A stretch of 64,000 bases of DNA, from NCBI GenBank assembly GCA_946699065.1, contig CAMPDV010000877.1:1-64000 (forward strand), written 5' to 3'. The translations under genes and the position numbers were made by a program. The notes under the pieces were generated by a model. The model made no database searches. It was not told the DNA's origin and was given only the letters and a program-made list of their open reading frames with translations. Shown here piece after piece: positions 1 to 64,000 of the stretch (position 1 is the stretch's first letter; the number at the start of each line of letters is the position of its first letter). This DNA is from Loxodes magnus. Lineage: Eukaryota; Ciliophora; Karyorelictea; Loxodida; Loxodidae.

Positions 1-705
1 ACTAAGATTTTTTAATTAATGTTACTTATTATTAAATTAATATGCTAAAAAGAAAAATTATTTAATTTTCAATCTCATTATAAATTTATCTTTCGCTATT
101 TCTTAAATTTTTAATATAATATCTTTATAATATATTATATATAGAGTCTATTTATTTTAAATTGTAAACTTTGCTATTTAATAATCAAAATATTAAAATT
201 TTACATTTTCTTTATAGATATAAAATATTAGCAAACCTCTTTAACTAAGTATAAACTTTTGTACATTTTAGTATATTTTATTACCAATAGCTGTAATAAC
301 CAAGGATTAGTTATCACTTAAAAGCTTATTTTCAAATTAGTTAATTTAAATAACTATCTATTTTAATTATTTACTTTTATAAGGATTAATTTTAAAATCT
401 TTAGAAGTGCATCAAATAAATAATAAAACTAAAAAGAATAAAAGTAACCTGAAAAAGGCAAAAAATATTACAATTTTAAGTATATAATATAAGCATTATA
501 TCGCTGTTTAATCTATTCTAATTTAAATTAAATAATTTCCTAACCATTTCATTATCATTTATCTTTTATAGTTTATTCATTTATAATCCATAAAATATTT
601 AATTGTAAATGTATTTAAATAAATAATTATAAAAGATTAATTATTAATTTAGATGTTTATGATTAATCATGTTCTTATTGTCTGTTTACTCTGGATGACC
701 TCTTA
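1..705. other. gene-poor AT-rich stretch
   Basis: Very AT-rich sequence. I see no convincing reading frame, RNA gene or repeat element here. Confidence 0.5.
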
Positions 706-942
706 ATGAAGAAACAGAGATTTTATTAAATCATTTTACAAACAGAAACCACTATAGTTAATTAATGCATACTCCATAATCCTAACTTTAAAAAATTACA
801 AGACCAGATGATCTTTCAGATGTGTTTCCTTCAAGATTTTGAAACTAATTAGATACCTCTTTAAAATTTAGAGATAATAAAAGATATTTAAAACTCTTAC
901 TCTAATGCGATATAGGACAAAGAAAACAAAAGGATATATTGA
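706..942 (+). CDS. possible small ORF or gene remnant
   Basis: Read with TAA/TAG as Gln, an open frame of 78 codons runs from ATG to a TGA. Its second half has a balanced, protein-like composition (for example FKKLQDQMIFQMCFLQDFE). A neighbouring frame just upstream also looks coding around position 680-780 (YSGWPLNEETEIL). The segment may therefore be a decayed gene or an exon fragment rather than a whole gene. I do not recognise the family. Because only TGA stops translation in this code, an open frame of this length is weak evidence on its own. Confidence 0.3.
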
Positions 943-1549
943 TTATAAAATTGTAATGTTTTAATTATAATTTAGCTATTTATTTAGAAATATATATTTA
1001 TAAATATAAAATAAATAATTAATTATATTTACAATTTAAATTGCTTTTTATATTTTTACTTTTGCAGCTTTTTATAAATTCTAGTAAATTAAATTTTTTA
1101 AATAATCAGCTGTGAATATCAAAATTAGCTTTAATTAAATTAATTTATAAATTACCAAACTTAATTAAAATCTTAAAAGCACCTTAGAAAAATAAGAAAT
1201 AAGAATCTTATTTAAATTAATTAAACAATAGCTAGTTTGATAGTTTACTACTTAAATATGATATTCTAAATATAATTAATTTAAATTTTCAGTTTTTATA
1301 GGATTTATGCTTAGCTACTTTAATAAAAACTAATTAACTTAATAATTTTACTATCAAGTTAAATATCTAATTTTATATTTGGTATTTCGTATATATTTAA
1401 TTATAATAAAACCTTAAGCTTATTGCTTAGATATACCTAAAAGCTATTATATCTGTTTAAAAAATAAATTAGTAGAAATATGATGTAAAATGAAATGCTA
1501 AAATAATATAAAAGGAAATAGTAAATAATAAATGAAAATAGGAAACAAT
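943..1549. other. gene-less AT-rich stretch
   Basis: No coding signal, RNA gene or repeat recognised. Confidence 0.5.
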
Positions 1550-2335
1550 GCTAATTATACTATTTCTATATAACTATTATGATAATCTTTATAATTAGAT
1601 AAAAATATTGATCTAAAATATTAAATATTAAGATATTTAAGGATATATTAATTTTTATTAAAGTATAAAACTTATTTTAAGTCTTTAATTAATGCTAATA
1701 TCAAGAGTAAATAGTAATTTTAGATAAGAGCTTTATGTAATTATTAAAGGACTATGAATTAGAGCTTAACTTTTTATTGTTACTAGATTATTTATTTTTA
1801 AACATTATAATAAATTAAGAAAAATAGTATTTTTAATAGATATTAATTATAATACATGTCAACTAAGAAAGACTAAGAATATATCGACATTTATTTAAAA
1901 GAGTATTAATCAAACTTATTATCAAATAGGAAAATATCTAATAGTTAATTTAAAAAAGATTATTAAAATAAATAAAGAAGACTTATATTTATTATTCTAT
2001 GGCTTTAATATCTATTTTAAATTATATCAATTGTATAAATATTTCAAAATTAATAAATATATCAGCTTATTGCTACATAAGTCATATGCTTATAAGCTTT
2101 TTACTTTTATTATATTTTCTTAATTAAAATTCTATTAATTAAATATTTAATAATATATCTTATTTATTATTAAATAAAAAGCCTCCACGCGGGCTCGAAC
2201 CACGGACCTTTCGCTTACTAAGCGAATGCTCTGCCAACTGAGCCATAGAGGCTGTTAATTTATATATAATAAATATAATTTATACTAAAATGAAGATATA
2301 ATTAGCTAGGTTTATTTTTAACTTATCAACTTATA
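1550..2335. repeat. segmental duplication, copy 1 (with tRNA-Thr)
   Basis: This block recurs, diverged but collinear, at about 45,810-47,113. Shared stretches include the run around gtaattttagataagag and the 60 bp just 3' of the tRNA. The second copy carries a ~0.5 kb insertion at 46,511-47,036 that is absent here, so this copy is the empty-site reference for that element. Confidence 0.75.
2181..2252 (-). tRNA. tRNA-Thr (anticodon AGT)
   Basis: A 72-nt cloverleaf reads on the minus strand. The acceptor stem is GCCTCTA/TGGAGGC, the anticodon stem TTCGC/GCGAA encloses loop TTAGTAA with anticodon AGT, and the T-arm contains GGTTCGAGCCC. A and B boxes are intact. A run of T follows directly in the sense direction (plus strand ...ataaaaa), a pol III terminator. 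The gene is identical to the copy at 13,205. Confidence 0.95.
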
Positions 2336-2864
2336 AGTATTTATATTTTATAATTTATTCTACTATAGATCTATTTATTTCTAAGTTAAGGTTTCGATGA
2401 TAATTAAAATAGCTTAGTTAACTATATCTTATTACATCTTAGAAAGCTTCACTTTCTTTTTTACTATAATTTTAATTTATTTAATCTTCGAAATGTTTTT
2501 TATGAGCAAGCTCAAAATAATAAACTAGAAAAACGAAATTTAAAACTAAATATTAATGCAAGAGATAATACTTATAGAAATGAATAATAATTAAATATCA
2601 TATAAACAGTAATTTAAATTTATTAAAAAAATAGTTAAATTAATTAAGATGTAAGCACTTTATAATTATAATTAAGTAATTAGGTTTTTAACTTAGCACT
2701 TAAATTAAGAAATTAACTTGCTTATGTATTTGTTAAATTAATAATATAGTTGGTATCTAAGTATTTAGCTAATGATGTCTAGTTTTTATTATATTAGTTA
2801 TAAATAAGAATTAACCAGTATAAATAAAAAGTTATTTATTTAGATTTTTTAATATTTATAAAAA
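2253..2864. other. gene-less spacer between tRNA genes
   Basis: AT-rich. The first 80 bp belong to the duplication shared with 47.04-47.11 kb. Nothing else recognised. Confidence 0.5.
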
Positions 2865-2936
2865 AGGACAAGGTGGGAGTCGAACCCACGACCTCTGGAT
2901 CTGCAGTCCAATGCTCTACTACTGAGGTACTTGTCC
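2865..2936 (-). tRNA. tRNA-Cys (anticodon GCA)
   Basis: A minus-strand cloverleaf. The acceptor is GGACAAG/CTTGTCC with U8-A9 next, the anticodon loop CTGCAGA gives GCA, and the T-arm is GTGGGTTCGACTCCCAC. The discriminator base is T, as is usual for Cys. A T-run follows in the sense direction as terminator. Confidence 0.95.
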
Positions 2937-5409
2937 TGTTATTGATTTTTCCTTCAGAATAATAAAATTGAAAGGAATTATATTATAGAGACTAAATGGT
3001 AGAATCTCTTCAATGGATTTAATGATAATAACTGTTAAGTATAATATATTTATAGTTATTAGATTTAATATTATAGTTTATTAATTTAATTAGATATCTT
3101 AAAAATAGAACTGTAGCAAGGATTAATTATAATAGAGATAATTGCATTAAAAATTAGAAATATTTTAATTAATATTCAAATCTTTAATCATTTTATTTTT
3201 TAAGTTAATCTTTTTTTCTATAATATGAAAATAACTCCAAATTTGTAATTCTTCAATTATGTTCTTAACTCTATATCTTAATGTAAAAGATTGTATATTT
3301 ATTATGTTTCAGATATAAAAGTTGCTTACTTTATAGCTCTTACTTTTATTTATATATATGATATTCTAAGTTGATATTTAGAAAATGGATAGAAACTTGT
3401 ATTATTTTAAAGAATTTGGAAGTATTTAGCTTAATAGGTTTATAGGTCTTTAATATTAGTTGTAATTAGCTTAATTGTAATATATTTGCTAAAACTAAAT
3501 ACTAAGAATATTTAATTTAATCTAAAATTTCTTTTCTCAATTTAAAATTTCTAAAATACCTTTCTTGTCTACTGAAATATTTGTAAACTGTTTCTTTATT
3601 ATAATTATATTATAAATACCTTAATATTTATACAACACTTTATAAATTAAAATAACAACCAATTTGGAAACTCTGCTACTTATAATAAGGCTTAAATCAA
3701 TTATAATTGAGATATATAATTAGTATCTAGTATTTTATATATTAAGCTTAAGTCATTTCATACCTTAAGATCCAAATTATTATACCATTATTTACTAGAA
3801 TATCAAGATAAAACTCTAATATAACTAAAATCATACTTAAATAGAAAACAGAACCTTAAGAGATTTCTGGACGTAAACTATTTTACTAAAAGCAACTTAA
3901 AAATCTTAAAAACAAACAATTAGAATCTTTCTAAAATTAGACAGCTTATTATTTAATTAAGGAAATAAGCCTCATGACATCAGTTAAAAAGAATTGCTAG
4001 TGTGAAATTAAAAAATTATGAAAGATTAGTTAAGTTCATAAATTTTATTCGAGTATAGCACAAAAAGTCTCCTAAGAAATATAAATTTTCTTATAAACAC
4101 TTAAAATAATAGAATTTTTATTTTCTTAAGTTCAAATAATTATCTAAAGATACAAAGTAAAATTAGGAAGATATTCCTTACTAAAACCTTAGTTAGATTG
4201 AAGAAATAAATGTTTTAAGCTATTTTATTAACTACAGCAAAGGTTTAAAATAAAATTAGATAAATTAAAAAATTAAATATCAAGACAATATCTTTAATAG
4301 TAGGTTAATTTATAAAAAACTTAATAAAAAAAGTTAGAAGATAATAGAAAATATAGTAGCAATCCTCTATTATACTTTTAGCTCGATAATGAAGATTTTA
4401 TTAAAGAATTTATATTAGCTAATTTAATTTTTTAAAATGCTATATCTCTGATTTTAAAATGATAGAACACATTAATACTTAATTTCAAGCCATAATTTTT
4501 TAATAACTAAGCATGTTTATATATAAAAAACTAAATATGAAAACATAAATACAAAAACCTTTTGGCGTTTATTACTAATAAATTTCATTCTGCTAGTCCA
4601 AAATATTTTTTAATTAATCCTTCATTATTTATCTAAAGCTGAAATTTTCTAAGTATTGAGAAAATTACAAAAGTGATGTGTTATTTAATTATTTTTGGAA
4701 TAACTCAATCTTACAGGATAAAGAAATGAGTTATAAGTAAATATAAAATAGTTTTATATAATCATAAGAGTAACTAGTAAGAATTTATTTCTTCTTATAT
4801 AAAAGCAAGTTTTAAATAAGCATTCTATTTTAATTATTAATATCTAAATATACCTTAAATGTTCATTTTATAGAATTAACTAAAAGTTCTTTATTATTAA
4901 TTTATATCTGAATATCATATTTCAACCACCTATTATTTAAAGCATGATAATTTCGAACTATTTTACTAATATTATAATTAAAAAGAATTAAACTAAGTTT
5001 ATTTTTAATTAATTTGCTTAGTAGAGTATAGCAATCTATTGCTCTAAAATACTTTTTAAACTATTAATAATAAAAGCTTTTATACTTCAAAAATAGGATA
5101 AATATAAATAATTATCGATATATGCTCTTATACTCAAAAAATAGCTAGTTATTTTGAAGCAAAATAATCGTAGATGATTAGTTATTGCTATAAAACTATT
5201 TATTAAAGCTTGCTAAATTTAAGAGGCATATGTTACTATTAATTATCTTGTAAGTACTATTTAATAAATTATTTACTCTTCACATAAGATACCAATTATA
5301 CCCATAACTTTGATGCTAGCTTTTATTATATTTTAAAAATAATAATAGCGAATTATAGTTATTTCACCTCTAATAGTTTCATAACTATAATGAAGTTAAA
5401 TTATTTTGT
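2937..5409. other. gene-less AT-rich stretch
   Basis: About 2.5 kb without a recognisable gene, RNA or element on either strand. Confidence 0.45.
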
Positions 5410-8400
5410 CAGATCTTGAATTTCCAGACTTAGTCTGGATTGCTTTCCTTAAAGACAAATTTATTCATGCTAACTCATCCTTTTTATTATTGGGATATCG
5501 CTTCGGTTAAGTTTACTGCCTAGTATTATTCACTCCTTCTTTATTGCTCAAATTATATATCTCTCAAATTTAATTCCCTCTATACATTTTCTTTGTATAA
5601 AATATCCATTTGGAGTACAATATCGATTATTAAACGATTGGCATAACATTTAATTTTCTTGCTATCATTTTCATTTCAAATATCTTCAATATCTTACAGT
5701 ACGACTAACTCTACTTTAATATCAGTAATACTTTTTTTCTCTTATATAAAGAAATTTTTTCTGGCTGATATTAGGATCATTCATTGTTATATTTTAAAGA
5801 AATATACTATCCGTTAACTCTGCAAAATAATTAAACTTTGCTTCTAACTGTTTGATTCTCATATTTGCTGAAAACAAATTTTAATTTTTTAATTCTTAAT
5901 TTATAGAAATCAAGCATGCAATTTTTCCTTCTTTTTTTGACGTATCTTAAAAGTTTAAGACTTTTCTCTTGCATAATTTATATTCTTTAAGTATATTTTG
6001 CTATTATATTCTGATTGATATGAATCTTTTTTAACTGGGCTTTTTGAGAGAAACTTTCCGCTTTATTATATATAGTAATCAATTATTAAAAAGGAGATAA
6101 AATTATAGAAATAATTAGGAAGAAGCAAGTAAGCTTTATAATTTCATTCTCCATTTAAAGTAAATTTATTAATCAAATGCTTTGTTAGTTCTCTAGTCCC
6201 TCAACTTCTATATCATCTTTGCTTTAACTTTTATAATTTAAGGCTGAAGATTTGATTCTATATAAAACCTTACGATAACTTAGTTATGTTTTGACTTTTT
6301 TCACTTGAAACTTAATTGTATGAAATACTAATTTCAGAACATTCATTTTGATTTAGTAAAATCTACTTACAAAATTGCTAAGCATCGCTTTTAGCCTTAT
6401 ATTTTTAAGGCTCAAATATTTGCATCTCCTTTGTTTTGCTCAGTTTATTTTACATTTCTTTCGCTTTGATCAAAACTTTTGATGCACTTTGTTAAAGTTA
6501 TTCTTGCTATTCAGAAACACTTTTCTTTTCTAGACTTAAGTTGACTAGAGATATTTATCCTTTTTATTCTTCATTTCAAAGTTACTGAATTCTTTGTCTT
6601 TGTTGGTTCAAATGCTAGTGTATCATCTAAATTTTAGACCCAAACTAGAATGCAAATCTAAATAACGAAATAGTGTCTATTTTAGTTCTTAACAGAAATT
6701 TAGTATATTTCTTCTGATGGAAATAGAAAATAGTAAAAATAGCTATTTATAATAGCAGGAGAGTAATAATCATAATATCACTATGGGCTTTTTCTGCAAT
6801 GGCAGCTGTAGTGAAAATATACAAGTTAAGATTAACAATTAGCAAATAGAACTAAAAGCAGTTAATTCTGTCATAATTGTAAGGCCATTGGAGGTAGAAA
6901 AATATTATATAGATTAGTAAAATAATAATGCTGACTATTCCATACTCAAACTCATTGTCTTCCTTTATTATTCTTTAAATGAAAATTAATAAAAGCTACA
7001 TTAAGTATTCTACCATTATTGCTTTAGGCTTCATTTTTATGTGTAAATAAGGATATTTCATATCTTAAAAGTGAGGTTTTGATAAGATCGAAATTGGTAT
7101 CGATATTAATAGTAAGCATAAAGATATGCTAACTTAAGCTATATGCTTAGAAGTCCCACAGCTTGAATGGCAGTCACTTATTAGAAAGGTTTCTTTAAAA
7201 TCTATTTGTTAATCTAAATTTCTATCCAAACCTTGCACACATTAGTAAATTTTGGTTAAAACAAAAAAGGAAGGAAGTAATAGTAAGTCTCCAACATAAG
7301 GTAGTAAAGAAAAAAGAATGAGCCAATTTGCTTTATTTTTAAATATTTCTTGCATCTTAATTCAATTCTTTAAAGAAAGAAAATAAGAGCTATTATAAAA
7401 ATTGCTTCTATACCGAAACTCAAATAAAATAAAATCCAAAAAGTGTTTCTTCCTTTTACTTCAAAAACAAAGATTTGAATAAATTTATCACCTAATTAGC
7501 TTAGGATTTGTAAATCAGGTCCTATTGCGATTTACTAGATAAATTTGATAATAATAATAGCATAGTATAAATCATCTTAAAATGTTTGAGGCTTTTGCTT
7601 TACTAATTTCTTTACTCTTTTTTATTTTCATATTCTTATTCCTAAAATAAAAGTAGCTATGCTTATAATGCTTAATATTAGAAATACTATTATTTTTATC
7701 TTAATACTTCTTGTATAATCTTAAACATGTCTATTTGTGAAAGAGCAGTCTTCATATTTACTAAAATTATCTAAAGGTACTTAAATACTACCATGATACA
7801 AAATTGGAGTTTTGAAATCTCAGACAATAGCACAGCCTGGACAGAATTTTCCGTTATAAACGAAATCATATTAAGCATTATCAACTTCTTTTAAAGTTCT
7901 AAATAGAAATAAAGCATATGCTCTAAAGTTTTAGCTATTGAATTAAACTCTACCACTACATCCTATAAAATCTGATTTCTTTATTTAGTTAAGCATAATA
8001 TGAGGATCGTTGAAATTCTAACCGTTATTTATTAACTCCTTTAAAGCATGTGCTATTATATAAGCTTCATCTCAGAAACATACTTTGTATTGTTCATACA
8101 TATATTGTCCAATTTCTGATTATCATGCTATAGGATGAGTGAAAATTCAACTACCTACGTATAATTTTTTTAATTTTTATACTCCAAACTTCAAAGCATG
8201 CTCATTTTGGACAATATAGTTACCTGAGTTGTGTCGTATAAAAATAAAATCTCCTTATCTTCCTCCTGCGTCATAAAGTTATACTCCAAACTCTACTTAA
8301 GTTTCCACCCAAGCAAACAGAATTATAATTCTTATTTATTTAGCCAGAATATCTTAAATTATAGGCTAATACTTAATAGTTTTTTCTTCTGTGCTCCCAC

Positions 8401-10029
8401 TTAAAAACCAAGGAATAATTCTTAAATTAAGATTGCTAATGATATGAATATCATAAGAGTGAATACTGTCTATAATGTAGTTTGCAATAGCTTTATATTC
8501 TGAAATATTTTCTACATAGATTCCTATTTATTTCCATTTATTTCTTTATATAAACTTTAGGATTGTATTTCCAAATTCTTTGTAATTAGCATAATTGAAT
8601 ACTTATCACTTAAAATCTGCATCTGAAGAATCTTAATTTACCGAAAGAAAAGGAATTTGTACTCCGTATTCGTTCAAAAGATAGGAAGTAGGCTTCATAG
8701 AATCTGCGAATTTGACACAGTGAGCTACTCCTAATTTATCAATATATGGAATTAGATGCTCATTTAATATTCTCTATCGAACCAACTTTATCCATAATCT
8801 ACTTCAAAAGCTTTGAATTCATAATTATCAAGTAATCCCTTTCTTCTATTTGCATCTTCTGCTCCACATCTTATGGTATCTTATACAGCCCAGTTTATCG
8901 GATTAAATTCTCCTTTAGGAGTCAGTAAACTCATTTCATAGGAGAAAGTAAGAGTAATTTTGTTCTGAGGAGGATTTTACGACAATCCAGGCCAAATAAT
9001 CGAAGAAATGGATTGAAAAGTGTGGGCCTGAGAGAGATTATGAGTTATTATATTAAGAGAAGCTTACCTATTTATAATCTCTAAGTTAAGAATTAGCTAT
9101 TCTTAATACTTTTAGTTGAACTATTGAATACTAATATCAATATTGTTTTCCTTTTATTGCTATATGAAATTAGCTAATTTCTCTATATAAAGTTTAAAGT
9201 AATGCCAATTTATATAATTTTCATCTTGTCAATCTTCTTTAAAGGACTGAATTCCGAGAAGACCATTTTCGAAGATTTTATTTCTACTATTTTAGTTTTA
9301 TTTCATTATTAAACTTCCCTGCAAGCCAAAGATTCATGCAAAATTTTACTGTTATAATTTTATTTCTTAAGCAACTTGAAGTATCTAAAGGGTTAGAGTT
9401 TTATTTACCGAAAGAATGAAAACAGTTGTACCAGCTGACATTAGTAAAGATGCTAAATTATCACTAATTTTGTCTTGAATAGTGATGCTATATTTTATGC
9501 GAGACTAGTCTAGATATTTAATGGGTTAGTAATATTCCTTCTAGTTTTGCTAAATTGTCATTACGTTCTAGAAATCATAATATTTCAAAAATTAATTTAA
9601 GAATCTTCCTTCACTTTCATATGATGGATAGATATAGGGAACTTCATTTAGAACAATACTACTAAATTCTTCTTTTCTTGAGCACTTTATATAATGAAGA
9701 TTCTTTTGCTTTGTTTATTCATATAGTAACTAAGAGAACTAGCTTTAACCTAAAAAATCTATTATGAAAGAACTCCTTGAAAAGCTTTTTGTTTCTAATT
9801 TTTGTATGTCATGAAAGCCACTTATTTTGAGTATCTCATGCTATATAAGAATTTAATTTTCATCTTAAGTCTAAGAATATTTCTACAGTTCTTAATGAAT
9901 GTAACTTACTACACTCTAAGTTTCTGATGAGTAGCAAATAGCGAAATTTAGAACACCGTAAGATTAACTTACATAAATAAGATTTAAAAAGAGCAAAATA
10001 GCATTAGACATTTTAATGAGTTGCCTCAT
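5410..10029 (-). CDS. large multi-pass receptor with ANF/ligand-binding-type ectodomain
   Basis: The start MRQLIKMSNAILLFLNLIYV looks like a signal peptide. About 700 residues of ectodomain follow, resembling the ANF-receptor/periplasmic-binding fold (for example NPINWDVQDTIRCGAEDAN, LLNEYGVQIPFLSVNQ). The chain then has a transmembrane helix (about 7,730-7,680) and roughly eight more hydrophobic segments down to about 6,700, including LPYVGDLLLLPSFFVL and VSIIILLIYIIFFYLQW. A polar Gln/Lys-rich tail ends near PDQVWKFKI followed by TGA at 5,412-5,410. Five TGA codons in the ectodomain fall at Trp-like positions and recur in the duplicate at 60.7 kb. The frame shifts by one base at an A-run near 7,331-7,341 and again in the tail near 5,745, so the copy is either mildly decayed or carries homopolymer assembly errors. 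Role inferred: cell-surface sensing; ligand unknown. Confidence 0.75.
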
Positions 10030-10120
10030 AATTAATATTTAGTAGCCTTTAACTAATTTTTTAAATAAATGAATAAAACTATATAATCTTGTATAAACTC
10101 CTATGACTTTAATAATAGCT
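7994..10120. repeat. inverted segmental duplication, copy 1
   Basis: This block is repeated in opposite orientation at 60,596-62,767. It covers about 90 bp upstream of the receptor start codon through the ectodomain to just before the first transmembrane helix. Similarity stops abruptly after ...cctcatattatg in both copies. Confidence 0.9.
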
Positions 10121-13100
10121 ATAATCCTTTAAATTATTTTCGATTATGTTTCTACTATACAATTATAAGATATTTACATAGTCAAAAGTAACTAAAATAA
10201 AAATTAGATAGCCATACGCTATAGTGGAAAATAAAGAATAAACGATATAAACAAACTAATATAATGGATATGCACTTTGCTCTATATAATGCAAACATTT
10301 AATTATTAATAATTCAAAATACTAGGATTTTATTATTTCAAATAATTGTTTATTTATTTTTAAATAAGCTTAACTCTTTCAGCATGATATTTAACAATAT
10401 TCTACGAAAATTCTTTTTAATAAATATTCAACTAATTTAGTAAGGAATAATAATGCTTTAATTTGAAATTAGTTTAATAAGTCTTACTAAAATAAATTTC
10501 TTTATTAAAGTATTTGATGAATTAAGAAAATAGTTTGTAGAATTAATAATTATCTATACTTTGAATTTGTATACAAGCAGCTCGTTTATATTAATTAATT
10601 ATATGGGATATTTATCAACTTTCTTAAGTTAGATTTGAAAATAAATTATTTCTCTTAATTTCTATATGATTTTAGATGATAAGTTTCTATTTTACTTTTA
10701 AATATATTTTTGCCAGAATATGAAATTTGTACCTTTTCCGGAATTTTCAGTTTTCGTTTTAGATTTTGGATAAACTAGAGAATTAAATATTTTGATTTCT
10801 TAATATTCTTGATTCTATCTTTTTCAGCTTAGTGTATTATAATTTTTAAGTAATGCTGCTAGTTATTTTCCTTTTTAATTAAATATTTTACGCCCTTAAT
10901 TTATTTTTCTCTGGTTTGCTGTGTTCTCAAAGGAATATAAATTAATTTGCTTAAATTTTTCAAAGAATTTCCAGTATTAAATAATCCTCTGACTTTGGTA
11001 AATTTTATATTTGATTTATATTAATGGAATCTCTATGCTTGACGAAAAAATTAATTAGGTCTAATTATCCTATTTTGTATAGTATAATTAAAAGAATTAG
11101 TGAAGATAAAAAGAAAGAATCATTTATTGAAGACTGAAATTATATAAATTGAAGAATAAAACATTCTTGCTTAAAATAAAAGTTAAGGGAGTGTAAAATT
11201 CTAGTTAGTTTAGATTTAACTAATTCATTATTTTCAGATGTATCAAACAAATCTATAACTGAATTATTTAGTTCTATCCACTGAGATTTTATTGACTCTC
11301 TTTACTACCAAAGAAATAAAATGATATATATGAAACTAACTATTAACCATGCTTTGACTCTTTATAAATAAACTAATTTACTCGTTATTATTTGTAAGTT
11401 AAGGTATACTTAGTAATAAGATAATGAAATAAGTATAAGGCTAGAGATATTAAGCATATTAATAATACAATGATACTTTATATCTTCTAGATTCATAACC
11501 ATAAATATTATTTATATAGCTATTACATTTTAATATGTTCAGCTTATTTGTTTAATAATTATACCTATTTATTTTACCATACTATCATATTCATTCTATA
11601 AGAGTCAACTATTATTTATTTATTCAACATCATTTCCATTCAGATTCAGTTAACTAATACAAATTACAAGTGACGAAGGAGCAAAAAATGATAGACAATA
11701 TTAAAAAATGTAATTTTAGTGTCACTTAAATAGGTAGGAAACTAATAATAGTTATGACATTTAATAATTTAATAGGCTATTCATCTAAATCATATCTAAC
11801 CTTAATTGATTGCCAAATATAAATTAACTAAATAAAAAGCATTAAATCTTAAATAGCATAACTATCAAGCAATAAATAGTTTTATACTCTTACTTATATT
11901 AAGAAGAAACCTATACCTAGTTACTTTATTTAATTATCAACCATTTTCTTCAAATGCTAAATAAATATTTATTTAATCTATTTATCTATATTTTGTTAGA
12001 CCTCTAGCTCATTAAAGCTATATAATTACAATCTATAAATATAAGTATATAAGGAAAATGCTTAATAAATCATATAAGGAATTATTTAAAATACCTACAT
12101 TTATTAAGATGCTTAGATTAAAATTAAATCTAATACTAAGCTTTTGTACTAAAACCAAACTATTTATGATAACATGTACAACAGAAGTATTAGGTAAGGC
12201 TAGAATGGTTCATTTATAAATTATAATTAAACTTTCCTTAATATTATTATTATTTAACTAAATGTAAAATAAATAAGCTAAATTATGAAAACACTTAATA
12301 ATAATCTTAATTAGTAACTTATTTATTAAATTAAATGCGAATCAATAATTCTTGTAGTGGTATTTCGATCATTTGAATTCCTTCTATTTAGAAAGTAAAA
12401 TGAAGTGTATTAGTAATGGAATTTCAGATTTATTTCTAATTTTATGAATTATCTTTGATGCTAGTTTTTAGATATTTAATGAATTTAACTTTTTATTTAA
12501 TTTACTTAAGAGAAGTTAGAACTAACTGTGCTAGAGCATCTCTATACTTCTTTTGGAAAATATTCTATTTAAATCCTTCTCAAGCAAAAATAAATTTCTT
12601 TAAAAAAATTATTTATTTTATTACATACTCAAAAGGAAAAAATTAGCTAATATAAATTATTTATCTCAAATCAAAAGTAGATAACTAAGGTTAATAAAGA
12701 TAAAATGGAGAGTATATTAATAATTCTTGATATATAAGATAGTTTATTTATCTGGCTTAAACATTTGTTAGATACCCACAATTAAATAATATATTCACAT
12801 AACAATTAAATAATTTATATTAGCTTATATTAATTATTATAATATGTATTAATATAAACTTAGTTAATAATAGTAATTATCTTTATTTAAATGTAATAAT
12901 ACCTTTAAAATTTTAGAAATAGCTAATTAGTAAATTTATATTTGTTTAAGTAGATAACTTAATGTAATTTAATTATTAATTTATAGCTTTATAAAGGGTA
13001 TAGATAAGTATCTTCCTATTAAATACACTATTTTAGAAACTTTCTTAAGTTATAACTATTTAGTTTTCATTAAATAGATATAAATAGTTAAGATTATTTT

Positions 13101-13204
13101 AAGCTTTTTATGTAGTAAAGCAATATAAAACTTAAAAGCTATCTAGTTTTTAATTTAGATATCAATGTTTAGTTTAAATAATTATTATGCTTTATAAATT
13201 AGCA
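10121..13204. other. gene-less AT-rich stretch
   Basis: No gene recognised. It contains the repeat segment 11,918-12,242, listed separately. Confidence 0.45.
11918..12242. repeat. dispersed ~325-bp duplicated segment
   Basis: Nearly identical to 47,114-47,440 (for example both read cattttcttcaaatgctaaa and taacatgtacaacagaag). There it is joined directly to a copy of the tRNA-Thr flank, so the second locus is a mosaic of two source regions. No gene seen inside. Confidence 0.85.
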
Positions 13205-13276
13205 GCCTCTATGGCTCAGTTGGCAGAGCATTCGCTTAGTAAGCGAAAGGTCCGTGGTTCGAGCCCGCGTGGAGGC
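13205..13276 (+). tRNA. tRNA-Thr (anticodon AGT)
   Basis: The 72-nt sequence is identical to the 2,181 gene but in the opposite orientation, with intact A and B boxes and a TTTTTT terminator immediately 3'. The upstream ~10 bp (ataaattag) also resemble the other copy; the rest of the flanks differ. Confidence 0.95.
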
Positions 13277-14049
13277 TTTTTTATATAGTACTAAAAATAT
13301 AAAATTAAGTTTAGTTAATAATTATAAATAAGAAACTAATAAATATATAAAAACAATCTAACTACATAACTATAAGTTAATAAAGCATAATCATTTAACT
13401 ACTACTTAGTTTTCTTTTATTTACTTTAGTAACTAATTTAAAGTATAGGATATATTTAATAAATAAGGATTATTTATTTACATTTCTAGTTATTTAAATT
13501 GCTATTTTGCTTATATCTAATTTTATAAGACATCAAATAAAAAATTATTAAACTCTCTATAATTTAGAATAATATTGATCTAGGTTATAGGCAAAGTTTA
13601 AGAACTAAATGATTAAATTCTTAAAAAAGATTTTAACTAAATTATAGTTAGTTTATGTACAGGAAAATATAAAAGTTCTGTAAATAATTAATTATAAATT
13701 AATTAACAAATAATAATAAACTTACTCAACTAAAATAGAAAAGAATGATAATTAAAAGTTTAAATATTTATCATTTTTCTACATAATAATTAAAGGTTTA
13801 AACTTTATCTTAGTTTTATTATTTCCTAAAATTGTATACTTTGTAGTTAAAGCATAATATTAAATGAAATTATATTAATCTAACTGTATAGTTAAATTAA
13901 ATAATAACCTATATAGCCCTCTTATTATAATTAAAGTTGGTTGCTAAGAAATAAATATTTTAGTATAATAGTTTATAGCTTATAATTTGAATATTATCAT
14001 TTCTCTATTTATCTCTTGTTTATTAGTATTTTAATTATTAACTTCTATC
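13277..14049. other. gene-less AT-rich stretch
   Basis: Nothing recognised. Confidence 0.5.
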
Positions 14050-14512
14050 TTGTTTATCGTTGCATACATACAAATGTTGTAAACAATTATCATAGATTGT
14101 GTAAGCAATATTTATATTATGAACCTTTTATTGCTTCATCTTTATTTATTTCTCTAATGCCTTCCTGTAGCTTTCGTTTCTTTAAATAAGCTCTGATGTT
14201 AGTAAGAATATATTAGCTCCTTTAAAGATCTTCATATTTATAAGATATAGACTAACACTTATCTTCTCTTTACTTTTATCTTGGAGTTTTTATTTCTCAT
14301 TAAACTCAAAAATGAGAAAAGCAAAGAATTGCATAATAATAAGAAATATAATGATTTTTAATAGTTAAAATAATAGTAGCAATAATAATCTTAGCAAGCT
14401 TTATAAATATATTATCACTGAAAACAAAGGATTAATTCTTCCACAACCACTACTATAATAAAAGAAAATAACTACTTACCTCTTAAGTCAGGCTTAGCTA
14501 TAATGAAAATTA
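14050..14512 (-). pseudogene. decayed member of the four-TM family
   Basis: Parts of the four-transmembrane family described at 31,445 are recognisable on the minus strand: LQFFAFLIFEFNEKQKLQDK and SKEKISVSLYLI match the second TM segment, the cytoplasmic loop and the start of TM3. Upstream, VVVEELILCFQ matches TM1. The frames no longer join and the third and fourth helices are eroded, so this is a relic. It lies between a tRNA-Thr gene and a LINE fragment. Confidence 0.65.
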
Positions 14513-16019
14513 ATAAATTTTAATTATAAATGAATGAGTTAAAGTTATAATAATTGATATGAAGTATGAAGAATTAATTTAAAATTATTTCCCTAAGGAA
14601 CTTAAAGGCAATATACTAAAAGATATTTAAGTATTAATAATAAACAATAAATTCATAATCACTCTATATGATTAAAATGATTTATTAAGAAACTTTAGAT
14701 TTCTATATTTGGTATTTCTTATATTTATTTTTATTAACTACCTAAATGTTTAATTAGTTCTAATTAGTTCTTTATAGAATTCAGTCTCTTCAGCAATTTT
14801 GATTTAGGAGATATAAAGCATAATCTTTATAAATTTAAAATTTTATTTATAAGAAAAAGAGTTTACTATAGAATGAATAACTTAGTAATATAAAGATAAA
14901 AATAATATATATTAAGGAGTTATAATTGAGGCATGCTTTAACTAAGTACAAAGAAGAAATTAGAAAAATTAATTTTATTATAATTTGCAAGGGAAAGTCA
15001 TTAAACATGTAATATAAGATACTTTTTATATAAATTTTCAGATTAAGAAACAAAAAAGTTTATCTGAGAGAATCATTATTAATAGGTTTAATGAAACTAA
15101 GCAAAAACTTTAAAAGAGAATAAAGTTTAATTATAAATCTGGAAAAATAGCATTGAGTATTTAAAAGCCACTATTTATAAGAAAATAAAGATTAAATGCT
15201 TGGAGTTTCCGAAATTGAAATAATTATTTCAGTATAAGCTAGTTTAAATTTTCAAAGAAAATTTGAAGAACTATTCGCAATACTGAAAATTATATACGAA
15301 GGATATTTTATATTAATGATATTAATATTTATACCTTCTTTAATATTTTAATTAATAATTTAAATAAAGTTCTAATGGAAATTATTATATGAAAGAAAAT
15401 ACGAAGAAGAAAAATTAGTCTTTATTAATTCACTATTTTAGTTGGAGTATAGAAAATAAATTAAGTAAACTACGCTTAAAATATAATCTTTAAAAACTAA
15501 GCAAATTGATAATAAATTATCTATATTAATTTAAATTTAACTTTATATTTGAAAGTTTAGTCTTTAATCTTTATTAAAGCTAATCCTTATTGAACTTTAA
15601 TCTAAATTAAATTAATTTTAAGTTTTATTCCTACTAGCTCAATTAGCCTCTGTTTCTTTATATTTTAAACGTACTTAGCATTTCTAATCAAGTTTAATAA
15701 TCTCTTATTTCTTTTAAGTATTTTAAAAACATTTCTTGCATCTTATGGGTTATTGATCAATTTTTTAAGATTCTTTCTTTAAACGAATTTTTGGTAGCTT
15801 TTTAAATACTTGAAATAAAATTTCTAGCTTAGTAAAAATTTCTACTTCTTACATTAGTAAGTATTTAACCACAGCTTTATTAAAAATTTTCAGAAAATGC
15901 AGCAAACAATTAAAATAAAGTTAAGAACAACGAAGAAATAAATAAAAATTAACAAAAAGAGAAATATAGAAAATACCAAAGAGTAAGACAAAAATACATT
16001 TAATCAAGAAAAAAAAACT
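14513..16019. other. gene-less AT-rich stretch
   Basis: No convincing gene. The last 150 bp (A-rich, 15,890-16,020) may be the degraded 5' part of the LINE fragment that follows. Confidence 0.4.
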
Positions 16020-16029
16020 AACTTAACCT

Positions 16030-16490
16030 ATTTATGGACAATATAAATAAAGATAAACCTGACAGAAATATGGAAGAAACTAAAAAACCTACTTAATAGA
16101 ATAAATAATTAGTGAGTACCCTTATCAAAAGAAGATGTTAAGACTTTCAGGAACGAATGAAAGCAGTTATATGAAGATTACGATAATATGATACCAACTA
16201 AATTCTTAAGTAAGAGACAAATAGTGGTAAACGAAAATGAAATTTGAGAAAACATTAATTAATTGGCGAAATTAAAAGCAGCAGGACCTGATGAAATTTA
16301 AGTAGGAACAATTTTAGCTGTTGGGAAAAATTAATAGAAGTAACTTGCAAAATGATAGCTAAGATGATTTAAGAGGGAGTAATACCTAAGGAGATGAAAC
16401 AACAATACATAATATTAATTTACAAAAAAGGAGGATAGATGAACCTGAAGAACTATAGATCAATCTCTTTATTAATCATGCTTTAAAATT
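16030..16490 (+). mobile_element. LINE reverse transcriptase fragment (N-terminal part)
   Basis: Translated with TAA/TAG=Gln and TGA=Trp, this gives the region just before and inside the RT fingers of a non-LTR retrotransposon: WVPLSKEDVKTFRNEWKQLY, then LAKLKAAGPDEI, GVIPKEMKQQYIILIYKKGG and LKNYRSISLL. The AAGPDEI and KKGG...NYRSISLL signatures are diagnostic of LINE ORF2. One frame change lies near 16,310. Similarity ends soon after SISLL, so palm and C-terminus are missing. The family's palm motif YADD is seen separately at 59.64 kb. Confidence 0.85.
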
Positions 16491-16714
16491 ATAGACGTAT
16501 GAATTTTCTAGCAATTGTAAGGATATCTTCATAATGATGAAGTATAATATATATCCTCCTTTATTGTTAAACCCTTTTCCCTCATAAAAGTTAAAAGTTA
16601 AAGTTGAAAAGCTTTGTTAAAGCCTTAGTATTCAGCCATCTGGCCTATTCTATCAGCTTGTCTCAATTATTTTGTCATGAATTTTTACTAAGATTAGTTA
16701 GGCGATATAGCACT

Positions 16715-17368
16715 TCATTAGTGCACTATCCTTTAATATTCAGAATAGTTTTAGTTTTGCATGTTATGTTCCTAATTATTTCTCCAAGGATTAAGATTAG
16801 AATTAAAGAAATTTTTTTTATAAATTGTTCCTCTTTAAATTGGATATATACTAAATAGATTTTTAAAAATATCTTATTTATTCTTTCTTTAAATTTCGCT
16901 TAGTTAGTAACAGTATTTTTATTGGTGTTATTTATTGCACATGTAACATTTTATTCTTCTTTTAAACTATTATTCTTGTAACACTTATTTAATTTAAATT
17001 TACTACTTATTTTAAATTAATGTTTACTGTTTATTTTAATTTGAGGCTTCATTTTCTATTTCCATAGGATCTGATTAATTCTGTTAAAACGAAAATGGCG
17101 TTACCTGACTTTATTATTAAATTAGGAGAATTCTTTGTTCCAGTTTATTTTCTATTTCTTATGATGATTAATATTGTTTCTCAAACAAAGATGTTATTAA
17201 TTTTTCTAATTTTTCTACTTTATTAGTGAGGTGTCTATTTTTGAACATAGACTCTTTTAATGACTTAGATAATATTTCTATTTGAGTTTGGGTCGGAAGT
17301 TTTTTAAATTCTAGATTTCCAAGTGGTTAATGTTCGTCATATCAATCATATTTCTCACTTTCACTCAT
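16715..17368 (-). CDS. coiled-coil protein with CCHC-like zinc knuckle (ORF1-like)
   Basis: An intact 217-codon frame runs from MSESEKYDWYDEHQ to TGA; the Trp in YDWY is encoded by TGA. Residues about 25-75 look like a coiled coil (NKVEKLEKLITSLFEKQ). A Gln/Asn-rich linker leads to a zinc knuckle CYMCNKQHQQKYC at 141-153 (C-x2-C-x3-H-x4-C, one residue shorter than the canonical spacing) after a basic KRRIK. Four other ORFs in the window share this plan, three with a canonical CX2CX4HX4C knuckle, so I take it as an ORF1/nucleic-acid-binding protein of a LINE family. A host protein is possible. Its ATG overlaps the TGA of the upstream channel gene by four bases (ATGA). Confidence 0.6.
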
Positions 17369-20114
17369 AGTAATTATTTCGCTTTTTTATTTTTTAGATA
17401 ATTTTCCTGTTTAAGTGTTTTGTTCAAAGTTCTGTTATTTCTTAGAAGCCATTTTATATATTTAATATAATAATAATAATGCTAGTCTATTTATAGCTCT
17501 ATAATAGTTTCAATCGCCTCATCAGAAGATTTGGCAGATGAATAGTCAAAATTATGTTTAAACCTTTCTCATCTTAATACTTTTTAAAATTAGAAACTTA
17601 GTTTTGCTTAAGATTAAAATATCTGATAGTAACTTAAATAGGTCCTGAATCAAGAGTTTCTTATTTTACTAAATAGTTTTCATAATTGAAATATCAGTAT
17701 TTATGCTCATTAATTTCAGCTTATTCAAAGTAGCTAGTTAAGAAAAATTTGAATCATTATACTCATTCTTAGGGACTTTAAATATCTTTCATCTTCTATC
17801 CTTAAATACTAAATTACTTATTTTTCCAAAGGTAATTAAATTGAGCTTCTAACAAAATATACTTGCTTTTGATTTAGATTGAGAATGATTATACCAAGTA
17901 AGACTATTCAGTAATTTAGATTAATCAAAAAGTTTATTATTTTCATATTGCAATGCCTTATAATATGTGAATTCAAATCCTTTTCACTTTCTTCAGTTTG
18001 CACACTTTTACTTCAAGCATCGGATTATTTCATCACTTCTGAGAAATCTAAGTGAAAGTTATAGAGATTAGCTTATTAGTTTGCTTCGTATTTTTGTTAT
18101 TTGAATTACTTAATTTCTTGGTAAAGTATGTCTTATGCAAGTAGAAATGATATTCTTCTTCTATTTTTAAGCAAACATTTAATCTAAATTACCTTTATTT
18201 TGTAAAGCTTCCATATTTCATATACTCAATGGAATCTTCTCTTTTATCTTCCAATTTTTAGCTCTACTTTGCTGTCTTCCTCATCATAGTAAGTACAGAT
18301 CATTGCTACTAGTCAACTCATTAGAATTCACGCTACAAATACTTGGCAACCTAAATACAAAATCCAAGTCAAAGCAGTATCCATATCATAGCTATCTCTC
18401 ATACTGTCAGTTTCGAATATCATTATAATGAAAACATGAGCTAAAGCTTTTTTAAAATCATTAAACTGTTCAATGGCATTACCAAATCTAACGTAAGCTA
18501 AAAATGCACAGCTTAGTGAAATGCTAATCAGCATAATTAGTAAATATTTTATTTATTCCTAGACATTTTGTATTGTCTTGGAAATTATTGAAGCTTGAGG
18601 AATCAAACTTCAGAATTTTATTACTCCAATGCTAAGGACAAAGAAACTGAATGCTTATACTCTTCTATAGTTAGTAAAGAATCTTGCTAAGCTATTGAAT
18701 TCCTCAATTATTTCATCACTTCCTAAAGAATATTTATCGGTATCAACCATATCTTTTCTAAACCCATATCTTATGTATGAAAACCACATGCAGAAGCCTC
18801 CCAAAATAAGAATATGAGAAACTATTTCTATTACATTCCAAAATTACTTGAATTAGATCTTAATAGCTTTTATAATATGCTTAATTCATTTTCGGTAAGC
18901 TAATCTTTACTTTAGCTTCTTAAGTTTGTCTAACTTACTATCTCTGTTTAACTTATTTTGGCTTTAATACAAAATCTAGTTTTCATTTACTTCGATTTAC
19001 TTAATTTTGAATTGATTTTCTTGGTTTTGCTCTATAAAATTACTTTCTTCTAAATATTAGACATTTTCTTAAGTTTGTTCATGATCTTGTAAGGAAAGTA
19101 AAGCTTATGATTTAATCTGAATTAGTATTTTCAAAATGTTTCAAATATTGATAACTGCTAAGATTATTTCTAGAATTAGTCTTCACCATCGGTCGCTTCC
19201 ATAAAAAAGCTCTACAGGCATAGATTAAATATGTTCTGTTGGTTTTAAAATTCCACTCTACATAATATCGAATTAAAGAACTACATAAGTGAATAGTTAG
19301 AAATTAGCATTGTAAGTAACAAAATCTATGTAGAAGACTATTGTTTGATCATCTACATAATCATTATTTCACATTCTTCAAAATTACTCAGTAAAATCAG
19401 ATCTATTATAACCTATCGCTTACAGATAATAAACGTATCCACCGTTTCCAAAAGAGTCAGCTTTTGTATATTCAAACGTTTTATTTGGACCATAAGGCTC
19501 ATCACTTTCAATGGAGCTATCAAAATAAGAAGGAAGCTTTGCAGCTGCTTTAATTTTTTCTACATATTCCTTATATTTAGGAGAATCATTCTTAATAAGC
19601 TTAGCTCTCCTTTAAGTAAATCTTATTTAAGAAATCAACTTGTTGTAGAAATTGATCATATAAGGTTCAAGTTTTTGATATTGAAATGTAAAATCTGGAT
19701 ATAAGTCAATGGGAATTTTTTATTAAATCATAAAGAAAAATCTTGTTTACTTTCTATTTCATTAAATTAATGCCTTTCTATTGTATTAATTCACTGCCTA
19801 AATGAGCTGTTTACTAAATAAGCATCTTCCAATCTAAGTTCATCTTAAATAACAATGAATAACAAAACATAATAAACTATGTATTTAAGTAAACTTAGAA
19901 CCTTAGAGTCTTTTCTTTTCTACGAAAAATCTTAATCTTATTTATCAGTTTATGACTCAAAACCAACTACCTGCTCTTATTGAAGTGCTTATATTTTTTC
20001 CTTTTTTATAACCTCTTCATCATTTAACTAGCTGTTTAGAGATACTTTAGGATTTTAAATATGTGCTAGTGATGTAAGAAGCATATCAGAATTTGAGATG
20101 TTCTTTTCTTGCAT
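17365..20114 (-). CDS. polycystin-2-like (PKD2 family) cation channel
   Basis: The start is MQEKNISNSDMLL, followed by a first hydrophobic segment (YIVYYVLLFIVI). The extracellular TOP domain contains TIVFYIDFVTYNANFQLF, matching the polycystin FIDFxxYNANxxLF signature. Helices S2-S6 follow, with FFTNYRRVWAF, a pore region FNDFKKALAHVFIIMIFE, and S6 WILMSWLVAMICTYYDEEDS (compare polycystin LLNMFLAIINDTY). About ten Trp positions are TGA, for example RMWNNDY, DRWWRL and RFHWVYE. Two GT-AG introns restore the frame: 17,980-18,011 (32 nt) and 17,734-17,762 (29 nt). A third frame change near 17,564-17,580 could be a 17-nt intron. A one-base shift sits at an A/T run near 19,711-19,722. The stop is TGA at 17,367-17,365. 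Likely a Ca2+-permeable channel, possibly ciliary. Confidence 0.88.
17734..17762 (-). other. putative 29-nt intron (polycystin gene)
   Basis: Sense GTATAATG...AACTAG. Removing it joins ...KVPKN to DYFEQAEINEHKYW in one frame. It falls in the C-terminal tail and the length is 2 modulo 3, as the frame requires. Confidence 0.6.
17980..18011 (-). other. putative 32-nt intron (polycystin gene)
   Basis: Sense GTAAAAGTG...GAAAAG. Removal joins ...KQSDAW to RFEFTYYKALQYENN in frame. Confidence 0.6.
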
Positions 20115-21059
20115 TTTTGTAAAAGATAAAATTAAACGTATTTTTGATTTTAGCATTTCAAAACAATTAAATTAGTTTAAACTTAATTTTAATTTCTATT
20201 ACTTAGATTAATTTTAAGCCTTCAAGTAATACTTAATTTCTTTTAGCTATAGAATCAAAAGCAACCATTAAATATTCTATTAATTTTCTTAACTATTCCT
20301 TAATATTTAAACTGCTTACTCAACTTAAAAAGAAAGGTATACTAGAGAGAAAATATCATATAAGAGTTATTCCTTTTAAATATATTAAATATATAGCTTT
20401 TAGTTTCTTTTTATAGATTTCATTCTAATTACCAGATTAAATATTTTCAGCTTTAGAGCAAATTTTTAGTATTAAGAATTAATAAACTAGATAAGCTTTT
20501 TATATAAACTTTTAATTTATAAGATAATAATTACTTAATCATTATTATTACTTAACTTAATTCTCTTAGATATTTAGCTTTAAATTACTTTACTTCTTAC
20601 CATTCTATTAGCTAATTACTATGCTTTATAGAAATAGTTTACTAGTGCTAAAGTCTATTATTTTATATTCAAATCTTTATAACTAAATATATTTATATCT
20701 CTGCTGATATATTTAAGCTTTAGTAGTTAAGTATAATTATGTAAGACACTAGCAAAATTATATTAGTGCTATTAATCTTAAAAATGTAAAATTGCTAGAT
20801 TTAATAGCAGATCATTTCTTTTCTATAGATCTTTATCTCAATAAATAAAGATTAAGCTAGTTTAAGTTAAAACTATGTTCTGCTAGTTGGTTCTAGTTTA
20901 TTTAGGCTACTCTCTTATAGAGTTTTATTGGCTTTATCAATGAAATACTTAAATGGAAACTATATTTATAAACATTTTATTTAGCTAATTGTTTTCCCTT
21001 TTAATAATATTGCTTATTAACTTCCTTCTTCTAACTATATTATCGCTTTATTATACATA
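20115..21059. other. gene-less AT-rich stretch
   Basis: Upstream region of the polycystin gene. No element recognised. Confidence 0.45.
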
Positions 21060-21600
21060 ACTCATTTTTAAAATGGATTCTAGTCGACCGAGTAGGTAAT
21101 CCGGTGCAGTCATGTCTGCATTGCAAGTACTCTTGCAATAGATACCACCACAAACAAGTAAGGACGGGCCCATTACGTGATAAGCCTTATTTGTTTGAGG
21201 GTTCTCTCTATCGGTACGTGAGATCTACTAGAGGAAACCGAAATCCAGATCTCAGAGTTATCCTGATTCTACATGTCACTATTCTAATCAGGAAATAGAA
21301 AACAACAAAGACATGACTGAGATTAAAATAATTATTGCTTAGAAGAATTAACCTAATTGAGTCATTTGACACTAAAATTGGAGAGTTCTCTAACCCCTTC
21401 TAACTCCAGCCTTTGGAAGAATTACAAGTATTTGAAAAGTGAAGACAATCAATTTTTATTATAAAAACGGAGAGAAAAAGAAAAGAGGCAAAGAGACCAG
21501 ATGAAGCTAGAAACATTCTAGCCTATTATTAATAACTAAATTTGGTTTCTTTAATTTTTCGTGGTGAACCAAATAATGGTGGTACCACGCTAATTTAATT
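21060..21600 (+). mobile_element. GC-richer island ending in a hairpin, likely retroelement end
   Basis: A sharply bounded segment less AT-rich than its surroundings. It ends in the hairpin cgtggt...accacg (21,560-21,589) followed by a TTAA-type simple tail. The same hairpin, with a compensating base pair (cgtgat...atcacg) and the shared loop core aataatggt, occurs at 23,759-23,787. The middle (21,330-21,500) has a coding-like frame (ELTQLSHLTLKLESSLTPSN). I do not recognise a protein family. Interpretation as the 3' part of a non-LTR element is inferred from the hairpin plus tail. Confidence 0.45.
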
Positions 21601-22365
21601 AATTAATTTTATTTTATACAATCTAAAATATAAGTTTAGAAATTTTATCTAATTAGTCTATGTTTTATGGAGCTAAAAGAATTTCTTTTCTCTTATAGAT
21701 AACTTTTATATAGAGCACAGATTTTTATTTGGAATTCCTCCAAATTTATTATCTAAGTTAATTAAGCTGTATTTGATATAAGGAATATTAAATATAATAT
21801 CTTCTGAAAGCTAGATTACTGATACTTTCCATTCTATTCTTGATTTATGCCTATATTGGTATCTTTACAATCTCTTACCTCTTTTTTAATTCTGATAATT
21901 TATCTAGTTTCATTAGTTTTAAGGTCTTGCAAGAACCTTCTTTAATATAGATTAGAGTTAAATATAATAGGGTAATAGATGATTTGCAAATATTTCCATC
22001 TAAGAAGGTATTTTAAATAAGATTAAGTAAAGAAGTAAGAAATCTTGCTATTAATAATAACTCTATCTTACAACTTTAAGACGTAGTTATAAAACCGTTA
22101 TTATCTAGTTGAAAACCCACATTATAAGATAAGAAAATACGATACATTCATATATATAATAGATTGCTTGTAATTTTATAATTGTGATAAATAGACTAGT
22201 ATAAGGTTGGAAGCTTAGATATAAGAAGGTTTATATTTTACAATTGAATGCGTATTATTTAATTTTCTAAAAGTAGATAGAAAATTAGGATACTTAAATA
22301 AAAAATTTTTACACATTGATTCTTTCTTTCAGGCTTCAGTAAGACTCTAAAGTTCTTAAATGAAA
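21601..22365. other. gene-less stretch
   Basis: Nothing recognised. Confidence 0.45.
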
Positions 22366-22640
22366 AAAGCTTTGATTAAAGTGCGCGTAACACTTCAATG
22401 GTATGCAGCACTATAAGAAGTCAATTTAAAAGTTTTTAAATTCCCAATATTCCCTTCGTAATATCTCTTCTAATTGTGAGCTAGGTTGCGGTTCCAATTC
22501 TCTAATGCACAGGACGCCAACAGGTAAATTTCCAACCCATGATGAAAAGATTAGTCTAGTCCAGCACTTAGAAGGTTTTCTGATTCATTTCATCCTTGGG
22601 GAATTCTTCTCGAAACCTTTAGAGATAAAGTCCACCCTAT
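22366..22640 (-). repeat. diverged relative of the ~0.5 kb SINE-like element
   Basis: The minus-strand 3' end reads gtgctgcatacc...ttacgcgcactttaatcaaa. This aligns with the terminal hairpin of the four close copies (gagctgcgcacc...ctacgcgctctataatcaaa), with compensatory changes in the stem. Further inside, ttttcatcatgggttgg resembles cttcatcagaggttgg of those copies. It is therefore an old member or a related family. Confidence 0.5.
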
Positions 22641-23479
22641 TTAAATTAAATTATAAATAATAGTTACATCTAAGAGATATATAGCATAATAGGAAATAGA
22701 TATAATTCATTATAAAGTATGTTTTCATATTAGAGAGGTTAAATTTAGAAATAACTTCTTTCCATTATGAATTACCTAAATATTAAGTATTTTCTCCTAA
22801 AATAAAGGTAAATACATTATAAAATAATAAAAGAATTCCCTTATAAAATATATATTTTGAAAAGTTATTTATAAACATTAAGACTTTAAATTAATGTATA
22901 TAATATTTAAATATTTTGCTAACTTTATTTTATTTTGCTATATTTTTATTTTTGTATGTTTATAAAATCTCTTCTTTATTACAAGATTTAGTTAGTTTTG
23001 CTTACAAATTTATATAAGTTTTTTATGTTTTAGCATTTTATGCGTCATTTTAGGAGCTTCTTTTTTATATTCTTTTATTAAATCTTACTTGAGAAACAAG
23101 ATATTTCTTTATCAAAGCATAACAATTAGCAAGATTTAGCCAAACTTCTTGAACTTCTTTTGATTTAGAATTAATAATTAATAAAAGTTATTAATGATCT
23201 TTATCAGCGAACTAATCATTTATTTAGCTCTATGAAGTTTATTTAATATTAAGGTTCAGGACTAAGATTAAATTTTTTTAATGTAGCACTTGTATCAAAT
23301 TTAAGGTATGCTTTATTTATAATGCAAGTTGTTAAAATTATTTTAACTTTAAAATGCGCAAACCAGAACAATTCTAAATACAAATTTATCCAATGGTATA
23401 GAATAAAAACCCGTAGCAAAATATATTCCCTATAAGAAAATAATGATATGCTATTTTGCATCTTTTTTAGGAGATAAAT
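22641..23479. other. gene-less stretch
   Basis: AT-rich. No recognisable gene or element. Confidence 0.4.
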
Positions 23480-23812
23480 AAAGAAATTGCTACCAATTTT
23501 GATAAAAATAAAAGAGAATTATATAAAATAAACAGTAAGATATATTTAGAATATACAGTCAAAGTGAAGGTTTACTCTTTTCAAAAAAAATACTCCACTA
23601 AATAAAGAAGCTCCTTATATCTTAAAGGCAGTATTTGATTTCAATAAAAGAAGCATCAGAAAAAATAAAGGAAATTAATCTTAAAATTATCAAGGAATAT
23701 GAATGCGAAGATCAAAGCAAATTTATAGTGAGAACTTACTTTTAAATAATAAATTACTCGTGATAAATTTAATAATGGTAGATCACGTTAATTCGTTATT
23801 TTTATAAATATT
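23480..23812 (+). repeat. possible retroelement remnant ending in hairpin
   Basis: Weakly coding-like A-rich sequence ends in the hairpin cgtgataaa...tagatcacg (23,759-23,787), related to the one at 21,560. An att-rich simple tail follows. Confidence 0.35.
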
Positions 23813-25072
23813 ATTATTATTTAAAATTTTGATAATTTTTTTTGTTTTGGAATCAATTTTAATTTTTTTATCGTTATTTGATATTAAATTAATATTTATT
23901 TTTATATTTTAAATTTCAAAATCGTTGCTAATTTTTTTTTTCTTAAGTCCTTATTTTTATTTTTTTTATAATTATATTTTTTTTGAAATTTTTTGGTCAG
24001 CATAGTATTTTTGCAATTTTATATCGTTTACTTTAAAAATCAAATATTTTTTTAATTTAATAATAAATTTTTTAATATTTTTTTTATTTTCTCGCTACGT
24101 AGAGATTTAATAATTTTTCATTAGCTGTGGAAAAAGCGATTTTTTTTCAAAATGAAATATAAATTGATTCTTAAATTTTTTAAATTTGTTAAAATGCAAT
24201 TTCTAATTTTAACAGTTATTTATAAAAAAAATTTTAGTAAAAGAATTTTATAATCAAAGTATTTTATATACTAGTATTCCAGGATATTGAATATTTTTAA
24301 TGTTTTTAAATAAATTATATTAATATATTAAAAATTTGAGTATTTTATATATTAAATTAGGTTTAAGTTTAATAATATTTTTCTTTCACTTGTTCAAAAA
24401 GTTTTTCTCAATTTTAATAAAAATGAATGTTATGCAGGCAGAAATTTTTAATTTTAATTGTTGAATGTTAAAAAGATTAAGTGATTAAATTTATATATTT
24501 TAGATATAAAATTTATTCTCAACAATTTAAAAACTAAACATTTTAATATTTTTATTTTAGAAATTTTTTAATTTTTTGATTGTTTAAGTTTATTCAAAAA
24601 TAAGAAGTTAAGCTTTATTTTATTTAAAATGATCATTTAGGTTTTATTTAGTTATAATTGTATTTAATTTATGTATTTTAAAGTTTTAACTATCATTTAC
24701 TATTAGTAAAATTAATTTGTTAAATAAATAAAAATTTTTAAGATATTTAAAGTTTATTTAATAAATTTTTTAATATTTAAATAAAAGCATTTTTAATTTT
24801 TTATAATTGTAATACATAGTAATGCATAATCATAATTTTTTGTAATTTTAAAAAGTAATTTATTTTTGCAAAATATATTTTAGTTTTTTAAAATATTTTT
24901 AGTATTTTATTGTTTAATTTTTCCTATTTTTTTATTTAGTACTATTTTTTTTTCAAAATTATCATTTAAATTTAATTATTCTTATTTTTAATTAATTTTT
25001 TTTTTTTCAAATATAATTTCATTGTAATATATAGTATTTATTGAGAAACTTTTTTTAAGTTAATTATAAGTA
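23813..25072. other. T-rich flank upstream of the RING/WD40 gene
   Basis: About 1.2 kb where the plus strand is dominated by T runs, unlike the A/T-balanced spacers elsewhere. No gene seen. It ends at the start codon of the RING/WD40 gene. Confidence 0.5.
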
Positions 25073-27482
25073 ATGGATTTAACTATCTGTTAAAGTTGCA
25101 AAGAAGTGTTTGATTAAAGTTAAAGATTGCCAAAAGTTATTAGCTGTGGTTGTGTTCAATGTGCTAAATGCATCCAAAACGTTCTAAGAGTTACTGATAA
25201 AATAAATTGTAGGATTCACAATTAATAAGTTAATATAGAAGAGTAGAATTTGAAGGATTTCTCAATTTAAGAATATTATATGTAAGAAATAAGTAGGTTT
25301 GAGTAATAAGTCGGTTTGATGTAACTGGTAAAAGACTTATCTGAATAGACAAACTAGTAGAAAGTAAGAGTGATAAAAGAGCAATAAAATAGTTTAAAAT
25401 TTTATTGTTTGTTTAGTGATATAGTCAGATAGGTTACCTAGATAATATGTTAGAATGAAGCAAGTGGTTGTTAGAGGAGTATAAACTAGATAGAAGTGGT
25501 TTTGAAGAAGATAAATGTAATCAGTGTGAGGTATTAGTAATTAAAGTTTCTTAAGGTAGTATCGAGTTAGGAGTGCAATATTAATATAAATGTTTTGAAT
25601 GAATTAGTTAAGGAGTTTGAGGGATTGAAGGCTGAGATAAAGAAAATAAGTGATTTAAATTATTAGGACGTTAATTAGAATTATAAGATCATCGAAGAAA
25701 TTTCGGTTTAAGTGTTAAAGGAGATCATGGATATGAGTCAAGAGTAGGAGGTTAATGTTAAAGATTATGCAAATTTAATAAATAAGTGTATTGACTAATA
25801 AAATCTTCTCATTGAGAATCGAGAAAAAGTTTAAGAATAAATTTAAGAGTAAGGCAAGGTTTAAAGTTAATAAGTATAATAATAAATATAGTCTCAAATT
25901 TAATAGTAAATCTAGCCGATGTAAGTTATAAAGTAGTCATTATAGGACTTTTAGATAGAAAGTGTGTAGAATCTCTAGAATATTCTTAGTGAATTTTAAA
26001 GTAGGAAAGTAGATATGAGTGCTATCTTAGGTAATTCATAGGATATAATTAATTTATATAAAAATTCTATGATAGTTTACGATTTAGTGTAACTAAAATC
26101 TGAGAAGACTTAGTAATATCTTTTATAGATATTGAATTTGGCTAAGAACAACTCAAAAATGCAAATAGCAGCAGCCAATTCATTAACTATGTTGAACTAC
26201 ATGAACTTTACATTCAACAAATAAGATTTATAAAACCTTGACTTTACTAACTCAGATCTTTCTGACACAACCTTCACCAATTGTAACTTCGCCAACTCAA
26301 ACCTAACATCAGCTAACTTACGCAACACTAAGTTCCTCAACTGCGACCTATCCAATGCCAACCTGTCATCCATAATCACTGAACACCCTCACATCTTCAC
26401 TGGACACACCAACTCAGTCACCTCAGTTGCCATCTCACCAAACGCTAACTTAATAGTATCTGGATCATTTGACAAAACTCTAAGATTCTACAACATAGCT
26501 GAAGGTACCTGTAAGACCATGAGTGGTCACACTAGTCATGTATATGCTGTGGCTATATCCAGTGATTCAGAGTTCATCGTATCGGGAAGTGCAGATACTA
26601 CTCTTAGACTTTACAATATCAAGACAGGTACCTGTAAGACCATGAGTGGTCACACTAGTTCTGTATTATCTGTGGCTATATCCAGTGATTCAGAGTTCAT
26701 CGTATCGGGAAGTGCAGATGAGACGGTGAGACTATGGAACGTCAAGACAGGTACCTGTAAGACCATGAGTGGTCACACTAGTTCTGTATTATCTGTGGCT
26801 ATATCCAGTGATTCAGAGTTCATCGTATCGGGAAGTTATGATAAGACGGTGAGACTATTTGACGTCAAGACAGGTACCTGTAAGACCATGAGTGGTCACA
26901 CAGATTGAGTATCATCTGTGGCTATATCAAGTGATTCCACTTACATCATATCTGGATCTGGTGACAAAACTATTTGTTTATGGAACTCAAGAACACAATA
27001 ATGTACCAAGGTCTTATCGGGTCACACATCTTATGTCTTATCGGTAATATTCTCGAGTAACAACAAGTATATCTTATCAGGATCACGAGACAAGTCCATA
27101 TGAATCTGAAATGTCTCTAATGGATAGTGTATCTGTGTTTTAAATGGTCATACGGACACAGTGGGTAGTTTATCAATATCTAGTGACAACTAATGGTTAG
27201 TATCGAGTAACGGAGTTAAGTATTGTTGATATTACGGTGATCTTAACTAATCGAAAGACTACAATTTCCGAAGATGAAACGTAGGAAGGATATTGAATGG
27301 AGAATAGACAACTAGCTAACAATAGGTAAGTTTTAATTTAACACACCACATTTATATAGACTGACTGGAACAAAGTATATGCTGATTATGGATTGCGATT
27401 TTAGAATTGCAATGTGGTGAGCATAACAATGAGTGGAGAGGATAAAAAAAGATATGGAATATCTGACTGTGTGATTTTTTGA
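25073..27482 (+). CDS. RING finger - coiled coil - pentapeptide - WD40 protein
   Basis: One continuous frame of 791 residues after removal of a 34-nt intron. Residues 6-33 form most of a RING (C6-x2-C9...C25-x-C27-x2-C30-x2-C33, with a later CRIH). Residues ~180-300 are coiled-coil/Gln-rich, largely TAA/TAG codons. A short helical linker (~365) precedes pentapeptide repeats (~375-435: DFTNSDLSDTTFTNCNF), then seven WD40 repeats (~441-706, each with GHT). Internal TGA codons sit at WD40 Trp positions (GHTDWV, SIWIWNV, YCWYYGD, RRWNVG), while the terminal TGA at 27,480 ends ...GISDCVIF. Three 123-nt repeats are almost identical, implying recent expansion. The start is the first ATG in frame directly before the RING. 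RING plus WD40 suggests an E3 ubiquitin ligase with a WD40 substrate platform (inferred). Codons from ~26,190 on end in C far more often than in the first half. Confidence 0.93.
26504..26905 (+). repeat. 123-bp tandem repeat array inside WD40 gene
   Basis: Units start at 26,504, 26,627, 26,750 and 26,873 (partial) at ggtacctgtaagaccatgag. Each encodes one 41-residue WD40 repeat. Nucleotide identity is near complete except at the ...ADTTLRLYN / ADETVRLWN / YDKTVRLFD segment. Confidence 0.95.
27326..27359 (+). other. 34-nt intron (RING/WD40 gene)
   Basis: GTAAGTTTTAATT...TTTATATAG, phase 0. Skipping it changes the frame to TDWNKVYADYGLRFQN and gives a clean TGA stop 40 residues later. Without it the frame becomes low-complexity. 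Confidence 0.85.
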
Positions 27483-27659
27483 GTTAGACTATTAAATATT
27501 ATACATTTAAGAATATAAAAATTGTTAAGTCATTATGTTAATTAATTATGTTCTTCTTAATATCATAATTAAAATTAAATTTAAAAAATTTGTAAAGTTC
27601 TGAAATTTTTCTTAAGTCTATTTTTTAGCTTATTTATTTTTTATTAATAAAGTTTAAAC

Positions 27660-27950
27660 TTAATTTAAAATAAAGTGTTAGAGTATTTACTAAATTTTAT
27701 AAGCATTAGAAAAATTTTCGAGGTATGTACTAGAGATAAAAAATTTTTTAATTAATTAGTTTTAGAAAAAGTTTTGAGTTATGTACTAAAGTAAAAAGCT
27801 TTAAATTTTCAAAGTGTTAGAAAAATTTTCGAGGTACGTACTGGAGCAAATAAAATTTTAAATTTTATAGCGTTAGAAAATTTTTGAAGTATATGTTAGA
27901 GCAAAAAATTTTAAGTATAGTATTAGTTTTTTTTGAGTTACGTCTTCGCG
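27660..27950 (+). repeat. degenerate ~60-bp tandem repeat
   Basis: Four to five units of the form ttagaaaaattttcgaggta followed by gtact(a/g)gagc and an A/T run. Spacing is 55-65 bp; units at the edges are more diverged. Confidence 0.7.
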
Positions 27951-28126
27951 CATATTTTAGTTATAAATTTAATTACATTTGTAATGATTTTTTTTATTTT
28001 CAAGTTGCATAATGTGTTTTTCTGATAGGAAAAATTTAGCGTACTACATTTAAATGTACAGCAGATTAAAATTTCATGAGTTAGAAGCCTGAAAATGGCA
28101 AAAAGTGTGAGAGTCTTTTTTTGCTC

Positions 28127-28660
28127 AGCGTTTTACACTATAGGGGTGAGTTGGGACGGAACAAGCTGGGGGATTTCGGGATGGATAAAGGTCAGAATGG
28201 TATAAATTTTCAAAAAAAGTTTCAAAATATAAAAGGGTTTTGAGAAAAAATGTACATAAAAAATTGCAGATAAAATTTTCGATTTTGGTTTCGAAATGTT
28301 TTGGTCTTTGGGTTGTGCTAATTTTTTTTGAATTGGGTCGTGATAACTTTTTTAATTTTGGGTAATGAAATTTTTTTTTGATTTTTAGAGTTAATAAAAG
28401 GAGAAAAAGATAATGTTCAGCTTTAAATTGTGAAAAATATAATTTTGTTTTTTTCCTCAGCTTTTTACACTACAAGACTTTTTTTGGAAGGAATAAACTT
28501 TAAAATACTTTTAAACAAGAGCTTTAAAACGAATTTTTATTCGTTTAATGTATGTAAAGATATCTGAAAGAAACAAAAATGTTTTCAAAATGATAAAAGT
28601 CAAAATGCCATTTTGACGTAAGAGTTTAGAACTACAGGAGAAGTTGGGACGGAACAAAAC
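28127..28660 (+). repeat. pair of related GC-richer motifs
   Basis: The motif gttgggacggaacaa occurs at 28,150 and 28,643. The motif ttttacactacaag/ttttacactatagg occurs at 28,130 and 28,463. Both stand out against poly-A/T surroundings. Function unknown. Confidence 0.5.
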
Positions 28661-29373
28661 AAGAAAAGATTTTGGTTATAAAACAATTAAAAAAAATGGT
28701 AAACAAATATTGGATTAATTTACGAAAAAAATTTAATAAAAATTTTTTATAAACTAAATTGGATATTTATAGCTTTCGAAAACGAAGAAAAAAAAACGAA
28801 ACTGTAAAAAATAAAAAAAAATAGTAACATTTAATTTAAAAAAAATTTACAAAAGTTTTAATTTAGAGAAAATATATATAAAAAAAAGATAAATGTGATT
28901 TTCTGTATTTAAAAAGATCAAAATCTGATAAGTTAAAAAAATATTTGTAGAAAATAAAAACAAAAAAAAGTAATTTGATGTATAGAAATTTATATCTTTT
29001 GTTGAAACAAATATTTAAAAAAAAATCGCATTTGATTAAAAAAAAGAAGAAAAAAAAACAATTGAGAACTTATTCAAAATAAATCAAAAAATAAAAAAAA
29101 GTATGACAAGACAAATATGAATAAAAATTATTTGTAAATGAAGAAAAGAAAAAAAATATTATGAAGAAATGAATATATGAGAAATTTGAAATTGATTAAA
29201 AATAAACAAGTAAAAAAAATTAAATGATTTATGAGAGTAGTAAAGAAAAAAAATAAGGATAAAAAAAACAGAAGAGCAGTTAAGATAAAGTCTTCTGAAG
29301 ATATTAAATAAATGAAGAATGAAAAGAAAGAAATAGACTTAGATCACTAAGATAATTTAAAGTAATAAAATAA

Positions 29374-29476
29374 TAGAAGTTTGAAAAGATACGATTTCTA
29401 AGAAAGGTGAAGTAAGAAAAAGAGTCTGAGTTTGAGGTAAAGTTATCAGAAGTTTGAAAAGATACGATTTCTAACT
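29374..29476 (+). repeat. 26-bp direct repeat pair
   Basis: The string gaagtttgaaaagatacgat followed by ttctaa occurs at about 29,377 and 29,449, separated by ~46 bp of purine-rich sequence. Confidence 0.85.
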
Positions 29477-29499
29477 ATTACTAAATTAATTAAATATAG

Positions 29500-31444
29500 A
29501 AAAGGATAGTTATAAAATATCAAACAGCTTTAATTTTAATTTTATGGCTAATTAGCTATCAATTAAATATATTCAATAGCACATTAGTTTATCAGAAATA
29601 ATTCCTTTTAAATATTTAGAAATTATATCTTTAAATAGATTTAAAATAGTTTAAGTCTCATATGAAGCTTATCTAACTTTAGAATATTTTTATTTCACTA
29701 AAATGGATGTCTAGCTAAATCATTATTCATATAAAAGATATCAAATTATACAATCTATGAATATATATGAATTTGGATGGGATCTTACTAATTAAATTAA
29801 AAGAACTTTAATAAAAAAATTTAAAAATGTTATTCTTTGAGAAATTGATAAATCCCAATAAAATCATTTTAATAAGTATGCTATTTTACATCCACTCAAC
29901 TATTTTAATAATATCTAAATTTAAAAAGAACTATTAAACCTTATTATTAATTCATTAATAGAATTCAAGTCAGTTGTATAAATTAAATTAAAGAAGGTAG
30001 GTTATAAATATATCTTAAATATTTTATTTTATCATTACTCTATTTATTTACTTTTTAATATTCAATAATTATAAAAAATATAGAACTCAAAGAATATATT
30101 AGATTTTCATGTTTCCAGCTCAAATTAAGAATAATAAAATATATTTCCTATATAAATACTAACAAACTCTACTTTAGGTAATTTTTATAAGTGCTAATTA
30201 CTAAAAGTTCATAACAAAATTTGAATGGAAGATTAATATATAAGCATCTTTAAATTTATTATAGATTTTAGCATTACCTATAAAATGCAAGAAGATGAAA
30301 AATTTCTAAAATATTTATCTATATAAAAAGATTGAAAACTTAATTTGTTTATAGTATATTTAAAATCTATTATATAGCTATAAATCAAAAATATCTTTAA
30401 AATTTAATCCTAATTTATTTCTTAAAGTCACTATATTACTAAAAAGGAAAATACAAGTATTAATAAATCAGTATAATACTGAAGAAACTTATTTTTAAGA
30501 GAATATATGCTTTTATATATATAGCTTACATTTTTTTTCTCCAATACTTAAAAAATTGTAGTAATAGAGATCAACTGCAAATAATTAGAATTTGGTCACG
30601 TAAAAAATGCTAGCGAAAATAAGAAAAAATAATATAGATATTTTTAATAGTCAAATTAATAAAAAGGAAACTGATATTGATTACTTCCAAGGCTAAAAGA
30701 AACGTAGCACTTTTAAAATTCGAATAAAGGTAAATTCTAACTAATATTAAATAAAAAACAATGAATTTTAAAATCAGTCAGAGATAAATGAAACTTAATC
30801 TTATTTAAAGATAGTATAAAATATTAATAGAAAATAAAATAAATGTTGGATAATTATCTATCTATCGATGCTAATAAGTCAAATGACTCTTACAATAAAA
30901 TCTAAATTAATTGAGAATTATTAAAAGGTAGAAGTCAGAAAAAATATTAAGAAAGATAAATACAAGCAATTTTCAATTATTCAACCTGTAATATATTTAT
31001 AAATAATGCAAAATAAAAGTATTTCAAATTGAGGAATCGTAAATTAAAGCTTTTTACATAATATAAGAATCTTTTTAAATATTGGATACTCAAATAATTA
31101 TGCGAGAAATAATTTAGAACACATAAAAATTATAATCTAATTATTAAGCATAATAAACTTAAAGTTTTGTAATTAATCAGTTATCCATTTCTACTAAAAT
31201 ATACTTAGAGTATAAATATTAAAAATCAGATAGTAAATCAAATTTTACCTTAAAACAAATTCATTAAATTTAAAAATAAATAAAATAAGCTTCTAATAAA
31301 TTTATTTCTTCATATTTGTATAAAGAGCAAGCAAATAATTATCTAGTAGCTTCATTAGATTTTTAGATAAAGCTATTTATATAAAATTATTTAGCTATAA
31401 TAATTCTTTATTTAAAAAGGCTATAAAATTTAAAAATTGTTGAA
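29500..31444. repeat. segmental duplication, copy 1 (3' flank of four-TM gene)
   Basis: From about 30,110 the sequence is collinear with 51,150-52,400 at moderate identity (for example both have cctataaatactaa and gataattatct). The similarity continues into the four-TM genes at 31,445 and 52,400. A frame starting MLAKIRKNNIDIF at 30,608 has a counterpart MLVKFRQNSIDSF at 51,614, but I cannot tell whether it is coding. Confidence 0.6.
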
Positions 31445-31996
31445 TCAGATCATCTCCTCCTATATCTCTATTTTATTACTCTCTTCGACTCCTTATTCTT
31501 TTTAGCTCACTTTTATGAACATCTAAATGTTACAAACTATTAATAATACTCCAAGTATAAACACTTTAGTCATGAAACTTTTTTCTGCTTAATCTGAATT
31601 TTCTTTTATCTCTCTAATCCAGTCACTACATTTTTCGTCCTCTTATTCTTTGGTAATTTCTGATAAAAATATAACTACAATAGCTCCTATAAAACTAGCT
31701 ATACTAATTAGATATAAAATAACACTCATCTTCTCATTACTTTTATCTTAGAGCTTTAGTTTATCTTTGAACTAGAAAATGAGGAAAATAAAATACTAAG
31801 ATAAAATTTGAAGCTACAGGATTCTGCATAAAAGCTAAAGATGATAACTATACTTAAACTCTTAGCAAGGCTTATAATATAAACCTTGGAAGTAAAGGAT
31901 TAGTTCTATTACTGTGACTAGCATTATGATGAAAATCGATTCCAAAAGATTCTTTATACCTGGAGTTATCTTATGAGCAGCTAAATTATTTTTCAT
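31445..31996 (-). CDS. small four-transmembrane protein, conserved paralog family
   Basis: An intact frame of 183 codons ends in TGA. Hydrophobic segments lie at ~19-37 (ESIFIIMLVTVIELILYF), ~60-76 (LSQYFIFLIFQF), ~90-111 (MSVILYLISIASFIGAIVVI) and ~141-161 (FMTKVFILGVLLIVCNIQMF). Both connecting loops of one face carry a conserved Cys: YYKPC (44) and EKCSDWIREIKENS (123), a possible disulphide. The cytoplasmic loop has KLQDKSNEK. Close paralogs lie at 52,400, 42,416 and 48,387, a distant one at 41,143 and a relic at 14,050. I do not recognise the family. The topology recalls tetraspan/claudin-like proteins, but no signature of those is visible. Confidence 0.82.
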
Positions 31997-33490
31997 TTAT
32001 AGCCTAAGAAATTATCATAGTTGTAATTTCTTTAAATAGAAATAAATTTAACAATTATTTTATAATTTAAAGACTTAAATTAAAGTTATTAAGAATAATA
32101 AAGAGAAATAGGCTATATTTAATTTATTAGTTAAGTAGCTTTATTACTCCTTATGCAAATAACGAATCAATAAATTAATACTCATAAAAGGTTTTAGTTA
32201 GTGAAATACTAAAAGTGATGAAAGATAGAGGATTATAGTTATAATTACTTCTACGTATTGATATCAAATGATTAAATATGGTATAAATATAGGTAAAATA
32301 GAAGTTGCTTTAGTAAATATATTAAGTTTATTTTTATCTTAAAGTAACAAGATTTAGTTTGCTTATTCGATTATTAAATAAATAAGTAAAAAGAAATTTA
32401 CTCTAATAATTATTTCTATTTTTAGAACAATAACTCATAATAACTTAAAGGATTTAAAGTATTAGATGCAAAACTAAATAACTTAGTTTTTAATGATTAT
32501 TTGTATATTAATTCAGAGTTTTTTAAAGGTTATGAATTTTATTTAAAATATATGATTAATAAATGTTTTATCTTTATTCGATAAATTATGAAATCACAAA
32601 GTTTTAAAGACAAAAATATAAGAAAAAATAATTTTTAGAAAAAGTGAGATGAGGAAAAAAGAAATTCTCAGATGAAAACTATTTAAAAATAAAAAGATGT
32701 AGATTTAAAATAGAGTAAACATGATATTTATAACTAATTTTATACAAATTTTAATTGAAATTTATGAAGATAAATGCACATATTCTTTTAAATGAAATCT
32801 CATGCTAGATAAAAATAAATTTAATATTTTTTAATTTTAAACTTAAGCTAATGCTTTATATAATTTAAAATCAATTTCTTTTTTTATTAATATGTATAAA
32901 TATTATATTAATATATTAGATTTAAAATGATTATTCAATCATATGCTATATGAAAACCAGAATATAAAAAATATTTTCCTTTCTATTTTTATTTTGAGAA
33001 TTTCAATATTTTAGCAAAGTTAATTTTTATTAACCAATAAATTATTTATAACCTAAATTTTTATTTTTAGTCTACTTTATTTTTATTAATTTCTTTATAA
33101 TTTAAAGAAATTGTATTCATTTACTAGTTGGTTTTCATATATTTGAACTATAAAAATATTAATAAATTATAAGATAATAAATTCTATTCATTTTCTTTCA
33201 AGTTATCTTTTAAGTTATTTAAAGAGATACTCCTAAATTTAGAAATCATTAATAACCAAATTTTTATAAAAATTCCTTTATAATAAATAATTTACCGCAA
33301 ATTTCATAAATCAAATATATTTAAATTAAATTCATCAATAAAATATTTAAAAGAACATAGATTATAAATTATTTCTCAAACAAGCAGGAAAAATAATAAG
33401 TTCCAAAAAATCATTTAATATTGTCTAAATTTTATTATTTGGCCCTCATTTTCCATATTTTTAGTGTACATCATCAAAAGAATAAATTAT
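31997..33490. other. gene-less stretch
   Basis: Upstream of the four-TM gene. No element recognised. Confidence 0.45.
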
Positions 33491-33992
33491 TAAAATAAAT
33501 AAATAAATTTGATTATAGAGCGCGTAGCACTCTCGTTGGCGTGCAGCTCTTTAATAAATGTTATTTACTGACAAGAATGTTTGCTACTGATAACATTATC
33601 AGATACTGATAAACCTTGCTCAATACTGGTATAATTATTCAGTACTGATAAAAATGTTCAATACTGATATAATTTCAGAATACTCGTAATCTTTAATACT
33701 TGTTGGAAGTCCAAGGACATGGTAGGATTGTGTCTCATTGCATCACCAAAGTAGAAGACGAGATGTGTCAATTATGGGTACTTAAATTCCCCACCTCTAA
33801 TGAAGCTCGCAAAAATAATTTCCTTTTATTTCCAGAATTAAATCTAAAATAAGCCAGTGCCGAAGGTCTAAGAATCTTATGTCTCGAGGCCAAACCAAAG
33901 CAGAGGAAGACATAAAGTCGATTATGGGTACTTAACTTCCCCAACCTTTGATGAAGCCGTCCCTTGTTGTTCACCTTCGAACAACTATGGCG
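33491..33992 (-). mobile_element. SINE-like retroposon, copy A
   Basis: One of four close copies (also 38,097, 46,511 and 50,411). Read on the minus strand it starts cgccatagttgttcgaagg with the near-palindrome gttgttcgaaggtgaacaac. Two ~77-bp direct repeats follow (cttcatcagaggt(t)gggga...tatgtct type), then seven ~19-nt units of atcagtactg type (33,566-33,690). It ends with a hairpin (gagctgcacgc...tacgcgctc), ataatcaaa and a (TTTA)n tail at 33,491-33,510. No open frame is shared by all copies. The tail, variable 5' end and lack of terminal inverted repeats suggest retroposition. Confidence 0.75.
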
Positions 33993-35404
33993 ATATAATA
34001 TATATAATAGAAATATAAAATAAAGATTTTTCTCCTTTGCTTAGTGAAAATAAAACTGAAAAAAATTTAGTTATATTTTTTTGAGTAATTATGAATAAAA
34101 GGTTTTATTCACATAAAAGATTGTATACAATAAATTTTAGTAAGTATTTAATAAATAAAATAGTATTTTTCTTTTTTATTCTAATTTATTTAAAGTTCAA
34201 TGTATATTTAATGAAATCCAGAAATAAGTTTTTAAGTTCCTGCATCAAATTTTCGAAATAAAATTCTACAAAATCTAAATTTTTCTCAGTTAACTCGTGA
34301 ATGTATCTTTGGATAGAAATCAGTTGAGACTAAGAAAAAACTAAATAGATAAAATAAAGATTTCTAAATAGTTAATTTACCTTTATAATAAAAGTCTAAT
34401 TTCTATAAAATTGAAATTTTTTACTGATATTAAGAACAAACTAAGAACTTAAATTTTTCTATATATCTTAGAAATAAAAAAACATTTTAGTTAAAATGCT
34501 CTAATATATTTAATTATACATATCTTAAAGTTATTAATTTTATAATTATAGAATTGATTTAAATGTTTGTTTACTTAACTAAAAGAAAATTTATCTTGTA
34601 ATTATTCATTCCTTTTTTTATTTAGGCAAATCATTATGCTCTTCTGCCTTTCTTTTTTATTTTTCAAAGGCTATTCAATTATATCTTAAAATAATTGAAA
34701 ATATCTACAAATATATTTAGTAGGACATCTTAATAAAATTATAATATATGCTTATAGATTATAGATTATTATACATCTCTTATAAACTCTTTTATTTATT
34801 TTGCTTAATTTTTCTTAATTTTGCATTTTTATTTAATTTATCTAAAAGATATATCTTTGCAAACTAGAAATAAGTAAAAGCTATTTAGTATGTTTAATTG
34901 CATATTTATAAAAGTATTCTTTAAGTCTTTTTTAATTGCATTTCTATATTAATTTAATTATCCTTTATTTCAGCATTATATGCAAAGGTGTTCTATTCTA
35001 TATATTTTTAGTAGAAAAATCTTTCTTTTTATTCTATATTTTCAAGATAAATTAATCTAAGCATTTAGGTATTTTAATTTGGTATCTTATAAAATAAACT
35101 GATTTTATTAATAACTTCCAGCTTAAGATTCTATAAAAGAGTAAAATTTTGATTTGATACTTTAAAAATAAAAAAGTAAAACAAAATAAATAATTAGAAA
35201 ATAAGCTAACTAAATATTGCTTAATTAGAAGATATTTAATTAATAATTATTTCCTTTTTATTAATTTGGCAAAAGGCTATTAAAAGTTGATTGATACATT
35301 TTAAAGTAAATATTTAGATTAAAAAAATAATTACTGTATAGAGTCTTAGGAATTTATCTTAATCTTAATTTCATAAATTAAATAAAATAAAAAATTGAAG
35401 AACT
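33993..35404. other. gene-less stretch
   Basis: Nothing recognised. Confidence 0.45.
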
Positions 35405-36336
35405 CAAAAGAGGTTTCTACACCACCTCCAAAAAGTTGGAGAGGAAACTTGAGTCTCATATTGGCCAGTCTTCTTTTTCTTAACCTTAACCTTTTTTCTT
35501 AATCTTAATAACCTGGAATTTAATCAGGATATGATGAGAAGAAGAAATCCTAGAAAGCGACTCACGTATAAGTCCTACATCGGAGAAAAAGCCAAAAAAG
35601 TAGATTAAGTCTACTCTTCACCAATAGGTATCAGAATTTAATCCTTCTGGCCAGATGAGCATGGTGTAGCTCATAAAAGTGGTGCTGAACCTCCAGAAAG
35701 AGGTTAGGAAACTGAGAAAAGATAATGAGCAGCTGATGAAACAACTCAGTCTAGCGGAAAGAATAGAATCCAGACTTATGTTCTAAGAAAGAGAACTAAG
35801 TGCTTTCTGAAACATATCTTAAGACCAGAATAACTAATCCTAAAATTAGTTTCAGAAACAAACTGACTGAGTAAAAGACTGGAAAATTAGAAAAGAAGTT
35901 AGACGAACAAAGGGGAGATCAAATGATGGTCGAAGAGTCCAACAGGAAGACTAAGATTAAACAAAAAAAGTAATGAAGAAATGCAACTACTGCAATTAGA
36001 CAGAACACTTGTGAAGACGCTGCATGAAATTCCAAAATTTCAAGATATAGTATTGGAATAAATAAAGAAGAATACAAACACAACAGAGGAAGAAAAAACA
36101 AATGTAGTAGAGATAAATCAGAGAAAGACTGTATTTAATTGAATTATGATACATCTACTAGAGAAAATTTGATTAGAAATAAAGATAGAAGTGGAAATGA
36201 CAAGTGCAATGGAAGGAGAGAGAAGTAGAGATTTGTAAAACTTTATTTTTAATACCAAAGCAATCTGGTGTCCAGCATGAAGAGGTGAAAACCCTCGATA
36301 ATTGCTAAAATTAATTTATCCTATTATTATTATTAT
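35405..36336 (+). mobile_element. half-LINE-like element: ORF1-type coiled coil and zinc knuckle
   Basis: Begins with a nested hairpin (35,411-35,449: gtttc...cctcc...ggagag-gaaac) shared with the inverted copy at 37,987-38,024. The coding part shows a coiled coil (VVLNLQKEVRKLRKDNEQL; LEKKLDEQ) and a canonical zinc knuckle CNYCNQTEHLWRRC (CX2CX4HX4C, Trp encoded by TGA) near 35,970-36,010. It ends with a hairpin gaggtgaaaaccctc (36,281-36,295) and a (ATT)n tail. Coding frames are interrupted several times. No RT domain is present, as in half-LINEs (ORF1 plus 3' end only). Confidence 0.7.
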
Positions 36337-36728
36337 TTTGATTTTTTAACCCTTTTATTTGCAAATTTGGCGTTTGAAAGAAAATAAAATACTTCTTTTA
36401 TATTTATAATCGATTTCATATTATTTAATATTTGACTTAGATATAGTTAGCTATCTTTAGAATTAAAAAAATATTTTTCATCACTTGTCTTATTTAAAAT
36501 TCTTTTTAACATATGGACTTGACTTCTGATTTCGATTTTTTCTTAAACTAATAGAATGGAAAATTAGATAGTACGAGAAATCTGTAATTGAAGAAAAGAC
36601 AAAAGGTGAAAGAAAATTTTTAAAAATAAAAAAGATTGAAAGATTTAATAATTTAAGATAAATAAATTTTGGTCTTTTTATATTTTTCATTAGTTTTTGA
36701 GTAAAAATGATTCTTTAATAAACTTTTA

Positions 36729-36770
36729 TTTTAATTTAATTTAATTTAATTTAATTTAATTTAATTTAAT
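36729..36770 (+). repeat. (TTTAA)n pentanucleotide microsatellite
   Basis: Eight perfect ttaat/tttaa units in a row. Confidence 0.97.
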
Positions 36771-36989
36771 ATTAAAGATTTTTCTTTCTGTTGAATCTAT
36801 GATCTTTTTTATAAGTCTCATATATAAAATAATTAGAATATTTTTCTTCTAATATAGTTTAAATAGAATAATAAATTTATTTACATTTTATAAATTAGAT
36901 TCAATTATGAGGAGAGTAGAAAATTATTCTAAATCTTAATTATTTATATAGTTAAAATACTTTACTTTGAATAATTAGATTCATTTAGA

Positions 36990-38055
36990 TCCTTTGAAAT
37001 GTTAATCATTAATCATTAAATAAATGTTCATCTTCTGGTTTAATTGAAGTTTTAAATGTATAATATCTCCGTTCCTGAATGCTCGTTCCTTGCATTGCTC
37101 TTTTTCCTTGGCTTCTCTCTTTTGAATAATCTGAGTTGAAATTTTTTTTCCAGATTTTCCCATTTCCCTATGGGAAGAATTCCGTCGCTCGTTACTTTCG
37201 TTGCTATTAGTTAACATTTCTCCAGATATTCATCCTTATGTTTTTCTATTGGGGACATTTCCGCCATAAATATCAAGTGCTGTTGCAAATATAGCATCTT
37301 TTTCTTGCTCTCAGAATGTCTTTTCTAGTTTCTCTATTTCCATTAGAGTTTTTTATGAAGACTTCTACAGGTTTTATTCTATTAATTTGAGTCTTCAATC
37401 TAATCTTACTCAGTTTTTCTCGTTTTGCTTTTGCATTGCTCAAATATCATTCTCTAAACTTGCCATTTGCTCATAAACTCCACTTAAGCTCTTCAGTCTA
37501 CCATATGGACTTCATCATCATCTTCATGATTTATCAAATCCTGACTTAATACAAATATCTCTTCCTTCTGGGAGTTTAATTCCTCTTCTAGTTTTTTTAT
37601 GTTTCTAATAAATTGATGAATCAGCTGCTTCATTTACTAAGAGTCCATTTGCTCTATTTCAGTATTGTCTAAATAAAAGGTATTAGGATCTATATTGAAT
37701 TATCGTATTTTACCTTCTTCTTTTATTTTTTTTGTTATTTTTTTATGTTTCGGTTTAGTAGTCTCTTTTTTCAGTTTCCAATGGAGGTGTTGAGAGCTAT
37801 GTTAACTTTTCTGTTCTGAATTTTTATCTCAGTTCTTACTTGTCTTTTGATGGAAGAGATCCGCTTTTTTTTAATTTGTAGGAGTTAGTATATTTTATAA
37901 GTTCTTCTAATCTATTAGATAGTTCTGGTTATTTTTATTAAGAAAAGTGTTAAATTGAAGAAGACGTGGTGAGAATATGTGCTTCTGGTTTTCTCTCCTG
38001 TTATGAGGAGGTGGTATAAAAACCCTTCTTGAAGCCAGTCATTTTATATTATATA
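36990..38055 (-). mobile_element. half-LINE-like element, inverted copy
   Basis: Same family as 35,405 in opposite orientation. Its 5' hairpin (37,987-38,024: ggtttt...cctcc...ggagag-aaaacc) keeps the loop but changes both sides of the outer stem. Coding frames contain a coiled coil (ADSSIYQKHKK to MASLENDI region) and a zinc knuckle CYICNSTWYLWRKC near 37,280, in which the usual His is Tyr. Interrupted frames. The SINE-like copy B begins 42 bp beyond its 5' end. Confidence 0.65.
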
Positions 38056-38096
38056 TCCTGTGAAATGTAATTATTATTATATATTTATTATTAAAA

Positions 38097-38550
38097 TAGT
38101 TGTTCGAAGGTGAACAACAAGGTCATCTTCATCAGAGGTTGGGGAAGTTAAGTACCCATAATCGACTTTATGTCTTCCTCTGCTTTGGTTTGGCCTCGAG
38201 ACATAAGATTCTTAGACCTTCGGCACCGGCTTATTTTAGATTTAATTCTGGAAATAAAAGGAAATTATTTTTGCGAGCTTCATTAGAGGTGGGGAATTTA
38301 AGTACCCATAATTGACACATCTCGTCTTCTACTTTGGTGATGCAATGAGACACAATCCTGCAATGTCCTTGGACCTCCAACAAGTATTAAAGATTACGAG
38401 TATTCTGAAATTATATCAGTATTGAACAAGGCTTATCAGTATCTAATAATGTTATCAGTAACAAACATTCTTGTCAGTAAATAACATTTATTAAAGAGCT
38501 GCGCACCAATGAGAGTGCTACGCGCTCTATAATCAAATTTATTTATTTAT
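38097..38550 (+). mobile_element. SINE-like retroposon, copy B
   Basis: Plus-strand copy starting tagttgttcgaaggtg and ending tataatcaaatttatttattta. It has only about five of the 19-nt units (others have seven) and lacks the ccgcca 5' nucleotides of copies C and D. Otherwise nearly identical. Confidence 0.8.
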
Positions 38551-41142
38551 AAATTAACAATAAATAAATCACCTAAAATTTAGTTATGATTTAATTTCTT
38601 TAAAACATGCTAGAAATGTAATAAAAGGAAGAAAAATATTTTGATATAAACTATTAAAATTACATTTAGATTTAGAATCTTGTGTGTTCTACTCTTATTT
38701 AAATAAAATTATTTTACTAAAGTGGAAAATAAATAAACCATATATAAGTCATTTTTTTAATTTTTTATATGAAAACTTTTTATTTTATTTATTAAGATTA
38801 TATACTCATAATGTAAAAAGATAAAATAAGCTTCACTATAAATAGTTCGTCATTTTTATGCTAAAAACAGGTAATCAGTCTTTTCTTATTGCTAGATAAA
38901 GCGAAAAGACAATCCTATATTCTACTTTTATCTATTAATAATTTAGAATGCTTAAAATATTAAAAATAATTTAAAGCCAAAATTAAATTTAGTTCATAAT
39001 TAATATAATTGAGAATTTGCAGCTTTAAATTAGAATTAATTTCTAAAAGATAAAATAAGAAACTTAAGAAAAATTAATATACTTAGGATAATTTTATTTG
39101 AAAGAAGATATTCTTAATAAAGGTTTTTTAATTTATAGGATTGAAACAAGTATAAATATAATAGTTTTGTATTAATTAAATAATTTATATTTGAAAATAA
39201 TAAGAAACTTATTAAATATAAATACAAACTATTAATTTAATTTTAAGCTTTTATTTAATTAAACTAATCTAAATTATTATAATTCAAAGCATCATTTACT
39301 AAATGCTTAATAAACTTTTTACAATAAGAGCAACTGAGATTGAAAATAGCTTATCATATAGCTATTCACTTATAATTATATTTAATTTAAAATTTAATTT
39401 AAGGTCTAATATTAGTTAAAATTTAAATTAGTAACTTAAAAATAGATTGAAAGAAGAATTTTTAAGAATAAAAATATTAATTATAATTTTTATTAAATAA
39501 ATAAGCTTTTTTAATAATAATAAAACTAAAATAAAAATGGATTTATACTCTTACCATATAATAACATATAAGGATTCAAAAAGTAATTGACTGGTTTTTA
39601 TATAAACTAGATTAAATAGACATCTTTTATTTCATAAATCTATTAAATTAGTTGCTTAAGATTTACACTAAAGAATAATATCTTTATTTTAATTATTTAT
39701 GAAAGGAAATATTATAAAGCTTATATAATTTTAAGTATAGCTTTTAGATATTAAAATGAGTGTAATATAAAATATTTTAAATGATAGCTTTAATAAGATT
39801 AAGAAATGTAAGAAAATTATTTACTTTTGAAAATGTTCTTTTCGTCCATCTAAATTTAAGATTTTATCTAATAAATCTACTAATTTCATTTTTATAGAAA
39901 TTAAGAAACTACGTATAAAATGTTTCTATATATTTTTCTCTTTGCTACTTAAATTGTCGAAAAGAAAAACATCATACTAGCTTTATTTATAAATAAATTA
40001 AAGTTAGACCTGGCCAAACAAACATAAAATCTTTATTTACAATCAAACTTGAAAATTAACTATGTTGAGATGCTTATTTTATAACATTAGTGTACTGCAA
40101 TTTCAATTTAGCAAAACTATTAATTAAATTTATATTAAACATAATAATTTTCCTAATTAAAGAGATCGAAATAAATATAACCATAATGTAGTTAGATAAA
40201 TTGGAATTGAAATTTAAGGTACTTAAGCTTTAGCTATTTTATTGGATACAAATAATAAGAAATACTTAAAAATTCTATAAAATAGTTAATTTATATTTAA
40301 CTAATATGAAAGTTAGAATATTTTAAAACTTAAGTGAGAAAAATAAGAATATGATTTTTATTTAGGACAATATTAAATAATTTAGTCTAATATTTTAACT
40401 AGGAGCTTTCATAATAGTTTATTAAATAAAGAATATTAATAATTATTACTAAAGTTATTGTTTTATTTATTTTTAATTTAAGAGAAACAAATAAACTTTT
40501 CTCTTTAATACCCCTAAAGTGTTTTAATTAAACTAGATAATTAAAAAATTAAAAGGTAAATGAACAGGTATTAAATTATTTTAAGCAGAAGCCTAATTTA
40601 TTTAATTTATAATAAAATGTAAATGAAATAATCTTTTTATTTATAATATGCTATAATGATAAGTTTTATTTGCTTACTTATCTAGATAAATTTGAAATAG
40701 CAGCTTGATATTTTACTAAACATTTATATAAATAGATGGATAAAATTAAAATCAGATTGTTTAAGAATAATTATTGTTAGAATATTTCGATTAGATTATG
40801 CATGTTTCTCTGTTAAGATGAAATTCTAAAATGGTACTTAATTTATTGCATAAGCAAAAGAGATTATTTTTATGATTTAATTGTTTATAGAAATTAAATT
40901 ATAAATATTAATTAATTTCACTATATTAATATAAAATACTTGAGTCATTCACAACGATTAAGAATGATGATTATTTTTTAAGCTTTTGAATTTAATAAGA
41001 GATCATTTTTAAATAGCTTTTCTAAATGATTTGTTTAGAGTTATAATGATCAAAATATTAAAAAAAATAAGTTATTTTCTAAATGGTTTGTTATTTTTAG
41101 ATTCTTAAATTCTTATTTTGATATATGCAAAGCTATAATAAA
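38551..41142. other. gene-less AT-rich stretch
   Basis: About 2.6 kb with nothing recognisable. Confidence 0.45.
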
Positions 41143-41695
41143 ATGGAAATTGTTTCAAATCAATCTCGTGCTATTTCTAAATTCAGGGAATTAATTGAAT
41201 CAATTCTCTTTGTTCTGCTAGTGACTGTTGTGGAGCTTATACTCTACCAATAAACTAATTAGTATAAACCTTGCTCTCTTATCGAGTTCAGCTTTTATAC
41301 TAATTTCTCCTGGTTACTCACATCCTTGCTAGTTCTTATTAAATACTTTTTTTTCCTTTTCCTTCAGTTTAACTAAAATTAGCTTAAAAGAGGATTTAAA
41401 GAAATTGCTAAGTTCATATTGAATACTTTGGGAGTGATAATTTCTGCTGGATCTTGTGTAATCTTAATCGGTTCTGAGTTAGATTAGAAATAAGAAGAGA
41501 AATGCAAATAATGATATAGATAAACCTGGCTAATATCTAATGAAGTAATAAGTAATTTAAGATTAAATATAAGCTTTATAATAATTCTTATAATTACATT
41601 GGATTTAATTCTATTTTATAAGATGAGAAGAATAGATGGAAGCATAAAGAAACAAAGAAGCAATGGAGAAAACTTAATAGTAATTTAAACATTTC
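41143..41695 (+). CDS. divergent four-transmembrane family member
   Basis: The frame from MEIVSNQSRAISKFRELIES stays open and shows the family plan: TM1 ILFVLLVTVVELILY, the loop QYKPC, TM2 WLLTSLLVLIKYFFFLFL, TM3 LNTLGVIISAGSCVILIG, the loop EEKCKQWYR (Trp encoded by TGA) and TM4 FIIILIITLDLILFY. Both loop cysteines are kept. No TGA is found near the expected end, where paralogs stop; the frame runs on through AT-rich sequence, so the 3' boundary is uncertain. It lies 720 bp from and convergent with the member at 42,416. Confidence 0.65.
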
Positions 41696-42415
41696 TAACT
41701 ATTTTCTTAATATAAGGCAATAAATTAATAGGTTTATATTTATAGCTTCTATATTAAATAATGATTATGCTAATATAGACTAAGCATAGACTTTTACTAT
41801 ATAGATTATAATTATATATATTTGAAGTAATTAATATTTAAAGGGAAAACTTTAAAAATTGCATAATAATACTCTTCTAAATTGCTAAGTATTTATTGTG
41901 GTATAGTTCCTTTATTATAAGTTAAACAAATTAAAAGCTTTATTTAAAAATAATAAACTTTATTTAGAACTATAAAACTAAAAAATAAATGGAGACTAAC
42001 TTACTATTAAAAGTATTTAAGTTATTAAACAGATTTATTTTTACCTAAGTATTTTACTTTTATAACCATAAAGGTAATCTAGAATTTCTTAAGTTATTAT
42101 AATCCTTAGATTTATATTCTATTTAGAACTTAAATTTATTTTATTGTAATTAAATTTAAAATAATAAGTAAATATTCTAGTAGTTTTCAACTAATATTTC
42201 ACACCATTAGCTTATTAGTGTAATTTTATCTAAGTTTGTTTATTTTCTAAATTTATGAAACTAGAAATTAGAGCAATATACTAAGCAAACATGTATTTAA
42301 TCTTAAACAAATAAAATAATTTATGCAATTCTCCTACTATATATTCATGAAAATGTTTATAAGAGGATCTAGTATCATTTTTATAATTATCTATAATAAA
42401 ATTAAAGTTTTTGAA
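41696..42415. other. intergenic stretch between convergent paralogs
   Basis: AT-rich. Nothing recognised. Confidence 0.45.
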
Positions 42416-42952
42416 TCAGACCATCTCAGCTTTATTAATCTCTTCTCTATTCTATTCTGTCTCATTCACCTTTAAATATATGAAAATGTTGTAGACTATT
42501 AATAAAATTCCTATAACAAGCACATTAGTCATGAAGTTTCTTTTTGCTTAATCCGGGTTCATTTTTATTTCTCTAATTAAATCATCGCAGCTATCCTCTT
42601 ATTCCTATAGAAAATTAGTTCATAATATGAATGAAATGCCTCCTATAAAGTTTACCACACTAGTTAGGTATAAAATTATGCTGAACTTCTCTTTGCTTTT
42701 GTCTTATAGTTTTTATTTATCATTGAACTCAAAAATGAGGAAAATAAAATACTAAAGCAAGATTTGCAGTTATAGAATACTGTTAATGAGTTAGAAACGA
42801 TTACCATACTTAGAATCTTAGCAAGATTTATAATACTAACCTTGAAAGTAAATAATTAATTCTATTAGTGTCACTAAGAATATGATAAAGGCAGATTCCA
42901 ATATTATTTTTAAGTTATGCTTTGGCTGTAATGACAGTTGGGAATTTTTCAT
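42416..42952 (-). CDS. small four-transmembrane protein, family member
   Basis: Intact 178-codon frame ending in TGA. TM1 LESAFIIFLVTLIELIIYF, loop YYKSC, TM2 LLQYFIFLIFEF, TM3 FSIILYLTSVVNFIGGISFI, loop DSCDDLIREIKMNPDQ, TM4 NVLVIGILLIVYNIFIYL. Lengths and loop cysteines match 31,445. The N-terminal 18 residues differ most. Expression and location are unknown; a membrane protein with two same-side Cys loops is inferred from topology. Confidence 0.82.
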
Positions 42953-45809
42953 TAATAATTATAAAAATTGATCCAAGTTAGATTTGGTTTTAAACAGAAA
43001 TGAATTTAAAAGTAAGTTGAAAGTTAATTATTAAAATAAATAAGCATATTATTACAGTTATAATGGATATAGATTTAATTAAAATAAACTAAGCACTACA
43101 TTTCATTGAACTTAAGATTAAGTTTTTCAATAATTGATTTTTAGTTATGACTTATCATTTATGATAAATAAGTTAAATATAAAAAGCTAATAAAAATAGA
43201 ATTAAAAAAGTAAAATTTTTACATTTTATTGCTAGATTTATCTTTTCCTTTTCTTAGTGTTTTAATTATGTTTCTGAAATAAAGCTAAACTTGATTTATA
43301 TAGCATATTTTATGATACTTTTAAATAAGTTTTTTAAGCAATTTTTATTTAATTTTACTAGTATGCAAGGACCTTAAGGATATATCATTGCTTTGAAAAT
43401 TAAATGAGTTTAATAGATAATTTAGAATAATAAGAGCTAATTGAAATAAATGCTAGGATAAATATGAAATCAAAAATCACCAAGTTTGGTTACATTATGC
43501 TTAAGTTCTAAAATTAGAATGAATTAAAAAATTTATAATCTTTAATTTAAAATAAAAAATCAAACATAATCTAAGAAAATAATAATTTAACTCTATAAAA
43601 ATTCTTAATATTTTCTATTATTATAGAGTATAAAAACTAGAATCTACTTGTGCTAATGTAAAATATAAGAATGTGTTTATTTTAGAAATGTATTGAGTAA
43701 TAAACTTTATGAATAGAGCCTTTTATATACATTTTATAATAATTTTAGTTTATTATTTAAAATAGTAAGATGCTTTTATACATGTAAATGGTTTTACTAT
43801 TTTATCTGAAATATATTCCAGAATAGAGTTAAACTTAATGTAATAAAAGCTATTTAATAAATTAATAATTATCCTTTCCTTAATATTTCTTAGAATTTTA
43901 TTATAAACAGAGTAAATTTAAACTTAGGCTAGTTTTTATAAATATTAAAGCAAATGTTTAAGCTTCTTAATATTTAGGCAAGGTAAAAAGATATAATAAT
44001 CTTAATTATTTATAAATTATATTATATGTCAATAAGATATAATTAATAAGGAAATGCTTTACAAAACTTACTTAGTTTTTTAACTGCAGTCAATAGAAGT
44101 GAAGAAATATAAATTCTGAATTTAGCAATCAAATAATAATTTATTAATTAATATCTTAATTTAAGAATTACTCTAAAGCATTATTCTTACCTACACCAAC
44201 TCCGATATCTCATTTCTAATTATTATTAAAGTATATTCATTTTAGAAATACCATCAAATATAAATTATTACTTCTTTAAACTCTAAACTAATTTATAAAA
44301 CCTAATTTTATTTGAATGCTTTAAGCTTTTATTTCTTACTAAATTTTTACAGATACTTTAACAAATTTTAGTATTTATCTAAGTTTTTAATTTTGAAAGA
44401 ATAAATTTGATATTTTGTGGATTTATTTAATTTTGATTTTATCTTTTTAATTTTATCAAATACTAATTGTAAGTTTTACTTTTCAGTCATAAGCTTTTGA
44501 TATTAAAAAATGACTTATACTCTTAGTTTAATTTTATAAATTGTTATAATTAAATGTTGTGGAGCATTATGCAATTAAATCTCTTTCTTATATTTCTCTC
44601 ACTCAGTTTATCTATTAATTTACAATTCTATTTAGGAATTTTATATTTTATGCCTTATTCTATCTAAATCTTTTATTTTAATAATTTATTTGAAGATACT
44701 TTAAATTTAAGCGTTGAATAACAATTTTATGAAGAAAAAGGGGACAATAATTAAGTTTTAAGTTATAAATATTTAGATTATTTTAAGTTTAAAATTGATA
44801 ATTTAATAAAAATATTCTAAATTAAATACATTAGATCTTTAGTCTTTTAAATCTAAGTAGATTCATTAATATATTTAATAATTAAGAAAGTCTGGAAAGC
44901 CAACAAAAAGGAAAATAATATAGTATCTAAGAAAATCTACCAATACACTTAAATATAATTCTAAAATTATAAAAAATAAGTTAAAAATAAAAAGGATCAG
45001 ATAATTAAGATTTAGTAATACATCAAATTTTAATATTAGAATTGAGAATAAATAATTATCTCAAATAAATCCAAGCCATATACTGAATAATAATAGTTCA
45101 TATTATTTAAAAAAAATCTAAAAATAGAAGGGGAAAGAATTTCGAAGGGCTATATTAAAAACTTTGATCAAATTTCTAAATATATTTACCTAGATTAATA
45201 ATAATTAAGATAAATTTATACCTAAATCATGAAAATTTAATAAAATTTTGAGATAAATAGAAGCTACATTTTTAAAAATTGATTTCTAAACTTAAATATA
45301 TTTTCTAAAGACTTAAAAAAGCTAATAACAGCAAAATTAGCAAATATTAAAAATAAAACAAAACAATAATTTTTATAAATAAGAAGAAAACTTAAATCTA
45401 CAATTTTATTATTAAATGATTACAAATACAACTTTATTATCAACTTCTTCATTAAATAAATTTATTTAATACTAATATATTAAAATAAAATAGTTTTTAG
45501 CTTTTGCTTTTTCATACTTATTGCTTATTAATAAACTTACTAGAGAAATTCTTTTTATTTTACTTTTTTAAATATTAAATCAATTTATTTAAAATAAAGT
45601 ATTTTATACAGCCAAAGTATTTAGAATTATATTTCACTATATGATTGAAGTTTAAGACTTAGGTTAATAATTTTAAATTTATTTTTATTATTTCTTCTTT
45701 ATTTTTAGTTTAAGTTTCTAAATCATATATAAACCATCCATTATATAAAAATCCATTCTAACGGAATTAAAATATAAGATGCAAATAAGTAATTTCTTAA
45801 AGTTTAGAA
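42953..45809. other. gene-less AT-rich stretch
   Basis: Nearly 2.9 kb without recognisable gene or element. Confidence 0.45.
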
Positions 45810-46510
45810 TATGAATAACTATATGATATATGACTATTATGATAGATAATAATCTTTATAGATATAAAAGTATATTTAAAATATTAAATATTAAGATATT
45901 TTAATATATCTCATTTTTTATTTAGGTAAAAAAGCTACTTTAAGTCTTAATAAATGCTAATAACTAAGAATAAATAGTAATTTTAGATAAGAGTAGAAAT
46001 AAGTAATTAATAAGAATCTATGAATTAAAGCTTACTCTTTATTGTTATTTTATTAATTATTTTAAGCATTAAAATAATTAAGAATAATAATATTTTAAAT
46101 AGATTGAAATTGTTAAAACATTTCAAAAGAAAGACTAAGAATTTGTTGATATTTATTTAAAAGAGTATTAATTAAAATTGTATTAAAAATATAAAAATAT
46201 CTAATAAGTAGTTTAAAAATATTGTAAAATAAATAAACTATTATATTAGTATTCTATTTCTTTAATATCTATTTAAGTTATGTCTTTTTCTAAATATAAT
46301 AGAATATTAGTTTATTTATTAAATAATTTCTAATTTGTATATAATATTTTTATTATATTTTCTTAATTAAAATTCTATTAATTAAATATTTAATAATATA
46401 TCTTATTTATTATTAAATAAAAAGCCTCCACGCGGGCTCGAACCACGGACCTTTCGCTTACTAAGCGAATGGTCTGCCAACTGAGCCATAGAGGCTGTTA
46501 ATTTATAGAT
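45810..46510. repeat. segmental duplication, copy 2 (left part)
   Basis: Diverged collinear copy of 1,550-2,258, including a tRNA-Thr copy. It is interrupted by SINE-like copy C and resumes at 47,037-47,113. Confidence 0.75.
46424..46495 (-). tRNA. tRNA-Thr (AGT) variant, possibly inactive
   Basis: Identical to the 2,181 gene except for one base: sense GCAGAGCA reads GCAGACCA. This breaks one of the four D-stem pairs (GCTC with GACC). The anticodon AGT, acceptor, B box and T-run terminator are intact. It may be a pseudogene or a weakened gene. Confidence 0.8.
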
Positions 46511-47036
46511 AAATATAAATAAATAAATAAATTTGATTATAGAGCGCGTAGCACTCTCGTTGGTGCGCAGCTCTTTAAAAAAAATATTTCATACTGACAA
46601 GAATGTTTGTTACTGATAAAATTATCAGATACTGGTAGACCTTGTTCAATACTAATATAATTATTCAGTACTGATAAAAATGTTCAATACTGATATAATT
46701 TTAGAATACTCGTAATCTTATCTACTTGTTGGAGGTCCAAGGACATGGCAGGATTGTGTCTCATTGCATCACCAAAGCAGAGGACGACATGTGTCAATTA
46801 TGGGTACTTAAATTCCCCACCTCTGATGAAGTTCGCAATATTATTTCTTTTTCGTTCCAGAATTAAAAATAAACGAAGCCAAGCCAGTGTCGAAGGTCTA
46901 AGAATCTTATGTCTCGAGGTCAAACCAAAGCAGAGGAAGACATAAAGTCGATTATGGGTACTTAACTTCCCCAACCTCTGATGAAGATGACCTTGTTGTT
47001 CACCTTCGAACAACTATGGCGGTTTTAAAAAATAAT
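46511..47036 (-). mobile_element. SINE-like retroposon, copy C, with target duplication
   Basis: Flanked by the 6-bp direct repeat atagat (46,505-46,510 and 47,037-47,042). The paralogous site at about 2,260 reads ttaatttatatataataaat with no insertion. The minus-strand element starts attattttttaaaaccgcca, has the two ~77-bp direct repeats (46,755-46,831 and 46,909-46,986), seven ~19-nt units and the terminal hairpin. It ends in (TTTA)n at 46,511-46,532. Confidence 0.88.
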
Positions 47037-47440
47037 ATAGATAATAAATATAATTTATACTAAAATGAAGATATAATAAGCCTAGGTTTATTTTTATCTT
47101 ATCAACTTATAAGCCTAGTTACTTTATTTAATTATAAAGCATTTTCTTCAAATGCTAAATAAATATTAATTTAATCTATTTATCTATATTTTGTTAGACC
47201 TCCAGCTCATTAAAGCTATATAATTAGAATCTATAAATATAAGTATATAAGGAAAATGCTTAATAAATCATATAAGGAATTATTTAAAATACCTACATTT
47301 ATTAAGATTCTTAGATTAAAATTAAATCTAATAGTAAGCTTTTGTAGTAAAAGCAAACTATTTATGATAACATGTACAACAGAAGTATTAGGTAAGGGTA
47401 GAATGGTTCATTTATAAATTATAATTAAACTTTCCTTAAT
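47037..47440. repeat. mosaic of two duplicated segments
   Basis: 47,037-47,113 continues the tRNA-Thr flank (as at 2,258-2,335). From 47,114 it switches to a near-identical copy of 11,918-12,242. The junction is at ...cttataag/cctagttac. Confidence 0.8.
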
Positions 47441-47467
47441 TTAATATTTAAAAAATAGCTTAAAATA

Positions 47468-48245
47468 AATATTTGCATATGGGTTTTCAACCAGGTATCA
47501 GCGGACAACATTTTTTCGTGGTTGTATTCCACGACCTTTTTTATAAGTGGATGGTTACCACAAAGGAATCTCTTAGTTTCTTATTAGTAATTTTTATTTA
47601 TAAACTCCGAATTCAATAATTCAAAGTTTATTTAGGTTTCTTCAGGTTCTTTGCTCTTCATTGTGCTTGAGTAGCCTTTATTCTTTGCAACGTCTTAGTA
47701 GGTGATATTTAGATTGACAGAACAACAATTTTTATATTACTTCTTAACTTTATTTTTTGGATAAATCTTTCTTTCTAACATCTAAATTCTTTTGCTTAGG
47801 TTTGAATCAATTTGTTCTTTACTTTATTTTTCTAAATGCTGTTGTTAATTTAGATCTTCTTCTATAATCATTCTTTGTGATTATTTGAAGTTGGATTAAG
47901 ACATTTCGTAAAGTTAATTTTCTGTTACTAAACTGTTTTTTATCAGTTAACTTTTAAGAATTAGCAATTCGTTATTTTAATCTTCTAAGCAGTTCATTAA
48001 ATTCCGGATTTTTTCTCCTTGATTAAAGAAAATTTTTTCTTATTTTGCATCTTATGCTTTCATTTGTTCAATTTTTAATTTTAGAGTATTCTATTATTTT
48101 GAATTCAAAGATTAACTTATTCATTAAGACCGACCATTACTTTTCCCTCTGAAAATGAGCTAGACTCTCGATTCTGTCTTTGTTTTTTTAGTTCCTCAGT
48201 AGTCGCTTGGTTTCTTGCTTTTCTTTTTAATTATTTTCTAAACTG
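47468..48245 (-). mobile_element. half-LINE-like ORF1 element (ESSS-KVMVG family)
   Basis: Paralog of the ORF at 53,050. Shared blocks in order: SSSFSEGKVMVG, GEKIRNLMNCLEDQNNELLI, a knuckle ending FCQSKYHLLRRC, then RTWRNLNKLWI and YKQKL, WQPSTYKKGRG. Where the 53-kb copy has TGG in RTWR, this copy has TGA. No start codon is visible and the frame is interrupted more than once. The 3' end (ggttgaaaaccc region, 47,474-47,500) matches the hairpin ends of the other copies. Confidence 0.7.
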
Positions 48246-48386
48246 TATAAATTTTAGAGTATTATAGAGAATTTTAATTAGCTCTCAAATAGTTAAATTA
48301 TACATTTAAACTAAAAGCTACTTACACTATTTAATTAAATTGCTTTAAACTTTAAATAGAACTATGATAAATTTATTCATATTAAA

Positions 48387-48939
48387 ATGCTCTCTATTGC
48401 TAATAGAGTAAGTCCAGGAGTAAAGGCTTTAGTGGAATCAGCTTTCATTATATTGCTAGTCACAACAATAGAAATATTCTTATAGATTCAAGGGTAATAT
48501 TATAAAGCTTGCTATGCTTCTCAGGATAATTATTACTTAAGTCTTTAATAGAGTCCTCTAGTTTTAAGTTTTCCTGCTGTACTTTACTTTCCTCTTTTTC
48601 GAGTTCAAAAAGAAACACGAGTAGCAAGAAGGAAACTAAGAGAAGATTTGTATAATTTTACAAATATCAAGTATAGTAAGCTTTATAGGAGGCATAATAA
48701 TCATAATTTGATAAGATTTTACTTAGGAGTAAGACGAAAAATGTGGAGAATATATCGAGGATATAAAGACAAACCCAGATTAAGTATTAAGAAATTTCAA
48801 GATTAAAGCATTTATTTTAGTATTTTTAGTACTTACTTGCATCAGTTGTATGTATCTAAGAATTAATAAGACAGAAGAGAATAATGCTAAGGACAGTAAA
48901 GTTGAGATAAATAATGAGATAAGTAATTAGATAATCTGA
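48387..48939 (+). pseudogene. four-TM family member with one frame change
   Basis: Starts MLSIANRVSPGVKALVESAF with TM1 IILLVTTIEIFL and loop YYKAC. After a one-base frame change near 48,545 it continues FLLYFTFLFFEF (TM2), SSIVSFIGGIIIII (TM3), the loop EKCGEYIEDIKTNPDQ and TM4 AFILVFLVLTCISCMYL, ending at TGA. Length (553 nt) is one base off a multiple of three. Sequencing error and a genuine mutation cannot be told apart here. It neighbours the half-LINE ORF at 47.5-48.2 kb. Confidence 0.7.
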
Positions 48940-50410
48940 CTAGACTAATTTAAGATTTATTATTACTTTTAGATAAAAGTATTTAAGTTATATATTCTAG
49001 TTAATTACTTTATATATGTATATTTTATATCACTTTTAAGAAGTATTGGCTATAAAGGTTATACAGATGAATGAATAGATTCTTTATGAAGATTTTAATT
49101 AAAGTAATTTTAAGAAATTGGTATAATTAAGATAAAATACTTGGTAAGCTTATATTTAGAAAGTTAATTTTCTTTTACCTTTAAATAATTAATTTATTTC
49201 CCCTAAGAGAGTTAACTTTAGAAGATTAATTTAAATTAAATCCTATTTTACTATTTATATCTATAAGCTATTTAACTTACTTTATTACTGCAAATACTTT
49301 CTAGCTATTATTTGACCTGGATATAGTTCTTAGTTGGTATTATTAAGTTTTTTGCATATTAGTAATGATTTAGGTGATGAGCAAGTATTAAAAATGATGT
49401 TTATTTTATAGAGATAACTATAGCCCTTTATTCTTAAGTATATGCTTTTAGCATTTTATTTACTATAAACGAATATTTAAAGTTATACCTTATTAAGTTA
49501 TACCAATATAGTTAATTTCATTTATATTAGAAATATTTCAACTTATAACTAAATACACCTTAGCTTTTAGTATATCTAGATAATAATTACATCTATATAA
49601 TTTAACTAAGAGCATTGCACTAAAGTATAACTAAGATATAGCAAGTTAAGGAAGCTATACTAAGGATATCTAATAAAGTTAAGAAGAGACTAAAGATTAA
49701 GTAGCATCATTCTAAAAAATAAAGAAAAAGGATGTTTTCATTTAGAATTATTTAGACAAATAACTATATTAGTATGTTGCTTAAGAAATCTATCATATGC
49801 TATAAAGGTAAATAGACAAAATTAGAAGATGTCAAAGATAATATTTATTTAGATATTTCCTTTTATAAAATTTCATAACTTACTTTTTTAAATTTCTAAT
49901 GCTTTCGAATTTATTTAGACTTTTTCATTGTCAGCAAATGATAAAGTAGTTTCTTTAGCAAGCCAGTAGCATTGAGGAAGAAAACGTTTATACTTTAACT
50001 GAATAATTATGATTCTAGAAAAGTTATGATTTCCTAAGGAAATATGAGACTTTTTCTATGAACTTATTTAATCATATATGCTTACAGTATTAACTTAGTA
50101 ATTAAATAACCCTTAAAAGCCTTTAAAATTTACTTATTATTTTTATACTTTGCATAGTGCTTTTGATAAGCAAACTTATTAAGCAAGATTAATACTTTTA
50201 TACTAAAAGTAAAAAGTGATAGATATTGCAAACTGCTATTTTGATCTAGACAAGCTTCTAATTAAAGTTAATATTTTGACTTTAAATTTAAGTTTAGAGA
50301 TATTAAGCTATGATAGTGCACTAAGATAGAATCAGTCTAACTATTTTAAAGTTTGAAATAGATATTAACCTAGTCTCTAATAAAGCAGGCTAAAGTATTT
50401 TATTATTAAA
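48940..50410. other. gene-less stretch
   Basis: No recognisable gene or element. Confidence 0.45.
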
Positions 50411-50932
50411 TATTTTTTAAAACCGCCATAGTTGTTCGAAGGTGAACAACAAGGTCATCTTCATCAGAGGTTGGGGAAGTTAAGTACCCATAATCGACTT
50501 TATGTCTTCCTCTGCTTTGGTTTGGCCTCGAGACATAAGATTCTTAGACCTTCGACACTGGCCTAATTTGGAATTAATTCTGGAACGAAAAAGAAATAAT
50601 ATTGCGAGCTTCATCAGAGGTGGGGAATTTAAGTACTCATAATTGACACATGTCGTCCTCTACTTTGGTGATGCAATGAGACACAATCCTGCCATGTCCT
50701 TGGACCTCCAACAAGTATTAAAGATTACGAGTATTCTAAAATTATATCAGTATTGAACATTTTTATCAGTACTGAATAATTATACCAGTATTGAACAAGA
50801 TTTATCAGTATCTGATAATTTTATCAGTAACAAACATTCTTGTCAGTATGAAACATTTATTTTTTAGAGAGCTGCGCACCAATGAGAGTGCTACGCGCTC
50901 TATAATCAAATTTATTTATTTATTTATATTTA
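50411..50932 (+). mobile_element. SINE-like retroposon, copy D
   Basis: Plus-strand full-length copy: 5' attttttaaaaccgccatag, near-palindrome gttgttcgaaggtgaacaac, two ~77-bp repeats, seven ~19-nt units (50,730-50,850), terminal hairpin gagctgcgcacc...ctacgcgctc and (TTTA)n tail. No clear target duplication seen. Confidence 0.85.
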
Positions 50933-52399
50933 TTTAATCAAAGATATTAAAAATAGATATCATTATAACAAATCTTTCTAGCTATTTATAGTTTAGTATT
51001 AGGTTTAAGTTTAAATCTAAATAATTATTTTCAATTCCTTTTACCAACCTTTTATTCCACTATCTAGAAATAGGTAGAATAAATATATCTTATATTTAGC
51101 ATTTATTACTTTATAATACTCTTTAGATATAAAATGTCTAACTATAATATATATCCTACTAAATCTAAATTAATTAAGCATATCTCCTATAAATACTAAA
51201 TACCCTATTTTGATATTAATATAGAGGCATAATTACTTAGATTTATTTAATCAAATTTTACTAATGATTACCTTATAAGCACCTTTCTATCTAGATCTAA
51301 GCATTACCAATATAAAGGCTAAGAAGAAGTAATTTCTAAAATACTCTAAATATAAAAATTTGCCTAAGTTTAATTTGCTTATACCAATTTTAAAGTCTAT
51401 TATATGACTTTAAATAAAAACTATCTTAAAAATTAAATCCTAATTTAAAATAGCTGCTAATACTAAATAGGAAAGCATATAAGCATTAATAAGCAACCAT
51501 AATGTTCAAACCTATATTAGTTATTAAGATTTATAAGCTTACTTTTTATTAATACTTAATAGAGCGCTATTATAGCAAACAGCTTTAAATATTTCTATTT
51601 AGTTCAGGATAAAAATAATGCTAGTTAAGTTTAGATAGAATAGCATAGATTCTTTTATCGATTAAATAAAAAAAAGGTAATTAAATTATTTATTCCTGAA
51701 TCAAGGAACTTAGAGCTATATAAAAGGCATCATAAATGCTAAATTTTACATAAAATACTTAAAATAAATTAAAGGATCATACATTTAAATCACAACAAAG
51801 AAAACCTAAATATTAGTTGTTAAATCAATATTTGATAATTATCTATTAATCTTCTTAATTAAGACTATTGACTCAACAAAAAAATTGGGAAAGAAACTAT
51901 TTTAAAGTAGATATTAGAATTGAGGATTTTGAAGAGTATGAAAAATATTACTCTATTTTAGCAATTTGCATTTTCAAATGACGTAAAATAAAATCGCAAT
52001 AGAGAAATGACAAAAGTTTTACTCAATAATAGAGTAATCTTAAATAAATATTCAAACAAGAACTTAAAAAATTATCTAGAACACTTAAGAGAGTAAATAA
52101 ATAGAAAGTTATTGATAAAATTTTTTATTATTTAAAGTTAAAAAGGTAATTTAGGGTACAATGAAGGGTATAATCATTCTAAATTAATAATAATTAAGAT
52201 ATTTTCTTAGAATTATTATATTTATTTACCTAAAAATTTGCAAGAAATAAGTTATTAATAAACTCAGATCTTCGCAAAGGAAAATAAAATTTGCTATTTA
52301 TTCATTCCAATAAACTTAAAATATATGTAGTCAGATGAATCTGATTTAGTTATAAAAATTTTATAATTAAAAGACTTATAAAAGTTAAAAATAATCGAA
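50933..52399. repeat. segmental duplication, copy 2 (3' flank of four-TM gene)
   Basis: Collinear with about 30,110-31,440, moderately diverged. No firm gene. Confidence 0.55.
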
Positions 52400-52945
52400 T
52401 CAAATCAACTCTTCACTTGTCTAAACTTCATTACTCTCTTTGCCCTTCTATTCTGACTCTTTTAATTTAGCATACATACATATATTAAAAAATACAGCTA
52501 AAATTCAAATAGCAATCAGTTTAGCCTAGAAATTTATTTTCGCTTACTCTGAATTTTCTTTTATTTCTCTAATTCAATCACCACAATTTTCATCTTATTA
52601 GGTATATTCCGAACAAAATACGAGAATAATAGCTCCTATAAAACTCACTACACTTATTAGATATAAAATAATGCTCATCTTCTCTTTACTTTTATCTTAG
52701 AGTTGTTGTTACTCTTGGAACTCGAAAATGAGGAAAATAAAGTACTACGATAAGATTTAAAGCTATAGAACCCTCCAAAGTATTTATAAGTGATAACTGT
52801 ATTTAGATTCTGAGCAAGGCTTATAATATTATCCTTGATAGTAAAGGATTATCTCTATTGCTATCACCAGTAGTATGATGAAAGCCGATTCCAGACAACT
52901 TTTTACACCTGGACTTATCTTACTAACATAAGGGATGTTCTTCAT
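52400..52945 (-). CDS. small four-transmembrane protein, family member
   Basis: Intact 181-codon frame ending in TGA. N-terminus MKNIPYVSKISPGVKSCLES, TM1 AFIILLVIAIEIILYY, loop YYKPC, TM2 LSQYFIFLIFEF, TM3 MSIILYLISVVSFIGAIILV, loop ENCGDWIREIKENSEQ and TM4 LIAIWILAVFFNICMY. Two Trp codons are TGA (GDWIRE and AIWILA). The first is TGG in the 31,445 paralog. Flanking DNA is also duplicated between the two loci. Confidence 0.83.
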
Positions 52946-53049
52946 TTTTAACTAAAGAAATTTATCATAGTTGTATTTAAATTAAACTTAAAATTAAATT
53001 TAAAATTAATGGAAATAATCAATTAAACAATTACTTTATAAATAATAAA

Positions 53050-53885
53050 ATGGATTAATCTCTTCGACTCTCAAAAAATTAACTTAGAAACCTAAAGAGA
53101 AAAGCGGCAAAAGAAATTTAGAAAAAATAATAACAATAGGAGGAGTCAAGCTCTTCTTCAGAAGGTAAAGTTATGGTAGGATAAATAGAGATAAGTTAAC
53201 CTAAAAATGAAACTAATCAAAAACTTTAAATTTAATTAGACCAAATGTAAAAAGTAATCTCAAATTATGAAGAAACAACTTACAACTTAGGCGAAAAAAT
53301 ACGGGAACTAATGAGTAATATAGAAGATTAGAACAACGAATTACTAATACTTAGAAGATAACTTATTTGTAGCAAATTAATAACGGAAGAATAACTCTGA
53401 ACTTAATCATAATAAAATTTTAAATACGACACAAAAATGGAAATAGAAAAAATACCAATAGAATTAAAAACAGAATTGAATCCAGAAAAAGAAATGATTG
53501 CTACAAGTTTCATTAAAAGATTAGAAAATATAGAAAATAAATTATCATAAAAAAGAACGAAATAAAGACAATAATACAAACTTTGCTGATGTTGCAAATC
53601 AAATCAACATATTTTAAAAAACTGTTGATAGTGAAAGAAAATAAACGAATAAGAGCAGAAAAGAACATGGAGACAACTCAATAAACTATGAATAACTCCA
53701 ACAGGGATCTACAAATAAAAGCTTTTTGCAAGACCACTTGAACGGTTACAGTGGTAACCTTCCACTTAATAAAAAGGTCGTGGATCACACCCACGTTAAA
53801 AAAGCTGTCCGCAGGAACTGGTTGCAATTCCAGAGAATGCAAAACTCTACTAACTTTAAGTATATTATTATTATTATTATTACTT
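53050..53885 (+). mobile_element. half-LINE-like ORF1 element, open frame
   Basis: The frame opens at ATG 53,050 (MDQSLRLSKNQLRNLKRKAA) and stays open to the simple-repeat tail. Blocks: SSSSSEGKVMVG, a coiled coil (DQMQKVISNYEETT, EKIRELMSNIEDQNNELLIL), a canonical zinc knuckle CWCCKSNQHILKNC (~170-185; Trp is TGA), then RTWRQLNKLWI, YKQKL and a basic GRG segment. The 3' end has a hairpin ctggttgcaattccag and a (TTA)n tail (53,866-53,881). No in-frame TGA stop is seen before the tail. Likely an ORF1 nucleic-acid-binding protein of a LINE; no RT present. Confidence 0.72.
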
Positions 53886-56800
53886 TATAAATAAATTTAA
53901 ACTAAAGTTATTAAGAATAATCAAGAGAAATCAGTTAAATCTATACTAAATTAATATAAAGAAATTCTTATACCAAGTATTTTAAATATTAATGCTTATA
54001 AACATTTAATTAGTTAATAAAAGAGAGGATGAAAACAAATAGTTATAAATACTTCTATAGTAAAATAATTTAATGTAATATAAGTTTATAGCTAATATCA
54101 AAGTTTATTTAGCAACTCTATCAGCATTTATTTTTCTTCTGAGGTGAAAGATTTAAGATAATTTATTACCTTTAATATTGAACAAACGAAGATAAATAAA
54201 AGACAAATATCCTTGAAGCACTAAAAATGAAATATACTAGGAGTACTAGCTTCTATTTAAAGTTTTTACATTAATATTTATATAAGCTATTCATGCTTTT
54301 ATTGTTGGATTATTCGATAAAAAGGATATTTAGAATTTAACCATAAATACAAAACATATAAAACTTAAAATATAAGAAGTAAATAATAAAAAAGCGTAGA
54401 AGAGATGGTCTAAAGAAATTTATTTAAAGAAAATAATTCTAGATTATGATGCTTATACTTTAGATAATTATACGTTAAATAATTTCCCACATTCTTTTAT
54501 TAAAATAATAAAAATGTTCATATTCTATTTAAGAAATTATTCCTTCTAGTTATAAGGAATAAGCTTAAATAAAATAATTTTTATTAAGAGTTAATATTTG
54601 TATTTTTAGATTGTTATTAGATAGTTCATTTTTAAAATAGTCTATTAAATTAATTTAGTTAAAAGTATTTCTCATTCTGCTACTTAAAACTTAAATTATA
54701 AAAGTATTTTCCTTTCTATTTTAACTTTAAGAAATTAATGTAACTTGAGACAAGCAAGTTATTATTAACTTAAGTATAGTGCTAAGTTAATTTAATTTGA
54801 TACCTTAATAAATAATATTTATTCTAGTTATTTTATATCTATAGTGAGATATATAACTATTATAAATTATAATTATATTTAATATTTATTTTCTTTTAAA
54901 TTACTTCTATCATCTGTATTTTAAGCTTATTTTAAGATAAAATCAAATAAAAAGCCAATTAGTTTAAAAGTAACTTGATATAATAAACATTTGAACTAAA
55001 GATGAAATAAACTTAATTTCACTAGCAAAGTAATAAATAGCTAAGTATTAAATAAATAGTATTAAATAATAAGATTTAGTAATAGCTTATATTATTTAAA
55101 ATACTTTTATTAGCAAAATTCTTCTTTAGAATAAAGGATATTAGTTTAAATTATTTATAAACAAATTAAATTAATTTAACTATTAAATAGCTTTATTTAA
55201 TAACTTTAAGATAATTCTTAAATAATACTAAAGCTTAAATCTAATTCTTAAGTTTATATATAAAACTAAAAATACTTATATTATAAATTAAAGAACTTCT
55301 TTTAAATTTTTATTTTCACTTTTATTAATGAATATTTAATTAATTTTAACTTAGTTACAAGAATAACTATTATAAGTCTATATAATAATAATAAGATAAA
55401 TTAAGTTAGCAATTATCGAGGTTTTCACCTCTTCATAGAAGAGATTTGAGATTAAAGAGATTGAATAAAATTTTATTTTAAGACAAAAGCATATTTTTAT
55501 AAAAATTAGTTAGAACTAGGATTTAGATATAAAAGGGTATTTGATAAACAAAATGTTTTTATATAAGTTAGTTAATAAATGTCTGTAATTTAAGTAATAA
55601 ACTTTAAAATCTCATTACAATTTAATAAAAATATTTATGGAAGGTTAAAATAAAATGAGGAATTATGAAATAAATAATTAAAGCATTCTAACCCTAAATA
55701 TTTCTAATACTTAAATTAAGATATTTCTAGGAATACAAGCATTATTATAGTTATGATTTTAAGATATCAAATTAATTATTAAAGTACTGCTATAAATTTA
55801 TATATAGATATATAAATAATTGCTAGATATATAACTACTAAGTTTATCTAATTACTTGACTTGATATTCTGAATACTAAACAGCTTAATAACTATAATGC
55901 TAGAGTATAATATTCATATTTAAATTGATTGAAGAGTTTCTAGTTTTTATATATTTATTTGTATTGATTGAAGTTTAGTTTTTGAAGAGATTTAAAAAAG
56001 TAAGGTATAATAAATATTTTTGTTATAAGATATGTTTCTATTAACAAAATTGAATAATATTCTTGAAAAGAGGTTTTAAGATTTACATTAAGCGCTTTTT
56101 ATTTAGAAGCTAAGTTTATAAGATAAAATGCTTTGTTATAAATTATTTGCCTAGAATCTTAATTGTTTACTAGAGATTTAATTAAAACCTATGACCATTA
56201 GGATTTATTTTTAAATATTACCTTTATAAAATTTGCGTTCAGAAGGTCTCTCTTGAAATTTAGTTATTTAAAAGCCACTTCAAACCTTACAAGCTTAATT
56301 ACTTAGTCTTAATATTCTCTTTTAAGGATCTACTTTTGCACTAGTTAGTAGATGAATTATTTTAAATAAGAATAATTATTTTAATTAAATTGATTATTTA
56401 ATGTATGCTGATAGTCTGAGAAAGCAGCTTAGATTACTCTATGATAAATTAAAAGCTTCTCATAGCTCTTTTAAATGCTACTTTATTACTTTTTTGTTAG
56501 TTTATTAAGCAAAGTTCTCTTAGCTTTAAGATTGCTTTAATCAAGAGAAATTTAACTTTTATTTTATATACTTAAAACTAAAACATTATTGTAAATAATT
56601 AAAGAGTAATTTGGAAGATATTATGATTCATGCTTCTAACTATAATCAAGAAAATGATATCAGAAAGATCAAAAGCAAAGCTGGTTTAAATTGCTAGTAT
56701 GGCTTATAATATAAAGCTTGCTACTAAACTAAAATAAGGAATTAATTAAATCATATCTGAAAATGCTTGAATCAGTTACTATATATAGTGATAAGATTTA

Positions 56801-57343
56801 ATAGTTATCTCCTTAGCTTTATATCTTTTTATCTATCTCATAGTTCCATCTTTTTAGTTTTATACCTTGTCTCAATTATTTTAGTATTTTCCTTATTTAT
56901 TTTAAAATGATTGAAGAATGATAGTATAATGCTTGGTATACATTAGATACAAATTTAGCATTTATTAATTATTTTATAGTTATAATATTAAGGAGCTATA
57001 GAAAATCCTAATATAATGGCTTTTATTTCTCTCAAATACCAAGTATTAAAATCTTTGTTTATAATATATAAAGGCAAGTTTTGACCTAAAGTGTCATTTC
57101 TTGCTGGCTGCTTTAAGGAATACTTTTTTTATTTTATGGCAAATATCTAATATTTGAGAATTTAGCAAGTAAGACTAATAAAATATTGGCTAAGTAAAAT
57201 GCTAATGATTTGATGCTTATAACTATTTATTGCTATTTATGATTATTTAATTCATTTTATATAGTTATGCACCATAAAAAATACACCTAATCCAATAAAG
57301 TTAATTTAAATTAGAATCTTATAAACTGCAATTCAAGATAAAA
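53886..57343. other. gene-less AT-rich stretch
   Basis: No gene recognised. Around 56,640-56,800 a short minus-strand similarity to the start of the four-TM family (gcttataatataaagcttgc) may be a faint relic. Confidence 0.4.
55381..55440 (-). mobile_element. LINE 3'-end fragment
   Basis: Minus strand reads atgaagaggtgaaaacctcg then ataattgc and an ATT-type tail. This matches the 3' hairpin and tail of the element at 35,405-36,336. No coding part is attached, so it looks like a 5'-truncated insertion. Confidence 0.65.
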
Positions 57344-57418
57344 GAGTCTGCACGCACACTCGAAGCACAAATTTTTCGCTTATTAAGAGAATGATCTACC
57401 AATTAATTCACAAAGGTA
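57344..57418 (-). pseudogene. tRNA-Thr relic
   Basis: Aligns along its whole length with the tRNA-Thr (AGT) genes. It keeps acgc...ctcgaa and ttttcgctta-taag around the anticodon, but has many substitutions in acceptor, D and T stems. No functional cloverleaf. Confidence 0.75.
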
Positions 57419-59631
57419 GTTAGACTATAAAATGTATTATGGTAAGCAATGGAATTTAAATCTAAACTTTTAGATCTTTTAGCTCTTATAGTTTTCAACT
57501 AAATAAGCAATTTAAATCTCTTGATATATTTTATTTTCAATAAATGATAGCACTTTATATATTTCATAAGGAACCTTCTAAATTAGATATTTTTCAATCA
57601 AGTCACTACAGATTTTTCATGGCTTTATATTTATAAGATTCACAATGTGGATACATTCAACACATGATTACTATTTACACTGATCAAATAATTTTATAGC
57701 TACATCTAAATAAATCTTTCTAGTTTATACAAAGATAAAATTAAGCAAATGTTAAATAGAAAAGCATGATAAAAGCAATTTTTTATATTCTAAAATATTA
57801 TAAAAAATGCATTACAATGATTGAGTAGATTAAATCAAAGTTATAAGTAGATGTAAGTTTAAGTTTAGGTCACTTTAAATAATATCTTTCCCAAATAAAA
57901 TAATTTGCTTATTTGAAGCATCTAATTTATTTGCTTCTTCTTAATTATCTACTATCTGCTTTAGATGTTAATAATTTAGATGGATATCTATTTTTCTTAG
58001 ATTGCTTTTAAGTAAATATACTATATCTCATTGATTATATCTATATTAATTATTTGCTCTCAGAATTTTTCTTTCGAAGCAATATAAGAATAAGCAAATG
58101 TCTTTATTGCTTTACCATAATCATGAAATAATTAAGGAATTTATTTAAACTAAATATTTGATAAACTTACTAAAAGGAAAACCCCAGTTTAAGAAATCAA
58201 GTTTAAAGCTTCATTTACCTTAGCACTTTCGTATCTTTCTAAGTAAGAAAGTAGTCTTTTATAACTTAAAATTATACAAAAAGCACTCCAACTTTCATTA
58301 AAATTAAGCATTAAGATACTAATTATTACCTTTTAAGAGGCAATTATACCTTTCAATTAAACTTAATTATATAAATTAAATGAAATTTCCATAAATCAGA
58401 AAGAAATGATCTAAGTTAATGAAATATTACAAACATATCTACTTTGTCTACTTTGCATCCCCATAAATATACTTCTTAGATATAAAAGTCTACTAATAAC
58501 TTAAATCCTATAATTAACTAACTAGATAAATTAAGCTATTTAAAAAAGCTTAGTTAGTTGTAATAAGCTTTAATAATTGAATAATAAAGTTTAATGTTTT
58601 TAATTGTTATTTTATACTTTTAAGTTAAAGTAAGAGAAGTTAGCAAGATAAGTTAAGTTGGTTTATGATATAATCAATAAGCTATCTAGGCACTTGATAA
58701 ATAGGTACTATGTAATGAAACCAAAAATTCTTGAGAATTGATTAGAGTATTTGAAATCTCAATGATTTAGATAACTAAAGCATTTTAATGAAAGTTTTCC
58801 AGACTTATTTAGTATATTGATAATTATATAAGGCTAAAATGTAGAAATTGCTTAAAATAACTTTCAAAAGAGAAAATATCTCATAATAATCGAATGAAGT
58901 TACTATAAACTAATAGCATTCACTAGTACTTAACATTATATTATTCAAAACTATTTATTGCTTACAATATATTCATCATTAGTCTCCTCTCTCTAAAACC
59001 CACATCCATTTACTTACTCTTCTAGCAAACTAAGATAAGCTTCTCTAATAAATGTTGATAATGGTAGATTTTATTTAATAAAACAAATTTTTTATGAGTA
59101 TATAGTTATAGAATTAAAATAGCGAACTTAGAACGCTAAAATAAAATATAGAACAATAGAACTGAAATAAAAGAAGATATTAACCTTCATCAACGAATTA
59201 ATTAAAGCTAATACATACATTTTACATACTAACTTCATGCCTTTTTAATACTTCTAAGTAAAGACAAAGAAGCCAACTATCCTAAAGCTAACATTTAGAA
59301 AATAGGATGTTTAAGATAAGCAAAAGAGTTGGCGCTTGTAATTTATATTTGAATTTCGTTTTAATTTAGAGAGGTAATTGTAAGTAATTTAAATGAAGCT
59401 ATTAATAATTATTTCATTATTGGTTTAGGGGATATATGAAAGTTATAAAGTATATTGAAACAAAACTTGCTATTTTAACTTAAAATTTGAAATATAGTTC
59501 TTTGCAAATTGATTAGAAAGGATTAATATAACGAAAATTAAATAAAATATCTGTATGGAAAATAAATAAAAGTAGAAAGTCTTCCGAAAAGAAAAATTTA
59601 GAACGGAGGAAACAAATAAAAAGTAAGTTAA
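57419..59631. other. gene-less stretch
   Basis: Nothing firm. The last ~200 bp may be degraded LINE sequence preceding the YADD fragment. Confidence 0.4.
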
Positions 59632-60100
59632 AAATATTTAGGTTATGCAGATGATGTATATGAACAGAACTGGATTCAACGGATATTAAATTAACTTTAA
59701 TATCTCAAATATGAATTTTAAGTCAAAGAAATATTATTATTAAAAGCAAAAAAGCATTCATTGCCTTTCAAAGGACAAAGAAAAGAAAAAAAGTTGATAA
59801 TTTTATATTTCTCTAAGAATTATAAATATCTCTGAGAATCTGTACTAGAAATATTAACTTCTTAAAAATCAATAAGCAAGCAATAGAATATAATTAGCTC
59901 TACGCTATAAGGCCCAGATGGATAATGCTTTAAATATGAATATTAAAAAGAATTTATTAAAGTCTGAAATTGCATCTAAAAACATAAAGAAATTGAAGAA
60001 ATCTGCAGGAAATTAGTAAATCAAAATCTGGTAAATCAACTAATTTGAACATACAACATAATCAACGATTAAATTCATAAAAAGATTAAAAGCAGATACT
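59632..60100 (+). mobile_element. LINE reverse transcriptase fragment (palm, YADD)
   Basis: KYLGYADDVYEQNWIQRILN gives the RT catalytic YADD box at 59,644-59,655, followed by LQYLKYEF and NYKYLWES, consistent with the LINE region after the catalytic box. Frames become mixed further downstream. The fingers region is absent; it is the part seen at 16.0-16.5 kb. Confidence 0.65.
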
Positions 60101-60697
60101 AAATCATAAAATTAAATTGCATAAAATCCCTAATATACCATATAAATAACTAAAGCCAGAATGCTTAAATAAAAACAAATTTCATGACTATTATAGAGGT
60201 TTAATATATTATTTCCATATATCACTTGCTTAGTACAAGCAACATATCGAAACTCTTTAATAAAATTAAATGAATACATTTTTTGTTATACAGAGCCAAG
60301 AATAGCACTCACTCAAGAGAAATTAATAAATTGCAACTTAATATAAATTAAAAATTTAAACTTAATTGAAATATTAATAACTATTTAATATCAATGTAAA
60401 AATCTAAATACTCTAAACTCCCTCTATTTAATAGGTTTGCTAAAAGAACAATTTTAATATCCCTTTATCTTGGCTCTGAAAGTTAATTCTTTAGACGATT
60501 GCAATGCGATAATGTACTTTTATAAGAATAAAATTATATAATGCAAATATCTTTTAGATGTATAGTAGAAACATTAATTAAATTTGGAAGAATATGACTA
60601 TTATTAAAGGCATAGAGGTTTTATAAGGTTTAAACATAGTTAAAGAGTTTTATTCACTTATTTAAAAAAATTCGTTAAAAGTGATTAAATATTAATT
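60101..60697. other. spacer upstream of duplicated receptor copy
   Basis: The last ~100 bp match the upstream region of the receptor gene at 10,030-10,120. The rest is featureless. Confidence 0.45.
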
Positions 60698-62767
60698 ATG
60701 AGGCAACTCATTAAAGTGCTTAATGCTTTATTGGTCTTTTTAAATCTTATCTAGATAAGTGATGCTCGGTTAGTTCTCAATTTCATTATTTGCTATTCAT
60801 CAGAAACTTAGAGTGTAGTAAGTTACATTCATTAAGAACTGTAGAAATATTCTGAGACTTAAGATGAAAATTAAATTCTTATATAACATGAGATACTCAA
60901 AATAAGTGGCTTTCATGATATACAAAGATTAGAAACAAAAAGCTTTTCAAGGAGTTCTTTTATAATAGAATTTTTAGGTTAAAGCTAGTTCTCTTAGTTG
61001 CTACATGAATAAACAAAGCAAAAGAAGCTTCATTATATAAAGTGCTCAAGAAAAGAAGAATTTAGTAGTATTATTCTAAATGAAGTTCCTTATATCTATC
61101 CATCATATGAAAGTGAAGGAAGATTCTTAAATTAATTTTTGAAATATTATGATTTCTAGAACGTAATGACAATTTAGCAAAACTAAAAGGAATATTACTA
61201 ACCCATTAAATATCTAGACTAATCTCGCATTAAATATAGCATCACAATCCAAGACAAAGTTAGTGATAATTTAGCATCTTTGCTAATGTCAGCTGGCACA
61301 ACTGTTTTCATTCTTTCGGTAAATAAAACTCTAGCCCTTTAGATACTTCAAGTTGCTTAAGAAATAAAATTATAACAGTAAAATGTTGCGTGAATCTTTG
61401 GCTTGCAAGGAAGTTTAATAATGAAATAAAACTAAAATAGTAGAAATAAAATCTTCGAAAATGGTCTTCTCGGAGATCAGTCCTTTAAAGAAGATTGGCA
61501 AGATGAAAATTATATAAATTGGCATTACTTTAAACTTTATATAGAGAAATTAGCTAATTTCATATATTAACAAAAGTATAGCAATATTGATATTAGCATT
61601 CAATAGCTCAACTAAAAGTATCAAGAATAGCTAATTCTTAGCTTAGAGATTATAAATAAGTAAGCTTCTCTTAATATAATAACTCATAATCTCTCTCAGG
61701 CCTATACTTTTCAATCCATTTCTTCGATTATTTGGCCTGGATCGTCGTAAAATCCTCCTTAAAACAAAATTACTCTTACTTTCTCCTATGAAATGAGTTT
61801 ACTGACTCCTAATGGAGAATTTAATCCGATAAACTGGGATGTATAAGATACCATAAGATGTGGAGCAGAAGATGCAAATAGAAGAAAGGGGTTACTTGAT
61901 AATTATGAATTCAAAGCTTTAGGAGTAGATTATGGATAAAGTTGGTTCGATAGAGAATATTAAATGTAGCATCTAATTCCATATATTGATAAATTAGGAG
62001 TAGCTCACTGTGTCAAATTCGCAGATTCTATGAAACCTACTTCCGATCTTTTAAACGAATACGGAGTACAAATTCCTTTTCTTTCGGTAAATTAAGATTC
62101 TTCAAATGCAGATTTTAAGTGATAAGTATTCAATTATGCTAATTACAAAGAATTTGGAAATACAATCCTAAAGTTTATATAAAGAAATAAATGGAAATAA
62201 ATAGGAATCTATGTAGAAAATATTTCAGAATATAAAGCTATTGCAAACTACATTATAGACAGTATTCACTCTTATGATATTCATATCATTAGCAATCTTA
62301 ATTTAAGAATTATTCCTTGGTTTTTAAGTGGGACCACAGAAGAAAGAACTATTAAGTATTAGCCTATAATTTAAGATATTCTGGCTAAATAAATAAGAAT
62401 TATAATTCTATTTGCTTGGGTGGAAACTTAAATAGAGTTTGGAGTATAACTTTATGACGCAGGAGGAAGATAAGGAGATTTTATTTTTATAGGACACAAC
62501 TCAGGTAACTATATTGTTCAAAATGAGCATGCTTTGAAGTTTGGAGTATAAAAATTAAAAAAATTATACGTAGGAAGTTGAATTTTCACTCATCCTATAG
62601 CATGATAATCAGAAATTGGACAAGATATGCATGAATACTACAAATAATGTGCAACGAGCTATATTCCAAACTGGCAATGTTATTTCTGAGATGAAGCTTA
62701 TATAATTGCACATACTTTAAAGGAGTTAATAAATAGCGGTTAGAATTTCAACGATCCTCATATTATG
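60596..62767. repeat. inverted segmental duplication, copy 2
   Basis: Opposite-orientation copy of 7,994-10,120. Ends abruptly after cctcatattatg. Confidence 0.9.
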
Positions 62768-62906
62768 CATATAAGCATTAAATAAAACTTAAATTATTTC
62801 AATTATATTAGGTAAATCTCTACCTTTATAAGTATAAGACTTAATAAAGGCTCATTATACCAAACTTTCTTTTTAACCTCAAGAAACTATCACTACTATC
62901 ATTGAT
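60698..62906 (+). CDS. 3'-truncated receptor copy (ectodomain only)
   Basis: Begins MRQLIKVLNALLVFLNLIQI (signal peptide) and reads through the full ANF/periplasmic-binding-type ectodomain in one uninterrupted frame of about 690 codons. Conserved stretches include RRKGLLDNYEFKALGVDYGQ and AIANYIIDSIHSYDIHII. Similarity to the 5.4-10 kb receptor ends at 62,767; the frame then runs ~45 codons of unrelated sequence to a TGA. The transmembrane part is lost, so any product would be a secreted ectodomain. All five internal TGA codons are shared with the other copy. The open frame over 2 kb suggests a recent duplication or retained coding use. Confidence 0.75.
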
Positions 62907-63099
62907 AGTTATATATAACAGATAAGGCTTTTCTTATGAAAGATAACTTTTCCAAAATAAATCACTTATTTATAAAAGTTTAACCAAAAATATAGATATA
63001 AAAGCTATAGATAGCTTATCTAAGCAGATCATTTGGAACCTATATATGCTTAGGATATTATCAAACAAAATAACCATTCTACAACTTTCTTAATTTGCC

Positions 63100-64000
63100 C
63101 TTTTTCAGGCCATTTTTCTCAAGAGTACAAGTAAAGAAGCATATTCTTATTTTAAGTTCCTAGAGTCTCCTCTCTTAAATTTAAAAGAAACTTCCTTCTG
63201 AAAGAAAGATATGGGTGTTCAGTCCTTCATTGTTTCTAATAAGCGGAAAAAGCGATAAAGCTGGAATAGCTTAACTATATCACGATCAATTTGACTAGTT
63301 AGTAGTTCTTAGAAATTAGAAAATGGAAATAATAGCAAAATTATGGTAGTTAATGTTTTTATCATTCCTAACGAGACAAACTTAGATCCAAATAGTGTGA
63401 TTTTCTTGATATGTAACAAAGCTACACTACTAAGGCTTACTTAGTGATATTTAAGAAGATAAAAATTAAAATAAGAATAAGACTAAATAAAAGCAATATG
63501 ATAAGAACTTAATTTTACTTATTAGGATATAAAAGGAATGGAATAAACTATATTACTTATTGATGGAACCTATCTTTCAGATTAATCAACAAAACCTTTT
63601 TCTAAATAACAAGTAACTCACTTTAAACCAGTTTAAGTACAACCACAACTTTAATACAATGCTTTATTATCAATCATTACAATTACAATAGTTCAAAATA
63701 CAGACCAAGATTCATTTTAGACCAATTATAAATATTATTTAAGTACTGAGTATTAAACTAGTATCATCATATAGAGATTATGGTTAAATAGAAAGACTAA
63801 TTAAGGATAAAAAGAAATTACTAATTTCTTTCTTCCTTACTAAATACAACTCAGCAACATTCAACTCTTTCATAGCAGTACAAAGATCAAAAAATGCTGA
63901 GCAATATTCATTTAAAGACGTGTACGCTATATTCTATTGCTTAGACAGATATAAATTTTCAAGATCAAGAACAAACTTTCTACTAATCAAAGAAAATTCT
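63100..64000 (+). CDS. unidentified protein, cut by window end
   Basis: A single frame (codons starting at position 2 modulo 3) reads as protein from at least 63,191 to the last base: IWVFSPSLFLISGKSDKAGI, MEIIAKLWQLMFLSFLTRQT, DYGQIERLIKDKKKLLISFF and SFKDVYAIFYCLDRYKFSRS. It has many TAA/TAG Gln codons and a few TGA Trp codons (VWFSWY). The start is not clear because other frames compete upstream of 63,190. I do not recognise the family. It could be the continuation of a gene interrupted by the receptor duplication, or an independent gene. Confidence 0.5.

Follow-up and report, generated by a model that had tools for sequence, protein, structure and literature searches.

A WD40-repeat gene as a further example of the ambiguous UGA code in a probable Loxodes magnus genome

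The gene at 25073-27482 of the window (the whole stretch of 64,000 bases that was analysed) is a new example gene of the published Loxodes code, in which UGA serves both as a tryptophan codon and as the stop. We regard it as very probable that the DNA belongs to a Loxodes nuclear genome, most likely that of L. magnus, using NCBI table 27, with UAA and UAG for glutamine and UGA for tryptophan and termination. Table 27 (TAA = Gln, TAG = Gln, TGA = Trp or stop) has been published for this very species (PMC11441545; this and the other papers are cited here from parts of their text), and the ambiguous code, correct as it is, is already known for Loxodes because that paper states it; there is nothing new in the code itself. 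An earlier note on the same DNA had proposed that table 27 fits best, and this is borne out by masked alignments, paralog codons, gene ends and tRNA genes together. Its phrase that all three stop codons are reassigned holds only when joined to its second half, the double duty of TGA, and fails when taken alone, since TGA keeps its stop role. What the sequence shows is the meaning of the codons inside the gene, the codon at its end and the existence of the tRNA genes.

The gene at 25073-27482 and its copies

A single plus-strand gene spans 25073-27482 and comprises 792 codons after removal of a predicted 34-base intron. Read straight through with table 27, the stretch is open, but its last portion is out of frame; the shift near the 3' end is explained by the predicted intron, found by eye and by script, whose removal restores the frame. 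The features of the gene are as follows.

25073..27325, plus strand: exon 1, 751 codons, Cys-rich, Gln-rich and WD40 parts; TAA 37, TAG 28; TGA at codons 612, 677, 679, 719 and 735
26906..26908, plus strand: TGA codon 612 (GHTDWV), variable among copies
27107..27109, plus strand: TGA codon 679, in the WD40 Trp register; TGA in 16/16 readable copies; the repeats at 555 and 637 have TGG in that register
27275..27277, plus strand: TGA codon 735 (RRWNVG); of the 16 readable copies, 10 have TGG and 6 have TGA
27326..27359, plus strand: predicted intron of 34 bases (GTAAG...ATAG), with a match at the corresponding site in 28/30 fetched copies
27360..27482, plus strand: exon 2, with one TAG, ending ...YGISDCVIF and the TGA stop at 27480-27482

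The predicted protein has a Cys-rich and then Gln-rich N-terminus, as read from the sequence, followed by seven WD40 stretches (Pfam PF00400, E 5.5e-69). The dozens of TAA and TAG codons that the earlier note had seen in the gene amount to 37 TAA and 29 TAG in the spliced coding sequence, next to 8 CAA and 0 CAG. TGA occurs five times internally and once as the terminal codon 792, and TGG four times (codons 555, 637, 708 and 754). The internal TGA codons lie where that note had placed them, in GHTDWV (612), SIWIWN (677 and 679) and RRWNVG (735), and also in YCWYYG (719), and the end on TGA after GISDCVIF was confirmed. The longest TGA-free run in the frame of the gene is 611 codons, whereas the remaining frames reach 134 and 73, and because of this run and the constraint downstream of the TGAs (pN/pS, given below) the open frame exceeds chance.

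Relatives of the gene were searched for in the whole assembly (705,730,643 bases, or 705.7 Mb, in 7843 contigs; the published macronuclear assembly of L. magnus is 706 Mbp, PMC11441545). The search gave 59 matches, including the window's own, with two genes matched in two pieces each; like the window gene, the matches contain many in-frame TAA and TAG codons and mostly one to five TGA codons. A separate WD40 search of the assembly scored 150 of 98,927 candidates and serves here for the assembly size alone. Thirty loci were fetched. In 28 of them, the window's own included, a GT..AG intron of 26-38 bases was matched at the position of the predicted one, its lengths being both multiples and non-multiples of three; the remaining two gave no such match. 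Twelve of the 28, in which no CVIF end was found, were cut to stubs, which leaves 16 readable copies for the paralog counts of ends and columns. Introns of L. magnus have a mode of 17 bases, with 93% of them at 25 bases or less (PMC11441545); the gene shares very short introns with the published genome, whereas its own predicted 34 bases (26-38 in copies) are longer and fall in the long tail of that distribution.

Among the close copies, pN/pS is 0.26 in codons 1-479, 0.87 in the WD40 codons 480-611, 0.44 after the first internal TGA and 0.33 after the last, on the basis of 78 non-independent pairs from 13 distinct of 14 close copies (L012-L025). These last two values suggest, from sequence comparison, that the part downstream of the internal TGAs is translated.

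A composition-score gene search of the window returned many segments besides this gene; by eye, only a polycystin gene and two frames related to each other look gene-like, the rest being mostly within repeats or unassigned. Two long inverted copies at 8078-10065 and 60662-62650 (1305 nt at 94% and 683 nt at 98% likeness) hold a related open frame that has no Pfam match. A dispersed repeat family occupies 31638-31937, 42594-42893 and 52587-52886 (73-78% alike), and near its members, as well as near 48715, a short frame (...DWIREIK... and variants) recurs. Short repeats, the longest about 460 bases, lie in both orientations at 33495-33956, 38127-38550, 46571-47034 and 50411-50869; they are 90-99% alike and perhaps a small mobile element.

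TAA, TAG and TGA inside genes

All stop-type codons were set to X and the masked proteins aligned to solved structures, with one target row per query. TAA faces Gln in 16/39 columns (the next residue, E, in 6) and TAG faces Gln in 4/12. In the paralog columns TAG is the commonest partner of TAA, and TAA that of TAG, while TAA opposite AAA (88) exceeds TAA opposite CAA (59). Together with the genes for tRNA-Gln(UUA) and tRNA-Gln(CUA), the masked columns and the exchange of TAA and TAG among copies identify both codons as glutamine.

TGA faces Trp in 5/12 masked columns, with any other residue facing it at most twice, and in 7/12 it faces a non-Trp residue of the solved relatives; three of the loci (L079-L081) had been picked for carrying three TGA each, and the tally is thus not a random sample. 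In a beta-tubulin copy, TGA stands at two positions where tubulin has Trp. Within the window gene, the WD40 Trp register reads TAC at 514, TGG at 555, TTT at 596, TGG at 637 and TGA at 679. Codon 735 alternates between TGG and TGA; at codon 677, 13 of the 16 readable copies have AGA and 3 have TGA. Over 14 internal TGA columns of the paralogs the other codons are TAT (26), AGA (18), TGT (15), TTA (14) and TGG (10), meaning that TGG is not the commonest alternative, and one TGA faces TGT in 15 copies. Codon exchange between paralogs more than 93% alike covered only two pairs, and these have no TGA difference. The masked columns, codons 679 and 735 and the pN/pS values agree in pointing to UGA as tryptophan inside genes.

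The polycystin gene did not add to this. It lies on the minus strand at about 18115-19698 (PKD_channel PF08016 and Polycystin_dom PF20519) and has several in-frame TGA codons, of which the earlier note had counted about ten at Trp positions; that claim is not supported by a PDB alignment to PKD2L1, in which 0/7 aligned TGAs face Trp and the facing residues, read by eye, are Q, Q, D, Y, I, F and M. With polycystin added, TGA faces Trp in 5/19 columns.

Could the code be table 6, with only UAR reassigned to Gln and the copies with internal TGA being pseudogenes or ending early? Several observations lean that way: the frame holds fewer TGA codons than its base composition would predict (6 observed, 12.5 expected), no TGA occurs in the tubulin domains of L004-L011, the WD40 stretch ahead of codon 612 evolves loosely, and many TGA columns in the copies lack alternation with TGG. 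Against this stand the constraint on the codons downstream of the TGAs, a C-terminus retained in 16/16 copies, the TGA/TGG alternation at codon 735, the occupation of the WD40 Trp register by TGA, and the beta-tubulin copy with its two TGAs, and we consider table 6 extremely improbable. A further alternative to a genome-wide code, programmed readthrough or insertion of selenocysteine at a small number of TGA sites, would agree with the fact that TGA also terminates the window gene; the internal TGAs are, however, numerous, differ among copies and occur in unrelated tubulin copies, which reduces the chance of this explanation to almost nothing. The tryptophan reading of table 27 is retained here.

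TGA at gene ends

The ends of three further gene families agree with the TGA end of the window gene. All 35 ends identified in four gene families are TGA, with 0 TAA and 0 TAG. They comprise the CVIF end of the WD40 family, kept as CVIF-TGA in 16/16 copies with a readable end (30 fetched) in a search that required any of the three stop-type codons after CVIF, histone H4 (9/9, directly after ...LYGFGG), alpha-tubulin (8/8 by eye, from a single contig) and eRF1 (2/2 by eye); the 16, 9, 8 and 2 ends come from copies belonging to four families and not from independent genes.

This count bears on the Condylostoma-type code, NCBI table 28, in which each of the three codons is both sense and stop. 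The likeness to Condylostoma magnum lies in the use of all three former stops, UAA, UAG and UGA, as sense codons (PMC4967479), but UAA and UAG also end genes there, whereas here they account for none of the 35 ends, though in four gene families only, and table 28 is disfavoured for this reason. A histone H4 copy (L089) moreover carries TAG 10 codons ahead of its end, and in L. magnus UGA and UAA are depleted ahead of the stop while TAG is not (PMC11441545). Taken together, a table 28 code appears very improbable.

Under table 27, the window and its assembly resemble L. magnus as published (PMC11441545) in UGA for tryptophan and stop, in UGA as the sole stop, and in the depletion of UGA and UAA. 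Across the 13 distinct close copies, which form one gene family, the last internal TGA lies 57-108 codons ahead of the stop and the last TAA 42-66; these gaps are in line with the published depletion. Parduczia sp. likewise has UAA = Q, UAG = Q and UGA = W, with UGA standing where stops are expected (PMC4967479), but it is another genus, and its code was taken from transcriptomes.

tRNA genes, eRF1 and the reading of UGA

The earlier note had suggested looking for tRNA genes with TTA, CTA and TCA anticodons, and the first two proved abundant, while patterns gave no credible gene for the third. A pattern for suppressor tRNA-Gln matches 263 places in the assembly, whereas its backward control matches 20; of the 100 places listed, 98 are of two near-identical types, and one UUA and one CUA copy fold (L075, L076). 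A broad UCA-anticodon pattern matches 31 places versus 70 for its backward control, and the CCA version of the same pattern 139 versus 22. ARAGORN finds no tRNA in the two fetched of the 31 UCA-pattern places, the rest having been judged from their listed letters. Those two (L077, L078) come from seven near-identical CTTCAGA...GTTCGAGTC places returned by the UCA search, which were rejected as tRNA genes after ARAGORN found neither of the 2/7 fetched. All seven look like tRNA 3' halves, the fetched pair differing on the 5' sides; these places are perhaps tRNA fragments carried by an element. A general tRNA search of the assembly gave 63 matches and 30 loci (L042-L071). The window itself holds three tRNA-Thr(AGT) genes (2179-2253, 13204-13278 and 46422-46496), each embedded in a repeat some 160 bases long, and a single tRNA-Cys(GCA) gene (2864-2937).

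The tRNA-Trp pattern matches 126 places, and all 100 among the matches listed have the CCA anticodon. UGA reading by a tRNA-Trp(CCA) with a 4-bp anticodon stem has been described for Blastocrithidia, Condylostoma, Blepharisma and Loxodes, Swart et al. being cited for the form in Loxodes (PMC13092985, PMC12005148). A stem with the unpaired pair A27.C43 (numbering of this analysis) occurs here at 52 places, of which 48 form a tandem array on contig C67; the one copy of this type that was folded (L072) has the pair unpaired. A full 5-bp stem is found at three places, all on contig C110, and the two folded copies of this form (L073, L074) have imperfect T-stems. About 72 further places, at least 50 of them in an array on contig C148, differ somewhere in bases 27-29, as deduced from counts for those unlisted. 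Compared with the published 4-bp systems, the unpaired pair here is A27.C43 and the 5-bp form exists as well; a mixture of both stem forms is also found in Amoebophrya, with one 4-bp form of seven (PMC13092985, PMC12005148). The genes for tRNA-Trp and tRNA-Gln (UUA and CUA) are partly in tandem (contigs C67, C148, C130 and C214), with periods of roughly 190-590 bases.

Stop recognition is governed by the TASNIKS and YxCxxxF motifs of eRF1. Two eRF1 copies lie on contig C196 (L002/L003) and carry RAQNIKS for human TASNIKS, its Q encoded by TAA, and FLCENTF for YLCDNKF. The best match in a PF03463 search for eRF1 (L001) reads by eye as Pelota/Dom34.

These parts would fit a mechanism in which the dedicated tRNA-Gln(UUA) and tRNA-Gln(CUA) serve UAA and UAG as plain codons for glutamine, and in which UGA may be read by the 4-bp-stem tRNA-Trp(CCA), as published work leads one to expect. 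Near the transcript end eRF1 would win and UGA would stop, as proposed for C. magnum and Parduczia (PMC4967479), and, again following published work, proximity of the poly(A) tail may decide between a sense and a stop UGA. A more speculative proposal, which we hold to be rather unlikely, is that L. magnus keeps two tRNA-Trp(CCA) pools, the tandem-arrayed 4-bp form reading UGA and the 5-bp form only UGG, and that the ratio of these pools, set against an eRF1 with changed motifs (RAQNIKS, FLCENTF), would determine whether UGA is read or stops.

The case confirms that a code lacking any dedicated stop codon can be recognised from a window of raw sequence read blind. Such genes would probably be broken by gene finders built on fixed stops, and the tRNA-Trp arrays together with the eRF1 motifs provide concrete parts with which the two roles of one codon can be tested.
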